Source: an uncultured Bacteroidales bacterium (lineage in GTDB: Bacteria; Bacteroidota; Bacteroidia; Bacteroidales; Paludibacteraceae). From it: 50,889 nucleotides of DNA. Shown here in pieces: positions 1-50,889 of this stretch; within the stretch, counting starts at the first letter, position 1, and every line of letters begins with the position of its first letter. The stretch covers positions 1 to 50,889 of the forward strand of contig ONTT01000014.1 in the NCBI GenBank assembly GCA_900320865.1, written 5' to 3'. Under the pieces are notes generated by a model that was not told where the DNA came from, made no database searches, and saw only the letters and a list, made by a program, of their open reading frames with translations. A program made the position numbers and the translations under genes.

Positions 1-52
1 CTTTTAAACATTTTTGTACGGCTAATAACCGTTCTTCAGTTGAATGTTTCAT
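1..52 (-). CDS. IS3-family transposase OrfA, N-terminal fragment
   Basis: An ATG at 52-50 on the minus strand opens MKHSTEERLLAVQKCLK and runs off the window at position 1. This is the start of the helix-turn-helix (IS3 OrfA/IS150 InsJ-like) DNA-binding subunit: short, charged and beginning directly behind the IS terminus. Only 17 residues are visible, so intactness cannot be judged. In IS3 elements OrfA normally joins OrfB, the DDE integrase, by programmed frameshift; the matching OrfB end is seen at the other edge of the window. Confidence 0.65.
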   Translation of the reverse strand, partial: MKHSTEERLLAVQKCLK

Positions 53-60
53 AATAAAAA

Positions 61-90
61 CCCCAAAAGTTTTGTGTTCAACTTTTGGGG
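61..90 (-). terminator. Perfect 10-bp hairpin at the IS end
   Basis: CCCCAAAAGT (61-70) pairs exactly with ACTTTTGGGG (81-90) around a 10-nt loop. On the minus strand the hairpin is followed by TTTTTATTAT and lies between the IS terminus and the OrfA start. It could block read-through transcription into the transposase, as described for some IS elements, but it also contains the inverted repeat itself. The function is inference. Confidence 0.45.
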
Positions 91-94
91 TTCA

Positions 95-419
95 TTACAT
101 TCCGGGCGGCTCTCTTTCTTTATCTCTTGTTGCTAAGGTGACGCTAAGCACATAGCAAGGACATAATAAGGACAATGTATAACGAATGATTAAGAATATA
201 TAAGAACCTATAACGTTTTCTTCCAGAAAATGCCTGAGAGGTATAATAAAAAAGTGTCAATACAAATTTTTACGTTTTACTTGCATGTGTCATTTGTTTT
301 TGTAACCGGAGAAGCCAAGTACAAGAAACTATAATCGTCAAGCACCCGGGGCAGCAAGAATAATAACGAGTGAAAGAGTTAAAGAATTAACGAATTAACG
401 AGAAAAATGACATGCGGAC
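95..419. other. Intergenic stretch, no gene recognised
   Basis: An AT-rich spacer between the IS end and the first promoter. I see no ORF with family resemblance, no tRNA and no convincing terminator. The only structure is a short tandem array near 370-400, including two copies of GAATTAAC (384-399). It resembles the degenerate arrays found elsewhere in the window. Confidence 0.6.
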
Positions 420-449
420 TTGCGTATGTCATTTTTTTTCGTACTTTTG
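420..449 (+). promoter_or_regulatory. Bacteroidota-type promoter for the C13 peptidase gene
   Basis: TTG (420-422), 19 nt, then TACTTTTG (442-449) matches the -33 TTG / -7 TAnnTTTG consensus of Bacteroidota. Transcription would start near 455, which rules out the ATG at 407 and leaves GTG 461 as the first usable start. Confidence 0.7.
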
Positions 450-460
450 CACGCAAAACA

Positions 461-1484
461 GTGCAAAGAGTAAAAAAATATGCAGCGTTTTGTCTGATAG
501 TACTGGTCTTTATGGCCTGCGAGAACAGACAGCCGGTTGATCAAGTCGGGAAGGACTTGACGGTACTACGACGGCCAATACCACTTGGTGGAGTACATGA
601 CCCGCAGCGACCATGCCCAACAAGCCAGCATGGACCAGATGTGGGATTGGAGTTCCGATGTTATATTGAGCATTAGCGACGAGACGAAGGAGATCGTATA
701 CGAACCGCTGCAGGACCGCTATGCCGTGGTTATGGCGACGAGTACAGGTTGGAACAACTACCGGCATCAGGCGGATGCGCTGGACATATACCGCATGTTG
801 CGCAAGGCCGGTTACGACGATGCGCATATCGTGTTGATCACCGAAGATGATTTGGCGGACAATCCTCAAAACCCGCATCCGGGAGTAGTTCATGTCTCGC
901 CGGAGGGGGAGAACCTGCATGAGAACATCATCAACGACTACCGCATCAGCGAGTTGACTCCGGCAGATCTGGGTCATATCCTCTCGGGGACGGTGACGGA
1001 GAGGACGCCGGAGGTGGTACACGGTAGTAAGAACACGAACGTGCTGTTCTTCTGGAGCGGACACGGGGTGTACGACAAAAAAATCAATTGGGGCAATACG
1101 GGGTATGTCATGGCCGATGAGATCCATGCCATGTTAAGTGCTGCTGAGCCGAACTTCCGCAAGTTGCTCTTCGTGATGGAGACCTGCTATAGCGGTTCTG
1201 TAGGCGAGGACATGCCGGAAATACCGGGTTTGCTGATGCTGACGGCATGTGCTCCGGGTGAGAAATCGCATGCGGATGTGATAGAGGGCAGTATATACCT
1301 ATCGAACGCGTTCACACGCGTCTTCCGCGAAGAAGTGGAGCAGAACACGCATATCACGCTCTATGATCTCTACACGGCTCTTGCGCGGCACACGACGGCA
1401 AGTCATGCGATGATGTACAACTATGCCTCCTACGGCAGCGTATACAGCAACACGATGGCCGAATATTTTAACCCACAATATTAA
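461..1484 (+). pseudogene. C13 (legumain-like) cysteine peptidase lipoprotein, frameshifted
   Basis: From GTG 461 one frame gives a lipoprotein signal (basic start, hydrophobic run, FMAC with Cys at residue 20) followed by ENRQPVDQVGKDL. The peptidase body is in another frame, open only from 561, reading RYYDGQYHLVEYMTRSD and on to 1484. Dropping one base near 557-561 joins the two smoothly. The body has a clan CD architecture: His-Gly in FFWSGHGVY (His codon 1062-1064) and the catalytic Cys in VMETCYSGS (codon 1185-1187), as in C13 legumain-type enzymes. It would be anchored in the envelope. Either a real frameshift or a base error; without the join, a TTG at 585 would give an unanchored 299-residue protein. 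Both catalytic residues are intact. The next lipoprotein gene is 19 bp downstream. Confidence 0.65.
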
Positions 1485-1503
1485 CCCTTTAATTTGAAAA
1501 ACA

Positions 1504-2498
1504 ATGAAAAAGTATCTTTTATGGCTGTTTGGCATAACAATGATGCTGACAGCATGTAATCAGAACAATCCGGAGCAGAATGCGAAGGTGGATGATTACA
1601 GTTACCTGATTGAGAGCCTGATGCGTTTTGACGACAACGGTGAGATCACGGGTTACATGATCGGCGACAACCTCAATGAGGCGGATCCGCTGGATATCTC
1701 GGTGCCTGTTGAGAACTACGATGAGGCTATAAGGGTTTTCCGTTCCCTGCTTCCGTTGGACGTTACATTGAAACAGGAAGGCACGTCATTGATATGGGCG
1801 ATGACCGACTCGCTGGGTAATGAAGAGGGTGAACTGATATTAGAAGAAGGTTCTACGGAGGACAGCATTGCAGTGATGCGCTTCAAAGGACGTCCGAAAA
1901 TTGAATCGGCTCCCGAAAGAAGAGTTACAACGAGCAAATTTCCTCCCATTATCCCCAGCTACATAAAGTGCACCTTCATTCCGGAATCGGCATGGCCGGA
2001 GAACGCCGGAGCCGCAGAAGAGATTCTGAATGAGCAGTACTATCTCGGCGCTGTTGTGAAGAAAGAGAAAGACGAAGGCTTCGGCAGCGGTTGGTTTGTT
2101 GTGATTGCTCCATGGACGCCGCAGGAGTGCGGACTGATGGTGAAGATCGAGACTATAACGATATACCGAAGAAGAAATGCTCCGGCGCCGGTACGCTTCA
2201 CCGCGTTTACCGCGAACTGCATAAGGGCAGCAATTACCATGATATCTTTGAGGAGATCGGACAGCAAGAAGAAGTGAACTGGCCGACCACATTGAACGGC
2301 TGGTATCTGACCAAAACGGAGAAAGGCGCTTCTTATATTTTAGTCAACCTGGAGAGCAATTCGGAGAAATACTACAATCCGAATGCCGGCCGATACATTG
2401 AAAGTGCTCCCGCTCGTATGCCGGCGGCATCGGATAAGATGCGAATGATATACTGCTATTGCTTCAAACCGAACGGCGATAAGATTAAGTTCTGGTAA
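1504..2498 (+). pseudogene. Lipoprotein of unknown function, frameshifted
   Basis: ATG 1504 opens MKKYLLWLFGITMMLTAC, a clean lipobox (LTAC, Cys 18). The frame reads plausibly to about 2125 (GFGSGWFVVIAPWTPQEC) and then becomes low-quality sequence up to a stop at 2275-2277. A second frame takes over with DGEDRDYNDIPKKKCSGAG and continues to a stop at 2496-2498. A base seems to be missing between about 2126 and 2145. I do not recognise the family. It follows the C13 peptidase gene closely, so the two are probably one transcript and may be functional partners. As written the ORFs overlap over 2091-2277. Confidence 0.6.
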
Positions 2499-2504
2499 TG
2501 AACG

Positions 2505-2583
2505 GTTTAAAGTTTAGAGTTTAGAGGCTTACGCCGTTTAGTGCGGCAGAGCCGCGTTTAGCGTTTAGTGTTTAATGTTTAGA
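2505..2583. repeat. Degenerate heptamer array (GTTTARN)n
   Basis: Three heptamers of the type GTTTARA (2505-2525), one at 2536-2542, and four more (2556-2583) surround a small GCGGC-AGA-GCCGC hairpin (2543-2555). It lies directly after the second lipoprotein gene. It is of the same class as the arrays at 9770, 10033, 10404, 13189 and 13602. Confidence 0.75.
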
Positions 2584-2587
2584 GAAA

Positions 2588-2610
2588 GGCACCCTACGGG
2601 GTGCTTTTTT
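2588..2610 (+). terminator. Intrinsic terminator
   Basis: GCACCC (2589-2594), loop TACG, GGGTGC (2599-2604), then six T. This is a compact GC stem with a U-tract, ending the C13 peptidase/lipoprotein transcript. Confidence 0.8.
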
Positions 2611-2624
2611 CGTAGACGCCACAC

Positions 2625-2813
2625 GGACGGCCTAAAAGCCATTTGGATAGCGGGAGAGTATGGCGATGCTACTCTGCAAAAACCGTGGTGCCCCCCACTC
2701 ATGCTTTTGCGGACCCCAACCGCAAAAGAATGTTTTTGCCAGAGTACATACGCCAATGCGGATGAGAGAGGGAGAGAGGGTTCATGCTAATCGTCCCTAA
2801 AGGGAGGCCGTCC
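2625..2813. repeat. Structured repeat element, copy A (189 bp)
   Basis: Bounded by GGACGGCC (2625-2632) and its reverse complement GGCCGTCC (2806-2813). The last 40 bp (2774-2813) are identical to 9965-10004 in copy B, and 2625-2672 resembles 9818-9864. Inside, CTTTTGCGG (2704-2712) and CCGCAAAAG (2720-2728) form a perfect 9-bp stem. Copy B has a 9-bp stem at the matching place with different bases that still pair. No protein is encoded convincingly. It is MITE-like or a structured RNA; I do not recognise it as a named family. Confidence 0.7.
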
Positions 2814-2827
2814 TTCGCATATAGGGG

Positions 2828-2933
2828 ATGAGAGGATGAGAGGATGAGAGGATGAGAGGATGAGAGGATGAGAGGATGAGAGGATGAGAGGATGAGAGGA
2901 TGAGAGGATGAGAGGATGAGAGGAGATGAGAGG
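2828..2933. repeat. 8-bp tandem repeat (ATGAGAGG)n, 13 units
   Basis: Twelve perfect units (2828-2923), a 2-bp AG interruption, then one more unit (2926-2933). It lies between repeat element copy A and the SUMF1 gene, ending 68 bp before the preferred start codon. The perfection of the units suggests recent slippage; unit-number variation would change promoter or leader spacing. Confidence 0.95.
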
Positions 2934-3001
2934 ATGTGGGAAAAGTAAAAATAATTATTCCGTTTATAAGAATATGGCATAGAATTTGTGAAGAAGGAGG
3001 C

Positions 3002-4351
3002 GTGTGTAAGAAAGGGATCATAGTCATTGGAATGTTATGCCTTGTGTTGCCGGGAATGGCACGGAGGCATAAACCGGTTGTGCCGGATTCGTTGCAGGTG
3101 TTAGAAATGGAGGTGAATGGTATCGGGTTCCGTATGCAGCGCGTGGAAGGGGGTTCTTATCTGATGGGTGCGACCATAGAGCAGACCGATCGGGATATTC
3201 TCACGAACAAGCCTGCGCATCTGGTTTTTCTATCGCCGTATTACATCGCGACGACAGAGGTGACGGTTCAGTTATGGCGTGCGGTGATGCCGGAGGGGGA
3301 AGTGATTAATCCGAAGGGTTACCCGACCGTTCCTATCTCGTATGTGACATGGAATGAGTGTCAGGAGTTTGTGCGGCGGTTAGACAGTATCACCGGTTTG
3401 CCGTTTCGTTTGCCCACCGAGGCCGAATGGGAGTACGCAGCAAGAGGCGGAGCAAAGAGCAAGGGTTATCGATTTGCCGGAGGGAATGAGGCGGACAGTG
3501 TTGGTTGGACCTATTCGAGTTCGGGCAATTGGAAGCATCCTGTAGGGCGAAAGCGTCCAAATGAGTTGGGGCTGTATGACATGACAGGGAATGTGACGGA
3601 ATGGTGTCAAGATATCTACGGACCTTATACGCTCTGTACGCAGCCGGATCCATGCGGTCCGGATACGGGTAGTTATCGGGTTGTACGTGGCGGCAGTTAC
3701 GATGAATGCAATGCAAACAGTCACCTCTCGGTACGTCGCTGGCACAAGCCGGAGACATCGACGGAGTATATCGGATTTCGAATAGCGCTGAGTTTGCCGG
3801 ATGACCCGATGCTGCAGAAGGAATCGGAGGAAGAGCTGCCGCTGAGCAAGAGCGTCAAGATCAAGGGAAAGAAAGTGAAGTTCCTCTATGTACCGGCGGA
3901 GGAGCCGTATTATATATCGGAGGAGATAGAGTGCGGTTTATGGCGGAAAATCATGATGAAAGACGCGCCGGAGAAGAGCAAGAGCGTGGCTCTTGGGATG
4001 AGTCAGACCGATCGGACGTATTTCGCAGAATACTGCAGCCGCGAAGCGGGTGAGGCGCTGGCAGTAGCGAGTGCAGAACAGATTGTATTAGCCGAACAGC
4101 AGGGCTTGATCGTACCCTTTGAGAAAGACGCGAGTCAAAAAAAGAAGAATGAATCGATACGAAAGAAACAGAACCGCCGTAAGGCCAATGAGAGGCTCTC
4201 AGCCTGGACAGAACTGATAGGGGTCAAACTCCCGAAAAAAGATGATCCGGTATTAATGGAATTCAAAAAAGCCGACGATGAGTCTCGTCCTCTTCGATTA
4301 GTAATCCCTACCCTGCCCAGGAATTTCGATCGAGAGAGCGATAGGAGATAG
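3002..4351 (+). CDS. SUMF1/FGE-sulfatase-domain protein, secreted
   Basis: GTG 3002 is preferred because it opens a signal peptide (VCKKGIIVIGMLCLVLPGMA) and sits just after AAGGAGG; GTG 2936 would also be in frame but adds an unlikely N-terminus, and ATG 3032 is a later option. The SUMF1 (formylglycine-generating-enzyme-like) fold fills roughly residues 35-265, with LPTEAEWEYAARGG, LGLYDMTGNVTEWCQD, RVVRGGSYDE and IGFRIALS. The second of the two catalytic cysteines of true FGE is not seen (DECNANSHLSVRR), so it is probably non-catalytic, as in GldJ/GldK-like relatives. The ~185-residue C-terminal region is basic and unassigned. The 3' end overlaps comM tail to tail by 44 bp. Confidence 0.75.
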   Translation: MCKKGIIVIGMLCLVLPGMARRHKPVVPDSLQVLEMEVNGIGFRMQRVEGGSYLMGATIEQTDRDILTNKPAHLVFLSPYYIATTEVTVQLWRAVMPEGEVINPKGYPTVPISYVTWNECQEFVRRLDSITGLPFRLPTEAEWEYAARGGAKSKGYRFAGGNEADSVGWTYSSSGNWKHPVGRKRPNELGLYDMTGNVTEWCQDIYGPYTLCTQPDPCGPDTGSYRVVRGGSYDECNANSHLSVRRWHKPETSTEYIGFRIALSLPDDPMLQKESEEELPLSKSVKIKGKKVKFLYVPAEEPYYISEEIECGLWRKIMMKDAPEKSKSVALGMSQTDRTYFAEYCSREAGEALAVASAEQIVLAEQQGLIVPFEKDASQKKKNESIRKKQNRRKANERLSAWTELIGVKLPKKDDPVLMEFKKADDESRPLRLVIPTLPRNFDRESDRR

Positions 4352-5888
4352 CCTCGAGAAGGTGTTTCTTTTGAATATCAGGTGCGCCGTCTATATCAGC
4401 TATTGTGCGGGCGACTTTTAAGATACGATCGTAGGCCCGAGCGGAGAGACCGAGTTTATTCATCATGAGCTCCAGCAGTTTGTCGCACTCTTCATCCAAG
4501 GCGCAGTACTGGCGCACCATCTTCGAATTCATCATAGAATTACAATGCACGAGTCGACTATGTTTAAAGCGCTCGTTCTGGATCGCGCGTGCCTTGAGGA
4601 CGCGTTCTCGCATGACGGCGGACGACTCACCGGGCTGGGTGTCCTTGAGTTGCTCGTACGGCACTGCCTCAATTTCACATTGTATATCGATTCGATCCAA
4701 GAGCGGACCGCTTATCTTCGATAGATAACGATGCACTTGTCCGGGTGTGCAGGTACAAGGATGGGCAGGGTTATTCTCGCCGTAATGGCCGCAGGGACAA
4801 GGGTTCATCGCTGCTACCAGCATGAAAGATGCCGGATAGTCGACGGTCTCCTTGGTGCGGGCTACCGTGATATGACGGTCCTCGAGCGGTTGCCGCATGA
4901 CCTCCAACGCGGAGCGTTTATACTCCGGCAGCTCATCAAGAAAGAGCACGCCGTTATGGGCAAGCGATATCTCACCGGGGTGCGGATTGGTACCTCCTCC
5001 CACGAGCGCCACATCCGTAATGGTGTGGTGCGGCGAACGGAAAGGTCGCTCTACGATCAAGGTGCTGCTGGCTCCCTTGCGTTTATTGGTCAGACCGGCT
5101 ATCGAATGGATCTTCGTGGTCTCCAGCGCCTCTTCGAGCGTCAGCGGAGGTAAAATAGACGGAATTCGCTTCGCGATCATCGATTTACCGGCCCCCGGAG
5201 GTCCGACCATAATCATGTTATGTCCACCTGCCGCAGCTATTTCCACCGCCCTACGCACTTTGAATTGTCCTCGCACATCCGCAAAATCCAAGTCTGAAGG
5301 AAAAGCCAGCTCATTGAACAGCGCTTGTGTATCAATATGGGTAGGTGTGAATTTATCCTCGGGATTCAACTCATCTTTAGGTGCTCCATTTAGAAAATGA
5401 ACTACGTCCATGAGGGTATTCAAACCATACACTTCCAGTCCTTCCACTACTGCTGCCTCTTCGGCATTTGCGGCCGGCAGGATCAGTCCTTTGAAGCCTT
5501 CCTTGCGTGCACATAGGGCTATCGGCAGGGCTCCGCGAATCGGTTGCAACGAGCCATCAAGCGATAACTCTCCTACCATCATGTAGTGCTCCAAGTTTTT
5601 GCACTTCAGTTTCTCATCGCCGGCTAACATTCCGACGGCTAAAGGCAGGTCAAAGGAGGCTCCTTCTTTCTTGATATCTGCCGGCGCCATGTTGATGGTA
5701 AACGACCGCCGCAAGGTCTCCACTCCATTGATGGTCAAGGCCGCATTGATACGCTCGTGCGACTCTTTGACGGCGTTGTCGGGAAGACCGACCAGCATAA
5801 AATCGAAACCCGGCACGGCATGCACCTCGATAGTCACTTTCACAGCATCAATCCCCACCGGAGCTGCGCTATAGATCTTAACTAACAT
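4308..5888 (-). CDS. comM: YifB/ComM-family magnesium-chelatase-like AAA+ ATPase
   Basis: A 526-residue protein of normal length for the family. The N-terminal domain has VPGFDFMLVGLPDNAVKES and FTINMAPADIKKEGASFDLP, typical of YifB/ComM. The AAA+ core has Walker A GPPGAGKSMIAK, LAHNGVLFLDELPEY as Walker B, and AAMNPCPCGHYG. The C-terminus has the Mg-chelatase-like helical domain (LSARAYDRILKVARTIADI). ComM is a helicase that helps branch migration during integration of transforming DNA in other bacteria; the role in Bacteroidota is less clear. It is a single gene with its own promoter at 5917-5947, divergent from valS. Confidence 0.9.
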   Translation of the reverse strand: MLVKIYSAAPVGIDAVKVTIEVHAVPGFDFMLVGLPDNAVKESHERINAALTINGVETLRRSFTINMAPADIKKEGASFDLPLAVGMLAGDEKLKCKNLEHYMMVGELSLDGSLQPIRGALPIALCARKEGFKGLILPAANAEEAAVVEGLEVYGLNTLMDVVHFLNGAPKDELNPEDKFTPTHIDTQALFNELAFPSDLDFADVRGQFKVRRAVEIAAAGGHNMIMVGPPGAGKSMIAKRIPSILPPLTLEEALETTKIHSIAGLTNKRKGASSTLIVERPFRSPHHTITDVALVGGGTNPHPGEISLAHNGVLFLDELPEYKRSALEVMRQPLEDRHITVARTKETVDYPASFMLVAAMNPCPCGHYGENNPAHPCTCTPGQVHRYLSKISGPLLDRIDIQCEIEAVPYEQLKDTQPGESSAVMRERVLKARAIQNERFKHSRLVHCNSMMNSKMVRQYCALDEECDKLLELMMNKLGLSARAYDRILKVARTIADIDGAPDIQKKHLLEAISYRSLDRNSWAG

Positions 5889-5916
5889 GATAGTAGAAGG
5901 TTATTATTTTTCGCTG

Positions 5917-5947
5917 CAAAGATACTGCTTTTTTGCGGAATACACAA
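5917..5947 (-). promoter_or_regulatory. Promoter of comM
   Basis: On the minus strand, TTG (5947-5945), 20 nt, TATCTTTG (5924-5917). Same architecture and spacing as the other promoters in the window; the start codon lies about 28 bp downstream. Confidence 0.7.
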
Positions 5948-5974
5948 ATTTTTACAAGAATTTGCGTCGATTTT

Positions 5975-6005
5975 TTGCGCATGTCAGAAAAAAGTTGTAC
6001 TTTTG
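5975..6005 (+). promoter_or_regulatory. Promoter of valS
   Basis: TTG (5975-5977), 20 nt, TACTTTTG (5998-6005). It is divergent from the comM promoter and gives a leader of about 50 nt before the valS ATG at 6064. Confidence 0.75.
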
Positions 6006-6063
6006 CAGCCGTTTTTCGGCGCAAAGGCCGAAGGAAAAGTAGAAAATAAATAAAAACAAAGAT

Positions 6064-8877
6064 ATGGATAGTAAATATAATCCTACAGAAATTGAGGCAC
6101 GTTGGTACCAATATTGGTTGGACAATAAGATGTTTCATTCGGAAGTACCGAATGATAATGATGCTAATGATGCTAATGATGCTAATGATGCTAATGATGC
6201 TAATGATGCTAATGATGCTAATGATGCTAATGATGGAAATGATGCTAATGATGCTAATGATGCAAATGGTGGAAAGCAGGAACCGTACACGATTGTGATA
6301 CCACCGCCGAATGTGACGGGTGTGCTGCATATGGGACATGTGCTGAACGAGACGATACAAGATATATTGGTTCGTCGTGCGCGCCTGGAAGGCAAGAACG
6401 CCTGCTGGGTGCCGGGTACCGACCATGCTTCTATTGCGACCGAAGCGAAAGTGATCAAACGCCTCAAGGAACAGGGGATCAACAAGAGCGACCTGACGCG
6501 CGAGGAGTTTTTGAAACATGCATGGGACTGGACCGACGAGCACGGAGGTATCATATTGAAGCAGCTGCGTAAGTTAGGTTGCTCCTGCGACTGGGACCGT
6601 ACGGCGTTCACGATGGACGAGACGCGGAGCAGAGCGGTGATCAAAGTGTTCTGCGACCTATATAAGAAAGGGCTCATCTACAGGGGTCTGCGTATGGTGA
6701 ACTGGGACCCGGAGCGTCAGACGGCGCTGAGCGACGAGGAGGTGATCTATCATGAGGAGCATAGCCACTTGTACTATTTGAAGTACAGAGTGGCAGGTGC
6801 AAATGATGAAAATGATGGAAATGATGGAAATGATGGAAGGGATTACGCTATTGTAGCGACGACGAGGCCGGAGACGATATTCGGCGATATAGCGGTTTGT
6901 ATCAACCCGAAAGATCCGGCGAATGCATGGCTGAAGGGAAAGAAAGTGATCGTACCGGGTGTCGGTCGTGTGATCCCGATTATCGAGGATCGCTACGTGG
7001 AGATCGGTTTCGGAACAGGTTGCCTTAAAGTGACGCCGGCGCATGACGTGAACGACTACATGCTGGGGCAGAAATACAACCTCAAGACCATCGATATCTT
7101 CACGCCGGACGCGCATCTGAACATGGACACGGTAGAGGAAGAGTTGCAGCCGAACGTACGCAAGTACCACGGCATGGACCGTTTCGACTGCCGCAAGCAG
7201 ATCGTCGAAGATCTGCAGGCGCTCAACCTTGTGGAGAAGATCGAAGACTACGACAACAAAGTAGGTTACAGCGAGCGGACGAACGTGCCTATCGAGCCGC
7301 GGTTGAGTCTGCAATGGTTCGTAAAGATGAAACACTTCGCAGACATCGCGCTGCCGCCGGTGATGAACGACGAGATCGTGTTCTACCCGGCGAAATACAA
7401 GAACACATACCGTAACTGGTTGGAGAACATCAAAGACTGGTGCATCAGCCGTCAGTTATGGTGGGGTCACCGGATTCCGGCATACTACGACGCCGACCTG
7501 CTCGCTCAGACCGGTCTGGAGAACTATCCGGACGACAAGATCATCGTGAGCGAGAGTGCGCCGGAAGGCAACTACGTACAGGACGAAGGTGCGTTAGACA
7601 CCTGGTTCTCGAGTTGGCTCTGGCCGATCAGCCTGTTCGACGGTATCGAGCACCCGGATAACAAAGAGATCAACTACTACTACCCCACCGCCGACCTGGT
7701 AACGGGACCGGATATCATCTTCTTCTGGGTAGCGCGTATGATCATGGCGGGTTACGAATACGTAGGAAAGATGCCGTTCAAGCACGTGTATTTCACAGGT
7801 ATCGTGCGCGATAAGTTAGGTCGTAAGATGAGTAAGAGTCTGGGCAACAGTCCTGACCCGCTGGACCTGATAGCCCGCTACGGTGCGGACGGTGTACGTA
7901 TGGGTATATTGCTGAGTGCGCCGGCCGGCAACGACATATTGTATGATGATTCGCTTTGCGAGCAGGGACGTAACTTCTGCAATAAGATATGGAACTGCTT
8001 CCGAATGATTAAAGGGTTAGAGGTTACGGATGACGGGTTACAGGTTACGGAGAACGAATATGTTATTCGTTGGTTTGACGCGAAGTTGAAGGAGACGGAG
8101 GCGGAGATCGCGGACTTGTTCAGCAAATACCGTCTGAGCGAGGCGCTGATGGAGATCTACAAACTCTATTGCGACGAGTTCAGCGGATGGTATCTGGAAA
8201 TGATCAAACCCGCATACCAGCAGCCGATAGACCGCGCGACCTACGAAGCGACATTAGGATTCTTCGACCGTCTGCTGCGTCTGCTGCATCCATTCATGCC
8301 GTTTATCACGGAGGAGTTGTGGCACGGCTTAGAGGATCGCAAGGAAGGCGAATCGATAATGTTCGCTTCGCTTAATGATGGAAATGATGGAAATGATGAA
8401 ATACTCGCTGAGGTAGAGGAGTTGAAGGAGATCATCACGAATATACGTGCGGTGCGGGCAAGTAAGAACATACCGCAGAAAGAGAAGTTGACATTAGTGA
8501 GCCCGACCACACTCAACGTTCTGGTTGAAAAACTTGCGAACGTTGAAGTGGTGAATGGTGCGAATGATGCAAATGATGCAAATGATGCAAATGATGCAAA
8601 TGGTGGAAACTGCGCGAAGTTTATTGTTGGTACGACAGAGTATGCTATTCCGATGGATGCGTTCATCAACGTAGAGGAAGAGCTGAAGAAGTTAGAATCC
8701 GACTTAGCGCACCAACAGGGTTTTCTGAAAGGCGTAATGGCGAAACTGAGCAATGAGCGGTTCGTAGCCAACGCTAAACCGGAGATTGTTGAGTTAGAGC
8801 GCAAAAAGAAAAGCGACGCGGAGAGCCGCATCGCTTCGATCGAACAAGCCATCGCTGCGTTGAAGGGTTTTTCATAA
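6064..8877 (+). CDS. valS: Valyl-tRNA synthetase with four Asn-rich repeat insertions
   Basis: A class Ia synthetase that charges tRNA-Val. It has [15 protein letters not shown] (HIGH motif), the editing (CP1) domain with [19 protein letters not shown], the anticodon-binding domain and a C-terminal coiled coil ([11 protein letters not shown]). At 937 residues it is longer than usual because of four tracts of 9-bp tandem repeats read as Asn-Asp/Gly-X: residues 30-70, 247-258, 771-779 and 831-848. The first precedes the catalytic fold, the second is in CP1, and the third and fourth are in the C-terminal part. All keep the frame and all catalytic motifs are intact, so the enzyme is probably active with the repeats as surface loops. 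Confidence 0.95.
6151..6273. repeat. Coding 9-bp repeat tract in valS (1 of 4)
   Basis: AATGAT followed by 13 units of the AAT-GAT-NNN type (mostly AATGATGCT), ending with AATGGTGGA. It encodes residues 30-70. Orthologues I know have only a short linker here. The units are nearly identical at DNA level, with GCT/GCA/GGA the only variation, which points to recent expansion. Confidence 0.95.
6802..6837. repeat. Coding 9-bp repeat tract in valS (2 of 4)
   Basis: Four units, AATGATGAA then three AATGATGGA, inserted in the editing domain between KYRVAGA and [13 protein letters not shown]. Confidence 0.9.
8374..8400. repeat. Coding 9-bp repeat tract in valS (3 of 4)
   Basis: Three units (AATGATGGA twice, AATGATGAA once) between the segments IMFASL and [11 protein letters not shown] of the C-terminal region. 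Confidence 0.85.
8554..8607. repeat. Coding 9-bp repeat tract in valS (4 of 4)
   Basis: Six units: AATGGTGCG, four AATGATGCA, AATGGTGGA. It lies just before the segment [18 protein letters not shown]. The flanking NGA/NGG units resemble the repeat at the end of pdxA. Confidence 0.9.
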
Positions 8878-8914
8878 AAAACTTCAAATAAATTTGATTT
8901 TTTCCGCAAAATCC

Positions 8915-8945
8915 TTGTGTATTCCAAATTTTTGTAGTAATTTTG
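8915..8945 (+). promoter_or_regulatory. Promoter of bamD
   Basis: TTG (8915-8917), 20 nt, TAATTTTG (8938-8945). It lies downstream of valS and shows that bamD has its own transcript. It also rules out the TTG at 8943 as a start codon. Confidence 0.75.
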
Positions 8946-8963
8946 CAGGCTTTTTTGATTAGA

Positions 8964-9770
8964 ATGCACAAAAAGGGACTTTTTATATTATTATTAACGG
9001 TATGTGTGCTCACGGGTTGCGGGGAGTACCAGAAATTGCTGAAGTCGCGCAATCCTGAGGAGAAATACCAGGCTGCGTTGCAGTACTTTAATCAGCAGCA
9101 ATACGTCAAGGCCCAGACGCTGTTAGACGATGTATCGGCGTACTACAAGGGCACGGAGCGATCGGAGGATGTCTTGGCCTATCTGGCACGCTGTTACATG
9201 GGTCAGAAGAGTTACGAGTCCGCGACGGACTACTACCAGGCTTACATCCGCAACTACCCAAAGGGCCGATATGCCACGGAGGCGTATTTTCAGATTGGTC
9301 ACTGCCAGTTCCTTGAATCGCCGGATGCCCGCCTCGACCAGGAGGTGACCCGTAATGCGATCGAGGCGTTCCAGCTCTTCGTGGAGCTCTATCCGGAGAG
9401 CCCCTATGCGGCACAGGCGTACGAGGAGATGAGCCAGTTATACGACAAGTTGGCGCTCAAGGAACTCAAGAGTGCGGAGTTGTATTACAACTTAGGTACG
9501 TATCTGGGCAATAACTACCTCAGTTGCGAGATCGTATGCAAGAACGCGCTGAAGAACTATCCGAGTAACAAATACCAGGAGGATTTCAGTTGGCTTATCC
9601 TACAGGCCAAATACCAGCAGACGATCAATTCCATCGACGAGAAGAAGCTGGAGCGGGCGCGTGAGACGCAGGACGAATACTATAACTTCGTCACCGAATT
9701 TCCGGATTCGAAGCATCGCAAAGAAGCCGAGAAGATGATTGTTCAAATTCGCAAAATAACGAGGGAATAG
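8964..9770 (+). CDS. bamD: Outer-membrane assembly lipoprotein BamD (YfiO)
   Basis: ATG 8964 opens a lipoprotein signal MHKKGLFILLLTVCVLTGC (LTGC lipobox). The 268-residue protein has TPR-like repeats throughout (KYQAALQYFNQQQYVKAQTL, LAYLARCYMGQKSYESATDY, AIEAFQLFVELYPES). BamD is the essential lipoprotein partner of BamA in inserting beta-barrel proteins into the outer membrane. The length and the SELYYNLGTYLGNNYLSCEI-like segment fit Bacteroidota BamD. The in-frame TTG at 8943 lies within the promoter and is rejected. Confidence 0.9.
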   Translation: MHKKGLFILLLTVCVLTGCGEYQKLLKSRNPEEKYQAALQYFNQQQYVKAQTLLDDVSAYYKGTERSEDVLAYLARCYMGQKSYESATDYYQAYIRNYPKGRYATEAYFQIGHCQFLESPDARLDQEVTRNAIEAFQLFVELYPESPYAAQAYEEMSQLYDKLALKELKSAELYYNLGTYLGNNYLSCEIVCKNALKNYPSNKYQEDFSWLILQAKYQQTINSIDEKKLERARETQDEYYNFVTEFPDSKHRKEAEKMIVQIRKITRE

Positions 9771-9797
9771 TTGAAAGTTGAAAGTTGAAAGTTTAAA
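9770..9797. repeat. Degenerate heptamer array, left of structured element B
   Basis: Three GTTGAAA and one GTTTAAA (9770-9797), starting on the last base of the bamD stop codon and running into GATATATGG. The array at 10033-10067 repeats the same pattern and runs into GATATGG, so element B is bracketed by near-direct repeats. Confidence 0.9.
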
Positions 9798-9801
9798 GAT
9801 A

Positions 9802-9891
9802 TATGGCGATGCTGCTTGGACGGCCAAAAGCCTGCGGATAGCGGGAGCGTATGGCGATGCTGCTTGGACGGCCAAAAGCCTGCGGATAGCG
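9802..9891. repeat. 48-bp period tandem duplication in element B
   Basis: A 42-bp sequence starting TATGGCGATGCTGCTTGGAC occurs at 9802-9843 and, without mismatch, at 9850-9891. It contains the GGACGGCC end motif of the structured element, so the left end of copy B is duplicated. Confidence 0.9.
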
Positions 9892-10004
9892 CATGCAACC
9901 CTTCGGAGTAACTCGCCCCCTGCTCGACGGATTTTGCCGTACCCCTTCGGCAAAATACGCCTCCGAGAGGGTTCATGCTAATCGTCCCTAAAGGGAGGCC
10001 GTCC
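9818..10004. repeat. Structured repeat element, copy B (187 bp)
   Basis: Bounded by GGACGGCC (9818-9825, again at 9866-9873) and GGCCGTCC (9997-10004). The last 40 bp match copy A exactly. The internal stem ATTTTGCCG (9931-9939) / CGGCAAAAT (9948-9956) corresponds to the 9-bp stem of copy A but differs in sequence at both arms with pairing kept; both loops contain ACCCC. It lies between bamD and the omega-subunit gene and encodes no recognisable protein. Confidence 0.75.
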
Positions 10005-10032
10005 AACAGATACGCCAAGGCGGGCGTGGGAA

Positions 10033-10067
10033 AATGAAAGTTGAAAGTTGAAAGTTTAAAGTTTAAA
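10033..10067. repeat. Degenerate heptamer array upstream of the omega gene
   Basis: AATGAAA, two GTTGAAA and two GTTTAAA, ending three bases before the omega start codon at 10071. Its position directly before an ATG is typical of the arrays in this window. Confidence 0.9.
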
Positions 10068-10070
10068 GAT

Positions 10071-10403
10071 ATGGATTACAAAAATTCGAAAGCACCGCGT
10101 AATACGGTGACACGTGACATCAATCAGTTAACAGAACCGGTAGGCAACGTATATGAGACGGTAGCCATTATCGCGAAGCGCGCTAATCAGATTAGCGTTG
10201 GTATCAAGCGTGAGTTGGATGCCAAACTGCAGGATTTCTCTGTTCCGCAGGACAACCTTGAAGAGACCTTCGAGAACCGTGAGCAGATAGAGATCAGCCG
10301 TCAATACGAGCGTCTGCCGAAGCCGACGCTGATGGCGACCCAGGAGTTCATCGACGGTGACCTCGTGTATCGCACCGGCAACCGCGATGAAGCGCTGAAA
10401 TAG
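10071..10403 (+). CDS. rpoZ: RNA polymerase omega subunit (Rpb6-type)
   Basis: ATG 10071 gives MDYKNSKAPRNTVTRDINQL, the normal Bacteroidota start; the in-frame TTG at 10041 is inside a heptamer array. The 110-residue protein matches the Bacteroidota Rpb6/omega family (GNVYETVAIIAKRANQIS, EETFENREQIEISRQYERLP, PKPTLMATQEFIDGDLVYR). Omega helps assemble and stabilise the beta' subunit of RNA polymerase. The bamD - omega - coaBC order is common in this group, which supports the call. Confidence 0.88.
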   Translation: MDYKNSKAPRNTVTRDINQLTEPVGNVYETVAIIAKRANQISVGIKRELDAKLQDFSVPQDNLEETFENREQIEISRQYERLPKPTLMATQEFIDGDLVYRTGNRDEALK

Positions 10404-10459
10404 GCGAAAGGTGAAAGGTGAAAGGTGAAAGGTGAAAGTCGAAAGTCAAAAGTCGAAAG
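10404..10459. repeat. Eight-unit heptamer array upstream of coaBC
   Basis: GCGAAAG, four GTGAAAG, TCGAAAG, TCAAAAG, TCGAAAG, in exact 7-bp register from one base after the omega stop codon to three bases before the coaBC ATG. It fills the whole intergenic space. Confidence 0.95.
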
Positions 10460-10462
10460 ACA

Positions 10463-11698
10463 ATGGCTTTAGAAGGCAAACACATCTTAGTAGGAATCAG
10501 TGGCGGCATAGCGGCCTATAAGATTCCGGAACTGATTCGCGGCTTGGTAAAAGCCGGAGCAGAAGTACGCGTGGCGACCACTCGCCACGCGTTGGAATTT
10601 GTTACGGAACTGACGCTTCAAACCGTTTCGGGACATCCGGTCTATTCCGATGTGTTCGCCGCCATCAATGCCCATGCTACGGAGCATATCTCGTTACCCG
10701 AATGGTGCGACGCGATGATCGTAGCTCCGGCTACAGCGAACGTCGTAGCCAAGATGGCAGCCGGCATCGCCGACGATGCGTTGACGACCACTATCTGCAG
10801 TTGCGTCGCCCGCAAACCGATCCTCATCGCCCCGGCGATGAATGATAAGATGTGGGAGAACCCTGCTACGCAGCATGCCGTCGAGACCATCCGCAATTGG
10901 CAAAACGTACGCGTGATCGAACCCGCCGAAGGCCCCTTAGCCTGCGGCACAAACGGTAAAGGTCGTATGCCCGAAGTGGAGGAACTGCAGGAAGCGCTCG
11001 CATATGCGTTGACGCCCCAGACCCTCGCCGGTCAACGGATCCTCATCACCGCCGGCGGTACCCAAGAACCCATCGACCCCGTGCGCTTCATCAGTAACTA
11101 CTCTACCGGTAAGATGGGTGTAGCTTTGGCGCAAGCCTGTGCCCGTCGCGGCGCAGACGTGACGATGGTATGCGGCGCGATGTCTGCTACCCTGCGCAAC
11201 CCCTTCGGTGCTATCCATCGGATAGACGCCCTCTCGGCGCAAGATATGTACGAGGCCTGTATCGCACAATGGCCGCGGATGAACAGCGCCATCCTCTGCG
11301 CTGCTGTAGCGGATTTCACGCCCTGCGAGAAGGCGGAGAATAAGATTAAGAAGGGTGATTGGTCATTGGTGAATGGTGAATGGTCACTGTCTCTTAAAGA
11401 GACAGCGGATATCGCCAAAGCTTTGGGACAAAGCAAGCGACCGGACCAGAAACTGATCGGTTTTGCGCTCGAGACGCAGCATGAAAAAGAAAATGCGCTC
11501 CATAAGATGGAACGCAAGAACTTAGATGCGATTGTATTGAATTCGCTGCGTGACAAGGGCGCAGGATTCGGCGTAGATACGAATCGCGTAACGGTACTGC
11601 GCGCTGACGGTAACTCCTTGGAATTACCGCTGCTGAGCAAAGAAGAAGTAGCGAATCAGATAATCCGCTATTCCATTTTACTTGAAGAGGCCGAATAG
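10463..11698 (+). CDS. coaBC: Bifunctional phosphopantothenoylcysteine decarboxylase/synthetase
   Basis: A 411-residue Dfp protein of coenzyme A synthesis. The N-terminal flavoprotein decarboxylase (CoaC) has GISGGIAAYKIPELIRGL, the active-site His in HISLPEWCDAMIVAPAT, and APAMNDKMWENPA. The C-terminal synthetase (CoaB) begins near residue 185 with ILITAGGTQEPIDPVRFISN and STGKMG. Residues 298-309 (DNA 11354-11388) are an in-frame run of five heptamers (GGTSAWT type) inserted after AENKIKK, where orthologues have a short turn. The ATG at 10463 directly follows a heptamer array. The 3' end overlaps the convergent DUF3276 gene by 21 bp. Confidence 0.93.
   Translation: MALEGKHILVGISGGIAAYKIPELIRGLVKAGAEVRVATTRHALEFVTELTLQTVSGHPVYSDVFAAINAHATEHISLPEWCDAMIVAPATANVVAKMAAGIADDALTTTICSCVARKPILIAPAMNDKMWENPATQHAVETIRNWQNVRVIEPAEGPLACGTNGKGRMPEVEELQEALAYALTPQTLAGQRILITAGGTQEPIDPVRFISNYSTGKMGVALAQACARRGADVTMVCGAMSATLRNPFGAIHRIDALSAQDMYEACIAQWPRMNSAILCAAVADFTPCEKAENKIKKGDWSLVNGEWSLSLKETADIAKALGQSKRPDQKLIGFALETQHEKENALHKMERKNLDAIVLNSLRDKGAGFGVDTNRVTVLRADGNSLELPLLSKEEVANQIIRYSILLEEAE
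11354..11388. repeat. In-frame heptamer array inside coaBC
   Basis: Five heptamers (GGTGATT, GGTCATT, GGTGAAT twice, GGTCACT). Read as DWSLVNGEWSL, they add about 11 residues to a loop of the CoaB domain. Seven base units read across codons give a 21-bp peptide period, seen as WSL...WSL. Confidence 0.85.
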
Positions 11699-12052
11699 GC
11701 CTTTTTTCTTTTCTCCCTCTTCCGGAGCCGCTTCCTCTTTTGCCTCCGGCGTCCACTCCGGACGTTGCTCAAAGTCGCCTAACTGGCTCTTCACATAAGC
11801 AATTACATCCTCGAGGCCCTCGGTAAAGTGCGCAAAATCCTCCTTGTACAAGAACACTTTGTGCTTCTCAAACGACGGCATTTCTTCGCCCTCGTTCTGA
11901 CGACGCTTACTCTCCGTAATACAGAGGTACAGATCATTGTTTCGAGCCTTACGAACGTCTAAATAATAGATACGTTTTCCTGCCTTAACGGAACGACTGT
12001 AAACGATCTCCTGGTCCCGTTTTTCTTCAAAATTCTTCTCCATAAAATCCAC
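11678..12052 (-). CDS. DUF3276 / PUR-family nucleic-acid-binding protein
   Basis: A 124-residue protein. Residues 10-95 match DUF3276, a small PUR-alpha-like fold (EIVYSRSVKAGKRIYYLDVR, NDLYLCITESKR, HKVFLYKEDFAHFTEGL). PUR proteins bind single-stranded DNA or RNA. The C-terminal tail (EAKEEAAPEEGEKKKGLFG) is charged and probably disordered. Start at 12052; the second ATG (12043) is an alternative. It is transcribed alone from the promoter at 12084-12114, convergent with coaBC and divergent from nusB. Confidence 0.82.
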   Translation of the reverse strand: MDFMEKNFEEKRDQEIVYSRSVKAGKRIYYLDVRKARNNDLYLCITESKRRQNEGEEMPSFEKHKVFLYKEDFAHFTEGLEDVIAYVKSQLGDFEQRPEWTPEAKEEAAPEEGEKKKGLFGLFK

Positions 12053-12083
12053 CTAATTAATAGTAAATAGTAAAAATTCGGTG

Positions 12084-12114
12084 CAAAATTAGTAATTTTT
12101 TTCGAATTATGCAA
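12084..12114 (-). promoter_or_regulatory. Promoter of the DUF3276 gene
   Basis: Minus strand TTG (12114-12112), 20 nt, TAATTTTG (12091-12084). It is back to back with the nusB promoter. Confidence 0.72.
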
Positions 12115-12142
12115 ATAAATGCGATTTATTTTTACAAATTTC

Positions 12143-12173
12143 TTGCGTATATGCAAAAAAAATCGTAAATTTG
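12143..12173 (+). promoter_or_regulatory. Promoter of the nusB operon
   Basis: TTG (12143-12145), 20 nt, TAAATTTG (12166-12173). No other match of this quality was noticed before the end of the 13-gene + strand run at 25067, so this may be its main promoter. Confidence 0.72.
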
Positions 12174-12232
12174 CGCGATTTTTTGATGTGCGCGTCATAC
12201 GCACACATGCATGAACATAATTAAATATCGCT

Positions 12233-13186
12233 ATGATTAACAGGACGATGGTGCGAACGCGAGTTATTCAAACCCTGTTCGCGTACTACAATGATGAGGA
12301 TCGCACGCCGAGTAAAGCCCGCGCGGCGCTGCGCAAGAGTTTTGCTGACACGTATGATTTGTATTTCATGCTGTTGGCTTTCGCCAATGAGTTAACCGCA
12401 TATGCCCAGCAGCAGTTGGAGGACCAACAGGCGCGCGCGAAAGCGACCCACTCGGATTGGAAGCCCAACAAACGGTTTGTCAACAACCGCCTGGCGCAGC
12501 AGCTCTTCGACAACTACGCGCTGCGCGCTCGCATGGAGGAGCAGAAGTTGCTATGGGATAGCGGCATGCCGGCCGTGAGCGAGATATACCGTCAGTTGAC
12601 GGAGAGCGATTTCTATCGCCAGTACATGGAGGCGACGGAGTGCACCTACGAGGATGATAAACGCATATGGCGCCTGATCTACCAGCGTCTGCTGACCGAG
12701 AGTCCCATTCTAAACGACGCCCTGGAGGAAATGGAGGTAGTATTGGATAAATCGAACTGGACCATCGATGCCGATATCGTATTGAGTTTTGTGATCAAGA
12801 CCATCAAGCGCTTTACCGAAGAGAGTACGCCCAAGGAACCGCTGCTCGAGATGTTCGACAGCGAGGAGGAACTGACTTTCGCGTTCGACCTGCTGAACTT
12901 CGCCATTGAGGACCATGAGCAGTACGAGCAGTTGATCAACACCCACCTCAAGAACTGGGAGGCCGACCGTATCGCGTTTATGGATCGCATCATCACGCAA
13001 ACAGCGCTCGCAGAGATACTCCATTTCGAAGCCATCCCCCTGACGATATCGTTTAACGAATATATCGAATTAGCCAAGGAGTATTCGGGCGAGAAGAGTT
13101 ATATGTTCCTCAACGGTATCCTGACCGAGATCCTGCGCGACATGAAAGCCGAAGGATCCTTCTTCAAAGCAACCACTTTGAAGTAA
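12233..13186 (+). CDS. nusB: Transcription antitermination protein NusB (long Bacteroidota form)
   Basis: 317 residues, about twice the length of E. coli NusB. The N-terminus MINRTMVRTRVIQTLFAYY is the family signature of the Bacteroidota form. The classical NusB fold lies in the C-terminal half (AFDLLNFAIEDHEQYEQLIN, ADRIAFMDRIITQTALAEIL, TISFNEYIELAKEYSGEKSY). NusB with NusE binds boxA RNA to prevent early termination in rRNA operons. It is the first gene of the long + strand run and is followed by yajC, a usual neighbour in this phylum. Confidence 0.9.
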   Translation: MINRTMVRTRVIQTLFAYYNDEDRTPSKARAALRKSFADTYDLYFMLLAFANELTAYAQQQLEDQQARAKATHSDWKPNKRFVNNRLAQQLFDNYALRARMEEQKLLWDSGMPAVSEIYRQLTESDFYRQYMEATECTYEDDKRIWRLIYQRLLTESPILNDALEEMEVVLDKSNWTIDADIVLSFVIKTIKRFTEESTPKEPLLEMFDSEEELTFAFDLLNFAIEDHEQYEQLINTHLKNWEADRIAFMDRIITQTALAEILHFEAIPLTISFNEYIELAKEYSGEKSYMFLNGILTEILRDMKAEGSFFKATTLK

Positions 13187-13188
13187 AC

Positions 13189-13216
13189 GGTTAGAGGTTA
13201 GAGGTTAGAGGTTAGA
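13189..13216. repeat. Heptamer array (GGTTAGA)4 between nusB and yajC
   Basis: Four perfect GGTTAGA units starting just after the nusB stop codon. The sequence differs from the other arrays but the 7-bp period is the same. Confidence 0.95.
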
Positions 13217-13239
13217 GAATAATTAAAAAATTTATAATT

Positions 13240-13602
13240 ATGTTAGATTTCATTTTATTACAAGACGCAGCAGTAGCGCTTGAGGCAGCCGATCAGGCAA
13301 CAGAACCCGCAAAAGGCGGTAACTGGTCATTCATCATCATGATGGTGTTGATCTTCGTAGTATTCTATTTCTTTATGATCCGTCCTCAGACGAAGAAGCA
13401 GAAAGAGCTGCAGAAACAACGTGAGGCGATGAAGAAAGGCGACCGCGTAGTAACAGCCGGTGGTATCTTCGGCGAGATCAAGGAAGTACAAGACAACGCC
13501 TTTATCATCACCGTATCGAAAGACGTAACGATCAAAGTAGCGAAAGAGAGCGTTTACGCAGACGTAACCGACGCTACCATCGCTGCGCAAGAAACGAAAT
13601 AA
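13240..13602 (+). CDS. yajC: Preprotein translocase accessory subunit YajC
   Basis: 120 residues with one transmembrane segment (FIIMMVLIFVVFYFFMI, about residues 30-46) followed by RPQTKKQKELQKQREAMKKG and DRVVTAGGIFGEI, the defining YajC region. YajC binds SecDF and the SecYEG channel in the inner membrane. The Ala/Glu-rich N-terminal extension before the membrane segment is common in this phylum. Confidence 0.93.
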   Translation: MLDFILLQDAAVALEAADQATEPAKGGNWSFIIMMVLIFVVFYFFMIRPQTKKQKELQKQREAMKKGDRVVTAGGIFGEIKEVQDNAFIITVSKDVTIKVAKESVYADVTDATIAAQETK

Positions 13603-13646
13603 GCGTTTAGTGTTAAGCGTTTAAGATTTAAGATTTAGGATTTAGG
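13602..13646. repeat. Degenerate heptamer array upstream of ybbR
   Basis: Six heptamers (AGCGTTT, AGTGTTA, AGCGTTT, AAGATTT twice, AGGATTT; 13602-13643) ending three bases before the ybbR GTG start. The AAGATTT type also occurs, reversed, inside alaS at 31361-31388. Confidence 0.88.
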
Positions 13647-14585
13647 GTGAAAGAGTTATTCCATCGCATCAGCTGGCGGAGCGTTATCACGTTTACGCTC
13701 TTTATCATCCTAGCCACCGCCATGTGGTATGGACATGCCATGCAATCCGTGCGCAACACGCATGTGCCCGTACATATCGTATATACGGGTAAACCGAGTG
13801 CGATCGGTTTGGGTGAAGAAGGTCTGCCGGATAAGGTGATGATCGAGGTGCGCGATATCGGTGCTCGCCTCAACTCCTACCATCGCGACCCGCTGCAACT
13901 GACCATCGACCTGCGCTCCTATATCCACGGTGAGAAAGGTACGATACATGTGCCCTCGGATGCGTTACGACGTGGTATCAGCGATATCCTGCAAGGAACC
14001 AGTCGACTTATCGAGACCCACCCCGAAGAGATCCGCTGCACCTATTTCACGGAGCAGGAGAAGAGTGTAACCCTGGCTTTTGCCGGTTCAATCACCCCTG
14101 CTATGGGCTATCAGATCTCCGTGCCGATGCAGTTAAGTAAAAAGCGGGTGAAGATATACGGTCAGGATAAGAAACTGGCTGAGATCGATACGATCTATAC
14201 CGAAGCACTGGCGATCACCGACCTCTCCGACACGCTGCAGAGTGATATCGCTTTGGTCGCACCGGCGGGTATTCGAACAGAGTTCGACAGCGTCGGATTT
14301 AAAGTAGCAGCCGAGCAGTTCACGGAGAAGAAGTTCACCCTTCCTATTCGCGTGACCGGTGTTCCCGAAGGCTGTCATATTCGCCTCTTCCCCGCCGTGG
14401 TGGAAGTGAGTGTCCGCATGGGCATGAGTCATTTCCTCAAAGTGCAACAGAACGATATCCGCGTCGAGTGCCACTACAGCGCGGAGCAGCAGGATAAGAT
14501 GGATGTAGAAATTCGTTATACCAACCCCTATATCACCTCCGCATGGGTGTACCCGGGTGCAGTAGAATTTATTTTAGAGCAATGA
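13647..14585 (+). CDS. YbbR-domain membrane-anchored protein
   Basis: 312 residues from a GTG start that directly follows the heptamer array. There is one N-terminal membrane anchor (SVITFTLFIILATAMWYG, about residues 11-28), then extracytoplasmic beta-rich repeats with the YbbR pattern (LPDKVMIEVRDIGARL, LTIDLRSYIHGEKG, KVAAEQFTEKKFTLPIRVTG). YbbR-domain proteins in Firmicutes act on the cyclic-di-AMP cyclase; in Bacteroidota the role is not known, and the yajC-ybbR order is conserved. The stop overlaps the next start (ATGA), so translation is probably coupled. Confidence 0.8.
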   Translation: MKELFHRISWRSVITFTLFIILATAMWYGHAMQSVRNTHVPVHIVYTGKPSAIGLGEEGLPDKVMIEVRDIGARLNSYHRDPLQLTIDLRSYIHGEKGTIHVPSDALRRGISDILQGTSRLIETHPEEIRCTYFTEQEKSVTLAFAGSITPAMGYQISVPMQLSKKRVKIYGQDKKLAEIDTIYTEALAITDLSDTLQSDIALVAPAGIRTEFDSVGFKVAAEQFTEKKFTLPIRVTGVPEGCHIRLFPAVVEVSVRMGMSHFLKVQQNDIRVECHYSAEQQDKMDVEIRYTNPYITSAWVYPGAVEFILEQ

Positions 14586-15712
14586 GAAAAATTGAAATGG
14601 TGGACTTGCGGTCCCAGTACGCGCATATCAAGGCTGAGATCGACGCCGGTATTCAGGAAGTGATTGATTCCGCCGCGTTCATCAAGGGTCCGAAAGTGAA
14701 ATCCTTCCAGGAGCACCTGGAGGCTTACACGGGTGCGAAACATGTGATTCCCGTAGGGAATGGCACGGATGCGCTCCAGATAGCGCTGATGGGATTAGGT
14801 CTGAAACCGGGCGATGAAGTGATCACCCCTACTTTCACCTTTATTGCCACGGCCGAAGTGGTAGCCTTATTGGGTCTCACGCCGGTGGTAGTGGATGTGA
14901 ATTGGGAGACGATGAACATGGATGTGGAAGCGGTTCGTCGGGCTATCACGCCGCGCACGAAAGCGATCGTTCCCGTGCACCTGTTCGGTCAATGCGCCGA
15001 CATGGAAGCCCTCATGGCGCTGGCAGAGGAGCATCATCTCTACGTAGTAGAGGATGCCTGTCAAGCCATCGGGGCACGCTATACCTTCTCCAACGGAGAA
15101 ACGAAACAGGCGGGTACTATCGGGCATATCGGGTGCACCAGTTTCTTCCCCTCGAAGAACCTTGGCTGCTACGGCGACGGAGGAGCGATCTTCACGAACG
15201 ATGATACCTTAGCCGACCGGATGCAGGCCATTGCCAACCATGGTTGCCACGTACGTTATCATCATGACGAGGTGGGCGTTAACAGTCGTTTGGACAGTAT
15301 CCAGGCAGCGATCTTAGATGCCAAACTGCCGCACTTGGATGCCTATACGGCAGCACGCCAACGCGCCGCGGCGTATTACGACAAGGCTTTCGCCAACAAT
15401 GAGAAACTGCTCATTCCCGGCCGAGCCCCCCACTCTACGCACGTGTTCCATCAATATACGCTGCGCGTAGTAGGAGCAGACCGGGACCAACTGCGGGAAG
15501 GCTTGGCAGAACGCGGCATACCCGCTATGATCTACTATCCTGTTCCCCTTCATCAGCAGAAAGCATACCTCGACCCGCGCTATAAAGACGGCGACTTCCC
15601 CGTAGCAGAACGCCTGGCAGCTTGCGTCCTCTCGCTGCCTATGCATACGGAGTTGGATGAGGAGCAGTTAGCATTTATCACTTCCAGTGTTCTGGAACTG
15701 ATAAATATTTGA
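14582..15712 (+). CDS. DegT/DnrJ/EryC1/StrS-family PLP aminotransferase
   Basis: ATG 14582 (ATGA overlap with ybbR) gives 376 residues starting MRKIEMVDLRSQYAHIKAEI. Family features: GNGTDALQIALMGLGLKPGDEV, TPTFTFIATAEV, HLFGQCADM, VVEDACQAIGA, and the PLP lysine Lys192 in SFFPSKNLGCYGDGG. These enzymes transaminate nucleotide-linked keto-sugars for surface glycans. The closest type by motif is the WbpE/VioA-like group, but the sugar cannot be named. There are no other sugar-nucleotide genes nearby, which makes its place between ybbR and rpoN unusual. Confidence 0.85.
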   Translation: MRKIEMVDLRSQYAHIKAEIDAGIQEVIDSAAFIKGPKVKSFQEHLEAYTGAKHVIPVGNGTDALQIALMGLGLKPGDEVITPTFTFIATAEVVALLGLTPVVVDVNWETMNMDVEAVRRAITPRTKAIVPVHLFGQCADMEALMALAEEHHLYVVEDACQAIGARYTFSNGETKQAGTIGHIGCTSFFPSKNLGCYGDGGAIFTNDDTLADRMQAIANHGCHVRYHHDEVGVNSRLDSIQAAILDAKLPHLDAYTAARQRAAAYYDKAFANNEKLLIPGRAPHSTHVFHQYTLRVVGADRDQLREGLAERGIPAMIYYPVPLHQQKAYLDPRYKDGDFPVAERLAACVLSLPMHTELDEEQLAFITSSVLELINI

Positions 15713-15720
15713 GATTTCTT

Positions 15721-15746
15721 TACTCTTAAAGAGTACGATTTTTTCA
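15721..15746 (+). terminator. Weak hairpin before rpoN
   Basis: TACTC-TTAAA-GAGTA (15721-15735) followed by CGATTTTTTC. The stem is only 5 bp, so it may attenuate rather than terminate transcription into rpoN. Confidence 0.3.
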
Positions 15747-15758
15747 AATTTTTGATTT

Positions 15759-17276
15759 ATGGCACAGAGCATCGGGCTTCAACAATCGTTAACGCAGACC
15801 ACAAAGTTAACTCCTGCGCAGATCCAGGTAATTCGAATGATAGAGATCCCCTCTATCGAGTTATCCCAGCGCATCAACGAGGAGTTACAGGAGAATCCGG
15901 CCTTGGAGGAAGGACGGGAGGAGCTAATAGAAGATGAGCGCGTAAAAGGGTTAGAGGAGGATGAGTTCGACGATAACTACATGCCCGAAGACGGTTACGA
16001 CGAGGGACGTCAACGCGACCCGCTGCAGAACGAGGATTTCAACTACGAGCAGTATATCTCGGATGATGAGACGCCGAGTTATATGATGCAGCAGGCCTAC
16101 AGTGCGGCGGATGAAGACCGACGGGAAGTACCTATCATCGGCGGTAGCTCTCTGATCGAGGAACTCAAATCGCAGATCTACCTCACCCATATGACCAAGC
16201 CGCAGCGCCACATCGCAAAATGGGTGCTGGGGAACATAGACGACGACGGCTATCTGAGACGTACGACCGAGCAGTTGGTGGACGATATCATGTTCCAGGA
16301 GCAGCTGACGGTAAGCGACGATGAAATGGAAGATATCGTACGCCAGATCAAGCAGTTCGACCCTCCCGGTATTGCCAGCGCGAACCTGCAAGAGTGTCTG
16401 CTTCGTCAACTAGATGTGAAGATCGAAGAGAACCCCTCCGACAGCCTGCAGTTAGCTAAAGAGATCATCGAGCGTCATTTCGTATCGTTCTCGAAGCATC
16501 ATTTCGATAAGATCATACAACGCCTCGGTTGCACGAACGAGCAGTTCCAAGACGCGGTGCAAGAAATCTTGCACCTGAATCAGAAACCCGCGAACGCTTT
16601 TGTGGGGTCGGTCTACGAGACGCAACGCGAGACTATCATTCCCGATTTCACCATCGAGGAAAGGGATGACGAACTGTTCGTCGTTCTGAACACCGGTGAT
16701 ATACCGGAACTGCACGTCAGTCGCGAGTATAGCGACATGCTCGCCGAATATAGCGCCATGCCGCAAGATAAAGAACTTCGCAAAGCCACTTCGTTCATCA
16801 AACAAAAGATCGACTCGGCCCGACTCTTCATCGATGCCATTAAGCAGCGCAACGAGACACTGATGAAGACGATGACAGCGATTCTGAAATTCCAATACGA
16901 TTTCTTCTTGGACGGCGAGGAGACGAGTCTCAAACCGATGGTGCTGCAAGACATAGCCGATCGCGCCGGATATGATGTATCCACTATATCGCGCGTAAGC
17001 AATAGCAAGTACGTGCAGACGCGCTTTGGCGTGTATCCGCTGAAGTATTTCTTCTCCGAGTCTATGACCAACAGCGAAGGCGATGAGGTTTCAACGCGTG
17101 AGATCAAGAAGATACTGAAAGAATGTGTCGAGGCGGAAGATAAACAAAACCCCTTAACCGACGAGCAGTTGGTAGAGGTGCTGGGCGAGAAAGGCTATCC
17201 TATTGCCCGACGCACCGTAGCTAAATATAGAGACCTTCTGGGTATTCCCGTAGCCCGCATGCGTAAGACCTTATGA
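15759..17276 (+). CDS. rpoN: RNA polymerase sigma-54 factor
   Basis: 505 residues. Region I (GLQQSLTQTTKLTPAQIQVI) contacts activators; an acidic region II follows (EEDEFDDNYMPEDGYDEG). The core-binding and helix-turn-helix regions come next (IADRAGYDVSTISRVSNSKY). The C-terminal RpoN box is seen as ARRTVAKYRDLLGIP, which reads the -24 element. Sigma-54 needs AAA+ enhancer-binding activators; none is in this window. The stop overlaps the next start by ATGA. Confidence 0.95.
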   Translation: MAQSIGLQQSLTQTTKLTPAQIQVIRMIEIPSIELSQRINEELQENPALEEGREELIEDERVKGLEEDEFDDNYMPEDGYDEGRQRDPLQNEDFNYEQYISDDETPSYMMQQAYSAADEDRREVPIIGGSSLIEELKSQIYLTHMTKPQRHIAKWVLGNIDDDGYLRRTTEQLVDDIMFQEQLTVSDDEMEDIVRQIKQFDPPGIASANLQECLLRQLDVKIEENPSDSLQLAKEIIERHFVSFSKHHFDKIIQRLGCTNEQFQDAVQEILHLNQKPANAFVGSVYETQRETIIPDFTIEERDDELFVVLNTGDIPELHVSREYSDMLAEYSAMPQDKELRKATSFIKQKIDSARLFIDAIKQRNETLMKTMTAILKFQYDFFLDGEETSLKPMVLQDIADRAGYDVSTISRVSNSKYVQTRFGVYPLKYFFSESMTNSEGDEVSTREIKKILKECVEAEDKQNPLTDEQLVEVLGEKGYPIARRTVAKYRDLLGIPVARMRKTL

Positions 17277-17914
17277 CCCGGTTGCTGGACATCCTCGCGC
17301 AAGTGATTAGCGTCGTGTGTTACCCGCTTTTCATTCCTACGTACGGCATGGCGCTTTTCTGCTACGCCTACTCGATGCATGTGCAGCCGCTCTCGATCGT
17401 TTGGATACTGATTGCAGTCATAGGTACCCTGTTGCTTACCTGCGCCTTACCGATCTCTGCCATTGCAATCCTCATGAAGCAGGGCAAAGTGAAAGATATT
17501 CAAATTGAGGATGCGCAAGAACGCCGAGTGCCCTATATCTATACGATCTTCGGTTTCGGATGCTGGGCTTATTTCATCATTCATATCCTTCAAGCCCCGT
17601 ATAGTCTTCGTTTCATCAGCATTGGTGCCGTAGTAGCTATCACGTTGGTGGCTCTCATCAACCGTAAATGGAAAATCAGTGCGCACCTGACCGGTTTCGG
17701 TGGACTCTTCGGCGGCCTGATCAGTTACTGTCTCGAGATAGGAGCTATTCCGACCTGGAGTATGCTCTGCGTATGGTTTTTGGGGGCATTAGTCATCATG
17801 TTCGCGCGCTTGCGTCTGAATGCCCACACGGGAGCACAAGTGAGTGCGGGTTGGTTACTGGGTATGGCGTGCACCTGTCTCCCCTATTGTATATATTTGT
17901 TATATGCCGCATAG
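17273..17914 (+). CDS. PAP2-like membrane protein
   Basis: 213 residues with about six hydrophobic segments. The C-terminal half contains KISAHLTGFGGLFGG and ARLRLNAHTGAQVSAGWLLG, which line up with the second and third phosphatase motifs of the PAP2 superfamily (SGH and SRxxxxxHxxxD). The final Asp is replaced by Gln and the first KxxxxxxRP motif is not clear, so catalysis is uncertain. PAP2 enzymes dephosphorylate lipid phosphates such as undecaprenyl pyrophosphate or phosphatidic acid. Translationally coupled to rpoN (ATGA) and overlapping the next gene by 11 bp. Confidence 0.65.
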   Translation: MTRLLDILAQVISVVCYPLFIPTYGMALFCYAYSMHVQPLSIVWILIAVIGTLLLTCALPISAIAILMKQGKVKDIQIEDAQERRVPYIYTIFGFGCWAYFIIHILQAPYSLRFISIGAVVAITLVALINRKWKISAHLTGFGGLFGGLISYCLEIGAIPTWSMLCVWFLGALVIMFARLRLNAHTGAQVSAGWLLGMACTCLPYCIYLLYAA

Positions 17915-18899
17915 AATTCGTACCTATCTCTTCGCGCTTGGCCTGATTTGTACCGCAGCGCTGCAAGCTCAGACACTGAGCGACGAGGCTCGTATCTCGT
18001 TGCTTACCTGTGCGCCGGGAGAAGAACTCTACGCGCGCTTCGGACATACGGCCCTGCGTGTAACGGATCCTGCGCATCACCTCGATGCGGTGTTTAACTA
18101 CGGGGTCTTCGATTTTAACACCGATCATTTTTATTGGAAATTCGTTCGCGGCGAGACCTGGTATGAGTTAGGTGCCTCTCCCTATCGATGGTTTATGCAA
18201 GAATATATCGAAACGAAACGTCCTGTATATGAACAGGTGCTGAACCTCACTGCGGCTCAACGGGACAGTTTATGGAAGGCCTTGCTGGTGAACTATGAGC
18301 CTCAGAATCGCAGTTACCTCTATAACTTCGTTTTCGATAACTGCGCCACACGGCCGTATCACATGCTGATCAAAACCTTAGGCGACTCCATCACATCGAC
18401 TTACACCGGGTGGACGGGTGTCAGTTACCGTGCCTTCATCCGTCATTACACAGGTTGTTTCTCTTGGTCGAATGCAGGTATTAACTTACTCTTCGGTCCC
18501 AAAGCAGACCGTGCGATGAGTGATCAACAGCGTCTCTTCCTGCCGGAAGAACTGATGTATTACCTCGATGCGGCGCAGACAGCCGATAGTACCCCTGTGG
18601 TGTCTCGCGGTACTATTGCTCCGTTTGAGATCGTCTCGACGCCTTGGTACTTCGGCTGGCCGGTCGGACTCTTCCTCTATTTCCTCGCCATAGCCGGCAT
18701 CAGTTCCTATGACCGACGTCGCGGCAAGTGGTCGAAATGGCCGGAGATAGCAGCAGGCAGCGTCTATGGCGTATTGCTGCTAATCGTCTTTTTCCTTACG
18801 TTTTTCTCTTGTCATCCGTTGGTTGGCTTCGGATGGCGATTAATCATTATTCCTGTAACTCATCTATGCGCAAGACTTATCTATATCATTCGCTGGTGA
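17904..18899 (+). CDS. DUF4105 protein, predicted lipoprotein N-acyltransferase Lnb
   Basis: ATG 17904 gives 331 residues with a signal peptide (RTYLFALGLICTAALQAQ). The periplasmic DUF4105 domain (about residues 25-210) carries ARFGHTALRV and FVFDNCATRPYH, the His and Cys expected as catalytic residues. The C-terminal part is hydrophobic (WPVGLFLYFLAIAGI, GVLLLIVFFLTFFS), so it is membrane-bound. As I recall, DUF4105 was shown to include Lnb, which N-acylates the lipoprotein Cys in Bacteroides, which lack Lnt. The substrate would be the many lipoproteins of this organism, including BamD. The C-terminus overlaps the next gene by 34 bp. Confidence 0.75.
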   Translation: MPHRIRTYLFALGLICTAALQAQTLSDEARISLLTCAPGEELYARFGHTALRVTDPAHHLDAVFNYGVFDFNTDHFYWKFVRGETWYELGASPYRWFMQEYIETKRPVYEQVLNLTAAQRDSLWKALLVNYEPQNRSYLYNFVFDNCATRPYHMLIKTLGDSITSTYTGWTGVSYRAFIRHYTGCFSWSNAGINLLFGPKADRAMSDQQRLFLPEELMYYLDAAQTADSTPVVSRGTIAPFEIVSTPWYFGWPVGLFLYFLAIAGISSYDRRRGKWSKWPEIAAGSVYGVLLLIVFFLTFFSCHPLVGFGWRLIIIPVTHLCARLIYIIRW

Positions 18900-20332
18900 T
18901 CAGCCTGCTACTATGGGCCGCAAGTGTTACCGCCGCACCTCGTCTGACGGTAGTAGCCGTCGTGGACGGATTGACGGCAGAGAACCTCAACACCCTTCGT
19001 CCGTACTGGCAGAAAGGCGGTTTGAGAACACTCAGTGAAGAGGCTTTTCAGACCACCGTCTCCTATCCGCATCTTGTCTATGGCGGTAATGAGACCACGG
19101 CTACTTTGGTCACAGGTGCTACCCCCGATCGGCACGGCTATACGATGGACCGCTATTTCCTGCGTCGCGACCGCAGAGTGCATGCGATGTTGGAAGACGA
19201 GAGTATGCGCGGAATTGGTACGTCCATCCGTGTGTCTGCGAATGCCCTACTCTCGCAAACCATGACGGATAAGATGCGACTCCTCTATCCCGAAGCGAAG
19301 ATATACGCAGTTGGTATCCAACCGCAGACGACGGTGCTTTTAGCCGGACATGCCGCGAACGCCTGCTGTTGGTTGGACCCTAACACACGTCAGTGGGTGG
19401 CTACAGCGGCGTACACCGAAGGCTTACCTTCGGCTGCCTACGAACAGAATAAAAGCGGGCGTATTGAGACCCTCGCAGCACGCCAGTGGACCCCTCGCAT
19501 GGATATCTTCGCCTACACGGCTCCTACGGCACAAGAGCGTAAGAAGAGTTTTTCGTATGAAGTAGGTTCTGTATTGAGTAAAGCACCGGAAGCCAATACG
19601 CTGGTCATTGAACTGGCGTTGGCATTGCAAGAGGAACAGCGCTTAGGCATGGATGCCACGCCCGATATGCTGATGCTGCAACTCAATAGTCTCAGCCCGC
19701 AAGCCACTTCGGATCGTATTGCATCGGCGGAACACGAAGACATGTACTTGCGTCTGAACCAAGACTTAGGCTACCTCATGGAGCAACTCGATAAACGAAT
19801 CGGCCATGCGAACTACCAGATCTTGGTAGTAGGTCGTCCTATCTTAGGTCTCGATCCTACGATGCTGAGTGCGATACATATGCCGGAGCAACGTTTCAAT
19901 GCCGACCGGGCAGCAGCCCTGACAGGCACATATCTGATGGCTCTGTATGGTCATGAACGATGGGTGGATGGAGCCTTCGGTCAGTCGGTTTATCTCAACC
20001 GCTCGCTCATCGAACAGAAACGACTCAACCTCGAGACGATACAACGACAGGTAGCTAATTTCTTGATGGATTTCGAGGGCGTGCAGTTAGCGATGCCCAA
20101 CCATGAAGCGGTGCGTTATCCGATGCTGCAGACTACCCTATGCAAGCGTCATACGGGCGATGTAGTCTTCCTGCTCCAACCCGGTTGGCGACTCATGCAG
20201 GACGATAACAAAGAGTTAGACCGGGTGATTGATGAAAACCCTGAGTCACCCCTGCTGTTCTGGACCGGCACACTCCGTCCTATGCCGCAAAATCAACTTA
20301 CTGCAACGGACGTTGCAGAGTTGATATTTTAG
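18866..20332 (+). CDS. PafA-like alkaline-phosphatase-family protein, probably inactive
   Basis: ATG 18866 opens a signal peptide (MRKTYLYHSLVISLLLWAAS) and a 488-residue protein with the PafA/nucleotide-pyrophosphatase layout: LTVVAVVDGLTAENL (first metal Asp) and NETTATLVTGATPDRHGYTM around the nucleophile position. Later, where PafA has D-x-x-x-H, this protein has LNSLSPQATSDR, and where PafA has ADHG it has LVVGRPILG. Most zinc ligands therefore appear to be lost. It is exported to the periplasm and encoded directly after the Lnb-like gene. A binding role is more likely than phosphatase activity. Confidence 0.7.
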   Translation: MRKTYLYHSLVISLLLWAASVTAAPRLTVVAVVDGLTAENLNTLRPYWQKGGLRTLSEEAFQTTVSYPHLVYGGNETTATLVTGATPDRHGYTMDRYFLRRDRRVHAMLEDESMRGIGTSIRVSANALLSQTMTDKMRLLYPEAKIYAVGIQPQTTVLLAGHAANACCWLDPNTRQWVATAAYTEGLPSAAYEQNKSGRIETLAARQWTPRMDIFAYTAPTAQERKKSFSYEVGSVLSKAPEANTLVIELALALQEEQRLGMDATPDMLMLQLNSLSPQATSDRIASAEHEDMYLRLNQDLGYLMEQLDKRIGHANYQILVVGRPILGLDPTMLSAIHMPEQRFNADRAAALTGTYLMALYGHERWVDGAFGQSVYLNRSLIEQKRLNLETIQRQVANFLMDFEGVQLAMPNHEAVRYPMLQTTLCKRHTGDVVFLLQPGWRLMQDDNKELDRVIDENPESPLLFWTGTLRPMPQNQLTATDVAELIF

Positions 20333-20351
20333 ATTTTTGATTTAAAATTTG
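20331..20351. repeat. Short heptamer array upstream of the DUF4494 gene
   Basis: AGATTTT, TGATTTA, AAATTTG in 7-bp register, beginning inside the preceding stop codon and ending six bases before the ATG at 20358. More degenerate than most arrays here. Confidence 0.6.
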
Positions 20352-20357
20352 ATAGAT

Positions 20358-20774
20358 ATGATATTTCACGAGATTAAAGTTCATTATGATCGTCAGACGG
20401 GTGAAGACAACCCGGGCAAAGTAAAAGAAGTGTATCTGATCGACGGAGCAGTTAGTTTTGCCGATGCAGAGAACTGTTTGATGGAGGAGATCAAACCCTT
20501 CATCTTCGGGGATTGTGAAGTACAGAACTGCAAACGCAGCCAGTATTTTGAGGTCTTCCCGAACGAAGGAGGTGCGTACTGGTATAAAGCACGTGTCGAA
20601 ATGATCACAATTGACGGTGAGAAAGAGACCCGTAAGAACGTAGCCATGTTGGTGCAAGCGAACCAGGCCGACGATGCCATCTTCGCCCTCAAGCAAGCCA
20701 TCAAATCGTATGATTGTGAGATCATCTCCATCGCCAAAACGAATATTATGGATATTCTACACGCTGTTCAATAA
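20358..20774 (+). CDS. DUF4494 domain protein
   Basis: ATG 20358 gives 138 residues (MIFHEIKVHYDRQTGEDNPG), matching the Bacteroidota family DUF4494: KVKEVYLIDGAVSFADAE, IFGDCEVQNCKRSQYFEVF, WYKARVEMITIDGEKETRKN. It is cytosolic with no signal. Function unknown. The stop codon shares one base with the next start (TAATG), coupling it to glsA; a link to lipid synthesis is only suggested by position. The in-frame TTG at 20349 lies in the array and is rejected. Confidence 0.75.
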   Translation: MIFHEIKVHYDRQTGEDNPGKVKEVYLIDGAVSFADAENCLMEEIKPFIFGDCEVQNCKRSQYFEVFPNEGGAYWYKARVEMITIDGEKETRKNVAMLVQANQADDAIFALKQAIKSYDCEIISIAKTNIMDILHAVQ

Positions 20775-21613
20775 TGCCGCTACAATTTGACATACGCGCG
20801 ATCCTCCGAACCAAGGCGCCCAAAGCGCATGTGCCGAATTTCGTTATTCGGTATTTGGAGCGTATCACGCATGTCAAACAGATGAATGCATTTTTGCGTA
20901 AGTATCCGGACCTAAAAGGCTATGATTTCATCCGCTTGGTGATCGACGAGGAGTTAGGGTGCTCCGCTACGATCGAAGGTATTGAGAATATCCCGACTGA
21001 CGGTAGACCGGTCATCTTTGCCAGCAATCACCCTCTGGGTGGATTAGACGGAATGATGATTGCACAGATGATCCATGAGAGCCGCTCAGAGCAGCGCGAA
21101 CTCAAAGTGATCGTAAATGAACTGCTTATGTACATGGAGCCGATCAACAGCTTATGGGCTCCGGTCAATAAAGTAGGACGTTTAAGCAAAGAACAGGCCG
21201 TTGCGCAACAACGGATGTGGGAATCCGAGACCGACGTGTTGACCTTCCCCGCCGGGGCATGCAGCCGGCTGCAACGTATTGATGGTCATTGGCAGGTACA
21301 GGACCTGGAATGGCAGAAGAATTTTATTCAGCGTGCCCGCGAATACCACCGCGATATCGTGCCGATCTATTTCGAAGGACGCAACAGTAAGTTCTTCTAT
21401 ACCCTGGCATTACTGCGTAAATGGTTGCATATCAAACTGAATATTGAAATGCTATACCTCGTGGACGAGATGTATGGTGCGCATGGTAAGCATTTCAAAG
21501 TGCACGTGTTACCACCTATTCCGTACACTTCGTTAGACCAAAGTAAAACGCCCAAAGAATGGGCACAACACATAAAAAATGTCGTTTATGAAGCAGATAA
21601 TTCCTCCCGTTGA
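20774..21613 (+). CDS. glsA: Acyltransferase, predicted O-acyltransferase of glycine-lipid synthesis
   Basis: 279 residues of the PlsC-like superfamily. The catalytic H-x-x-x-x-D motif is modified to NHPLGGLDG (residues 91-99), with FPAGACSRLQ and VPIYFEGRNSKFFY as the substrate motifs. This form, paired with a GNAT N-acyltransferase, matches GlsA of Bacteroides, which adds the second acyl chain to N-acyl-glycine to give glycine or serine lipids. The paired gene follows at once with a 35-bp overlap. Confident for acyltransferase, moderately so for the glycine-lipid role. Confidence 0.78.
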   Translation: MPLQFDIRAILRTKAPKAHVPNFVIRYLERITHVKQMNAFLRKYPDLKGYDFIRLVIDEELGCSATIEGIENIPTDGRPVIFASNHPLGGLDGMMIAQMIHESRSEQRELKVIVNELLMYMEPINSLWAPVNKVGRLSKEQAVAQQRMWESETDVLTFPAGACSRLQRIDGHWQVQDLEWQKNFIQRAREYHRDIVPIYFEGRNSKFFYTLALLRKWLHIKLNIEMLYLVDEMYGAHGKHFKVHVLPPIPYTSLDQSKTPKEWAQHIKNVVYEADNSSR

Positions 21614-22517
21614 AACGGCACTATTGCTGCAGGAATTAGAAGGCCATTTATTGCGTCCTTCCAACAAAGCCGGTAACCTCATCTATGACATCACAGCTCA
21701 CGAGTGCCCGAATGTCATGCGTGAGATCGCACGCTTACGTGAGATCAGTTATCGCAACGGAGGCGGAGCGACCGGAGAAGACATGGATATCGACGAAATG
21801 GATACCATGCCTCGTCCGTACCATCAACTCATCGTCTGGGACCCGGAGCACCAACAGATCATCGGTGGTTACCGCTATCTGTTTGGACACGAAGCGGAGA
21901 TCCGTAACGGACAACCGTTCATCACTTCTGCGCACCTCTTCCACTACTCCGAGCGCTTCATTCGCGACTACCTGCCCAATACCATTGAGTTTGGTCGCGC
22001 TTTTGTGCAACCCATGTATCAACAACGTGAACTGGGTGTCAAAGCACTCTTCGCGCTCGATAACATATGGGATGGAATCGGAGCGGTGTTGTATAATCAC
22101 CCTGAGATACATTGGATGATCGGTAAAGTGACCATCTATCCGAATTATAACCCGACGGCACGGGAGTTGATATACGCGTACCTCAATCACTATCACAAAG
22201 GCGAACAGGGACTCTTTGAACCCTATCATCCTTTCCTCTCCCAGCCGCTAAGCAATAGTCCTTTTGTCGGCAATGACCCGCAGGAGAACTATCATATTCT
22301 GCAACTGGCTGTGCGCGAACAAGGGACGGTTATTCCGCCTATGTTCTCCGCCTATCTTAACCTGACTAATGACTTGCAGTTCTTTGGCAATGCCATCAAC
22401 GATGAGTTGGCGAATGTATACGAGACCGGTATAATGGTGAATGTGGATACTGTTTATCCGGAGAAGAAAGAACGGTATATCGCACCCTATGCCAATTGGT
22501 TGCATAATAAAGCATGA
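21579..22517 (+). CDS. glsB: GNAT-type N-acyltransferase, predicted glycine-lipid GlsB
   Basis: 312 residues from ATG 21579; ATG 21588 (MKQIIPPVETALL) is at least as likely. It belongs to the OlsB/GlsB-like acyl-ACP-dependent N-acyltransferases: NVMREIARLREISYRNGGG, MDIDEMDTMPRPYHQLIVWD, IIGGYRYLFGHEA, TIEFGRAFVQPMYQQRELG. In Bacteroides GlsB N-acylates glycine as the first step of glycine-lipid synthesis. Here the O-acyltransferase gene comes first and the two reading frames overlap. The stop overlaps the next start (ATGA). Confidence 0.8.
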   Translation: MSFMKQIIPPVETALLLQELEGHLLRPSNKAGNLIYDITAHECPNVMREIARLREISYRNGGGATGEDMDIDEMDTMPRPYHQLIVWDPEHQQIIGGYRYLFGHEAEIRNGQPFITSAHLFHYSERFIRDYLPNTIEFGRAFVQPMYQQRELGVKALFALDNIWDGIGAVLYNHPEIHWMIGKVTIYPNYNPTARELIYAYLNHYHKGEQGLFEPYHPFLSQPLSNSPFVGNDPQENYHILQLAVREQGTVIPPMFSAYLNLTNDLQFFGNAINDELANVYETGIMVNVDTVYPEKKERYIAPYANWLHNKA

Positions 22518-23884
22518 GCACAGCTATCACCCAACATATTCAAGCCCTGCGCACTGAGTTACCGGAAAACGTAACCCTTGTTTGCGTCAGTAAGTTTCAC
22601 CCCGTAGAAGCCATACGCGAAGCGTACGAAGCCGGAGAACGTCATTTCGGGGAGAGTCGAGTGCAAGAACTGAAGACCAAGATCCCTCAGTTGCCGACCG
22701 ATATTCACTGGCATTTTATCGGTCATCTACAGACGAATAAAGTACGCGACCTGCTGAAGTTACGTCCCTACCTCATCCACTCCGTGGACTCGGAACGACT
22801 GCTGCAAGCCCTTCAGGACGAAGCTGCTAAACTCGGTATCATACAAGATATCCTGCTCGAGGTGCATGTGGCGAAAGAAGAAACCAAATCAGGCTTCACT
22901 CTGGAAGAAATCTCCAATATCCAATATCAGATCTCCAATTACCAGAATATTCATGTTCGGGGCCTGATGTGCATGGCCACCAACACGGACGATGAAGCGG
23001 AGATAAGAAGATGCTTTGATCTAACAGCGCGCGTAGCAAGCGATCTAACAGCGAAGCGGTCTAACAGCGAAGCGGTCTTTCAAGCAAAGCCGGTCTTATC
23101 CATGGGCATGAGCGACGATTTTCGGATTGCTATAGAATGTGGGTCCAACATGGTACGAATTGGTTCTACGATCTTCGGAAACAGAGCCTATCCGACACCC
23201 AAACCGTCTATGCAGACCCTCAAAGCCGTCTTCTTCGATCAAGACGGTGTACTTTTCAACTCGATGCCATTCCATGCGAAATCCTGGGAACTGGCGATGA
23301 CCGAAAATGGTATGCCTTTTTCGGCCGAACAGACCTATCGCAACGAAGGACGAACAGGCGCTTCGGTGATACAAGAGAACTATCGCGCTATACACGGAGT
23401 AGATGCACCGCAAGAAGTGATTGAAGCGGTGTATGCTGCCAAGTCGGACTATTTTAACCGCCTGACAGGAGGTAAACTGCCGGATCTCATTCCCGGTGTA
23501 CGGGAACTGCTGAGTTTCCTGCATCAGCATGGCATCCAGTGTTGGGTAGTAACGGGTTCGGGTCAACGTTCCCTACTGAACAACCTCTGCGCGACTTTCG
23601 AAGGGATTCTACAACCCGATCATATTATCTCAGCCTTTGACGTGCAGCATGGCAAACCGCATCCTGAACCTTACTTAAAGGCATGGGAGCGGTCGGGTTT
23701 TCGTAAAGAGGAGTGTATGGTGGTGGAGAACGCACCTTTGGGCACGCGTGCAGGCAAAGCCGCAGGACTCTTTGTGGCAGCGGTTAACACGGGTCCTCTA
23801 CCCGACTCTGATTTAACAGCCGAAGGAGCGGATCGCGTCTTCCCTACGATGCACGCCCTGCTGGAATGGCTGCAACAAAACTGA
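22514..23884 (+). CDS. Fusion of YggS-type PLP-homeostasis protein and HAD phosphatase
   Basis: 456 residues with two domains. Residues 1-230 are YggS/PLPHP: PLP lysine Lys27 in LVCVSKFHP, FGESRVQEL, WHFIGHLQTNK, IHSVDSERL, MGMSDDFRIAIECGSNMVRIGSTIFG. Residues 236-456 are a HAD hydrolase of the beta-phosphoglucomutase type: FFDQDGVLFNS (Asp242, Asp244), VVTGSGQR, HGKPHPEPY, VVENAPLGTRAGKAAG. YggS proteins hold PLP and set its level; they are normally ~230 residues and alone. No stop or start separates the parts. Two repeat insertions lie in the YggS part (22912-22946 and about 23021-23076). The HAD substrate is unknown. Confidence 0.88.
   Translation: MSTAITQHIQALRTELPENVTLVCVSKFHPVEAIREAYEAGERHFGESRVQELKTKIPQLPTDIHWHFIGHLQTNKVRDLLKLRPYLIHSVDSERLLQALQDEAAKLGIIQDILLEVHVAKEETKSGFTLEEISNIQYQISNYQNIHVRGLMCMATNTDDEAEIRRCFDLTARVASDLTAKRSNSEAVFQAKPVLSMGMSDDFRIAIECGSNMVRIGSTIFGNRAYPTPKPSMQTLKAVFFDQDGVLFNSMPFHAKSWELAMTENGMPFSAEQTYRNEGRTGASVIQENYRAIHGVDAPQEVIEAVYAAKSDYFNRLTGGKLPDLIPGVRELLSFLHQHGIQCWVVTGSGQRSLLNNLCATFEGILQPDHIISAFDVQHGKPHPEPYLKAWERSGFRKEECMVVENAPLGTRAGKAAGLFVAAVNTGPLPDSDLTAEGADRVFPTMHALLEWLQQN
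22912..22946. repeat. In-frame heptamer array in the YggS domain
   Basis: CTCCAAT, ATCCAAT, ATCAGAT, CTCCAAT, TACCAGA in 7-bp register, read as the segment SNIQYQISNYQN before HVRGLMCMAT. The YCCAAT type resembles the arrays at 39273 and 40624. Confidence 0.75.
23021..23076. repeat. In-frame 16-bp repeats in the YggS domain
   Basis: CTAACAGCGAAGCGGT occurs twice in tandem (23045-23060, 23061-23076), with a degenerate first copy at 23021-23036. It enlarges the region between EIRRCFDLTA and PVLSMGMSDD. 16 bp is not a multiple of three, so each copy is read in another frame. Confidence 0.85.
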
Positions 23885-23915
23885 ATAAACAACACCTTAA
23901 ATCTATATCATCCTC

Positions 23916-25067
23916 ATGTTAGAGTATATTGACAGACGCGGCTCGGATTGCTATAAATGGGACAGCGAGCAAGCGAAAGGCACTTTGCCTTTATGGGTAG
24001 CCGACATGGATTTTGCAGCAGCAAAACCGATTCGAGAAGCGATGCAACGTCGTTTAGAGCACGGCGTATTCGGTTACTCGATCGTCCCCCAAGCAAACTA
24101 CGATGCGGTAGCTCATTGGTTCGAACGTCGCCATGGTTGGAAAGGGATCAACCGCGACAACCTACTCTATACTACCGCTGTGGTACCGGCTATATCGGCT
24201 GTTTTGAAAGCCCTTGAACTGCTTCGCACCTCGGATTGCCAACCGCTTCGGGTATTGACTTTTACCCCCGCGTATAACTGTTTCTTCTCCTGCATCGAGA
24301 ATATGGAATGCGAATTGGTACCTTCGCCTCTGGTGCTGCAGAACAATCGCTTTGAGATCAACTGGACTGATCTGGAGACCAAAGCAAAAAAAGCCGATGT
24401 GTTCCTGCTTTGCAACCCGCATAACCCCACAGGCCGCGTATGGAGTCGTGAGGAGTTGGAACGCATGGCAGATATCATGCGTCGCGAGCACCTGTTTGTG
24501 CTATCCGACGAGATACATTGTGAGTTCGCTTTTCCGGGCCATGCCTATACACCTTTTGCTACCATAGCCATCAACGATACGGATTTCTGTGTCTGCACTT
24601 CTGCCAGTAAAGCCTTTAATATTGCCGGCCTGCTGTGCGCGAATATCTTCGTGCCGAATAAGGACCTCTTTGCGCAGATCAACCATGCCCTTGAGGTGCA
24701 TGAAGTGAACGGTCTCAATCCCTTCGGTCTCGTCGCACAAGTGGCCGCCTATAACGAGAGCGAAGCATGGTTGGACGAACTAAACCAACAGATATATGCC
24801 AATTTCTATTACCTGCGCGATTTCATCCACGAGCGCCTGCCGATGTTGCAACTGCATGAGACGGAAGGTACGTACCTGGCATGGGTAAATATCGAGGCAA
24901 CAAAAATGCCCGCAGAACTTTTCTGCGAGCATTTAGCGAAAGAGCAACAGGTGCTTCTCAATCCCTCTGAGATGTACGGCGGAAAAGGCTATGTGCGCAT
25001 TAACTTAGCTACATCCCACGAGGTGCTGGCCGAAGCACTGGAGCGTTTATTGCGGTTTCTTAGCTGA
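23916..25067 (+). CDS. patB: MalY/PatB-family aminotransferase (C-S lyase)
   Basis: 383 residues, class I/II fold-type I PLP enzyme. Diagnostic features are the N-terminus YIDRRGSDCYKWD, LPLWVADMDFAAAKPI, HGVFGYSIVP, NPHNPTGRVWSREEL, SDEIHCEFAFPGH and the PLP lysine Lys232 in SASKAFNIAGL. PatB/MalY enzymes cleave cystathionine or cysteine conjugates (beta-lyase activity). It is the last gene of the + strand run, 31 bp after the YggS-HAD gene, and overlaps the convergent AsmA-like gene by 21 bp. Confidence 0.88.
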   Translation: MLEYIDRRGSDCYKWDSEQAKGTLPLWVADMDFAAAKPIREAMQRRLEHGVFGYSIVPQANYDAVAHWFERRHGWKGINRDNLLYTTAVVPAISAVLKALELLRTSDCQPLRVLTFTPAYNCFFSCIENMECELVPSPLVLQNNRFEINWTDLETKAKKADVFLLCNPHNPTGRVWSREELERMADIMRREHLFVLSDEIHCEFAFPGHAYTPFATIAINDTDFCVCTSASKAFNIAGLLCANIFVPNKDLFAQINHALEVHEVNGLNPFGLVAQVAAYNESEAWLDELNQQIYANFYYLRDFIHERLPMLQLHETEGTYLAWVNIEATKMPAELFCEHLAKEQQVLLNPSEMYGGKGYVRINLATSHEVLAEALERLLRFLS

Positions 25068-26690
25068 CACTTGTTTGTGCACATACAAACCGGGTAACAT
25101 GGTCTTTTTGATACCATCGATACTCGGGCCAAAGAGGTATAAGGGATAGGGTTTCCACTCGTCCCTTTTCCATTCTACGTAGTATCTACGCGGAGCAGGA
25201 TCTACCGAAGTAGGATTGCTCTTGGGCACGAGCGAGTTCGCCAGATTGGTGAACACATCCGCATTACGCTTCACGATCTCATAGGGGATATTATCCTCTT
25301 TGTGTACCTTCACGTTCAGGCCGTGATACTGCATGCAGAATTCACCCTTCGCGCTGTTCCAGTCACCCGAATAGGCCGCATCCAAGCGGTCAATATGACA
25401 TTCGCTGGTAATACCGACTAACGGACGAATAAACGAGTTCAGGTCAGCCGTATTGATATTCCATCCATCCAACGTGATATCAAAGCTGGAACTTTTATCC
25501 ATACGAATCGTGTAAGACGCCTCTACCTTACCTTCTTCACCAAACGGTGCATGCGCGACATTCCGCCAAACAGCACCGGTCTTATTGGTTATATTGGTCA
25601 GCGTCGCTTTACCGTCCTTTATATGCATTTTTCCGCAGTTAATATCCGTGCTGGCAAACTCCACATCAATCTTACGGGCCAAAGCGTTCACCTGTTTGAT
25701 GCAGAATTTAACAGGCAACTTACGCAAGAAATCCTGCGGCGTACCATACGGCGATTTGGGTTTATAGCGCGAGTCACGATAGACGTGCATCCGCTTCACA
25801 TCTACATCAATCGCATCGAGCGTATAGTCTTTTGCAAAGGCTTTACGAATCGGGTTCAGGGCAGAAGTAGTGACCTTATTCAACTCCATATCGATCCATG
25901 TGATCGGTTCTTTGCGTTTATCCGCGATCTTTTTCGGCGTCGGGATATTACGCACACGTGTATAGCCTAACTCGATCGGTCCTTGATCCTCCGTATTCAG
26001 GTCATGCAACTCTACGGCGAACATGCCGTCAGGAGTCTGCAGACTCAAACCTTCCAAATTGAGTTCATACACCGAGTCATTGAACGTGAAGAGCGAGTCC
26101 ATGATGTCATACGCTAAATTTTTGGTTGACAGCGAGAGGCTATCCACCTGTACATGCAGCGGAGAGCGCGTGCTATGCAAGTGTGCGCAGAAGCGGTTGA
26201 GGTTAAACGAACACACCTTTACGTCCTGCAACCATTCGTTCGCTTTATGCAGCGTCGTGTCCTTCGGGAGCGTAGGAAGAATGGACTCGGGGTTCTTCTC
26301 ATCCAGATACACCTCTACGATCGGGTCATCCAGTGATACGTTTTGAATAACCAACCGATGGTCGTGGAACAGTTCCCAATAACGGATATTCCATACCTCA
26401 AGTTTCGGCACGTGGACAGCCAGCCCCGGTGCACGTCTATCAGACACGGAATCGGTCCAGTTCAGACTATTGGTACTGAACGTGATATCCGTAACGATAG
26501 CAGAACCACTGATGATGTTCAGATACACGCCGCCTACAGAGGCTTCTACATCCGGCAGGTTTGCCAGCGATTTTTTCACTTCTTTGTTCACTAATCGCGA
26601 AGCGATGATGTCTGCACAAAGGAATAGCGCAATGATCAATGTGACCAAAGAGCCCAACACCCATAGTGTAATTTTAACGGACTTTTTCAT
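25047..26690 (-). CDS. AsmA-like envelope protein
   Basis: 547 residues. A single N-terminal membrane anchor (ITLWVLGSLVTLIIALFLCA) is followed by a long beta-rich periplasmic region starting DIIASRLVNKEVKKSLANLP, the layout of AsmA/DUF748 proteins, which form groove-like bridges for lipid transport between membranes. Repeating patterns such as LEVWNIRYWELFHDHRLVIQ (a nested 'inner substrate' segment) fit the group. The assignment rests on architecture rather than clear motifs. It lies 12 bp after the aspartate aminotransferase gene and is probably the last gene of that transcript. Confidence 0.65.
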   Translation of the reverse strand: MKKSVKITLWVLGSLVTLIIALFLCADIIASRLVNKEVKKSLANLPDVEASVGGVYLNIISGSAIVTDITFSTNSLNWTDSVSDRRAPGLAVHVPKLEVWNIRYWELFHDHRLVIQNVSLDDPIVEVYLDEKNPESILPTLPKDTTLHKANEWLQDVKVCSFNLNRFCAHLHSTRSPLHVQVDSLSLSTKNLAYDIMDSLFTFNDSVYELNLEGLSLQTPDGMFAVELHDLNTEDQGPIELGYTRVRNIPTPKKIADKRKEPITWIDMELNKVTTSALNPIRKAFAKDYTLDAIDVDVKRMHVYRDSRYKPKSPYGTPQDFLRKLPVKFCIKQVNALARKIDVEFASTDINCGKMHIKDGKATLTNITNKTGAVWRNVAHAPFGEEGKVEASYTIRMDKSSSFDITLDGWNINTADLNSFIRPLVGITSECHIDRLDAAYSGDWNSAKGEFCMQYHGLNVKVHKEDNIPYEIVKRNADVFTNLANSLVPKSNPTSVDPAPRRYYVEWKRDEWKPYPLYLFGPSIDGIKKTMLPGLYVHKQVSAKKPQ

Positions 26691-26702
26691 GAGAGTAGAA
26701 TT

Positions 26703-27896
26703 TTAATGAGCAGTATTATATGCCTCGAGGGCTTTGCGTAACACGAGCATAGCCTTCGCAAGGTCTTCTTTATTCAGTACATACGCCATGCGCACTTGAT
26801 GACGACCGTCTTCCGGATTGGTGTAGAAACCGGTGCCGGGAGCCATCATAACCGTCGCTCCTTCGTACGTAAAATCGGTCAGACACCATTTGCAGAACTT
26901 CTCCACATCATCCACCGGCAACTCAACCATCACGTAGAACGCACCTGTAGGAGCAGGAGCAAAGACACCCGGAATCTGATTCAGTTGGTCGATCAGGAAA
27001 TTACGACGACCCAGATACTCGTCATATACCTCCTGCATGTATTCCTCAGGCGTAGAGAGCGATGCTTCGGCCACAATCTGTCCGAAGAGCGGAGGACTCA
27101 AACGAGCCTGACAGAACTTCATCACCGCCTCCCGAACGGCTTTGTTCTTCGTTATTAAGGCTCCGATACGGATACCACACTCCGAATAGCGTTTCGAGAC
27201 ACTGTCCACGAGAATCACATTTTGCTCAATACCCTCCAGGTGGCAGGCGGAGATATAGGGCGACTTGGTATAGATGAACTCGCGATATACCTCATCCGAG
27301 ATCAGATAGAGGTTGTATTTCTTCACCAGATCACGTATCTGACGCATTTCTTGCTTGGTGTACAGATAGCCCGTCGGGTTATTCGGATTACAGATCAGAA
27401 TCGCGCGTGTCTTCGGAGTGATCTGCTTCTCGAACTCCTCTACCGGCGGCAGTTTGAATCCGTTCTTGATATCGGTCTTCACACTCTTCACCACAGCACC
27501 GGCCGAGATAGCAAAGGCCATGTAGTTCGCATAGGATGGATCGGTCACAATGATCTCATCACCCGGATTGAGGCAACTCATATAAGCGAACATAATAGCC
27601 TCCGAACCTCCGGAAGTGATGATGATCTCATCCGGCGAAAGGTCGATACCATACGCCGCATAGTAACTGACCATCTTCGTGCGCAGGGACTTAAGTCCCT
27701 GAGAAGGAGAGTACGCCAAGATATCTTGCGTGAAGTTCTTCACAGCCTCTAGTGCCTGAGGCGGCGTCTGGATATCCGGCTGACCGATATTGAGGTGATA
27801 GACATGCACCCCTGCGAGTTTCGCTTCATCGGCGTACTTGGCCAATTTACGAATAGGACTCTCCGGCATGGATTGTGCCCGTAAACTTATCTCCAT
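26703..27896 (-). CDS. Class I/II aminotransferase, aspartate-aminotransferase-like
   Basis: ATG at 27896 gives 397 residues starting MEISLRAQSMPESPIRKLAK. Family motifs: HLNIGQPDIQTP, ILAYSPSQGLKSLR, ILICNPNNPTGYLYT, LISDEVYREFIYT, the PLP lysine Lys235 in DSVSKRYSECG and QVRMAYVL. The open frame runs on upstream over the lipoate ligase gene as a 481-codon ORF, but that extension is antigenic noise from another frame and includes the heptamer array. The exact substrate (Asp, aromatic or Ala) cannot be told. It sits 14 bp after the lipoate ligase-like gene. Confidence 0.85.
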   Translation of the reverse strand: MEISLRAQSMPESPIRKLAKYADEAKLAGVHVYHLNIGQPDIQTPPQALEAVKNFTQDILAYSPSQGLKSLRTKMVSYYAAYGIDLSPDEIIITSGGSEAIMFAYMSCLNPGDEIIVTDPSYANYMAFAISAGAVVKSVKTDIKNGFKLPPVEEFEKQITPKTRAILICNPNNPTGYLYTKQEMRQIRDLVKKYNLYLISDEVYREFIYTKSPYISACHLEGIEQNVILVDSVSKRYSECGIRIGALITKNKAVREAVMKFCQARLSPPLFGQIVAEASLSTPEEYMQEVYDEYLGRRNFLIDQLNQIPGVFAPAPTGAFYVMVELPVDDVEKFCKWCLTDFTYEGATVMMAPGTGFYTNPEDGRHQVRMAYVLNKEDLAKAMLVLRKALEAYNTAH

Positions 27897-27902
27897 ACGA
27901 TA

Positions 27903-27930
27903 TTTTTGATTTATGATTTTTGATTTATGA
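27903..27930. repeat. Heptamer array forming the lipoate ligase C-terminus
   Basis: TTTTTGA, TTTATGA, TTTTTGA, TTTATGA (+ strand reading): a perfect 14-bp unit twice. The stop codon of the lipoate ligase-like gene (27911-27913) lies inside it, so the last residues (IINQKS) are encoded by the array. It also fills the gap to the aminotransferase start. Confidence 0.92.
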
Positions 27931-28534
27931 TTGCTTTTTCGAGCGCCTCGCGAAAGAGCACCATGTCTCCGAGGTCTTGTATCTCGCGCAGGTTTCTCAC
28001 CCGTTGTCGTACAGACGCTACAGCGTGCTTCGCCAGTTTGGCCTCCGAGGGAGTGATCGCCGCTTCGAGGTCCGTCAGGTTGACGTTGTATAACATGCAG
28101 GCATGTACTACCGTGCCCGTGGGCGTGGTATAACACGCAGTTCCGCACACTTTGCGATCTCCTACCAACACATCGTTATGCGCTGTGGTCACGGCTTCGT
28201 AGCCTAACTGCCGCAAAGCTCCGGAGAGCAACACTAAAAACTGGTCAAACACCTCTTGCGAGCGGGTCGAAGGCGAGATGAACGATACCATCAGGTTCCC
28301 TCGATCGGCATACACACATCCTCCCCCGCTCTGGCGTTGTACGACTGCGATACCATGTGCGCGGCAATAGGCTTCATTCACTTCCGCCTCTGCGCATTGA
28401 TGACGACCATAGATGACGGTAGGTGATACGACCCAAGTGAAAAACGTCGGTTCTTGAATCGTCTTCACCATATCTGCTTCCATCGCCAGATAGTCCGTCA
28501 ACGGAAGACCTTCTATGACGCGCTCAATTTTCAA
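27911..28534 (-). CDS. Lipoate-protein ligase A-like protein
   Basis: 207 residues of the biotin/lipoate ligase fold: FFTWVVSPTVIYGRHQ, then the signature VVQRQSGGGCVYADRGNLMVSF, TAHNDVLVGDRKVCGTACY with the lysine used in lipoyl-AMP binding, and VHACMLYNVNLTDLEAAI. It lacks the separate C-terminal domain of E. coli LplA, as do many shorter homologues. It attaches lipoate to 2-oxoacid dehydrogenase or GcvH subunits in the cytosol. Its C-terminus ends inside a heptamer array. Tight spacing to guanine deaminase (3 bp) suggests one transcript. Confidence 0.82.
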   Translation of the reverse strand: MKIERVIEGLPLTDYLAMEADMVKTIQEPTFFTWVVSPTVIYGRHQCAEAEVNEAYCRAHGIAVVQRQSGGGCVYADRGNLMVSFISPSTRSQEVFDQFLVLLSGALRQLGYEAVTTAHNDVLVGDRKVCGTACYTTPTGTVVHACMLYNVNLTDLEAAITPSEAKLAKHAVASVRQRVRNLREIQDLGDMVLFREALEKAIINQKS

Positions 28535-28537
28535 GCT

Positions 28538-29812
28538 TTACTCAATGATTCGCGGAGCAGGTATCTCTTTACCTTGACAGAAACGATGCGTCAACTGCCG
28601 ATCGTCTCCCAAGTAGATATAGCGCTCCAAACGATGTTGAATCGAGTAGTTATCGAAGTTCAAATCGCTATCGTCCACTACCAACGCATCGAACGCATAA
28701 CCCGGTTCAAACGAACCCACTTTGCCAAAGAACGAACCACCCGACTTAGTCGCCAGATAGAAGGCTTCGCTCAACGATAAGAAAGCCTCTTTATGTCCGC
28801 CATGCACCCATTTCATCTTCGACATTTGAAGCGTATAATGAATCACACGGAAGATCGAGAAACCACTACCTGCCGATACATCCGATCCCAGAGCTACAGG
28901 AACACCTGCCGACAAGAAACGACGGATCGGCGCGATACCTGAACCGAGATTGCAATTGGACGTCGGACAGTGAACCGCAAAGACCCCGTTCTTACGCATC
29001 AGTTCAAACTCCTCACCCGAGGTATAGCAGCAGTGTGCCATAAGGGTCGGTGTCTGACCGAACATATTATATCGCAGATACGCATCGCCGTAACAAGTGG
29101 ACTCCGGCTCCAGTTCTGCTACCCATGCAATCTCCGATTGATTCTCACTCAAGTGCGATTGGACGGGCAGTTTGTATTCGTTAGCCAATTCACCCAGCGC
29201 GGTCATCATTTCAGGCGTACAACTCGGAATGAAACGCGGGGTGACGATCGCGGAGATCAACGGCATATTCTTCGTATGCTCCATCACGCGCTTCGTTCCC
29301 TCTACGGCTTCTTCCACCGTGTTACTCAAGGTGTCGGGACCGTTGCGATCCATGCCAACAAGACCTACCATACCGCCTAAACCGGCTTCGTTCAGCAGGT
29401 CCGCCAGGAGACAGGTGGCATCCGGGTGGATAGTAGCGAAGATCGCTGCACGCATCGTACCCATCTTCCAAAGATCGCGTACAAAACGACGGTACATCTT
29501 CTCCGCATAGCCGATATCTTTGTATTTCGTTTCCTCCGGGAAGGTGTAGGCGTTGAGCCAAGGCAGTAACTCCAGGTCCATCGCAATACCTAAGTTACGA
29601 TACTGCGGTGCGTGCACATGCAGGTCATTCATGGCCGGCATCAACAAACGATCGCCAAAGTCAATAACCCGTTCATTGGCATACTGCTCGGGCAAAGTCT
29701 GATACGTATCCACTACGTTGCCATCGTCTCCGACTACAACATACCCGTGCTCCAACACTTTAAACGCTTCCGGTGTAGGGGTGAACAGAATGTTCGCTCT
29801 GTAGATTTTCAT
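28538..29812 (-). CDS. guaD: Guanine deaminase / amidohydrolase
   Basis: 424 residues of the metal-dependent amidohydrolase superfamily. Metal-binding and family motifs: MPAMNDLHVHAPQYRNLGIA, LELLPWLNAYTFPEE (guanine deaminase signature), QSHLSENQSEI, MAHCCYTSGEE, HCPTSNCNLGSG and ALGSDVSAGSG. It converts guanine to xanthine in purine salvage. The length and the FPEE segment separate it from chlorohydrolases. It starts 2 bp from the stop of the gtrA-like gene. Confidence 0.88.
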   Translation of the reverse strand: MKIYRANILFTPTPEAFKVLEHGYVVVGDDGNVVDTYQTLPEQYANERVIDFGDRLLMPAMNDLHVHAPQYRNLGIAMDLELLPWLNAYTFPEETKYKDIGYAEKMYRRFVRDLWKMGTMRAAIFATIHPDATCLLADLLNEAGLGGMVGLVGMDRNGPDTLSNTVEEAVEGTKRVMEHTKNMPLISAIVTPRFIPSCTPEMMTALGELANEYKLPVQSHLSENQSEIAWVAELEPESTCYGDAYLRYNMFGQTPTLMAHCCYTSGEEFELMRKNGVFAVHCPTSNCNLGSGIAPIRRFLSAGVPVALGSDVSAGSGFSIFRVIHYTLQMSKMKWVHGGHKEAFLSLSEAFYLATKSGGSFFGKVGSFEPGYAFDALVVDDSDLNFDNYSIQHRLERYIYLGDDRQLTHRFCQGKEIPAPRIIE

Positions 29813-29814
29813 GA

Positions 29815-30255
29815 TTATTGAGGATTTTGTGTTTCTTCTTTTTTCTTAAAAAACAATAAGCATAAGAGGTAATTGATACATCCGCCGATGAAGATGACCG
29901 CGAAGCTGATATAGTCATCCCGCCATTCGGGGAACGCAGCCAAAGCCACCGGCAATAAACCGAACTGTACGCCTACGTTCACCACACGCGCCAGCAGAAA
30001 ACCACTCGCGTTCTTCAAATCGGGTTGGGTACCAAAGGTATACCAATTCGAGAAGAGATAATTCGGAACCATCTCTATCGCATAGCCGATACCAAACGCC
30101 ACGTAATACAGCACCGAACCCTTCTCCGGATGCGACAGGAAATACAGCGCAGCCATAAAGAACCAGGTCTGTACCACCGCTCCTGTCGTACCCACTATAA
30201 GAAACCGCACTGCCGTACGAATCTTAGGTGGCAAATAACTGGTTAATAGTCGCAT
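29815..30255 (-). CDS. GtrA-family membrane protein
   Basis: 146 residues with four hydrophobic segments (FLIVGTTGAVVQTWFFMAAL, YVAFGIGYAIEMVPNYLFSN, LLARVVNVGVQFGLLPVALA, YISFAVIFIGGCINYLLCLL). The N-terminal RFLIVGTTGA and the NYLFSNWYTF motif are the GtrA (PF04138) signatures. GtrA proteins are thought to help flip polyprenyl-linked sugars or act in cell-wall polysaccharide synthesis. No glycosyltransferase partner is next to it. The 61-bp gap to alaS holds nothing recognisable. Confidence 0.8.
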   Translation of the reverse strand: MRLLTSYLPPKIRTAVRFLIVGTTGAVVQTWFFMAALYFLSHPEKGSVLYYVAFGIGYAIEMVPNYLFSNWYTFGTQPDLKNASGFLLARVVNVGVQFGLLPVALAAFPEWRDDYISFAVIFIGGCINYLLCLLFFKKKEETQNPQ

Positions 30256-30316
30256 ATACGTTCAATATACCTCTTACTCGATTCTCTCTCGTTAGTGTGT
30301 CGCCTGTCTGATTTGC

Positions 30317-32932
30317 TTATTGCAGGGCGGCGAGTAACTCATCCATAGCGGCCTGAAGACCTTTCACATCGCGACCTCCTGCTGTAGCCATCCAGGGTTG
30401 ACCTCCGCCGCCGCCTTGGATATTCTTAGCGGCCGACTTAATCATCGCACCTGCATTCTTTCCTGCGTCTACCAGAGGCTGACTGAGGAAGACTGCAATC
30501 GTCGGTTTACCATCGCATTCAATCGCAGCCAATACTGCGAACTTCACATCTGTGAACTTACCGCGCAGCAAAGGCAATACACCGCGTAACAACTCCGGGT
30601 TGCCTTCACCTTGCAAACGAACCAACTTGATATCGCCAAAGTCCTCCGCCCGATCAATCAGTTCATCGCGATAATGCACGACCTTCTCAGCCATGAACTG
30701 CTCGATCTGTTTCTTGAGCGCAGCGTTCTCGTCGATGAACTTATGAATAGCTCCCGCCAGATCGGGTGCATTGTTAAAGAGCGACTTCAGCCCGTTCAGC
30801 GTATCTTGCGCCATGTAATAGAGCTCATCCGCCTTGGCTGCAGTAACCGCCTCGATACGACGAATACCGGCAGCAATACTAGTCTCCATCAGAATACGTA
30901 CACAGCCGATTTTACCGGTCGAAGACACATGGCATCCACCACAAAGTTCGACAGAAGGACCATATTTGATCACACGTACATCGTCCCCGTATTTCTCTCC
31001 GAAGAGCGCCATGGCCCCCAATGCTTTCGCCTCAGCAATCGGCATATGACGATGCTCCTCCAGATGAATATCCTGACGGATGAGGCTGTTGGCCAATATC
31101 TCCACTTGACGCAACTCTTCCGGCGTTACTTTCTGGAAGTGCGAGAAGTCAAAACGCAAACTGTCCGGTGTTACGAGCGAACCCTTCTGCTCTACGTGTT
31201 TACCCAGCACTTCGCGCAGCGCATAGTGCAGGATGTGCGTAGCCGAGTGGTTGCACATAATAGCCTGACGACGCGCTGCATCCACTTCTGCGACAAATGT
31301 AGCCCCTGGTTCACTCGGCAGTTCAGCCAGAATATGTACGGGCAAGTTATTCTCTCGCTTACAATCTGAAATCTTAAATTTTAAATCTTCAATTCGGAGA
31401 TATCCGGTATCTCCGACCTCACCGCCCATCTCGGCATAGAACGGCGTCTTATTGAGCACAACTTGGTAGAAACTTTTGCCTTTCTGGCTCACCTGACGGT
31501 AACGAAGAATCTTGGTCTCGCACGCTAAAGTGTCATATCCCACAAACTCCGTTTCGCCTTCTTCCAATACCGTCCAGTCGCCTAAGTCCTGTTTATTGGC
31601 CTCACGACCCATCGATTTCTGGTGTTCAAGCGCTTTGTTATACTCCTCTTCATTGGTCGTGAATCCGTTCTCACGAAGAATTAGTTCCGTCAAGTCGAGC
31701 GGGAAACCGTACGTATCTTTGAGCGTGAATACATCCACTCCGCTGATCTCTGTCTTACCTGCTCTGCGGGCTTCGTCCATCAGTTTATCCAACAGACCGA
31801 TACCCTTGTCCAAGGTACGCAGAAAAGCTTCTTCCTCAGATTTGATAACCGGAGTGATCTGTGCCTCTTGTTGCACCAACTCCGGATAGGCCTCTCCCAT
31901 GTCTGCGATGAGCTGCGGCACGAGCCGATAGAGGAAAGCCGAACGCATATTGAGGAAAGTATAACCGTAACGAACGGCACGACGGAGAATACGACGAATG
32001 ACATAACCCGCTTTCTCGTTGCCCGGCAACTGACCGTCCGTAATAGCAAACGCTATCGTACGGATATGATCCGCAATCACGCGCATCGCGACATCGGTCT
32101 TCTCATCCTTACCGTATTCGCAACCGCAGATAGCGCCGATCTTCTTCAGCATCGGTTGGAACACATCCGTGTCGTAGTTCGAGGTCTTGCCCTGAATCGT
32201 TCGAACCAGACGCTCGAAGCCCATTCCCGTATCAATCACTTTCTTTGCAAGCGGCTCCAAGGAACCATCGGCCTTGCGGTTATATTGCATGAAGACAATA
32301 TTCCAAATCTCAATCACTTGCGGGTGATCTTTGTTCACCAACTCACGTCCGGGCACTTGCGCGCGCTCCTCCGCACTACGACTGTCTACGTGGATCTCAC
32401 TACACGGACCACAAGGACCCGTATCGCCCATTTCCCAGAAGTTATCATGTTTGTTGCCGTTCAGGATATGATCGGCCGGCAGGTGCTTGGCCCAGATCGA
32501 AGCGGCCTCGTCATCCCGACTCAAACCCTCTTCCGGCGAACCCTCAAAGACGGTTGCATAGAGGTTACTCGGGTCGATCTTCAGCACATCCACAATATAC
32601 TCCCATGCGAAATCAATCGCTTCTTTCTTGAAGTAATCGCCGAACGACCAGTTGCCCAGCATTTCGAACATCGTGTGGTGATACGTATCGTGACCTACCT
32701 CTTCCAGGTCATTATGTTTTCCGCTCACGCGCAGACACTTCTGACTGTCCGCTACGCGGGGGTATTTAATAGGGTCATTGCCCAAGATGATACCCTTCCA
32801 CGGGTTCATTCCCGCATTAGTAAACATCAGCGTGGGGTCATCTTTGATGACCATCGGCGCCGAGGGTACTACTTGATGACCCTTCGATGCCATAAAATCC
32901 AAAAAGGATTGTCTAATCTCTTTACTTGTCAT
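30317..32932 (-). CDS. alaS: Alanyl-tRNA synthetase
   Basis: 871 residues, class II synthetase of normal domain order: catalytic domain ([57 protein letters not shown]), tRNA-recognition helices, the editing domain with [14 protein letters not shown] and [10 protein letters not shown] (the zinc-site residues), and the C-terminal domain ending with [14 protein letters not shown]. Residues ~515-524 (DNA 31361-31388) are an in-frame heptamer array read as DLKFKISDC between GYLRIE and KRENNLP, where orthologues are shorter. It follows pdxA by 12 bp. Confidence 0.95.
31361..31388. repeat. In-frame heptamer array inside alaS
   Basis: On the gene strand: AGATTTA, AAATTTA, AGATTTC, AGATTGT. The type matches the array before ybbR (13623-13643). 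It lies at the start of the editing-domain region. Confidence 0.85.
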
Positions 32933-32944
32933 TATCGTTATTTG

Positions 32945-34069
32945 CTATTTATCATTCGCACCATTTTCACCATTCGCACCATTATTAAACCGGTTTCCAC
33001 CTGTCGTGGTCTTGAAGTCGATGAACTCGCGACGAGGTTTGCCTTCTCCGTCCCCACGTACGATGAACGGCAACGGATTAGCGGTCAACGCATCGTATTC
33101 TTCGCGTTGACGCAGCACATCTATCGCCATAAATAGCGCATTGCGCATCGAGCGTTCATCTGCCTGGTTCTTACCGGCTATGTCATAACCCGTACCATGA
33201 TCGGGTGAAGTACGTACGATGGATAGACCCGCTGTGTAGTTCACGCCTGTCATATCCAAGGTCTTGAACGGAATCAAACCCTGGTCATGATACATCGCCA
33301 GAACCGCATCGAAATGGGTGAAGCGACCGGAGCCGAAGAATCCGTCCGCCGCATATGGACCGAACGCCCAGATACCTTGCTCATTCGCTTTCGCAATAGC
33401 CGGCATGATAATCGTCTCTTCCTCTTTTCCCAACAAACCGGCGTCTCCTGCATGGGGATTCAATGCCATGACCGCAATTCGCGGTTTCTCCAATCCGAAA
33501 TCACGTTTCAACGAGCGGTTCAACAAGGTCAGTTTGGCGATAATACGCTCTTCCGTTATCTGAGCCGGTATATCCGCCAAGGCCACGTGGTTGCAAACCA
33601 AGGCCACACGCAAATTACCCGCGCAAAGCATCATTAACTGCTCTCCTCCAAACTGTTCTGCCAACCACTCCGTATGGCCGCCATGCAGCGCTTCTTTGTT
33701 AATCGGCGCAGTTACTAAGGCTTGTACTTTCCCGGCCTTCAGGTCCCTGCAAGCCCGTTCCAACGATGCTTTCGCCGCCTTATTGGCTTCAGGAGAAGCA
33801 CTACCTAATGCCACCGGTAAGTTATCGGTATAGCAGGAGATGAGGTTCAGACGACCGTCCTTTGCCTGCTCCGGCGTGTCGATGATATTCCAGGTGATAT
33901 TACGATAGTCCTCACTCAGCGTCTGGATATGATGCTTCGCTACGGCGGCATTACCGTAAACCACCGGACGCATGATCTCAAACACATAGCCGTTCAGCAG
34001 CGCTTTGATGATCACTTCGTATCCTACGCCATTCGTATCACCGGCTGTTATTGCTACTATAGGTTTCAT
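32945..34069 (-). CDS. pdxA: 4-hydroxythreonine-4-phosphate dehydrogenase
   Basis: 374 residues. PdxA motifs: VAITAGDTNGVGYEVIIKAL, LVTAPINKEALHGGHTEWLA (with a metal-binding His), NPHAGDAGLLGKEEE, AMYHDQGLIPFKTLD and RTSPDHGTGYDIAGK. It oxidises 4-phosphohydroxy-threonine in the DXP-dependent route to pyridoxal phosphate. The C-terminal tail NNGANGENGANDK is encoded by four nonamers of the type found in valS. The start overlaps the nitroreductase gene by 32 bp. PdxJ, its usual partner, is not in the window. Confidence 0.93.
   Translation of the reverse strand: MKPIVAITAGDTNGVGYEVIIKALLNGYVFEIMRPVVYGNAAVAKHHIQTLSEDYRNITWNIIDTPEQAKDGRLNLISCYTDNLPVALGSASPEANKAAKASLERACRDLKAGKVQALVTAPINKEALHGGHTEWLAEQFGGEQLMMLCAGNLRVALVCNHVALADIPAQITEERIIAKLTLLNRSLKRDFGLEKPRIAVMALNPHAGDAGLLGKEEETIIMPAIAKANEQGIWAFGPYAADGFFGSGRFTHFDAVLAMYHDQGLIPFKTLDMTGVNYTAGLSIVRTSPDHGTGYDIAGKNQADERSMRNALFMAIDVLRQREEYDALTANPLPFIVRGDGEGKPRREFIDFKTTTGGNRFNNGANGENGANDK
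32948..32983. repeat. Coding 9-bp repeat tract at the end of pdxA
   Basis: On the gene strand AATGGTGCG, AATGGTGAA, AATGGTGCG, AATGATAAA followed by the stop TAG. The AAT-GRT-NNN pattern is that of the valS tracts 25 kb away. Confidence 0.85.
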
Positions 34070-34568
34070 TATGTATCTTCTCGTATTTTAACTTTTCTAA
34101 ATCATAATCCTTCCGCTCTTCATCCGGATAGCCCAGCGAGATCACACACAGCACCGTTCTGTCCTCCGGAATCCCACAGAGACCCTTAACCAATTCCTCC
34201 GCGCCTTCGCGTTGATATACCTGACACCAACAGGCACCAAGTCCCTGCTCTGCAGCTGCTAACAATATGTGCTCCGCTGCAATCGCACCATCGGCCATCC
34301 ACGTGTCACTCAGGCGGGTATCCAACACTACCACAACAGCCGCCATAGCCGTCTCGAACATCTGACTTCCGTACGTTCGACAACTCGCCATTGGACGCAA
34401 CTTCGCCTCGTCGCGCACTACCACAAACTCCCATGGATTGGTGCGCTTGGACGACGGAGACATCAACGCGCAGCGCAGAAGATAATCTATCTTCTCCTGC
34501 TCCACAGGCTGATTCGTATACTTACGAATCGACCGTCTATGCTGGCATAATTGTATAAATGAGTCCAT
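34038..34568 (-). CDS. Nitroreductase-family flavoprotein
   Basis: 176 residues of the NfsB/FRP-like fold: RRSIRKYTNQPVEQEKIDYL, MSPSSKRTNPWEFVVVRD, AAEHILLAAAEQGLGACWCQ and VLCVISLGYPDEE. It would bind FMN and use NAD(P)H; the natural substrate is unknown. It leads the - strand run from the promoter at 34588-34618, and its 3' end overlaps pdxA. Confidence 0.85.
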   Translation of the reverse strand: MDSFIQLCQHRRSIRKYTNQPVEQEKIDYLLRCALMSPSSKRTNPWEFVVVRDEAKLRPMASCRTYGSQMFETAMAAVVVVLDTRLSDTWMADGAIAAEHILLAAAEQGLGACWCQVYQREGAEELVKGLCGIPEDRTVLCVISLGYPDEERKDYDLEKLKYEKIHNETYSSNNSR

Positions 34569-34587
34569 AAATATCCAAATTAGCGTG

Positions 34588-34618
34588 CAAAGGTACTACT
34601 TTTTTCTGACATATGCAA
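34588..34618 (-). promoter_or_regulatory. Promoter of the nitroreductase-pdxA-alaS run
   Basis: Minus strand TTG (34618-34616), 20 nt, TACCTTTG (34595-34588). Confidence 0.72.
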
Positions 34619-34634
34619 ACAAAATACAAAAAAA

Positions 34635-34656
34635 GAGCCCCAAAGGGCTCGTTTTT
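34635..34656. terminator. Terminator-like hairpin between divergent promoters
   Basis: GAGCCC (34635-34640), loop CAAA, GGGCTC (34645-34650). A poly-T tract follows on both strands: GTTTTT on +, TTTTTTTG on -. No gene ends here; it sits between the nitroreductase and pepP promoters. Confidence 0.65.
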
Positions 34657-34685
34657 GGCTGCAAGTAAGAAAATATCTCGTTTTT

Positions 34686-34716
34686 TTGGATAATTGCAAA
34701 AAAAAGTGTAACTTTG
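34686..34716 (+). promoter_or_regulatory. Promoter of pepP
   Basis: TTG (34686-34688), 20 nt, TAACTTTG (34709-34716). The pepP ATG at 34736 is only about 13 nt beyond the expected start point. Confidence 0.75.
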
Positions 34717-34735
34717 CAGCCAAATTGGAAGTATT

Positions 34736-36514
34736 ATGAATGTATTAGATCGTTTAGCTGCCTTACGAGCAGCGATGAAAGAAGCAAAGGTCGCAGCGTA
34801 TGTGGTGCCGGGAAATGACCCGCACGCAAGTGAATATATGGCGTCGCACTGGTGTGAGATGCAATGGTTGTCGGGCTTCAACGGAGAGTCCGGAACGATG
34901 GTGGTGACGACCGACAAAGCGTTGCTTTGGACCGATAGTCGTTATTACCTGCAGGCCGGAATCGAACTAAAAGACTCTACCATCGAACTCATGCGCGAAT
35001 CGGATATTGACTGTCCTTCCGTCGTGGATTGGCTGGCAGAGAACGTGCAAGGCCTTGTGGGCGTCAATCCGGAGATGTTCTCGGTGAATGATTTTTCCGC
35101 TTGGAATGAGAAAATAGCCCTTAAATCCATCGATCTCATCAAACCGCTTTGGATCGAAGGTCGTCCGGCTATTCCGCAAGACAAACTCTATCCCTACTCG
35201 GCTGATTTTGCCGGAGAAACCGTAGAGTCCAAACTGGCGAGAATGAGAGAGAAATTAGTCGCTCTGCATGGCGATGCCATTATCGTAAGCGCATTGGACG
35301 AAATCGCTTGGCTACTTAACATCCGCGGAAACGATGTAGAGTACAATCCGGTAGTCATCTCCTATGTCGTACTCAAAGCAGATAAATGTACGCTCTTCGT
35401 GGATGCGAACAAGATCGATACGGTCGCTCGTAACTACCTGGATTTCAACAACATAGACGTGCAACCGTACGAGGCAGTATTCGAGTATATCGCGCGCCTC
35501 AGCGGCACGGTTATCTACGATGGAGCACGCGTCAATGAAGCGCTTTTCGAAGCCATTCCTGCGGGTCGCAAGAAGATCAACACCAAGTCGCCGATTCTCA
35601 TCGATAAGGCGCATAAGAATGCCGTTGAGTTAGAGGGGGAACGCATCGCCATGAGGCAGGATGCAGCAGCTCTCACGCGTTTCTTCAAATGGCTCGAAGA
35701 AGAGGCCTTCGCGAACGGTAAGACACAAACGGAATGGGACCTCATGGAGAAACTGCATGCGTTCCGCGACATGGGCGAGAACTTCGTAGAAGAATCTTTC
35801 GGAACAATTGCGGGTTACAAAGGCAATGGTGCTATTGTCCATTATGCCGCAACGAAGGACAACTGCGCGGAAGTCAAACCGGAAGGAATGCTCTTGCTTG
35901 ATTCCGGAGGGCAGTACCTGGACGGAACAACCGATATCACACGTACGGTATGGCTCGGCGGTGAGATACCGGCACAGGCCAAACGTGATTATACGTACGT
36001 CTTAAAAGGTCATATAGCGCTCCAGACGGCTCGTTTCCCCAGAGGCACAAGAGGCAACCAACTCGACGCACTGGCTAAGCAGTTTATGTGGGAAGCAGGC
36101 ATCACTTTCGGACATGGTACGGGCCACGGCGTCGGCCATTTCTTAGGCTGCCATGAAGGTCCGCAGAACGTACGCACGGATAACAACCCCACTCCGCTTG
36201 AGGTAGGACATATCGTCTCTGACGAACCGGGTATCTATCGCACCGGTCAATGGGGCATCCGCACGGAGAACCTGATCACGGTCACCCCTGCCAAACAGAC
36301 CGAAGCCACGACGACCGAAGACGAATGGCTGACGTTCGAGACCCTCACGCTCTGTTTCTACGACACGAACCTCATAGACATGTCTCTCATGACCGATAAG
36401 GAGATCGCGTGGATTAACGCCTATCATGAGCGCGTCTATAAAGAGACAGCCCCGCTGCTGAATGCAGACGAGGCTGACTTCCTTGCACGCAAATGTGCGC
36501 CTATACATCTCTAA
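34736..36514 (+). CDS. pepP: Xaa-Pro aminopeptidase (aminopeptidase P, M24B)
   Basis: 592 residues, the long three-domain form. The creatinase-like N-terminal domains contain VVPGNDPHASEYMASHW and GFNGESGTMVVT. The pita-bread catalytic domain shows the five metal ligands: LLLDSGGQYLDGTTDITRT (two Asp), GHGTGHGVGHFLGCHEGP (His), DEPGIYRTGQ (Glu) and RTENLITV (Glu). It removes N-terminal residues before proline, in the cytosol. It has its own promoter; the 3' end overlaps htpG tail to tail by 4 bp. Confidence 0.93.
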   Translation: MNVLDRLAALRAAMKEAKVAAYVVPGNDPHASEYMASHWCEMQWLSGFNGESGTMVVTTDKALLWTDSRYYLQAGIELKDSTIELMRESDIDCPSVVDWLAENVQGLVGVNPEMFSVNDFSAWNEKIALKSIDLIKPLWIEGRPAIPQDKLYPYSADFAGETVESKLARMREKLVALHGDAIIVSALDEIAWLLNIRGNDVEYNPVVISYVVLKADKCTLFVDANKIDTVARNYLDFNNIDVQPYEAVFEYIARLSGTVIYDGARVNEALFEAIPAGRKKINTKSPILIDKAHKNAVELEGERIAMRQDAAALTRFFKWLEEEAFANGKTQTEWDLMEKLHAFRDMGENFVEESFGTIAGYKGNGAIVHYAATKDNCAEVKPEGMLLLDSGGQYLDGTTDITRTVWLGGEIPAQAKRDYTYVLKGHIALQTARFPRGTRGNQLDALAKQFMWEAGITFGHGTGHGVGHFLGCHEGPQNVRTDNNPTPLEVGHIVSDEPGIYRTGQWGIRTENLITVTPAKQTEATTTEDEWLTFETLTLCFYDTNLIDMSLMTDKEIAWINAYHERVYKETAPLLNADEADFLARKCAPIHL

Positions 36515-38445
36515 AGAAGTTCTACGCTTCGGTTAACGAACTTCGCTAAGGCTTCGCCCTTGAGTTGACCGGACGCCAGTAGCGCGATGTCGATGAGTTG
36601 CTTGATACGCTCATCCTCATTCGCCAAAGAATAGACCGTTTTCACGACGGTCTCTTTCTTTCCGTCTTTCTCCACTTCTTCTTGAACCTCCTCGCTTGTC
36701 TCTTTTCCTACCAGCTCCTGAATAAGCGGGTGATTGGTGTTCACCACGAGGTTGTATTGGTCCGGCATCTGGCCGTAGAAGGACATTCCTTGCTGATGCG
36801 CCGCCATCTCTTTCATTCGGCGCATAAACTCGTTCTGAGTCAGGAAGACAGGTAGTGCGTCAGCTGCAGCTGCTTCGCAGGTTACATAGTAACGCAGTTT
36901 GTCGGCATCACTCGGCAGCAATCCTTCAAACGCCTTCCGCAGCCCTTCTTTCTGTTCGTCGGAGTACGTATCTTTCGCCGTCTCTTCTTTCTTGATCAGG
37001 TTCTCAATCGTGTCGCTATCCACACGTACGAAACGCAGTTTCTCGTTCTTTTGCTCCGCCTGTGACATACAATGCACGTCCAACTCGCCATCCTGCAGCA
37101 GCACGTCGTACCCCTTCGCTTTCGCACGCTCGATATAGGTATAGTTAGCGTCCGCATCCTGGGTATAAAGGATCACCATGTTACCATCCTTATCTACCTG
37201 ATTCTCACGCACTTTATCCTTGTATTCCTCGAGTGTGAAGTAGTCGCCGTTTAAGTTCTTGAGCAAGGCAAAGTCTTTCGCTTTCTCGTAGAACTTCTCA
37301 TCGGTCAGCATACCGAACTGGATGAACATCTTGATATCATCCCATTTGGAAACAAAGTTCTCGCGGTCGTTCTTGAACATCTCTGCCAGTTTGTCAGCCA
37401 CTTTCTTGGTGATATAGCCGCTGATCTTCTTCACGTTGTTATCGCTCTGCAGGTAACTACGACTCACGTTCAGCGGAATATCCGGACTGTCGATGACGCC
37501 GTGCAGCAAGGTCAGGTACTCCGGCACGATGTTCTCCACCTCATCGGTCACATAGACCTGGTTGCAATAGAGTTGGATCTTGTTACGATGGACATCGAGG
37601 TTCGACTTGATCTTTGGGAAATAGAGAATACCCGTCAGGTTGAACGGATAGTCCACATTCAGATGGATATGGAAGAGCGGTTCGTCCATCTGCATCGGAT
37701 AGAGTTCGTGGTAGAACTTATCATAATCCTCATCCTTCAGGTCAGCCGGCTTACGGGTCCACGCGGGGTTAATATCGTTGATGATGTTCTCTTCGTCCAA
37801 CTCGACCTCCTTACCGTCTTTCCACTCTTTCTTCTTACCGAACGCGATCTCTACCGGCAGGAACTTACAGTATTTCTTCAAAAGCCCTTCGATCGTCGCA
37901 TCCTCGAGATATTGACTGAACTCATCGTCGATATGCAGTACTACATCCGTTCCGCGCTCCGCTTTGATGGTCTCTTCCATCGTGTATTCCGGGTTGCCTT
38001 CGCAGCTCCAGTGAACCGCCTTGGCGTCCTCTTGATACGAAAGCGAGAAGATCTCCACTTTCTTGCTCACCATGAAAGCCGAGTAGAAACCGAGACCGAA
38101 ATGACCAATAATAGCCTCCGTGCGATCTTTGTATTTGTTTACAAACTCTTCCGCTCCGGAGAATGCAATCTGGTTAATGAACTTATCTACCTCCTCAGCC
38201 GTCATGCCGATACCGTGATCACTTACGGTCAGGGTCTTCTTTTCCTTATTTATCGTAACGCGTACACGCGTATCACCCAAATCACCCTTTACTTCGCCTA
38301 CCGAACTCAGGGTTTTCAACTTCTGCGTTGCATCCACGGCATTCGAGATCAACTCACGCAAGAAGATCTCATGGTCGGAATACAAAAATTTCTTAATCAC
38401 GGGGAAGATGTTATCACTCGTCACCCCAATATTTCCTTTTGCCAT
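36511..38445 (-). CDS. htpG: Chaperone HtpG (Hsp90)
   Basis: 644 residues. The N-terminal GHKL ATPase has FLRELISNAVDATQKL (Glu and Asn), VSDHGIGMT, GHFGLGFYSAFMVS and GTDVVLHID. The middle domain has GVIDSPDIPLNVSRSYLQ with the catalytic Arg. The acidic insert KEVELDEENIINDINPAWT and dimerisation domain follow. It is an ATP-dependent chaperone of the cytosol. It stands alone; the upstream region contains a heptamer array and a perfect 15-bp palindrome (38516-38530) that might be an operator. Confidence 0.95.
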   Translation of the reverse strand: MAKGNIGVTSDNIFPVIKKFLYSDHEIFLRELISNAVDATQKLKTLSSVGEVKGDLGDTRVRVTINKEKKTLTVSDHGIGMTAEEVDKFINQIAFSGAEEFVNKYKDRTEAIIGHFGLGFYSAFMVSKKVEIFSLSYQEDAKAVHWSCEGNPEYTMEETIKAERGTDVVLHIDDEFSQYLEDATIEGLLKKYCKFLPVEIAFGKKKEWKDGKEVELDEENIINDINPAWTRKPADLKDEDYDKFYHELYPMQMDEPLFHIHLNVDYPFNLTGILYFPKIKSNLDVHRNKIQLYCNQVYVTDEVENIVPEYLTLLHGVIDSPDIPLNVSRSYLQSDNNVKKISGYITKKVADKLAEMFKNDRENFVSKWDDIKMFIQFGMLTDEKFYEKAKDFALLKNLNGDYFTLEEYKDKVRENQVDKDGNMVILYTQDADANYTYIERAKAKGYDVLLQDGELDVHCMSQAEQKNEKLRFVRVDSDTIENLIKKEETAKDTYSDEQKEGLRKAFEGLLPSDADKLRYYVTCEAAAADALPVFLTQNEFMRRMKEMAAHQQGMSFYGQMPDQYNLVVNTNHPLIQELVGKETSEEVQEEVEKDGKKETVVKTVYSLANEDERIKQLIDIALLASGQLKGEALAKFVNRSVELL

Positions 38446-38463
38446 ATTAATTGTGTTTTAAAA

Positions 38464-38498
38464 TTTTCAATTTTTCATTTATCAATTATCAATTCTTA
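38464..38498. repeat. Degenerate heptamer array upstream of htpG
   Basis: TTTTCAA, TTTTTCA, TTTATCA, ATTATCA, ATTCTTA in 7-bp register on the + strand, 18 bp before the htpG start. Confidence 0.7.
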
Positions 38499-38515
38499 TG
38501 CCTCTACATAAATAT

Positions 38516-38530
38516 CTGCCAAATTGGCAG
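38516..38530. promoter_or_regulatory. Perfect palindrome between htpG and the barrel gene
   Basis: CTGCCAAATTGGCAG, 7-bp arms around one A. It lies 71 bp from the htpG start and just upstream of the -33 region of the barrel promoter. A dimeric-repressor site is possible; no known regulator box is recognised. Confidence 0.4.
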
Positions 38531-38547
38531 AAAAAGCACAAAAATAT

Positions 38548-38578
38548 TTGCATATACCAAAAAAAAGTTGTACTTTTG
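38548..38578 (+). promoter_or_regulatory. Promoter of the outer-membrane barrel gene
   Basis: TTG (38548-38550), 20 nt, TACTTTTG (38571-38578). The expected start point is at about 38584, only a few bases before the ATG codons at 38588 and 38591. Confidence 0.75.
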
Positions 38579-38587
38579 CACCCAGTT

Positions 38588-39247
38588 ATGATGAAACGAA
38601 TTGTATTTATCCTTTTCGCCCTCTGCTGCCTCTGCTGCGGAGTGCGAGCAGAGAATCGTTGGGGCGTGATCGATCGGCCTCATGAGATTCGTGTGGGTTG
38701 GGGAGACCAGCTCTTTGAGACCTTGATGTGGCATAAACCCACAGCTATCATCACCTCCATGCCTACCACCTGGCAAAAGACCTACAAAGAGAACTTCGTC
38801 TACAGCCAGCATATATGGGTGGAGTATCATTATCGCTTTAAGTACTGGGTGTCCTTCGGCGGTATGATCGACGGTAGTGGTGTGCAGTGGGACGATGTGA
38901 TACGAGACGGATCGGGCGCAGAAGTCGGACGAAACAAGAACCAACATTTCTTCAACTTGGTCATCATGCCTACGGTGCGTTTCACCTATTACCATCATCC
39001 GAATGTCAACCTCTATTCCGGGCTTGGATTTGGACTCGATATCAACGGAGGGACGGAAACCGACGCCAAAGGACGCCACACAGCTGTCGGAGCTGCGGTG
39101 AACGTTACGGTCTTCGGCGTAAGTGCGAACTACAAACAGTTCTTCGCAACCTTCGATCTGGGCGGTATGACGGCTCTCCAGAATGCCAATGTCATCTATA
39201 TGGCCCTCTCCCGAATGATGAATGTCAGCGTGGGCATGCGATTCTAA
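38588..39247 (+). CDS. Outer-membrane beta-barrel protein
   Basis: ATG 38588 (or 38591) gives 219 residues with a signal peptide (MMKRIVFILFALCCLCCGVRA). The mature part alternates polar and hydrophobic strands (HIWVEYHYRFKYWVSFGG, PTVRFTYYHHPNVNLYSGLG, NVTVFGVSANYKQFFATFDL) and ends in aromatic MNVSVGMRF, a C-terminal Phe typical of barrel insertion. About eight strands are expected. Specific function unknown. The promoter is so close that the transcript has almost no leader. Confidence 0.75.
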   Translation: MMKRIVFILFALCCLCCGVRAENRWGVIDRPHEIRVGWGDQLFETLMWHKPTAIITSMPTTWQKTYKENFVYSQHIWVEYHYRFKYWVSFGGMIDGSGVQWDDVIRDGSGAEVGRNKNQHFFNLVIMPTVRFTYYHHPNVNLYSGLGFGLDINGGTETDAKGRHTAVGAAVNVTVFGVSANYKQFFATFDLGGMTALQNANVIYMALSRMMNVSVGMRF

Positions 39248-39267
39248 AACATCAAAATTCGACCATA

Positions 39268-40617
39268 ATGAAATCACCAATCACCAATATCCAATTACCA
39301 ATAGCATTATTATTCTTAATAATGCTCTCCTCCTGCCAGTTCCGCGACGACTACACGGTCGATTTCACGGACTTAGATGCAGCGAAGGATCTGAAGTTTA
39401 AAGTCATCAGCGTTTCGGAGACCGACCTCAGCGAAGGTCTGCCTTACTGCTGTTATCTGCCGGATGGAACCCCCATCTCGGAGTATAACGAAGCCATAGA
39501 AGACAGTTCCTCCGATCGATTCCAAAAACCGCAGACCAGCAGCGTGACCGGAACTGCTATCATTCAGGAACTGCTCAAATACGGCAACCAGAACAAAGTC
39601 ATCGAGATCGTCGGCACCTACCCCAGTATCGATAGCGATGTCAATCTGGTCACCCTGTCCGGCAAAGTCATGCTTCCCAAGGGACGTAAACCGAAACGTA
39701 TGATTCTCGTTAGCCATTATACCGTGGGTTCCAATGCCGAAGCACCCTCCAATTGCTTCTCGCTCGAAGGCGTGCTCGTCAAACTCGGCTACGGACTTAT
39801 CATCCCCGATTACCTCGGCTATGGCGTGACGGTGGATCGCGTGCATCCCTATCTCGTGATGACTGAGACGGCCATCCATGTCACCGATATGTACTTCGCT
39901 GTGCGCGATTGGCTCAAAGCCGTCGATATGGCGCCCGAATACGACGATATCTATCTCATGGGCTATAGCCAAGGCGGAGCAAACACCATGGCCGTCGAGT
40001 ACCTCTGTGAGATGGCTTATAACGACCCTGCCGACACGGCTTATTACATCCCCATCCACCGCGTTTTTGCCGGAGGTGGTCCCTACGACGTGAAGGCTAC
40101 CTTCGAGCGCTTTGTCACAACCGACACTGCCGGCTATCCGGTCGCTGTACCACTGGTGCTGCAAGGAATGATTAAAGGCAATAACCTCAGTCTCACCATG
40201 GAAGACCTGATTCAACCATGGCTCTGCGAACATATCGACGATTGGGTGAACAGCAAGCGCTATACCACCGCGCAGATCAACCAACTCATCGGCACCAAAG
40301 TCACCCACGAGATCCTCACGCCAATCGCGATGGACCAGACATCCGACAAAGTGGCGGAACTCTATAAGGCAATGACCGAGAACTCGATCGCTATCTTCAA
40401 CTGGACACCCGAGGCTTCGGTCTATATCATGCATTCCATGGACGACGAGACCGTACCTTACACCAATGCGACCAACGCCAAAGCAAAATGGAGAGACGCG
40501 AATATCACCTATAACTTCGGCCACTATGGCACGCATGTCCTGACCTGCCTCCGTTTTATCGGTTCCGTTCAACAACTCCTCATACAAGAAGAGGAAGAAA
40601 GGAGTCAATATGAATAA
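39268..40617 (+). CDS. Alpha/beta-hydrolase lipoprotein (secretory lipase-like)
   Basis: ATG 39268 gives 449 residues with a lipoprotein signal (IALLFLIMLSSC). The alpha/beta-hydrolase core shows MILVSHYTVGSNAEA, GLIIPDYLGYG, the nucleophile elbow LMGYSQGGAN, a later Asp in IMHSMDDETVPY and His in NFGHYGTH. The layout resembles secretory lipases (LIP family). It would act at the cell surface or periplasm on an ester; the substrate is unknown. Codons 3-13 are encoded by an in-frame heptamer array (39273-39307). The 3' end overlaps the next lipoprotein gene by 8 bp. Confidence 0.78.
   Translation: MKSPITNIQLPIALLFLIMLSSCQFRDDYTVDFTDLDAAKDLKFKVISVSETDLSEGLPYCCYLPDGTPISEYNEAIEDSSSDRFQKPQTSSVTGTAIIQELLKYGNQNKVIEIVGTYPSIDSDVNLVTLSGKVMLPKGRKPKRMILVSHYTVGSNAEAPSNCFSLEGVLVKLGYGLIIPDYLGYGVTVDRVHPYLVMTETAIHVTDMYFAVRDWLKAVDMAPEYDDIYLMGYSQGGANTMAVEYLCEMAYNDPADTAYYIPIHRVFAGGGPYDVKATFERFVTTDTAGYPVAVPLVLQGMIKGNNLSLTMEDLIQPWLCEHIDDWVNSKRYTTAQINQLIGTKVTHEILTPIAMDQTSDKVAELYKAMTENSIAIFNWTPEASVYIMHSMDDETVPYTNATNAKAKWRDANITYNFGHYGTHVLTCLRFIGSVQQLLIQEEEERSQYE
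39273..39307. repeat. Heptamer array in the hydrolase signal peptide
   Basis: ATCACCA twice, ATATCCA, ATTACCA, ATAGCAT in 7-bp register, starting on codon 2. Encodes SPITNIQLPIA. Confidence 0.88.
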
Positions 40618-41524
40618 GTTCCGTTTACCAATTACCAATCACCAATCACTAATCGCATTATTGTTTTCAATAATAATGCTCGCTTCCTGCAACCCGGAGG
40701 CGAAGTGGGAGACCGATGATGTGATCGTGAAGATGAACATAGGTACGGTTTCTGCCGGATTCATTGAGTGTAATTTCTCGACCAATAAAGAGGCTTATTA
40801 CCTCATTGCCTGCCAACCCGCACGTTCGGATTATGACCCGATGACCGTTCAGAAACAGTTCATGACGCTGAACCTCGACTCGGCTTTTTCCGATTATCTG
40901 ATGTGGCGTAGCCGTCTGCTCTACGAAGGCGAGTTTAACATCGCGCCCTTCGAGAGCCATTCGCTCCAATATGGCGACGTCCATTTCGTCTTCACCGGCC
41001 TGCATGCCGCTACGAACTATTGGGTATATGCCTTCGTGGTGAATCCTGAGACCATGAAACCGACCGGAAAACTATTCCTCACTACCGTCAAAACAGCCAT
41101 AGGAAGTACGATGTCGATATTTTTTGAATATCGCGTGAAGGGCCGTTGGGACTACACCTACCCCATGGATGGTTACGGAAACATACGCGATATCTATCCC
41201 TATGTAACTACAACCCGGGATAGCCTCGATATCGCCAAATCGGGCGATTCGCCGGCTTTGTATTTCGCCTTGTGGTATGCTGACCTGCTTGAGTATCCGG
41301 AATGGGCCAATGTCTTATTCGGCGTCAAAGCCGTTGAGAACGACGGTTGGAACTCTTCCGTAGAGTTCGAAAAGGGACATACCTATTATACCTATATATC
41401 CGGCTTCGATGGCGCCTTCAACCATCATGTCATCTATAAGTTCAAATGGGATGGTGAATCCACCAATTATTACTTCACGGAACAGGATGCGGACCCGGAT
41501 TCAAATGATAACACCGGTCTATGA
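40610..41524 (+). CDS. Lipoprotein of unknown function
   Basis: 304 residues; lipoprotein signal ending IIMLASC. The rest has the look of one or two small beta-sandwich domains (VSAGFIECNFSTNKEAYYLI, HFVFTGLHAATNYWVYAFVV resembles a fibronectin type III end). I do not recognise a family. It overlaps the hydrolase lipoprotein (8 bp) and rlmH (ATGA) and probably belongs with the hydrolase and barrel as an envelope group. The N-terminus is encoded by an array like that of its neighbour. Confidence 0.75.
   Translation: MNKFRLPITNHQSLIALLFSIIMLASCNPEAKWETDDVIVKMNIGTVSAGFIECNFSTNKEAYYLIACQPARSDYDPMTVQKQFMTLNLDSAFSDYLMWRSRLLYEGEFNIAPFESHSLQYGDVHFVFTGLHAATNYWVYAFVVNPETMKPTGKLFLTTVKTAIGSTMSIFFEYRVKGRWDYTYPMDGYGNIRDIYPYVTTTRDSLDIAKSGDSPALYFALWYADLLEYPEWANVLFGVKAVENDGWNSSVEFEKGHTYYTYISGFDGAFNHHVIYKFKWDGESTNYYFTEQDADPDSNDNTGL
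40624..40658. repeat. Heptamer array in the second lipoprotein signal peptide
   Basis: TTTACCA, ATTACCA, ATCACCA, ATCACTA, ATCGCAT. Same family as 39273-39307 and in the same position relative to the start codon, followed in both by similar hydrophobic codons. Confidence 0.88.
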
Positions 41525-41991
41525 GAATCACCCTGCTCGTGGTTGGCAAAACCACCGATCCGCGTCTGCAAGCCCTTATCGAGGACTACCAACAGCGACT
41601 CAAACACTATATCCCGTTTGAGTTCGTTGTGGTGCCCGATATCAAAAATGCCAAGACACTCAGCCAGGAGCAACTCAAGTCCGCCGAAGGACAAGCTATC
41701 CTCTCTTTCCTTACCCCCGCCATGGACGTCCTGCTTCTGGACGAACACGGACGGGAGTTCCGCTCTATCGAATACGCCGATTTCCTGCAAAAGAAAATGG
41801 GCTCCGGAAAAGACCTCACCCTCATCATCGGCGGCGCATATGGTTTTTCTAAAGAGGTTTACGCACGCGCGAACGGAAAGATCGCGCTTTCACAAATGAC
41901 CTTTTCGCACCAGATGATACGATTAATGGCCATTGAGCAGATCTACCGCGCAATGACCATTCTTCGAGGTGAACCCTATCATCATGAGTGA
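41521..41991 (+). CDS. rlmH: 23S rRNA (pseudouridine1915-N3)-methyltransferase
   Basis: 156 residues, a SPOUT methyltransferase. The family signatures are LLVVGKTTDPRLQALIEDY, LLLDEHGREFRSIEYADFLQ, LIIGGAYGFSKEVYARA and LSQMTFSHQMIRLMAIEQIY with the C-terminal GEPYHHE. It methylates helix 69 of 23S rRNA on assembled 70S ribosomes. It overlaps the upstream lipoprotein gene (ATGA), an odd partner for a ribosome enzyme. Confidence 0.95.
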   Translation: MRITLLVVGKTTDPRLQALIEDYQQRLKHYIPFEFVVVPDIKNAKTLSQEQLKSAEGQAILSFLTPAMDVLLLDEHGREFRSIEYADFLQKKMGSGKDLTLIIGGAYGFSKEVYARANGKIALSQMTFSHQMIRLMAIEQIYRAMTILRGEPYHHE

Positions 41992-41992
41992 G

Positions 41993-42020
41993 CTCTAAAC
42001 TTTAAACTCTAAACTTTCAA
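41993..42020. repeat. Heptamer array between rlmH and the M23 peptidase gene
   Basis: CTCTAAA, CTTTAAA, CTCTAAA, CTTTCAA fill the gap between two convergent genes. Here the array follows both stop codons rather than preceding a start. Confidence 0.88.
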
Positions 42021-42023
42021 CTT

Positions 42024-43043
42024 CTACCTCACCCTTATCTTCTGCCCGATTTGCAGGATCTTGGTCTCTTTGATTTTATTCAGTCGGCAAAGCGCTTTCA
42101 CGCTCGTACCGTATTTCTTCGCGATGCCCGATAAGGTGTCGCCTTGTCTTACTTTGTGGTACTTCATGGCAGCCTGCTCGGCCTTGGCCTGCTTCATCGC
42201 CTTGATGCCGATGACGTACTCTTTCTCATTCTTCAACTTACCGGTCGCGAAATCAATCACGTTAGCCGGGTTGATCGCCTCACCCAAGTAACGCAACTCA
42301 AAATGCAAGTGACTACCGGTCGAGCGTCCTGTGTTACCACCCAAACCGATCACGTAACCGGCCGGAACACGCTCATACTCGTCTATGAGCGGACGGCTTA
42401 AATGGCCATAGACGGTCTCCAGTCCGTTCTCATGACGAATCACAACGAAGTAACCGTAACCGCGCGGGTCCCATCCTACGATACGCACCTGACCTTCCCA
42501 TGCGGAACGAATACTGTCGCCCACCTGCACTTTGATATCCGTACCTTTGTGCATGCGGTTTCGGCGCCAGCCGTAAGGACTCGTCACATAACCCGGAGCG
42601 GGCAATACAAACCCGTCCATCGCTACATGCACGTCATCTTTAATGCTGTCAAACAACGTGCCATACGGATTCACGCGCTCGTCCGTCCAATTGAAGCGAT
42701 AGATGCTATCCGCAGGGTGATGATTCATCAATGCCGTATCCAGAAGAGACTGCGGGGTGATCTTATACACTACATCGCCGTCTTTGGTACGCACAATGAT
42801 CTTACCCGGCAACAGTTCCAGGTCGCAACCCAGAATCAAGGTGTCATGCGAGAACAAACCCGCCAGACACTCCGGCAACTGGGTGGCACGCACGTCGATA
42901 TCATCCAACTCTTCCAGTTCATCGCCTTCGCTATCTACCGCCGCACTGTCCAAAGGCGTATTCGGCGCAGCAGGGATATGTTGCGCAGCGGCAAAGAAAC
43001 TGAAGGCCGCCAAGAAGGCGATTACAAACAATCCTCTTTTCAT
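42024..43043 (-). CDS. M23 peptidase with C-terminal LysM domain
   Basis: 339 residues with a signal peptide ([18 protein letters not shown]). The LytM/M23 peptidase has [14 protein letters not shown] (first zinc ligands), YGHLSRPL and [11 protein letters not shown] with the His-x-His motif. The C-terminal LysM reads [20 protein letters not shown]. It would cleave peptidoglycan cross-links or act as an amidase activator; the ligands look intact. It is translationally coupled to the EF-hand gene upstream (ATGA). Confidence 0.9.
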
Positions 43044-44764
43044 TCTGCGCCCTTCTCTGTTTCAGGAGTCTCAGCCGGAGTCTCTGTTTCTTCCAGCGTC
43101 AAAGCCGGATTAGCCTCCGTCTCGGTAACCTCCATTACTTCCTCTGCCGTTACTTCCTCTTTCGTGATATACTTATAGATGCCATATCCGCCTAAACCCA
43201 AGATAATCAGCAGCAGAATAACCAGACATATCTTACCTGCCGGGCTCTTCTTGACCGGGTTCTTCGTGAAGGGGAAACGAACCTGCTCGGTCAACTTCAG
43301 TCCGAACGGAACAGAGATGATCGCATCTGCGTTCACCGCCCAACCATTCGCATTCAGCACCGGAGCTAAGTTACGGCGACGTAACTTCATCCAGGCCATA
43401 ATCATACTCGGTCCGCTGATGACCAGCAAGATGCAGATAAATACAATGATCAGCTGCCACCAATTGAGCGAAGCCAAACCACCTGCTACAGCAGCCAAGG
43501 CCGTACCTATCATACCTAACGCCATACCGATGGCAGCAAAGATACCGGCGAACTTGGCGATATCGAATGCCGGTTTCTTCTCCGCATTCGGATTAGCTGC
43601 AGCATCTGCTTTAGCCGTCATGTCGTCAAAAGCTTTAGCGTCTTTCTCGGCTGCCGACTTGTTGATCTTATCCTCTACCCATTTCGCCATCTTGCGATAC
43701 GGAGTCCAGAACGCCTGACGAATGGAGATCGGGTTCTCTATGATCTTGAAGACCGTCGCATCGTAATCCAGACCGTCGTTATCGTAGAAGATACCGTTCT
43801 TACCTACACTCAGGTTCTTGATCTCACCCTGCGTCATAGCGGCCACGATCTGCAACTTCTTACCCGTCTTCTTGTTCTCGCAGTTGCAGTATAGCAAATA
43901 CATTCCGCTTAACGGAGCCTGGCTGTCATGTTTCGCCAAGTCATTCACGCGAATACATAATTTACATGCACGCTGGTCCAGGATCAACGTACCTGCCTGG
44001 AACGAAGCCACCGTCTTCTCGTCGTTATCGTAGAAGTCCTCAAGGGTCACGAAGTTACGCAGCAGGCGATAGAAATCACGATGGAGCAACAGCAACTTAC
44101 GCAGCGGTTCAAACTCTGCCTTCGCCGCAGCCAACGCATCTGCATTCGCCGTCTCCGCCGCAGCCTTAGCCGCTTCCCAGTCCGCAATCTGCTTACCCAT
44201 CTCAACGAATTTCTTCTCTGTCATACCGGGCTTCGGAGCATCTTCCGGAATAAGCGCCAAGCCCAGTTTCTGCAGTTTCTCCTGCTCGAAATAAGCGGCG
44301 TATTCAGCACTCTTCTCCTTATATGCCGCAATCACATCGGCCTCCAACGGAGCTGCCGGTACTTCCTGCGCCTCTATCGTTACCGCATCTATTGCCGCCT
44401 GTACGTCCGCAAGGGCCACTTTTCCTTCTTTCTGTAACCTGTCACCTATAACCCGTATCCCCTCGTCAGCAATATTTTCAATAGTGATGACATCGCTCTG
44501 CTCAAATAAACTCTGCGGGTCTTTCAAAGTCGCGCACAGCCATTCGGCCGTAGCTACCACCTCTTTCAGACGCAACTGACCATCTCCGTCCTGATCCATC
44601 AGACTCAGCGAATCAGAACTGATCTCCAGACCGTTCACAGGACAACTCAGCACGGTCCACATCTTCTTATCCAACTCGCCCAAATGACGGATATCCTCCG
44701 CCGATTGAATGCATACGCGGGTCACTCCACCCACATTCGCAAAACTCCATTTGTAATTAGCCAT
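43040..44764 (-). CDS. EF-hand membrane protein of unknown function
   Basis: 574 residues. A complete EF-hand loop [12 protein letters not shown] sits near residues 57-68. The middle is Ala/Glu-rich and helical. Two to three transmembrane segments follow ([20 protein letters not shown] and [20 protein letters not shown] near 405-450, [20 protein letters not shown] near 515-535). The C-terminus is very acidic and Thr/Pro-rich. Calcium sensing at the membrane is possible. I do not know a named family. It leads a two-gene operon with the M23 peptidase, which suggests a cell-wall role. Confidence 0.7.
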
Positions 44765-44802
44765 ATTGATTGATTTTAACTATTTGCCCATAAATTGCGG
44801 TG

Positions 44803-44833
44803 CAAAATTACAACTTTTTTTGCATTTATGCAA
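44803..44833 (-). promoter_or_regulatory. Promoter of the EF-hand/M23 operon
   Basis: Minus strand TTG (44833-44831), 20 nt, TAATTTTG (44810-44803). It is back to back with the promoter at 44861-44891. Confidence 0.75.
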
Positions 44834-44860
44834 ATTTTGGTACATTTTTTTGCATTTTTG

Positions 44861-44891
44861 TTGCATATGTCGAAAAAAAGTATTATCTTTG
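44861..44891 (+). promoter_or_regulatory. Promoter of the beta-helix gene
   Basis: TTG (44861-44863), 20 nt, TATCTTTG (44884-44891). Confidence 0.75.
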
Positions 44892-44911
44892 CGCGTCAAA
44901 TTTGCAGTACC

Positions 44912-44959
44912 ATGAAACATCCTTGCTCCTTATCTCTTATTATATGCGTAACCGTCTGA
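44912..44959 (+). CDS. Short upstream ORF, 15 codons
   Basis: The first ATG after the promoter opens MKHPCSLSLIICVTV and stops at 44957-44959, overlapping the main start (44944) by 16 bp in another frame. It could couple translation, or be the original signal-peptide start made separate by a frameshift. Only position and a signal-like composition support it. Confidence 0.3.
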   Translation: MKHPCSLSLIICVTV

Positions 44960-47900
44960 TACTTTGGATAGCCCTTCTGGCTTCGTGCGTTTCGTTATAC
45001 GGAGCGACACCGATCATGCTGGTTAGCGAAACGGATACTGCGTATTATGAGACCTTCCCTGATGCCCTCAAAAAGGCGAACAAACAGCCTTCCGCCCGAC
45101 TAACCCTGTTGGACGATGTCTCTTTCGAAGGCAAAGCTGCCGTACAGACGATTAAGACCAACCTCTCCATCGACCTCAACGGATATACCCTCGGCGATAG
45201 CCTTACTTCCGACCGACTCTTCTCCTTGGCGATCGACTCTCTCACCTTGCGTATCTTCTCTTCTCGTCCTAATGGACGAATCCGTATGGCCGCTAAGCGC
45301 AACGGCTCTATCTATGCCGTCTATTGCACGAAAGGTCGTCTGGAGATCGAAGACATCACCATCGAGGGTTCCAACACCGCCGAGGATGCCACAGCCTACC
45401 CCAATGCCGGAGCACGCGGCGTGTATGTAGGTGCGTATAGCACGCTTGCGATGAATCATTGCGTTATCTCTTTGGAGAGTCATGGAGTAGCGAATACCCT
45501 CTTCGCGGCAGGAGATGCCAAATCGGCCGGACGAATGGATGTGCGCAACTGCCGTTTCACAATCCGGGCGGTCAAAGGTTCGTCGGCTGTCTATTGCTTC
45601 TCTGCCCTCACCATGGATAGTTGCGAGCTCGATGTGCAAACCGAACTCAATGCCTATGGCATTAACATGCAGGCCTATAACAAAGATCTGCATTGGACCG
45701 ATACCGCTCGCGTGACCAACACCCGCATGACAGCCGTCAGCAGCACCAAAGGAGCCTATGGTATCCAGTCGAAAGGGCATCTCTATTTAGCGAATGACTC
45801 CCTCTATGCCCAAACGACGTACGAGAACTGTTACGCGCTCTATATGAGTCAGGACTCCATGTCTTGTTCTGCCGTTAACTGCTCGTTCAACGCACGAGGA
45901 ACAAACACCGCCCTGGCGAAGAATGTCATTGGTGCATCGGCCAACAGCACCTCTCGTCTCACGCTCCACGACTGCGATCTCATCACCGAAGGTGGAGATG
46001 GTACGCGAGGTATTCGCGCATTGGGCGATACCAAGTCGGCCTGCATCGCCGATATCCGTCGTTGCCGAATCATCGCCCATGGAGAGAAAAACAGTTATGG
46101 TATCTCGTGTTACGGCACGTCCTTCATCGAAAACTGTAGCATCGAGGTAGTGGCTTCTGCGGGCACCTATGCCTACGGCATCCAGGTCAATAACTTCAAA
46201 GATACCACGACTCTTCAGGATGCCGAAGCCACGATCAACCATGTCACGATTCATGGCCAAGCCGTCGACCGCTTCTATGGTATTTATACCAAAGCGCCGC
46301 TGGTCCTCTCGCGCGATACCATCGTCGGCAAGACCGAACGCGACTACGGCATGGGGTTCTACACCCAGAACGACTCCGCCCATTTCCTCCTCGATAGCTG
46401 TTCTTTTAACGTAGAAACGGGTTACGTCCATGCCTATGGCGCCTATATCTATCGCGGGCATCTCACCGCCTCCGATTGTTCCTTCTCGGCTACCGGCCGA
46501 CAGAGCGTCTGGTGTCTTTATGTCAACCGCTCTACGCAGGCTGATATCGTCAACTGCACGATAACCGCCGAAGGAAGGGAAGGAGCTTCCGGTATCTATG
46601 CCGCAGGAGATGCTACCTCCAAATCCCACATCCACATCCAGGGGAGCGAGATCAACAGCAGAGCGAAAACCAAAGTCTATGGTATCCAGCTTTACTGCAA
46701 AGGTCAAATAGCCAACTGTAAGATGAATGTGCAAGCTGATTCTTCTGCCTATGGCGTCTATGCCACCAACACCTGTGATACGGTCGATATACGCGGCTGT
46801 TACCTAAAGGTAAACGCATCCAAAGACTACGGACCTGTTAATCGTCTCTCTTCCCTCGTCGGCCGACTGACCATCCAAAGCGGTTTCTATACCGACGACA
46901 CCAATCTCAAGATGTACCTCCCCTCCGATACCTGCGGCGTCTATCGTTTACGCAGCGGTGTGGAGTTTAACCAAGGTTATCGCTATACGATACGTGATGC
47001 CGAGAACCCCGGTCTGTCCGTTGCGGCCGTCTATGATGCGGAGAAAGTGTCGCTCATCGGGCGCTTCAACAGTCTGACCGATGCCCTCACCTATATCTCG
47101 TACGACCCCGCTAAGACCTATACCATCGTCCTCACGGCCGACCTTCGTCTGGGTCCTGCTACCTATCGTATTCCGGCCAATGCCACACTCGTGGTTCCGT
47201 ACATGGAGGATCAGAAAGAAGCCATGGGAATCCGTCCCAGACGAGCTGCTGCGGTCTCCTATCTCAAACCCTTCGAATACGTCCGCCTCACGCTCAAAGA
47301 AGGTGCACACCTCCTCGTCGAAGGAGCACTCGAAGTGAGTGGTGTGCAGAAGACAACGTATGAATACCAAGGCTGTGTCTCCAGCGACTACGGCTACGGA
47401 CGCATCCATATGTTACCAGGTTCTTCCATCACCCTCGTCGATAACGCCCGACTGCACGCGTGGGGATATATCACCGGCCCGGGAACGATTACCGCCCAAG
47501 CCGGCTCTGCCGTCTACGAACTGCTGCAGATCGGCGAATGGAAAGGCGGAACGGTCATCTATCAGATGATTAACAATCCCAAACGGGTCTACCCGCTCAC
47601 CCATTTCTTCTACCAGAATATCGAATCGCCTATCACCTATCTGGCCGGAGCCAAAGCCTTTGGGTCCGCCTACGTATCCGTACAGGGCGCCAGTCTTGCG
47701 TGCGATAATATCCGACTCATCTCCGATCAGGATGCTCTGTTCATCATGCGCAATAGCACGAATGCCTCGGTCAGCAAGGTCTATGACCCGCTTACCGACC
47801 GCGTCACATGGGCTACGAATGGCGATGCTGCGCTTAGCGAACTGAGTATCATTCTCAAAATGGGAACGATGGACTTCTCGCTCTATTCCTCTCAGTATAT

Positions 47901-48570
47901 CCTGCCCGTCAGCACCTATATGACCATCCGCGCCGAGAGCGGTACTCTTACCGTCGAACACGATGTCTCCCTCTTACCCGGAGCACAAGTGGAAGTGGCA
48001 CCCGGAGCACAAGCCATCATCCCCCAAAACACCAAACTCTATGTCTACGACATAGATGACTGGGGTACATGGGCGGACCAAAAGCAATCTACCATCAATT
48101 ATTCGCCCAGTTGGACCATCTGTCCGCGCGATACGATGCAACCTTCTGCACGAATGATCATCGGCGGAGAACTGACGGTCGAAGGTTCCCTTTATACCAC
48201 CGAACATAACGCCGAGATCCTCGGCACAGACGAAGCGGACGGACAGATCTTCTTCGTCAATCCACCGCGTCAACAGGACTCGATCTATCAGGTTACCGGC
48301 GGAGGATTCGACTTCGTCTATACCGGCGCCGCCCTCAACCCTGCCATGCTCATGAATGCCGATAGCACCTTCGTCGCTACCCAAGGCATCAAAGCCGGAG
48401 CACTCTTCACCTATCAGGACGGTCATTGGACCTGCCCGCCGGGTTCGTTTGAAGGCATAGAGAACACCTCTTCCTCTACACCATCCGGCCGTCTCATTCT
48501 CCAAAACGGCCAACTTTTCATCCTCCTCCCCGACGGCCGGCGCTTCTCTCTCCTCGGCCAAAAATGGTAA
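44944..48570 (+). CDS. Large secreted right-handed beta-helix protein with T9SS-like tail
   Basis: ATG 44944 gives 1208 residues with a signal peptide (LILWIALLASCVSLYGA). Roughly residues 40-650 are parallel beta-helix coils, with repeated motifs such as SYGISCYGTSFIENCSIEV, AYGIQVNNF, YGIYTKAPLVLS and YGVYATNTCDTVDIRGC. The rest is beta-rich without a clear family. The end, GRLILQNGQLFILLPDGRRF SLLGQKW, resembles the short C-terminal sorting tail (LRNGQIYIL...YxLxGQxx) of Bacteroidota type IX secretion substrates. It would be surface-exposed or released. Catalytic residues for a lyase are not evident. Confidence 0.78.
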   Translation: MRNRLILWIALLASCVSLYGATPIMLVSETDTAYYETFPDALKKANKQPSARLTLLDDVSFEGKAAVQTIKTNLSIDLNGYTLGDSLTSDRLFSLAIDSLTLRIFSSRPNGRIRMAAKRNGSIYAVYCTKGRLEIEDITIEGSNTAEDATAYPNAGARGVYVGAYSTLAMNHCVISLESHGVANTLFAAGDAKSAGRMDVRNCRFTIRAVKGSSAVYCFSALTMDSCELDVQTELNAYGINMQAYNKDLHWTDTARVTNTRMTAVSSTKGAYGIQSKGHLYLANDSLYAQTTYENCYALYMSQDSMSCSAVNCSFNARGTNTALAKNVIGASANSTSRLTLHDCDLITEGGDGTRGIRALGDTKSACIADIRRCRIIAHGEKNSYGISCYGTSFIENCSIEVVASAGTYAYGIQVNNFKDTTTLQDAEATINHVTIHGQAVDRFYGIYTKAPLVLSRDTIVGKTERDYGMGFYTQNDSAHFLLDSCSFNVETGYVHAYGAYIYRGHLTASDCSFSATGRQSVWCLYVNRSTQADIVNCTITAEGREGASGIYAAGDATSKSHIHIQGSEINSRAKTKVYGIQLYCKGQIANCKMNVQADSSAYGVYATNTCDTVDIRGCYLKVNASKDYGPVNRLSSLVGRLTIQSGFYTDDTNLKMYLPSDTCGVYRLRSGVEFNQGYRYTIRDAENPGLSVAAVYDAEKVSLIGRFNSLTDALTYISYDPAKTYTIVLTADLRLGPATYRIPANATLVVPYMEDQKEAMGIRPRRAAAVSYLKPFEYVRLTLKEGAHLLVEGALEVSGVQKTTYEYQGCVSSDYGYGRIHMLPGSSITLVDNARLHAWGYITGPGTITAQAGSAVYELLQIGEWKGGTVIYQMINNPKRVYPLTHFFYQNIESPITYLAGAKAFGSAYVSVQGASLACDNIRLISDQDALFIMRNSTNASVSKVYDPLTDRVTWATNGDAALSELSIILKMGTMDFSLYSSQYILPVSTYMTIRAESGTLTVEHDVSLLPGAQVEVAPGAQAIIPQNTKLYVYDIDDWGTWADQKQSTINYSPSWTICPRDTMQPSARMIIGGELTVEGSLYTTEHNAEILGTDEADGQIFFVNPPRQQDSIYQVTGGGFDFVYTGAALNPAMLMNADSTFVATQGIKAGALFTYQDGHWTCPPGSFEGIENTSSSTPSGRLILQNGQLFILLPDGRRFSLLGQKW

Positions 48571-48907
48571 TTTTTGCCCAAAATAACATTTTGTCACACA
48601 AAAAGTGCAGAAAAATTTGCGTATGTGAAATTTTTGTAGTAATTTTGCACGCTTTTTTCGCTCCAGAAGGTATTGGGGCCCCCGGAAATCTGCCGATTTT
48701 TGGGGAGAGCGGAGCTGCTTCGAGTACTTCCTACTAAAACGGAGTTTTGGTACACGTACGAGGAGTTTGCCCGCGAGAAAAAAGGCTAATTTATTGTTTA
48801 ACTTTTAACGGGAATTCGGAATTTGGTGTTTAGTGATTTGCGATGAAGATATTCATTATTCATTAATCATTATTCATTAAAATTTTGTTTCCCCACAATT
48901 CTACCAC
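48571..48907 (+). promoter_or_regulatory. Promoter and long structured leader of rpsA
   Basis: TTG (48617-48619), 20 nt, TAATTTTG (48640-48647), so the transcript begins near 48654 and the leader is about 250 nt. Inside it TACTAAAAC (48732-48740), loop GGA, GTTTTGGTA (48744-48752) form a 9-bp stem with one G-T pair, enclosed by GTAC (48724-48727) / GTAC (48756-48759). Near the start codon are heptamers ATTCATT (48851-48878). Autogenous control by S1 is a reasonable guess. Confidence 0.6.
48851..48878. repeat. Heptamer array (ATTCATT type) upstream of rpsA
   Basis: ATTCATT twice, AATCATT, ATTCATT, ending 29 bp before the rpsA ATG. Confidence 0.9.
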
Positions 48908-50719
48908 ATGGCAGAAAATCTTTCTCTCCAGAACTTCGACTGGGATGCCTATGAAGCACAAAAGCAAGGCACAAAAAACGAAGAAGAAATCCAAAAGTAT
49001 AACAACACGCTGAGCGCCATCAAGGACAACGAAGTCGTTGAGGGTACTGTTATCAGTATCAACAAGCGTGAGGTAGTTGTCAACGTAGGTTACAAATCCG
49101 ACGGTATCGTTCCGGCTTCTGAGTTCCGCTACAACCCGGACCTCAAGGTAGGCGACAAAGTAGAAGTCTACATCAAGAGCCAGGAGGACAAAAAAGGACA
49201 ACTCGTTCTTTCGCACAATGAGGCACGTACTGCTAAAGCTTGGGACCGCGTTAACGAGGCTTACAACGCAGGTGAGATCGTTACCGGTTACATCAAATGG
49301 CGTTCGAAAGGCGGCATGATCGTGGACGTACTCGGTATGGAAGCATTCCTCCCGGGCAGCCAGATCGACGTGAAGCCGGTTCGTGACTACGACATCCTCG
49401 TAGGCAAGACCATGGAGTTCAAGATCGTTAAGCTGAATCCTGAGTTCCGCAACGTCGTTGTTTCGCACAAAGCACTCATCGAGGCTGAACTCGAGGCTCA
49501 AAAGGCTGAGATCGTCGGCAAGCTCGAGAAGGGTCAGGTACTCGAGGGTACCGTTAAGAACATCACCAACTATGGCGTATTCATCGACCTCGGTGGTGTG
49601 GACGGTCTCATTCATATTACCGACCTCAGCTGGGGCCGCGTAAACGACCCGCACGAGCTGTTGCAACTCGACCAGAAGATCAACGTCGTTATCCTCGACT
49701 TCGATGAGGAGAAGAAACGTATCGCGCTCGGTCTCAAGCAGTTGACTCCGCATCCTTGGGATGCTCTTGATCCTAACCTCAAAGTGGGCGACAAGGTTCA
49801 CGGTAAGGTAGTCGTAATGGCTGATTACGGAGCATTCGTTGAGATCGCAGAAGGCGTTGAGGGTCTTGTTCACGTATCTGAGATGAGCTGGAGCCAGCAC
49901 CTCCGTTCCGCTAACGACTTCTTGAAGGTTGGCGACGAGGTAGATGCTGTTATCCTGACACTCGACCGCGCTGAGCGTAAGATGAGCCTCGGTATCAAGC
50001 AACTCAAGGCTGATCCGTGGGCTAACGTAGAGACCAAGTACGCTGTGGGTACTCGTCACTGGGCTAAGGTTCGTAACTTCACCAACTTCGGTGTCTTTGT
50101 TGAGATCGAGGAAGGCGTTGACGGACTCATCCACATCAGCGACCTGAGCTGGACCAAGAAGATCAAACACCCGAATGAGTTCACCCAGATCGGCGCACAG
50201 ATCGAAGTTGTCGTTCTCGACATCGACGTAGCTAACCGCCGTCTGAGCTTGGGTCACAAGCAACTCGAGGAGAATCCTTGGGAGGAGCTCGAAGCTAAGT
50301 TCGGCGTGGACACCGTAGTTAACGGTAAAGTTGTTGAACTGACCGACAAGGGCGCTGTTGTTTCGCTCGAGGATGGCGTTGAGGCATTCTGCACCACCCG
50401 CCACCTCGCCAAAGAGGACAAGAGCCCGGTTGCTGTGGGTGACGAACTGCCGTTCAAGGTGATTGAGTTCAACCGTGACGCTAAGCGTATCCTCGTAAGC
50501 CACCTCCGCACATGGGAGGAGCGCAAAGAGGCAGCTCCGAAGGCAACTAAGAAAGCCGCTAAGGCTGAAGAACCCGCTCTCGACCTGCCGAAGGTAGAGA
50601 AGACCACCCTCGGTGATCTCTCCGCTCTCGCAGACCTCAAAGCTTCTATGGAAGCCGCAGAGGAGAAGCCGGCTAAGAAAGCAGCTGCTAAGAAAGCCAC
50701 CAAGAAGGATGCTGAGTAA
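48908..50719 (+). CDS. rpsA: 30S ribosomal protein S1
   Basis: 603 residues with about six S1 (OB-fold) repeats: GTVISINKREVVVNVGYKSD, GYIKWRSKGGMIVDVLGMEA, GTVKNITNYGVFIDLGGVDG, GKVVVMADYGAFVEIAEGVE, AKVRNFTNFGVFVEIEEGVD and GKVVELTDKGAVVSLEDGVE. The C-terminal tail is Lys/Ala-rich (KKAAAKKATKKDAE). S1 binds mRNA on the 30S subunit; in Bacteroidota, which seldom use Shine-Dalgarno pairing, its role in initiation is probably larger. Codon use is strongly biased as in highly expressed genes. Confidence 0.96.
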   Translation: MAENLSLQNFDWDAYEAQKQGTKNEEEIQKYNNTLSAIKDNEVVEGTVISINKREVVVNVGYKSDGIVPASEFRYNPDLKVGDKVEVYIKSQEDKKGQLVLSHNEARTAKAWDRVNEAYNAGEIVTGYIKWRSKGGMIVDVLGMEAFLPGSQIDVKPVRDYDILVGKTMEFKIVKLNPEFRNVVVSHKALIEAELEAQKAEIVGKLEKGQVLEGTVKNITNYGVFIDLGGVDGLIHITDLSWGRVNDPHELLQLDQKINVVILDFDEEKKRIALGLKQLTPHPWDALDPNLKVGDKVHGKVVVMADYGAFVEIAEGVEGLVHVSEMSWSQHLRSANDFLKVGDEVDAVILTLDRAERKMSLGIKQLKADPWANVETKYAVGTRHWAKVRNFTNFGVFVEIEEGVDGLIHISDLSWTKKIKHPNEFTQIGAQIEVVVLDIDVANRRLSLGHKQLEENPWEELEAKFGVDTVVNGKVVELTDKGAVVSLEDGVEAFCTTRHLAKEDKSPVAVGDELPFKVIEFNRDAKRILVSHLRTWEERKEAAPKATKKAAKAEEPALDLPKVEKTTLGDLSALADLKASMEAAEEKPAKKAAAKKATKKDAE

Positions 50720-50734
50720 CCGGAGAGTCTCCGG
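50720..50734 (+). terminator. Hairpin directly after rpsA
   Basis: CCGGAGAGTCTCCGG begins one base after the stop codon. The stem is 5-7 bp with a tight loop and no U-tract follows, so it may act in mRNA stability rather than termination. A 10-bp direct repeat GCCATTCGGT follows at 50744-50753 and 50783-50792. Confidence 0.4.
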
Positions 50735-50796
50735 ACACACTTAGCCATTCGGTTAAGGCTTTTGGTTAAACCAAGAGAGACGGCCATTCGGTGAGG

Positions 50797-50889
50797 TGAC
50801 CCCAAAAAGTTGGACAGATTATTAAATCTATTTGACTTGATTTTGAAAGTGAGTTCGGTATTGTACCGGGCTCATTTTCAATTTTAGTT
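50797..50889 (-). mobile_element. IS3-family insertion sequence, right end (partial)
   Basis: The element end reads TGACCCCAAAAAGTTGGACA on the + strand (50797-50816), a typical IS3/IS150-like terminus, followed by the end of a transposase on the minus strand. It is the opposite end of the element type seen at 1-94, in the same orientation. The visible depth into the element is 93 bp here and 94 bp on the left. Confidence 0.8.
50828..50889 (-). CDS. IS3-family transposase OrfB, C-terminal fragment
   Basis: On the minus strand the frame reads LKLKMSPVQYRTHFQNQVK and stops at 50828-50830, 12 bp inside the 20-bp terminus. K-x-SPVQYR-x-H is the usual end of IS3 OrfB integrases of Bacteroidota. 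The DDE catalytic core is outside the window. Confidence 0.78.
   Translation of the reverse strand, partial: LKLKMSPVQYRTHFQNQVK

Follow-up and report, generated by a model that had tools for sequence, protein, structure and literature searches.

The STRRs of cyanobacteria are heptanucleotide repeats, and the palindromic elements of Rickettsia are short sequences tolerated in frame inside genes. An excess of heptamers in some bacteria was noted by Mrazek (2007), as cited in the available text of PMC4679880 and PMC4692102, where a 7-nt contact of the polymerase, a hypothesis only, is quoted from the same author as the cause. According to the available part of PMC4679880 (MacGregor 2015), TAACTGA repeats are found in five Bacteroidetes (two sets of them in Paludibacter propionicigenes) as well as in Beggiatoaceae and cyanobacteria, so that the view of an earlier note on the present DNA, that no such system had been described for Bacteroidales, was not quite right.

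Here we analysed a window of 50,889 nucleotides from the metagenome-assembled genome (MAG) of an uncultured Bacteroidales bacterium (1.97 Mb in 65 contigs, 82.65% complete), referred to below as the window genome. Its closest named relatives are uncultured Bacteroidales or Paludibacteraceae, several of them of the ruminant gut, and its sister genome (G061) is approximately 97% identical to it (93-99% in aligned pieces); samples of these two genomes are not independent. Tandem arrays were scored by the number of bases matched at lag p, and short periods thus need more copies. Genes were called with a codon-score caller, “coding” meaning an overlap of more than 60% with these calls.

The window contains 15 period-7 arrays at a score of at least 12 and 11 at a score of at least 14, and 20 local order-2 shuffles of it contained none. 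In a 387-kb sample of the window genome, period 7 accounted for 62 arrays at a score of at least 14, the next of the periods from 2 to 13 reaching at most 7 (periods 14 and 21, as harmonics of 7, were set aside), while five shuffles of this sample yielded 0-1 period-7 arrays at the score of at least 12 and none at 14. Of the five genomes sampled, four were dominated by period 7: at the higher threshold the sister had 39 such arrays (at most 9 for any other period up to 13), G035 had 56 (at most 10) and G007 had 31 (at most 7). The enrichment over periods 5-9, proposed earlier as a check, was found in these four genomes and failed in the congener G029, of which 387 kb contained no period-7 array at score 14 and three at score 12, which shows that the trait is uneven within the genus. 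G029 (loci L174-L193) has 12 period-11 arrays in 387 kb, and elsewhere in it the imperfect string AGTCGAAAGTCAAAAGTCGAAAG is present in many copies. A degenerate pattern of three heptamer units matched in 43 of 61 genomes (the window genome included) with very uneven counts, its backward control likewise matching in many; degenerate and exact heptamer patterns alike are weak evidence, because backward control patterns also match often (21 and 19 versus 25 and 26 in the window genome; 48 and 46 versus 30 and 29 in G035).

The original observation of period-7 arrays in the window is real but incomplete. Ten of the eleven sites listed in the earlier note score at least 12 as period-7 runs, the exception (20331) scoring only 8, and a tandem-repeat finder (TRF) likewise recovered most of the sites, 20331 not among them. 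That neighbouring units differ by one or two bases was borne out. The first reading overlooked arrays lying within coding sequence, in coaBC and alaS (Table 1). In the 387-kb sample, at a score of at least 12, there were 29 arrays in 351 kb of coding and 44 in 36 kb of non-coding DNA.

Table 1. Heptamer arrays of the window and the state of the corresponding sites in the sister genome
Feature	Position	Strand	Sister genome or remark
Intergenic array GTTTAGA	2505..2526	+	Sister stretch empty at the site
Intergenic array GCGTTTA/GTGTTTA	2554..2581	+	Sister stretch empty
Array AGTTGAA 3' of bamD-like stop	9769..9798	+	Left copy of array split by ~230-bp insert
Part of insert between both array copies	9818..10028	+	Dispersed repeat; empty site in sister
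Array AGTTGAA/AGTTTAA	10035..10068	+	Right copy, 5' of start of gene with Pfam Rpb6 (omega-like) match
Array AGGTGAA/AGTCGAA, spacer from omega-like gene to coaBC	10402..10459	+	Sister AGTCAAA/AGTCGAA, 14 bp shorter
In-frame coaBC array GGTGATT/GGTGAAT	11354..11384	+	Sister GGATTCA x4 in same place
Intergenic array GGTTAGA x4	13189..13217	+	Sister GTTTAGA x2
Intergenic array TTTAAGA/TTTAGGA	13620..13646	+	Sister 20 bp shorter, retains only start of region
Array ATTTTTG/ATTTATG, 3' edge of lipoyl-ligase-like gene	27902..27932		Identical in sister
In-frame alaS array, GATTTAA-type	31363..31408	-	Sister AGTTGAA-type array, equal length
Intergenic array	38462..38494		Identical in sister
Intergenic array AATCACC/AATATCC	39272..39302		Near-identical in sister
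Intergenic array ACCAATC	40625..40654		Identical in sister
Array TAAACTT between convergent genes	41996..42023		Sister CTTTCAC-type units and hairpin, 27 bp longer
Array TATTCAT with one TAATCAT unit	48850..48879		Same imperfect 27-mer at other loci; no anchored sister counterpart

Several other repeats were seen in the same DNA. The insert that splits the AGTTGAA array is flanked by two copies of the array together with the start region of the omega-like gene, and it has partial copies on contigs C49, C47 and C14 and at 2625-2813 of the window. There is also a 13.6-copy octamer array (GGATGAGA) at 2826-2936 and a 13-copy nonamer array (ATGCTAATG) at 6152-6268, the latter inside a large ORF. 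The spacer between the omega-like gene and coaBC is absent in many relatives. Small hairpin-like stretches such as GTCGCTGCGCGAC were noticed by eye in or beside heptamer runs, both in pre-coaBC spacers (L088, L103, L104, L108) and at 2527-2553 of the window, and local inverted duplication may accompany the array process.

The arrays show no clear preference for start or stop codons, to which the earlier note had tied them. In the window genome, 31 gaps between tandem genes contain an array, which lies within 10 bp of the stop in 20 and within 10 bp of the start in 18 cases, close to the 16.3 expected for each if the array is placed at random within the same gap. The corresponding numbers were 16 and 13 in 23 gaps of the sister (expected 13.8 each), and 12 and 9 in 21 gaps of G035 (expected 7.8 each). 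Arrays in gaps are near starts and stops because the gaps are short. Selection on this proximity is unsupported, given the near-random placement in gaps and the presence of arrays deep inside genes.

The strand of intergenic arrays had no tie to that of the nearest gene in the window genome (p=0.53), the sister (p=0.15), G035 (p=0.13) or G007 (p=1); an association appeared in G035 when all arrays were counted (p=0.02). There is a hint of a replication-strand orientation, since the intergenic arrays of the window genome follow strand-corrected GC3 skew (14/10/2/16, p=0.003), as do those of the non-independent sister (p=0.015); no such association was found in G035 (p=0.46) or G007 (p=0.64). In the window itself the cumulative GC skew has a turning point near 22 kb; the heptamer strand changes near 30 kb.

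A function as stop cassettes, in which a stop codon within the unit closes all frames (7 mod 3 = 1), was also considered; both orientations occur in gaps. The way the caller is built places coding arrays in open frames, and frame-broken copies inside genes would escape it; among those of the window genome no frame was closed in the sense direction in 18/27 and all three were closed in antisense in 18/27. The respective numbers were 15/20 and 7/20 in G007, and G035 showed no orientation asymmetry (no frame closed in 15/35 versus 14/35). As the stop-free orientation survives in the coding arrays of the window genome, the stop cassette was rejected as a function.

Comparison with the sister revealed a turnover of the arrays. 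Among 37 arrays on three contigs of the window genome, 33 had an anchored counterpart in the sister; nine of the 33 were identical, including 12-nt borders, and 13 differed in length, five of them by multiples of 7 and eight by other values (-46, -52, -13, -20, +3, +10, +27 and +38). The former are whole-unit (7n) length changes between relatives, as in the class of heptanucleotide simple sequence repeats (SSRs); the rest are not whole units. Base-for-base conservation is thus not general, yet besides these nine cases one coding array (AATCTCC/AATCTTC) is nearly unchanged in L071, L075, L125 and L096, loci with protein identities of 65-98%.

With stricter anchors, and with unresolved sites dropped (7/24 intergenic and 0/13 coding arrays; 99/300 intergenic and 53/300 coding controls), the length had changed in 8/17 intergenic arrays (four by multiples of 7) compared with 20/201 controls (one). 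An identity below 80% was found for 4/13 coding arrays versus 2/247 coding controls, and for 1/17 intergenic arrays versus 0/201 controls. The reverse comparison, from the sister to the window genome, is not independent; here 19/32 intergenic and 8/22 coding arrays were dropped as unresolved (controls 163/300 and 120/300), and the length had changed in 7/13 intergenic arrays (five by multiples of 7) versus 17/137 controls (two), while the identity was below 80% in 3/14 coding arrays versus 1/180 and in 1/13 intergenic arrays versus 3/137. Only for coding arrays does replacement clearly exceed the level of the controls. In coaBC the arrays of the two genomes differ in length by +3 within flanks that are 97.8% identical, and in alaS by 0 within flanks 99.4% identical. 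In a gene of the HlyIII family, GATTGGT-type units of the window genome face AGTTGAA/AGTCGAA in the sister (length difference 0, flanks 98.8% identical). The reading frame is open in all three cases.

Such arrays also occur far inside genes. Counting only those located 90 bp or more from each end of a called gene, and with the harmonic 14 set aside, period 7 leads in the window genome (21 arrays against at most 5 for any other period), the sister (13 against 4), G035 (19 against 2), G007 (15 against 2) and the loci of 58 relatives (25 against 3). The frame-keeping periods 3, 6 and 9 are rarer than 7 inside genes, with 2, 3 and 5 arrays in the window genome. This trend is opposite to the suppression of SSRs in the central parts of prokaryotic genes, for which the available text of PMC4692102 (Rehm 2015) cites Lin and Kussell.

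The genes of 12 of the 23 interior arrays of the window genome were identified by Pfam or, for coaBC, which is one of the 12, by homology. Apart from coaBC and alaS in the window, they encode a histidyl-tRNA synthetase (HisRS), a FabD-like acyl transferase, a MiaB/RimO-like radical SAM protein, a TsaD-family protein, a GlgB-like amylase, a PcrB-deaminase fusion, a nucleotidyl transferase, a DUF3987 protein, an SBF-like protein (below the Pfam cut-off) and the HlyIII-family protein. The peptides encoded by the arrays show seven-residue patterns (e.g. QITNHQSPITN, KSKIKNQKSKI and VKGERLKVKGE). The array-coded stretch coincides with a seven-residue insertion in the FabD-like protein relative to the solved FabD 3hjv, contains one extra residue in the PcrB protein and entails no net insertion in HisRS; for alaS the best solved chains stop short of the array loop. 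In an AlphaFold model of the window CoaBC (29 sequences, mean pLDDT 87.5), the array residues (approximately 297-307) are placed among short strands, with a pLDDT of 72-73 for the block.

The CoaBC loop contains period-7 runs at a score of at least 9 in 9/58 loci (two of 60 loops, L081 and L118, were missed by the search pattern), and runs of periods 5, 6, 8 and 9 in none. The units are GGTGATT, GGATTCA, CTTCAAC, AATCAGC, GTGTTCA, TACACCC and AGTATTC. In a CoaBC tree computed after removal of the loop, the carriers of arrays do not form one clade; L072 groups with the array-free L093 and L113 (93/93) and L070 with the array-free L068 and L069 (100/97), the window and L067 standing apart. The AlaRS loop has scored arrays with different units in the window genome, the sister, G035 and G007, and heptamers can be recognized by eye in L215, L217, L222, L227 and L237, most other rows shown being without them.

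One strand of the unit consensus lacks C in 53/62 arrays of the window genome, 28/39 of the sister and 42/56 of G035, against approximately 40% of random intergenic 7-mers. The statement that each site has a different consensus was only partly right, since 63% of the 62 arrays in the window genome have an exact unit in common with another array (27% on average for random C-free 7-mers). Sharing of units is more frequent inside one genome than between species, and the heptamer repertoire is genome-specific. The frequency of exact-unit matches per pair was 0.0575 within the window genome, 0.0378 within G035 and 0.0373 within G007, compared with 0.019 between the window genome and G035, 0.0073 between the window genome and G007, and 0.0156 between G035 and G007; this excess was reached by 0, 0 and 1 of 300 label permutations, respectively. 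Sharing within the sister (0.0291) was lower than that between it and the window genome (0.0434), a pair with orthologous arrays. Among the loci of 58 relatives there were 5/82 exact-unit matches within and 92/5321 between loci. A universal sequence preference as the sole cause of shared units is disfavoured by the genome-specific vocabularies, differences in base composition lying outside this comparison.

It seems probable that the arrays result from a lineage-limited 7-nt slippage or template switch, with selection acting as a filter and existing arrays providing part of the seeds, and that they are not regulatory sites. A process acting at the DNA level with a preferred 7-nt step (replication slippage or local template switching) would create, lengthen, shorten and replace arrays throughout the genome. 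The arrays would persist where a few dozen changed bases are tolerated, i.e. in gaps and gene interiors, and in the latter only in-frame, stop-free versions would remain. If new arrays were partly seeded from those already present, each genome would acquire its own heptamer vocabulary. The 7-nt length steps and the in-frame survival fit slippage plus selection. The earlier idea that the sites reflect a mechanism working in 7-bp steps and not common descent gains support from the dominance of period 7 in four of five genomes, from some 7n length changes and from the different units found in place in the sister. According to the usual argument, slippage with point mutation shifts a consensus at about the neutral rate; the unit switches seen at approximately 97% identity would therefore need a putative additional step, either deletion with re-expansion or copying. 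Unit replacement is not accounted for by slippage with point mutation alone, and the arrays may have been lost and regrown from another seed, or overwritten from other arrays. We infer slippage or template switching by a polymerase and a copying of seeds from locus to locus, with no need for a regulatory function of the arrays. Loss of MutS was rejected as a cause: a MutS_III match is present in 35 of 37 genomes of the genus, and the two without it are 54% and 84% complete.

The main rival is a mobile heptamer cassette or a repeat-spreading enzyme that would copy arrays between loci, the replacement of coding loops being ectopic conversion. The genome-specific vocabularies speak for it, as does the imperfect 27-mer TAATGAATAATGATTAATGAATAATGA, which among 61 genomes occurs at 11 places in G035 (L244, L247, L249-L257), two in the window genome (L245, L248) and one in G003 (L246), with mostly unrelated flanks (by eye, nine distinct ones among the 11 places in G035). 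These two observations favour some copying between loci. Copying is weakly evidenced, because only 7/76 arrays of the window genome have an imperfect 28-mer that recurs exactly in a second array (12/107 in the sister, 2/75 in G035). Moreover, when donors for nine replaced or changed blocks were sought in approximately 774 kb of the sister and 399 kb of the window genome, a single long near-exact match reaching beyond the array was obtained, that of the sister block at C14:42553 with another sister array (37 bp at 97%), itself a point in favour of the rival. Array flanks are unrelated and no fixed ends of the kind expected of REP/MITE-like mobile elements were seen, and we consider such a spreading agent unlikely. 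We are equally doubtful of a bolder proposal, in which a DNA-rewriting activity restricted to the lineage, either a polymerase that switches template or an enzyme that copies heptamers, in both cases with a 7-nt step, would continually overwrite short stretches with the genome's own heptamers. Essential enzymes would thereby have their loops rewritten in frame over no more than the time that separates sister species.

The arrays might alternatively be regulatory or translational sites on transcripts, i.e. protein-binding repeats just 5' of start codons, as the available text of PMC4679880 (MacGregor 2015) proposes for another heptamer, TAACTGA of Beggiatoaceae. Many arrays do end a few bases from a start codon, and in G035 the strand follows the nearest gene when all arrays are counted; however, the near-random distances within gaps, the intergenic strand untied to the nearest gene in all four genomes, the unit differences between sister genomes at some sites and the arrays within coding sequence make this role very improbable. 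Selected diversity, with the arrays acting as contingency loci or diversifiers of protein loops, would profit from the frame shifts that changes of copy number bring about, 7 not being divisible by 3, and from the many proteins that arrays partly encode. We give it little credence, as the genes affected include core enzymes (AlaRS, HisRS, FabD-like, CoaBC, MiaB/RimO-like) that are poor on/off targets, bearing in mind that the caller is blind to frame-broken alleles. Judging by their titles, nearly all of the 59 named loci come from metagenome bins, which raises the question of assembly artefacts or binning mixtures. Such an origin is extremely improbable: bins with arrays in the CoaBC loop come from several projects (RUG, RGIG, metaWRAP), and L078, of a UBA bin, has an array in the spacer, while control segments of the same contigs show no such change.

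The preferred reading, slippage or template switching with partial reseeding, can be confronted with that of copying in this group of bacteria. The genus pairs heptamer-rich genomes (the window genome, G035 and G007) with a heptamer-poor congener (G029), the sister genomes provide unit switches at known sites and the frames of core genes record tolerated change, which together make both ideas testable. The results also suggest a route by which approximately ten residues of a protein loop could change at once, and indicate that low-complexity differences in loops between close MAGs may be real.

As far as the available sources describe them, heptanucleotide SSRs resemble the present arrays in the over-representation of period 7 among longer units; they differ in that here each genome has many unit families, mostly C-free on one strand, period 7 leads over 3n periods inside genes and units are replaced between sisters. 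The GGGAATC and GGGGA(C/T)T repeats of Xanthomonas and Nostoc (PMC4692102, available text) are likewise heptamers near many kinds of genes that vary strongly in length and sequence between close species, for Xanthomonas between two of them. The G-quadruplex heptamers of that source have runs of at least three G per unit, which the frequent units here lack (none has a G run longer than two), although a longer run is present in individual units, e.g. ACGGGTG and AGGGGTT. The TAACTGA repeats, in the accessible part of PMC4679880, are also direct heptamer repeats in gaps, with indels mostly in 7-nt steps between two Cyanothece strains; they have one fixed unit, similar heptamers being rarely repeated in the main genome, whereas here the unit is free and many units other than TAACTGA are repeated. 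TAACTGA or its rotations are absent from the 60 commonest units (one TCAGTTA unit lies in an array at C33:97685), and the preference of that family for positions a few nucleotides 5' of starts is not seen here (18 versus 16.3 expected). The tandem repeats of archaeal Borgs (PMC9879509, available text) also evolve fast, arise independently, occur in gaps and ORFs and have a base bias, but their units in ORFs are divisible by three and near perfect, in contrast to the degenerate unit of 7 found here.

The Rickettsia elements are palindromic, whereas the present arrays are tandem heptamers. We found no description of in-frame heptamer turnover in core genes in the open-licence articles searched. 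The type of repeat is known, and its turnover inside core genes is unusual. As far as our literature search reaches, the lead of period 7 in gene interiors, the in-frame replacement of units between sister genomes and the genome-specific heptamer vocabularies are new.
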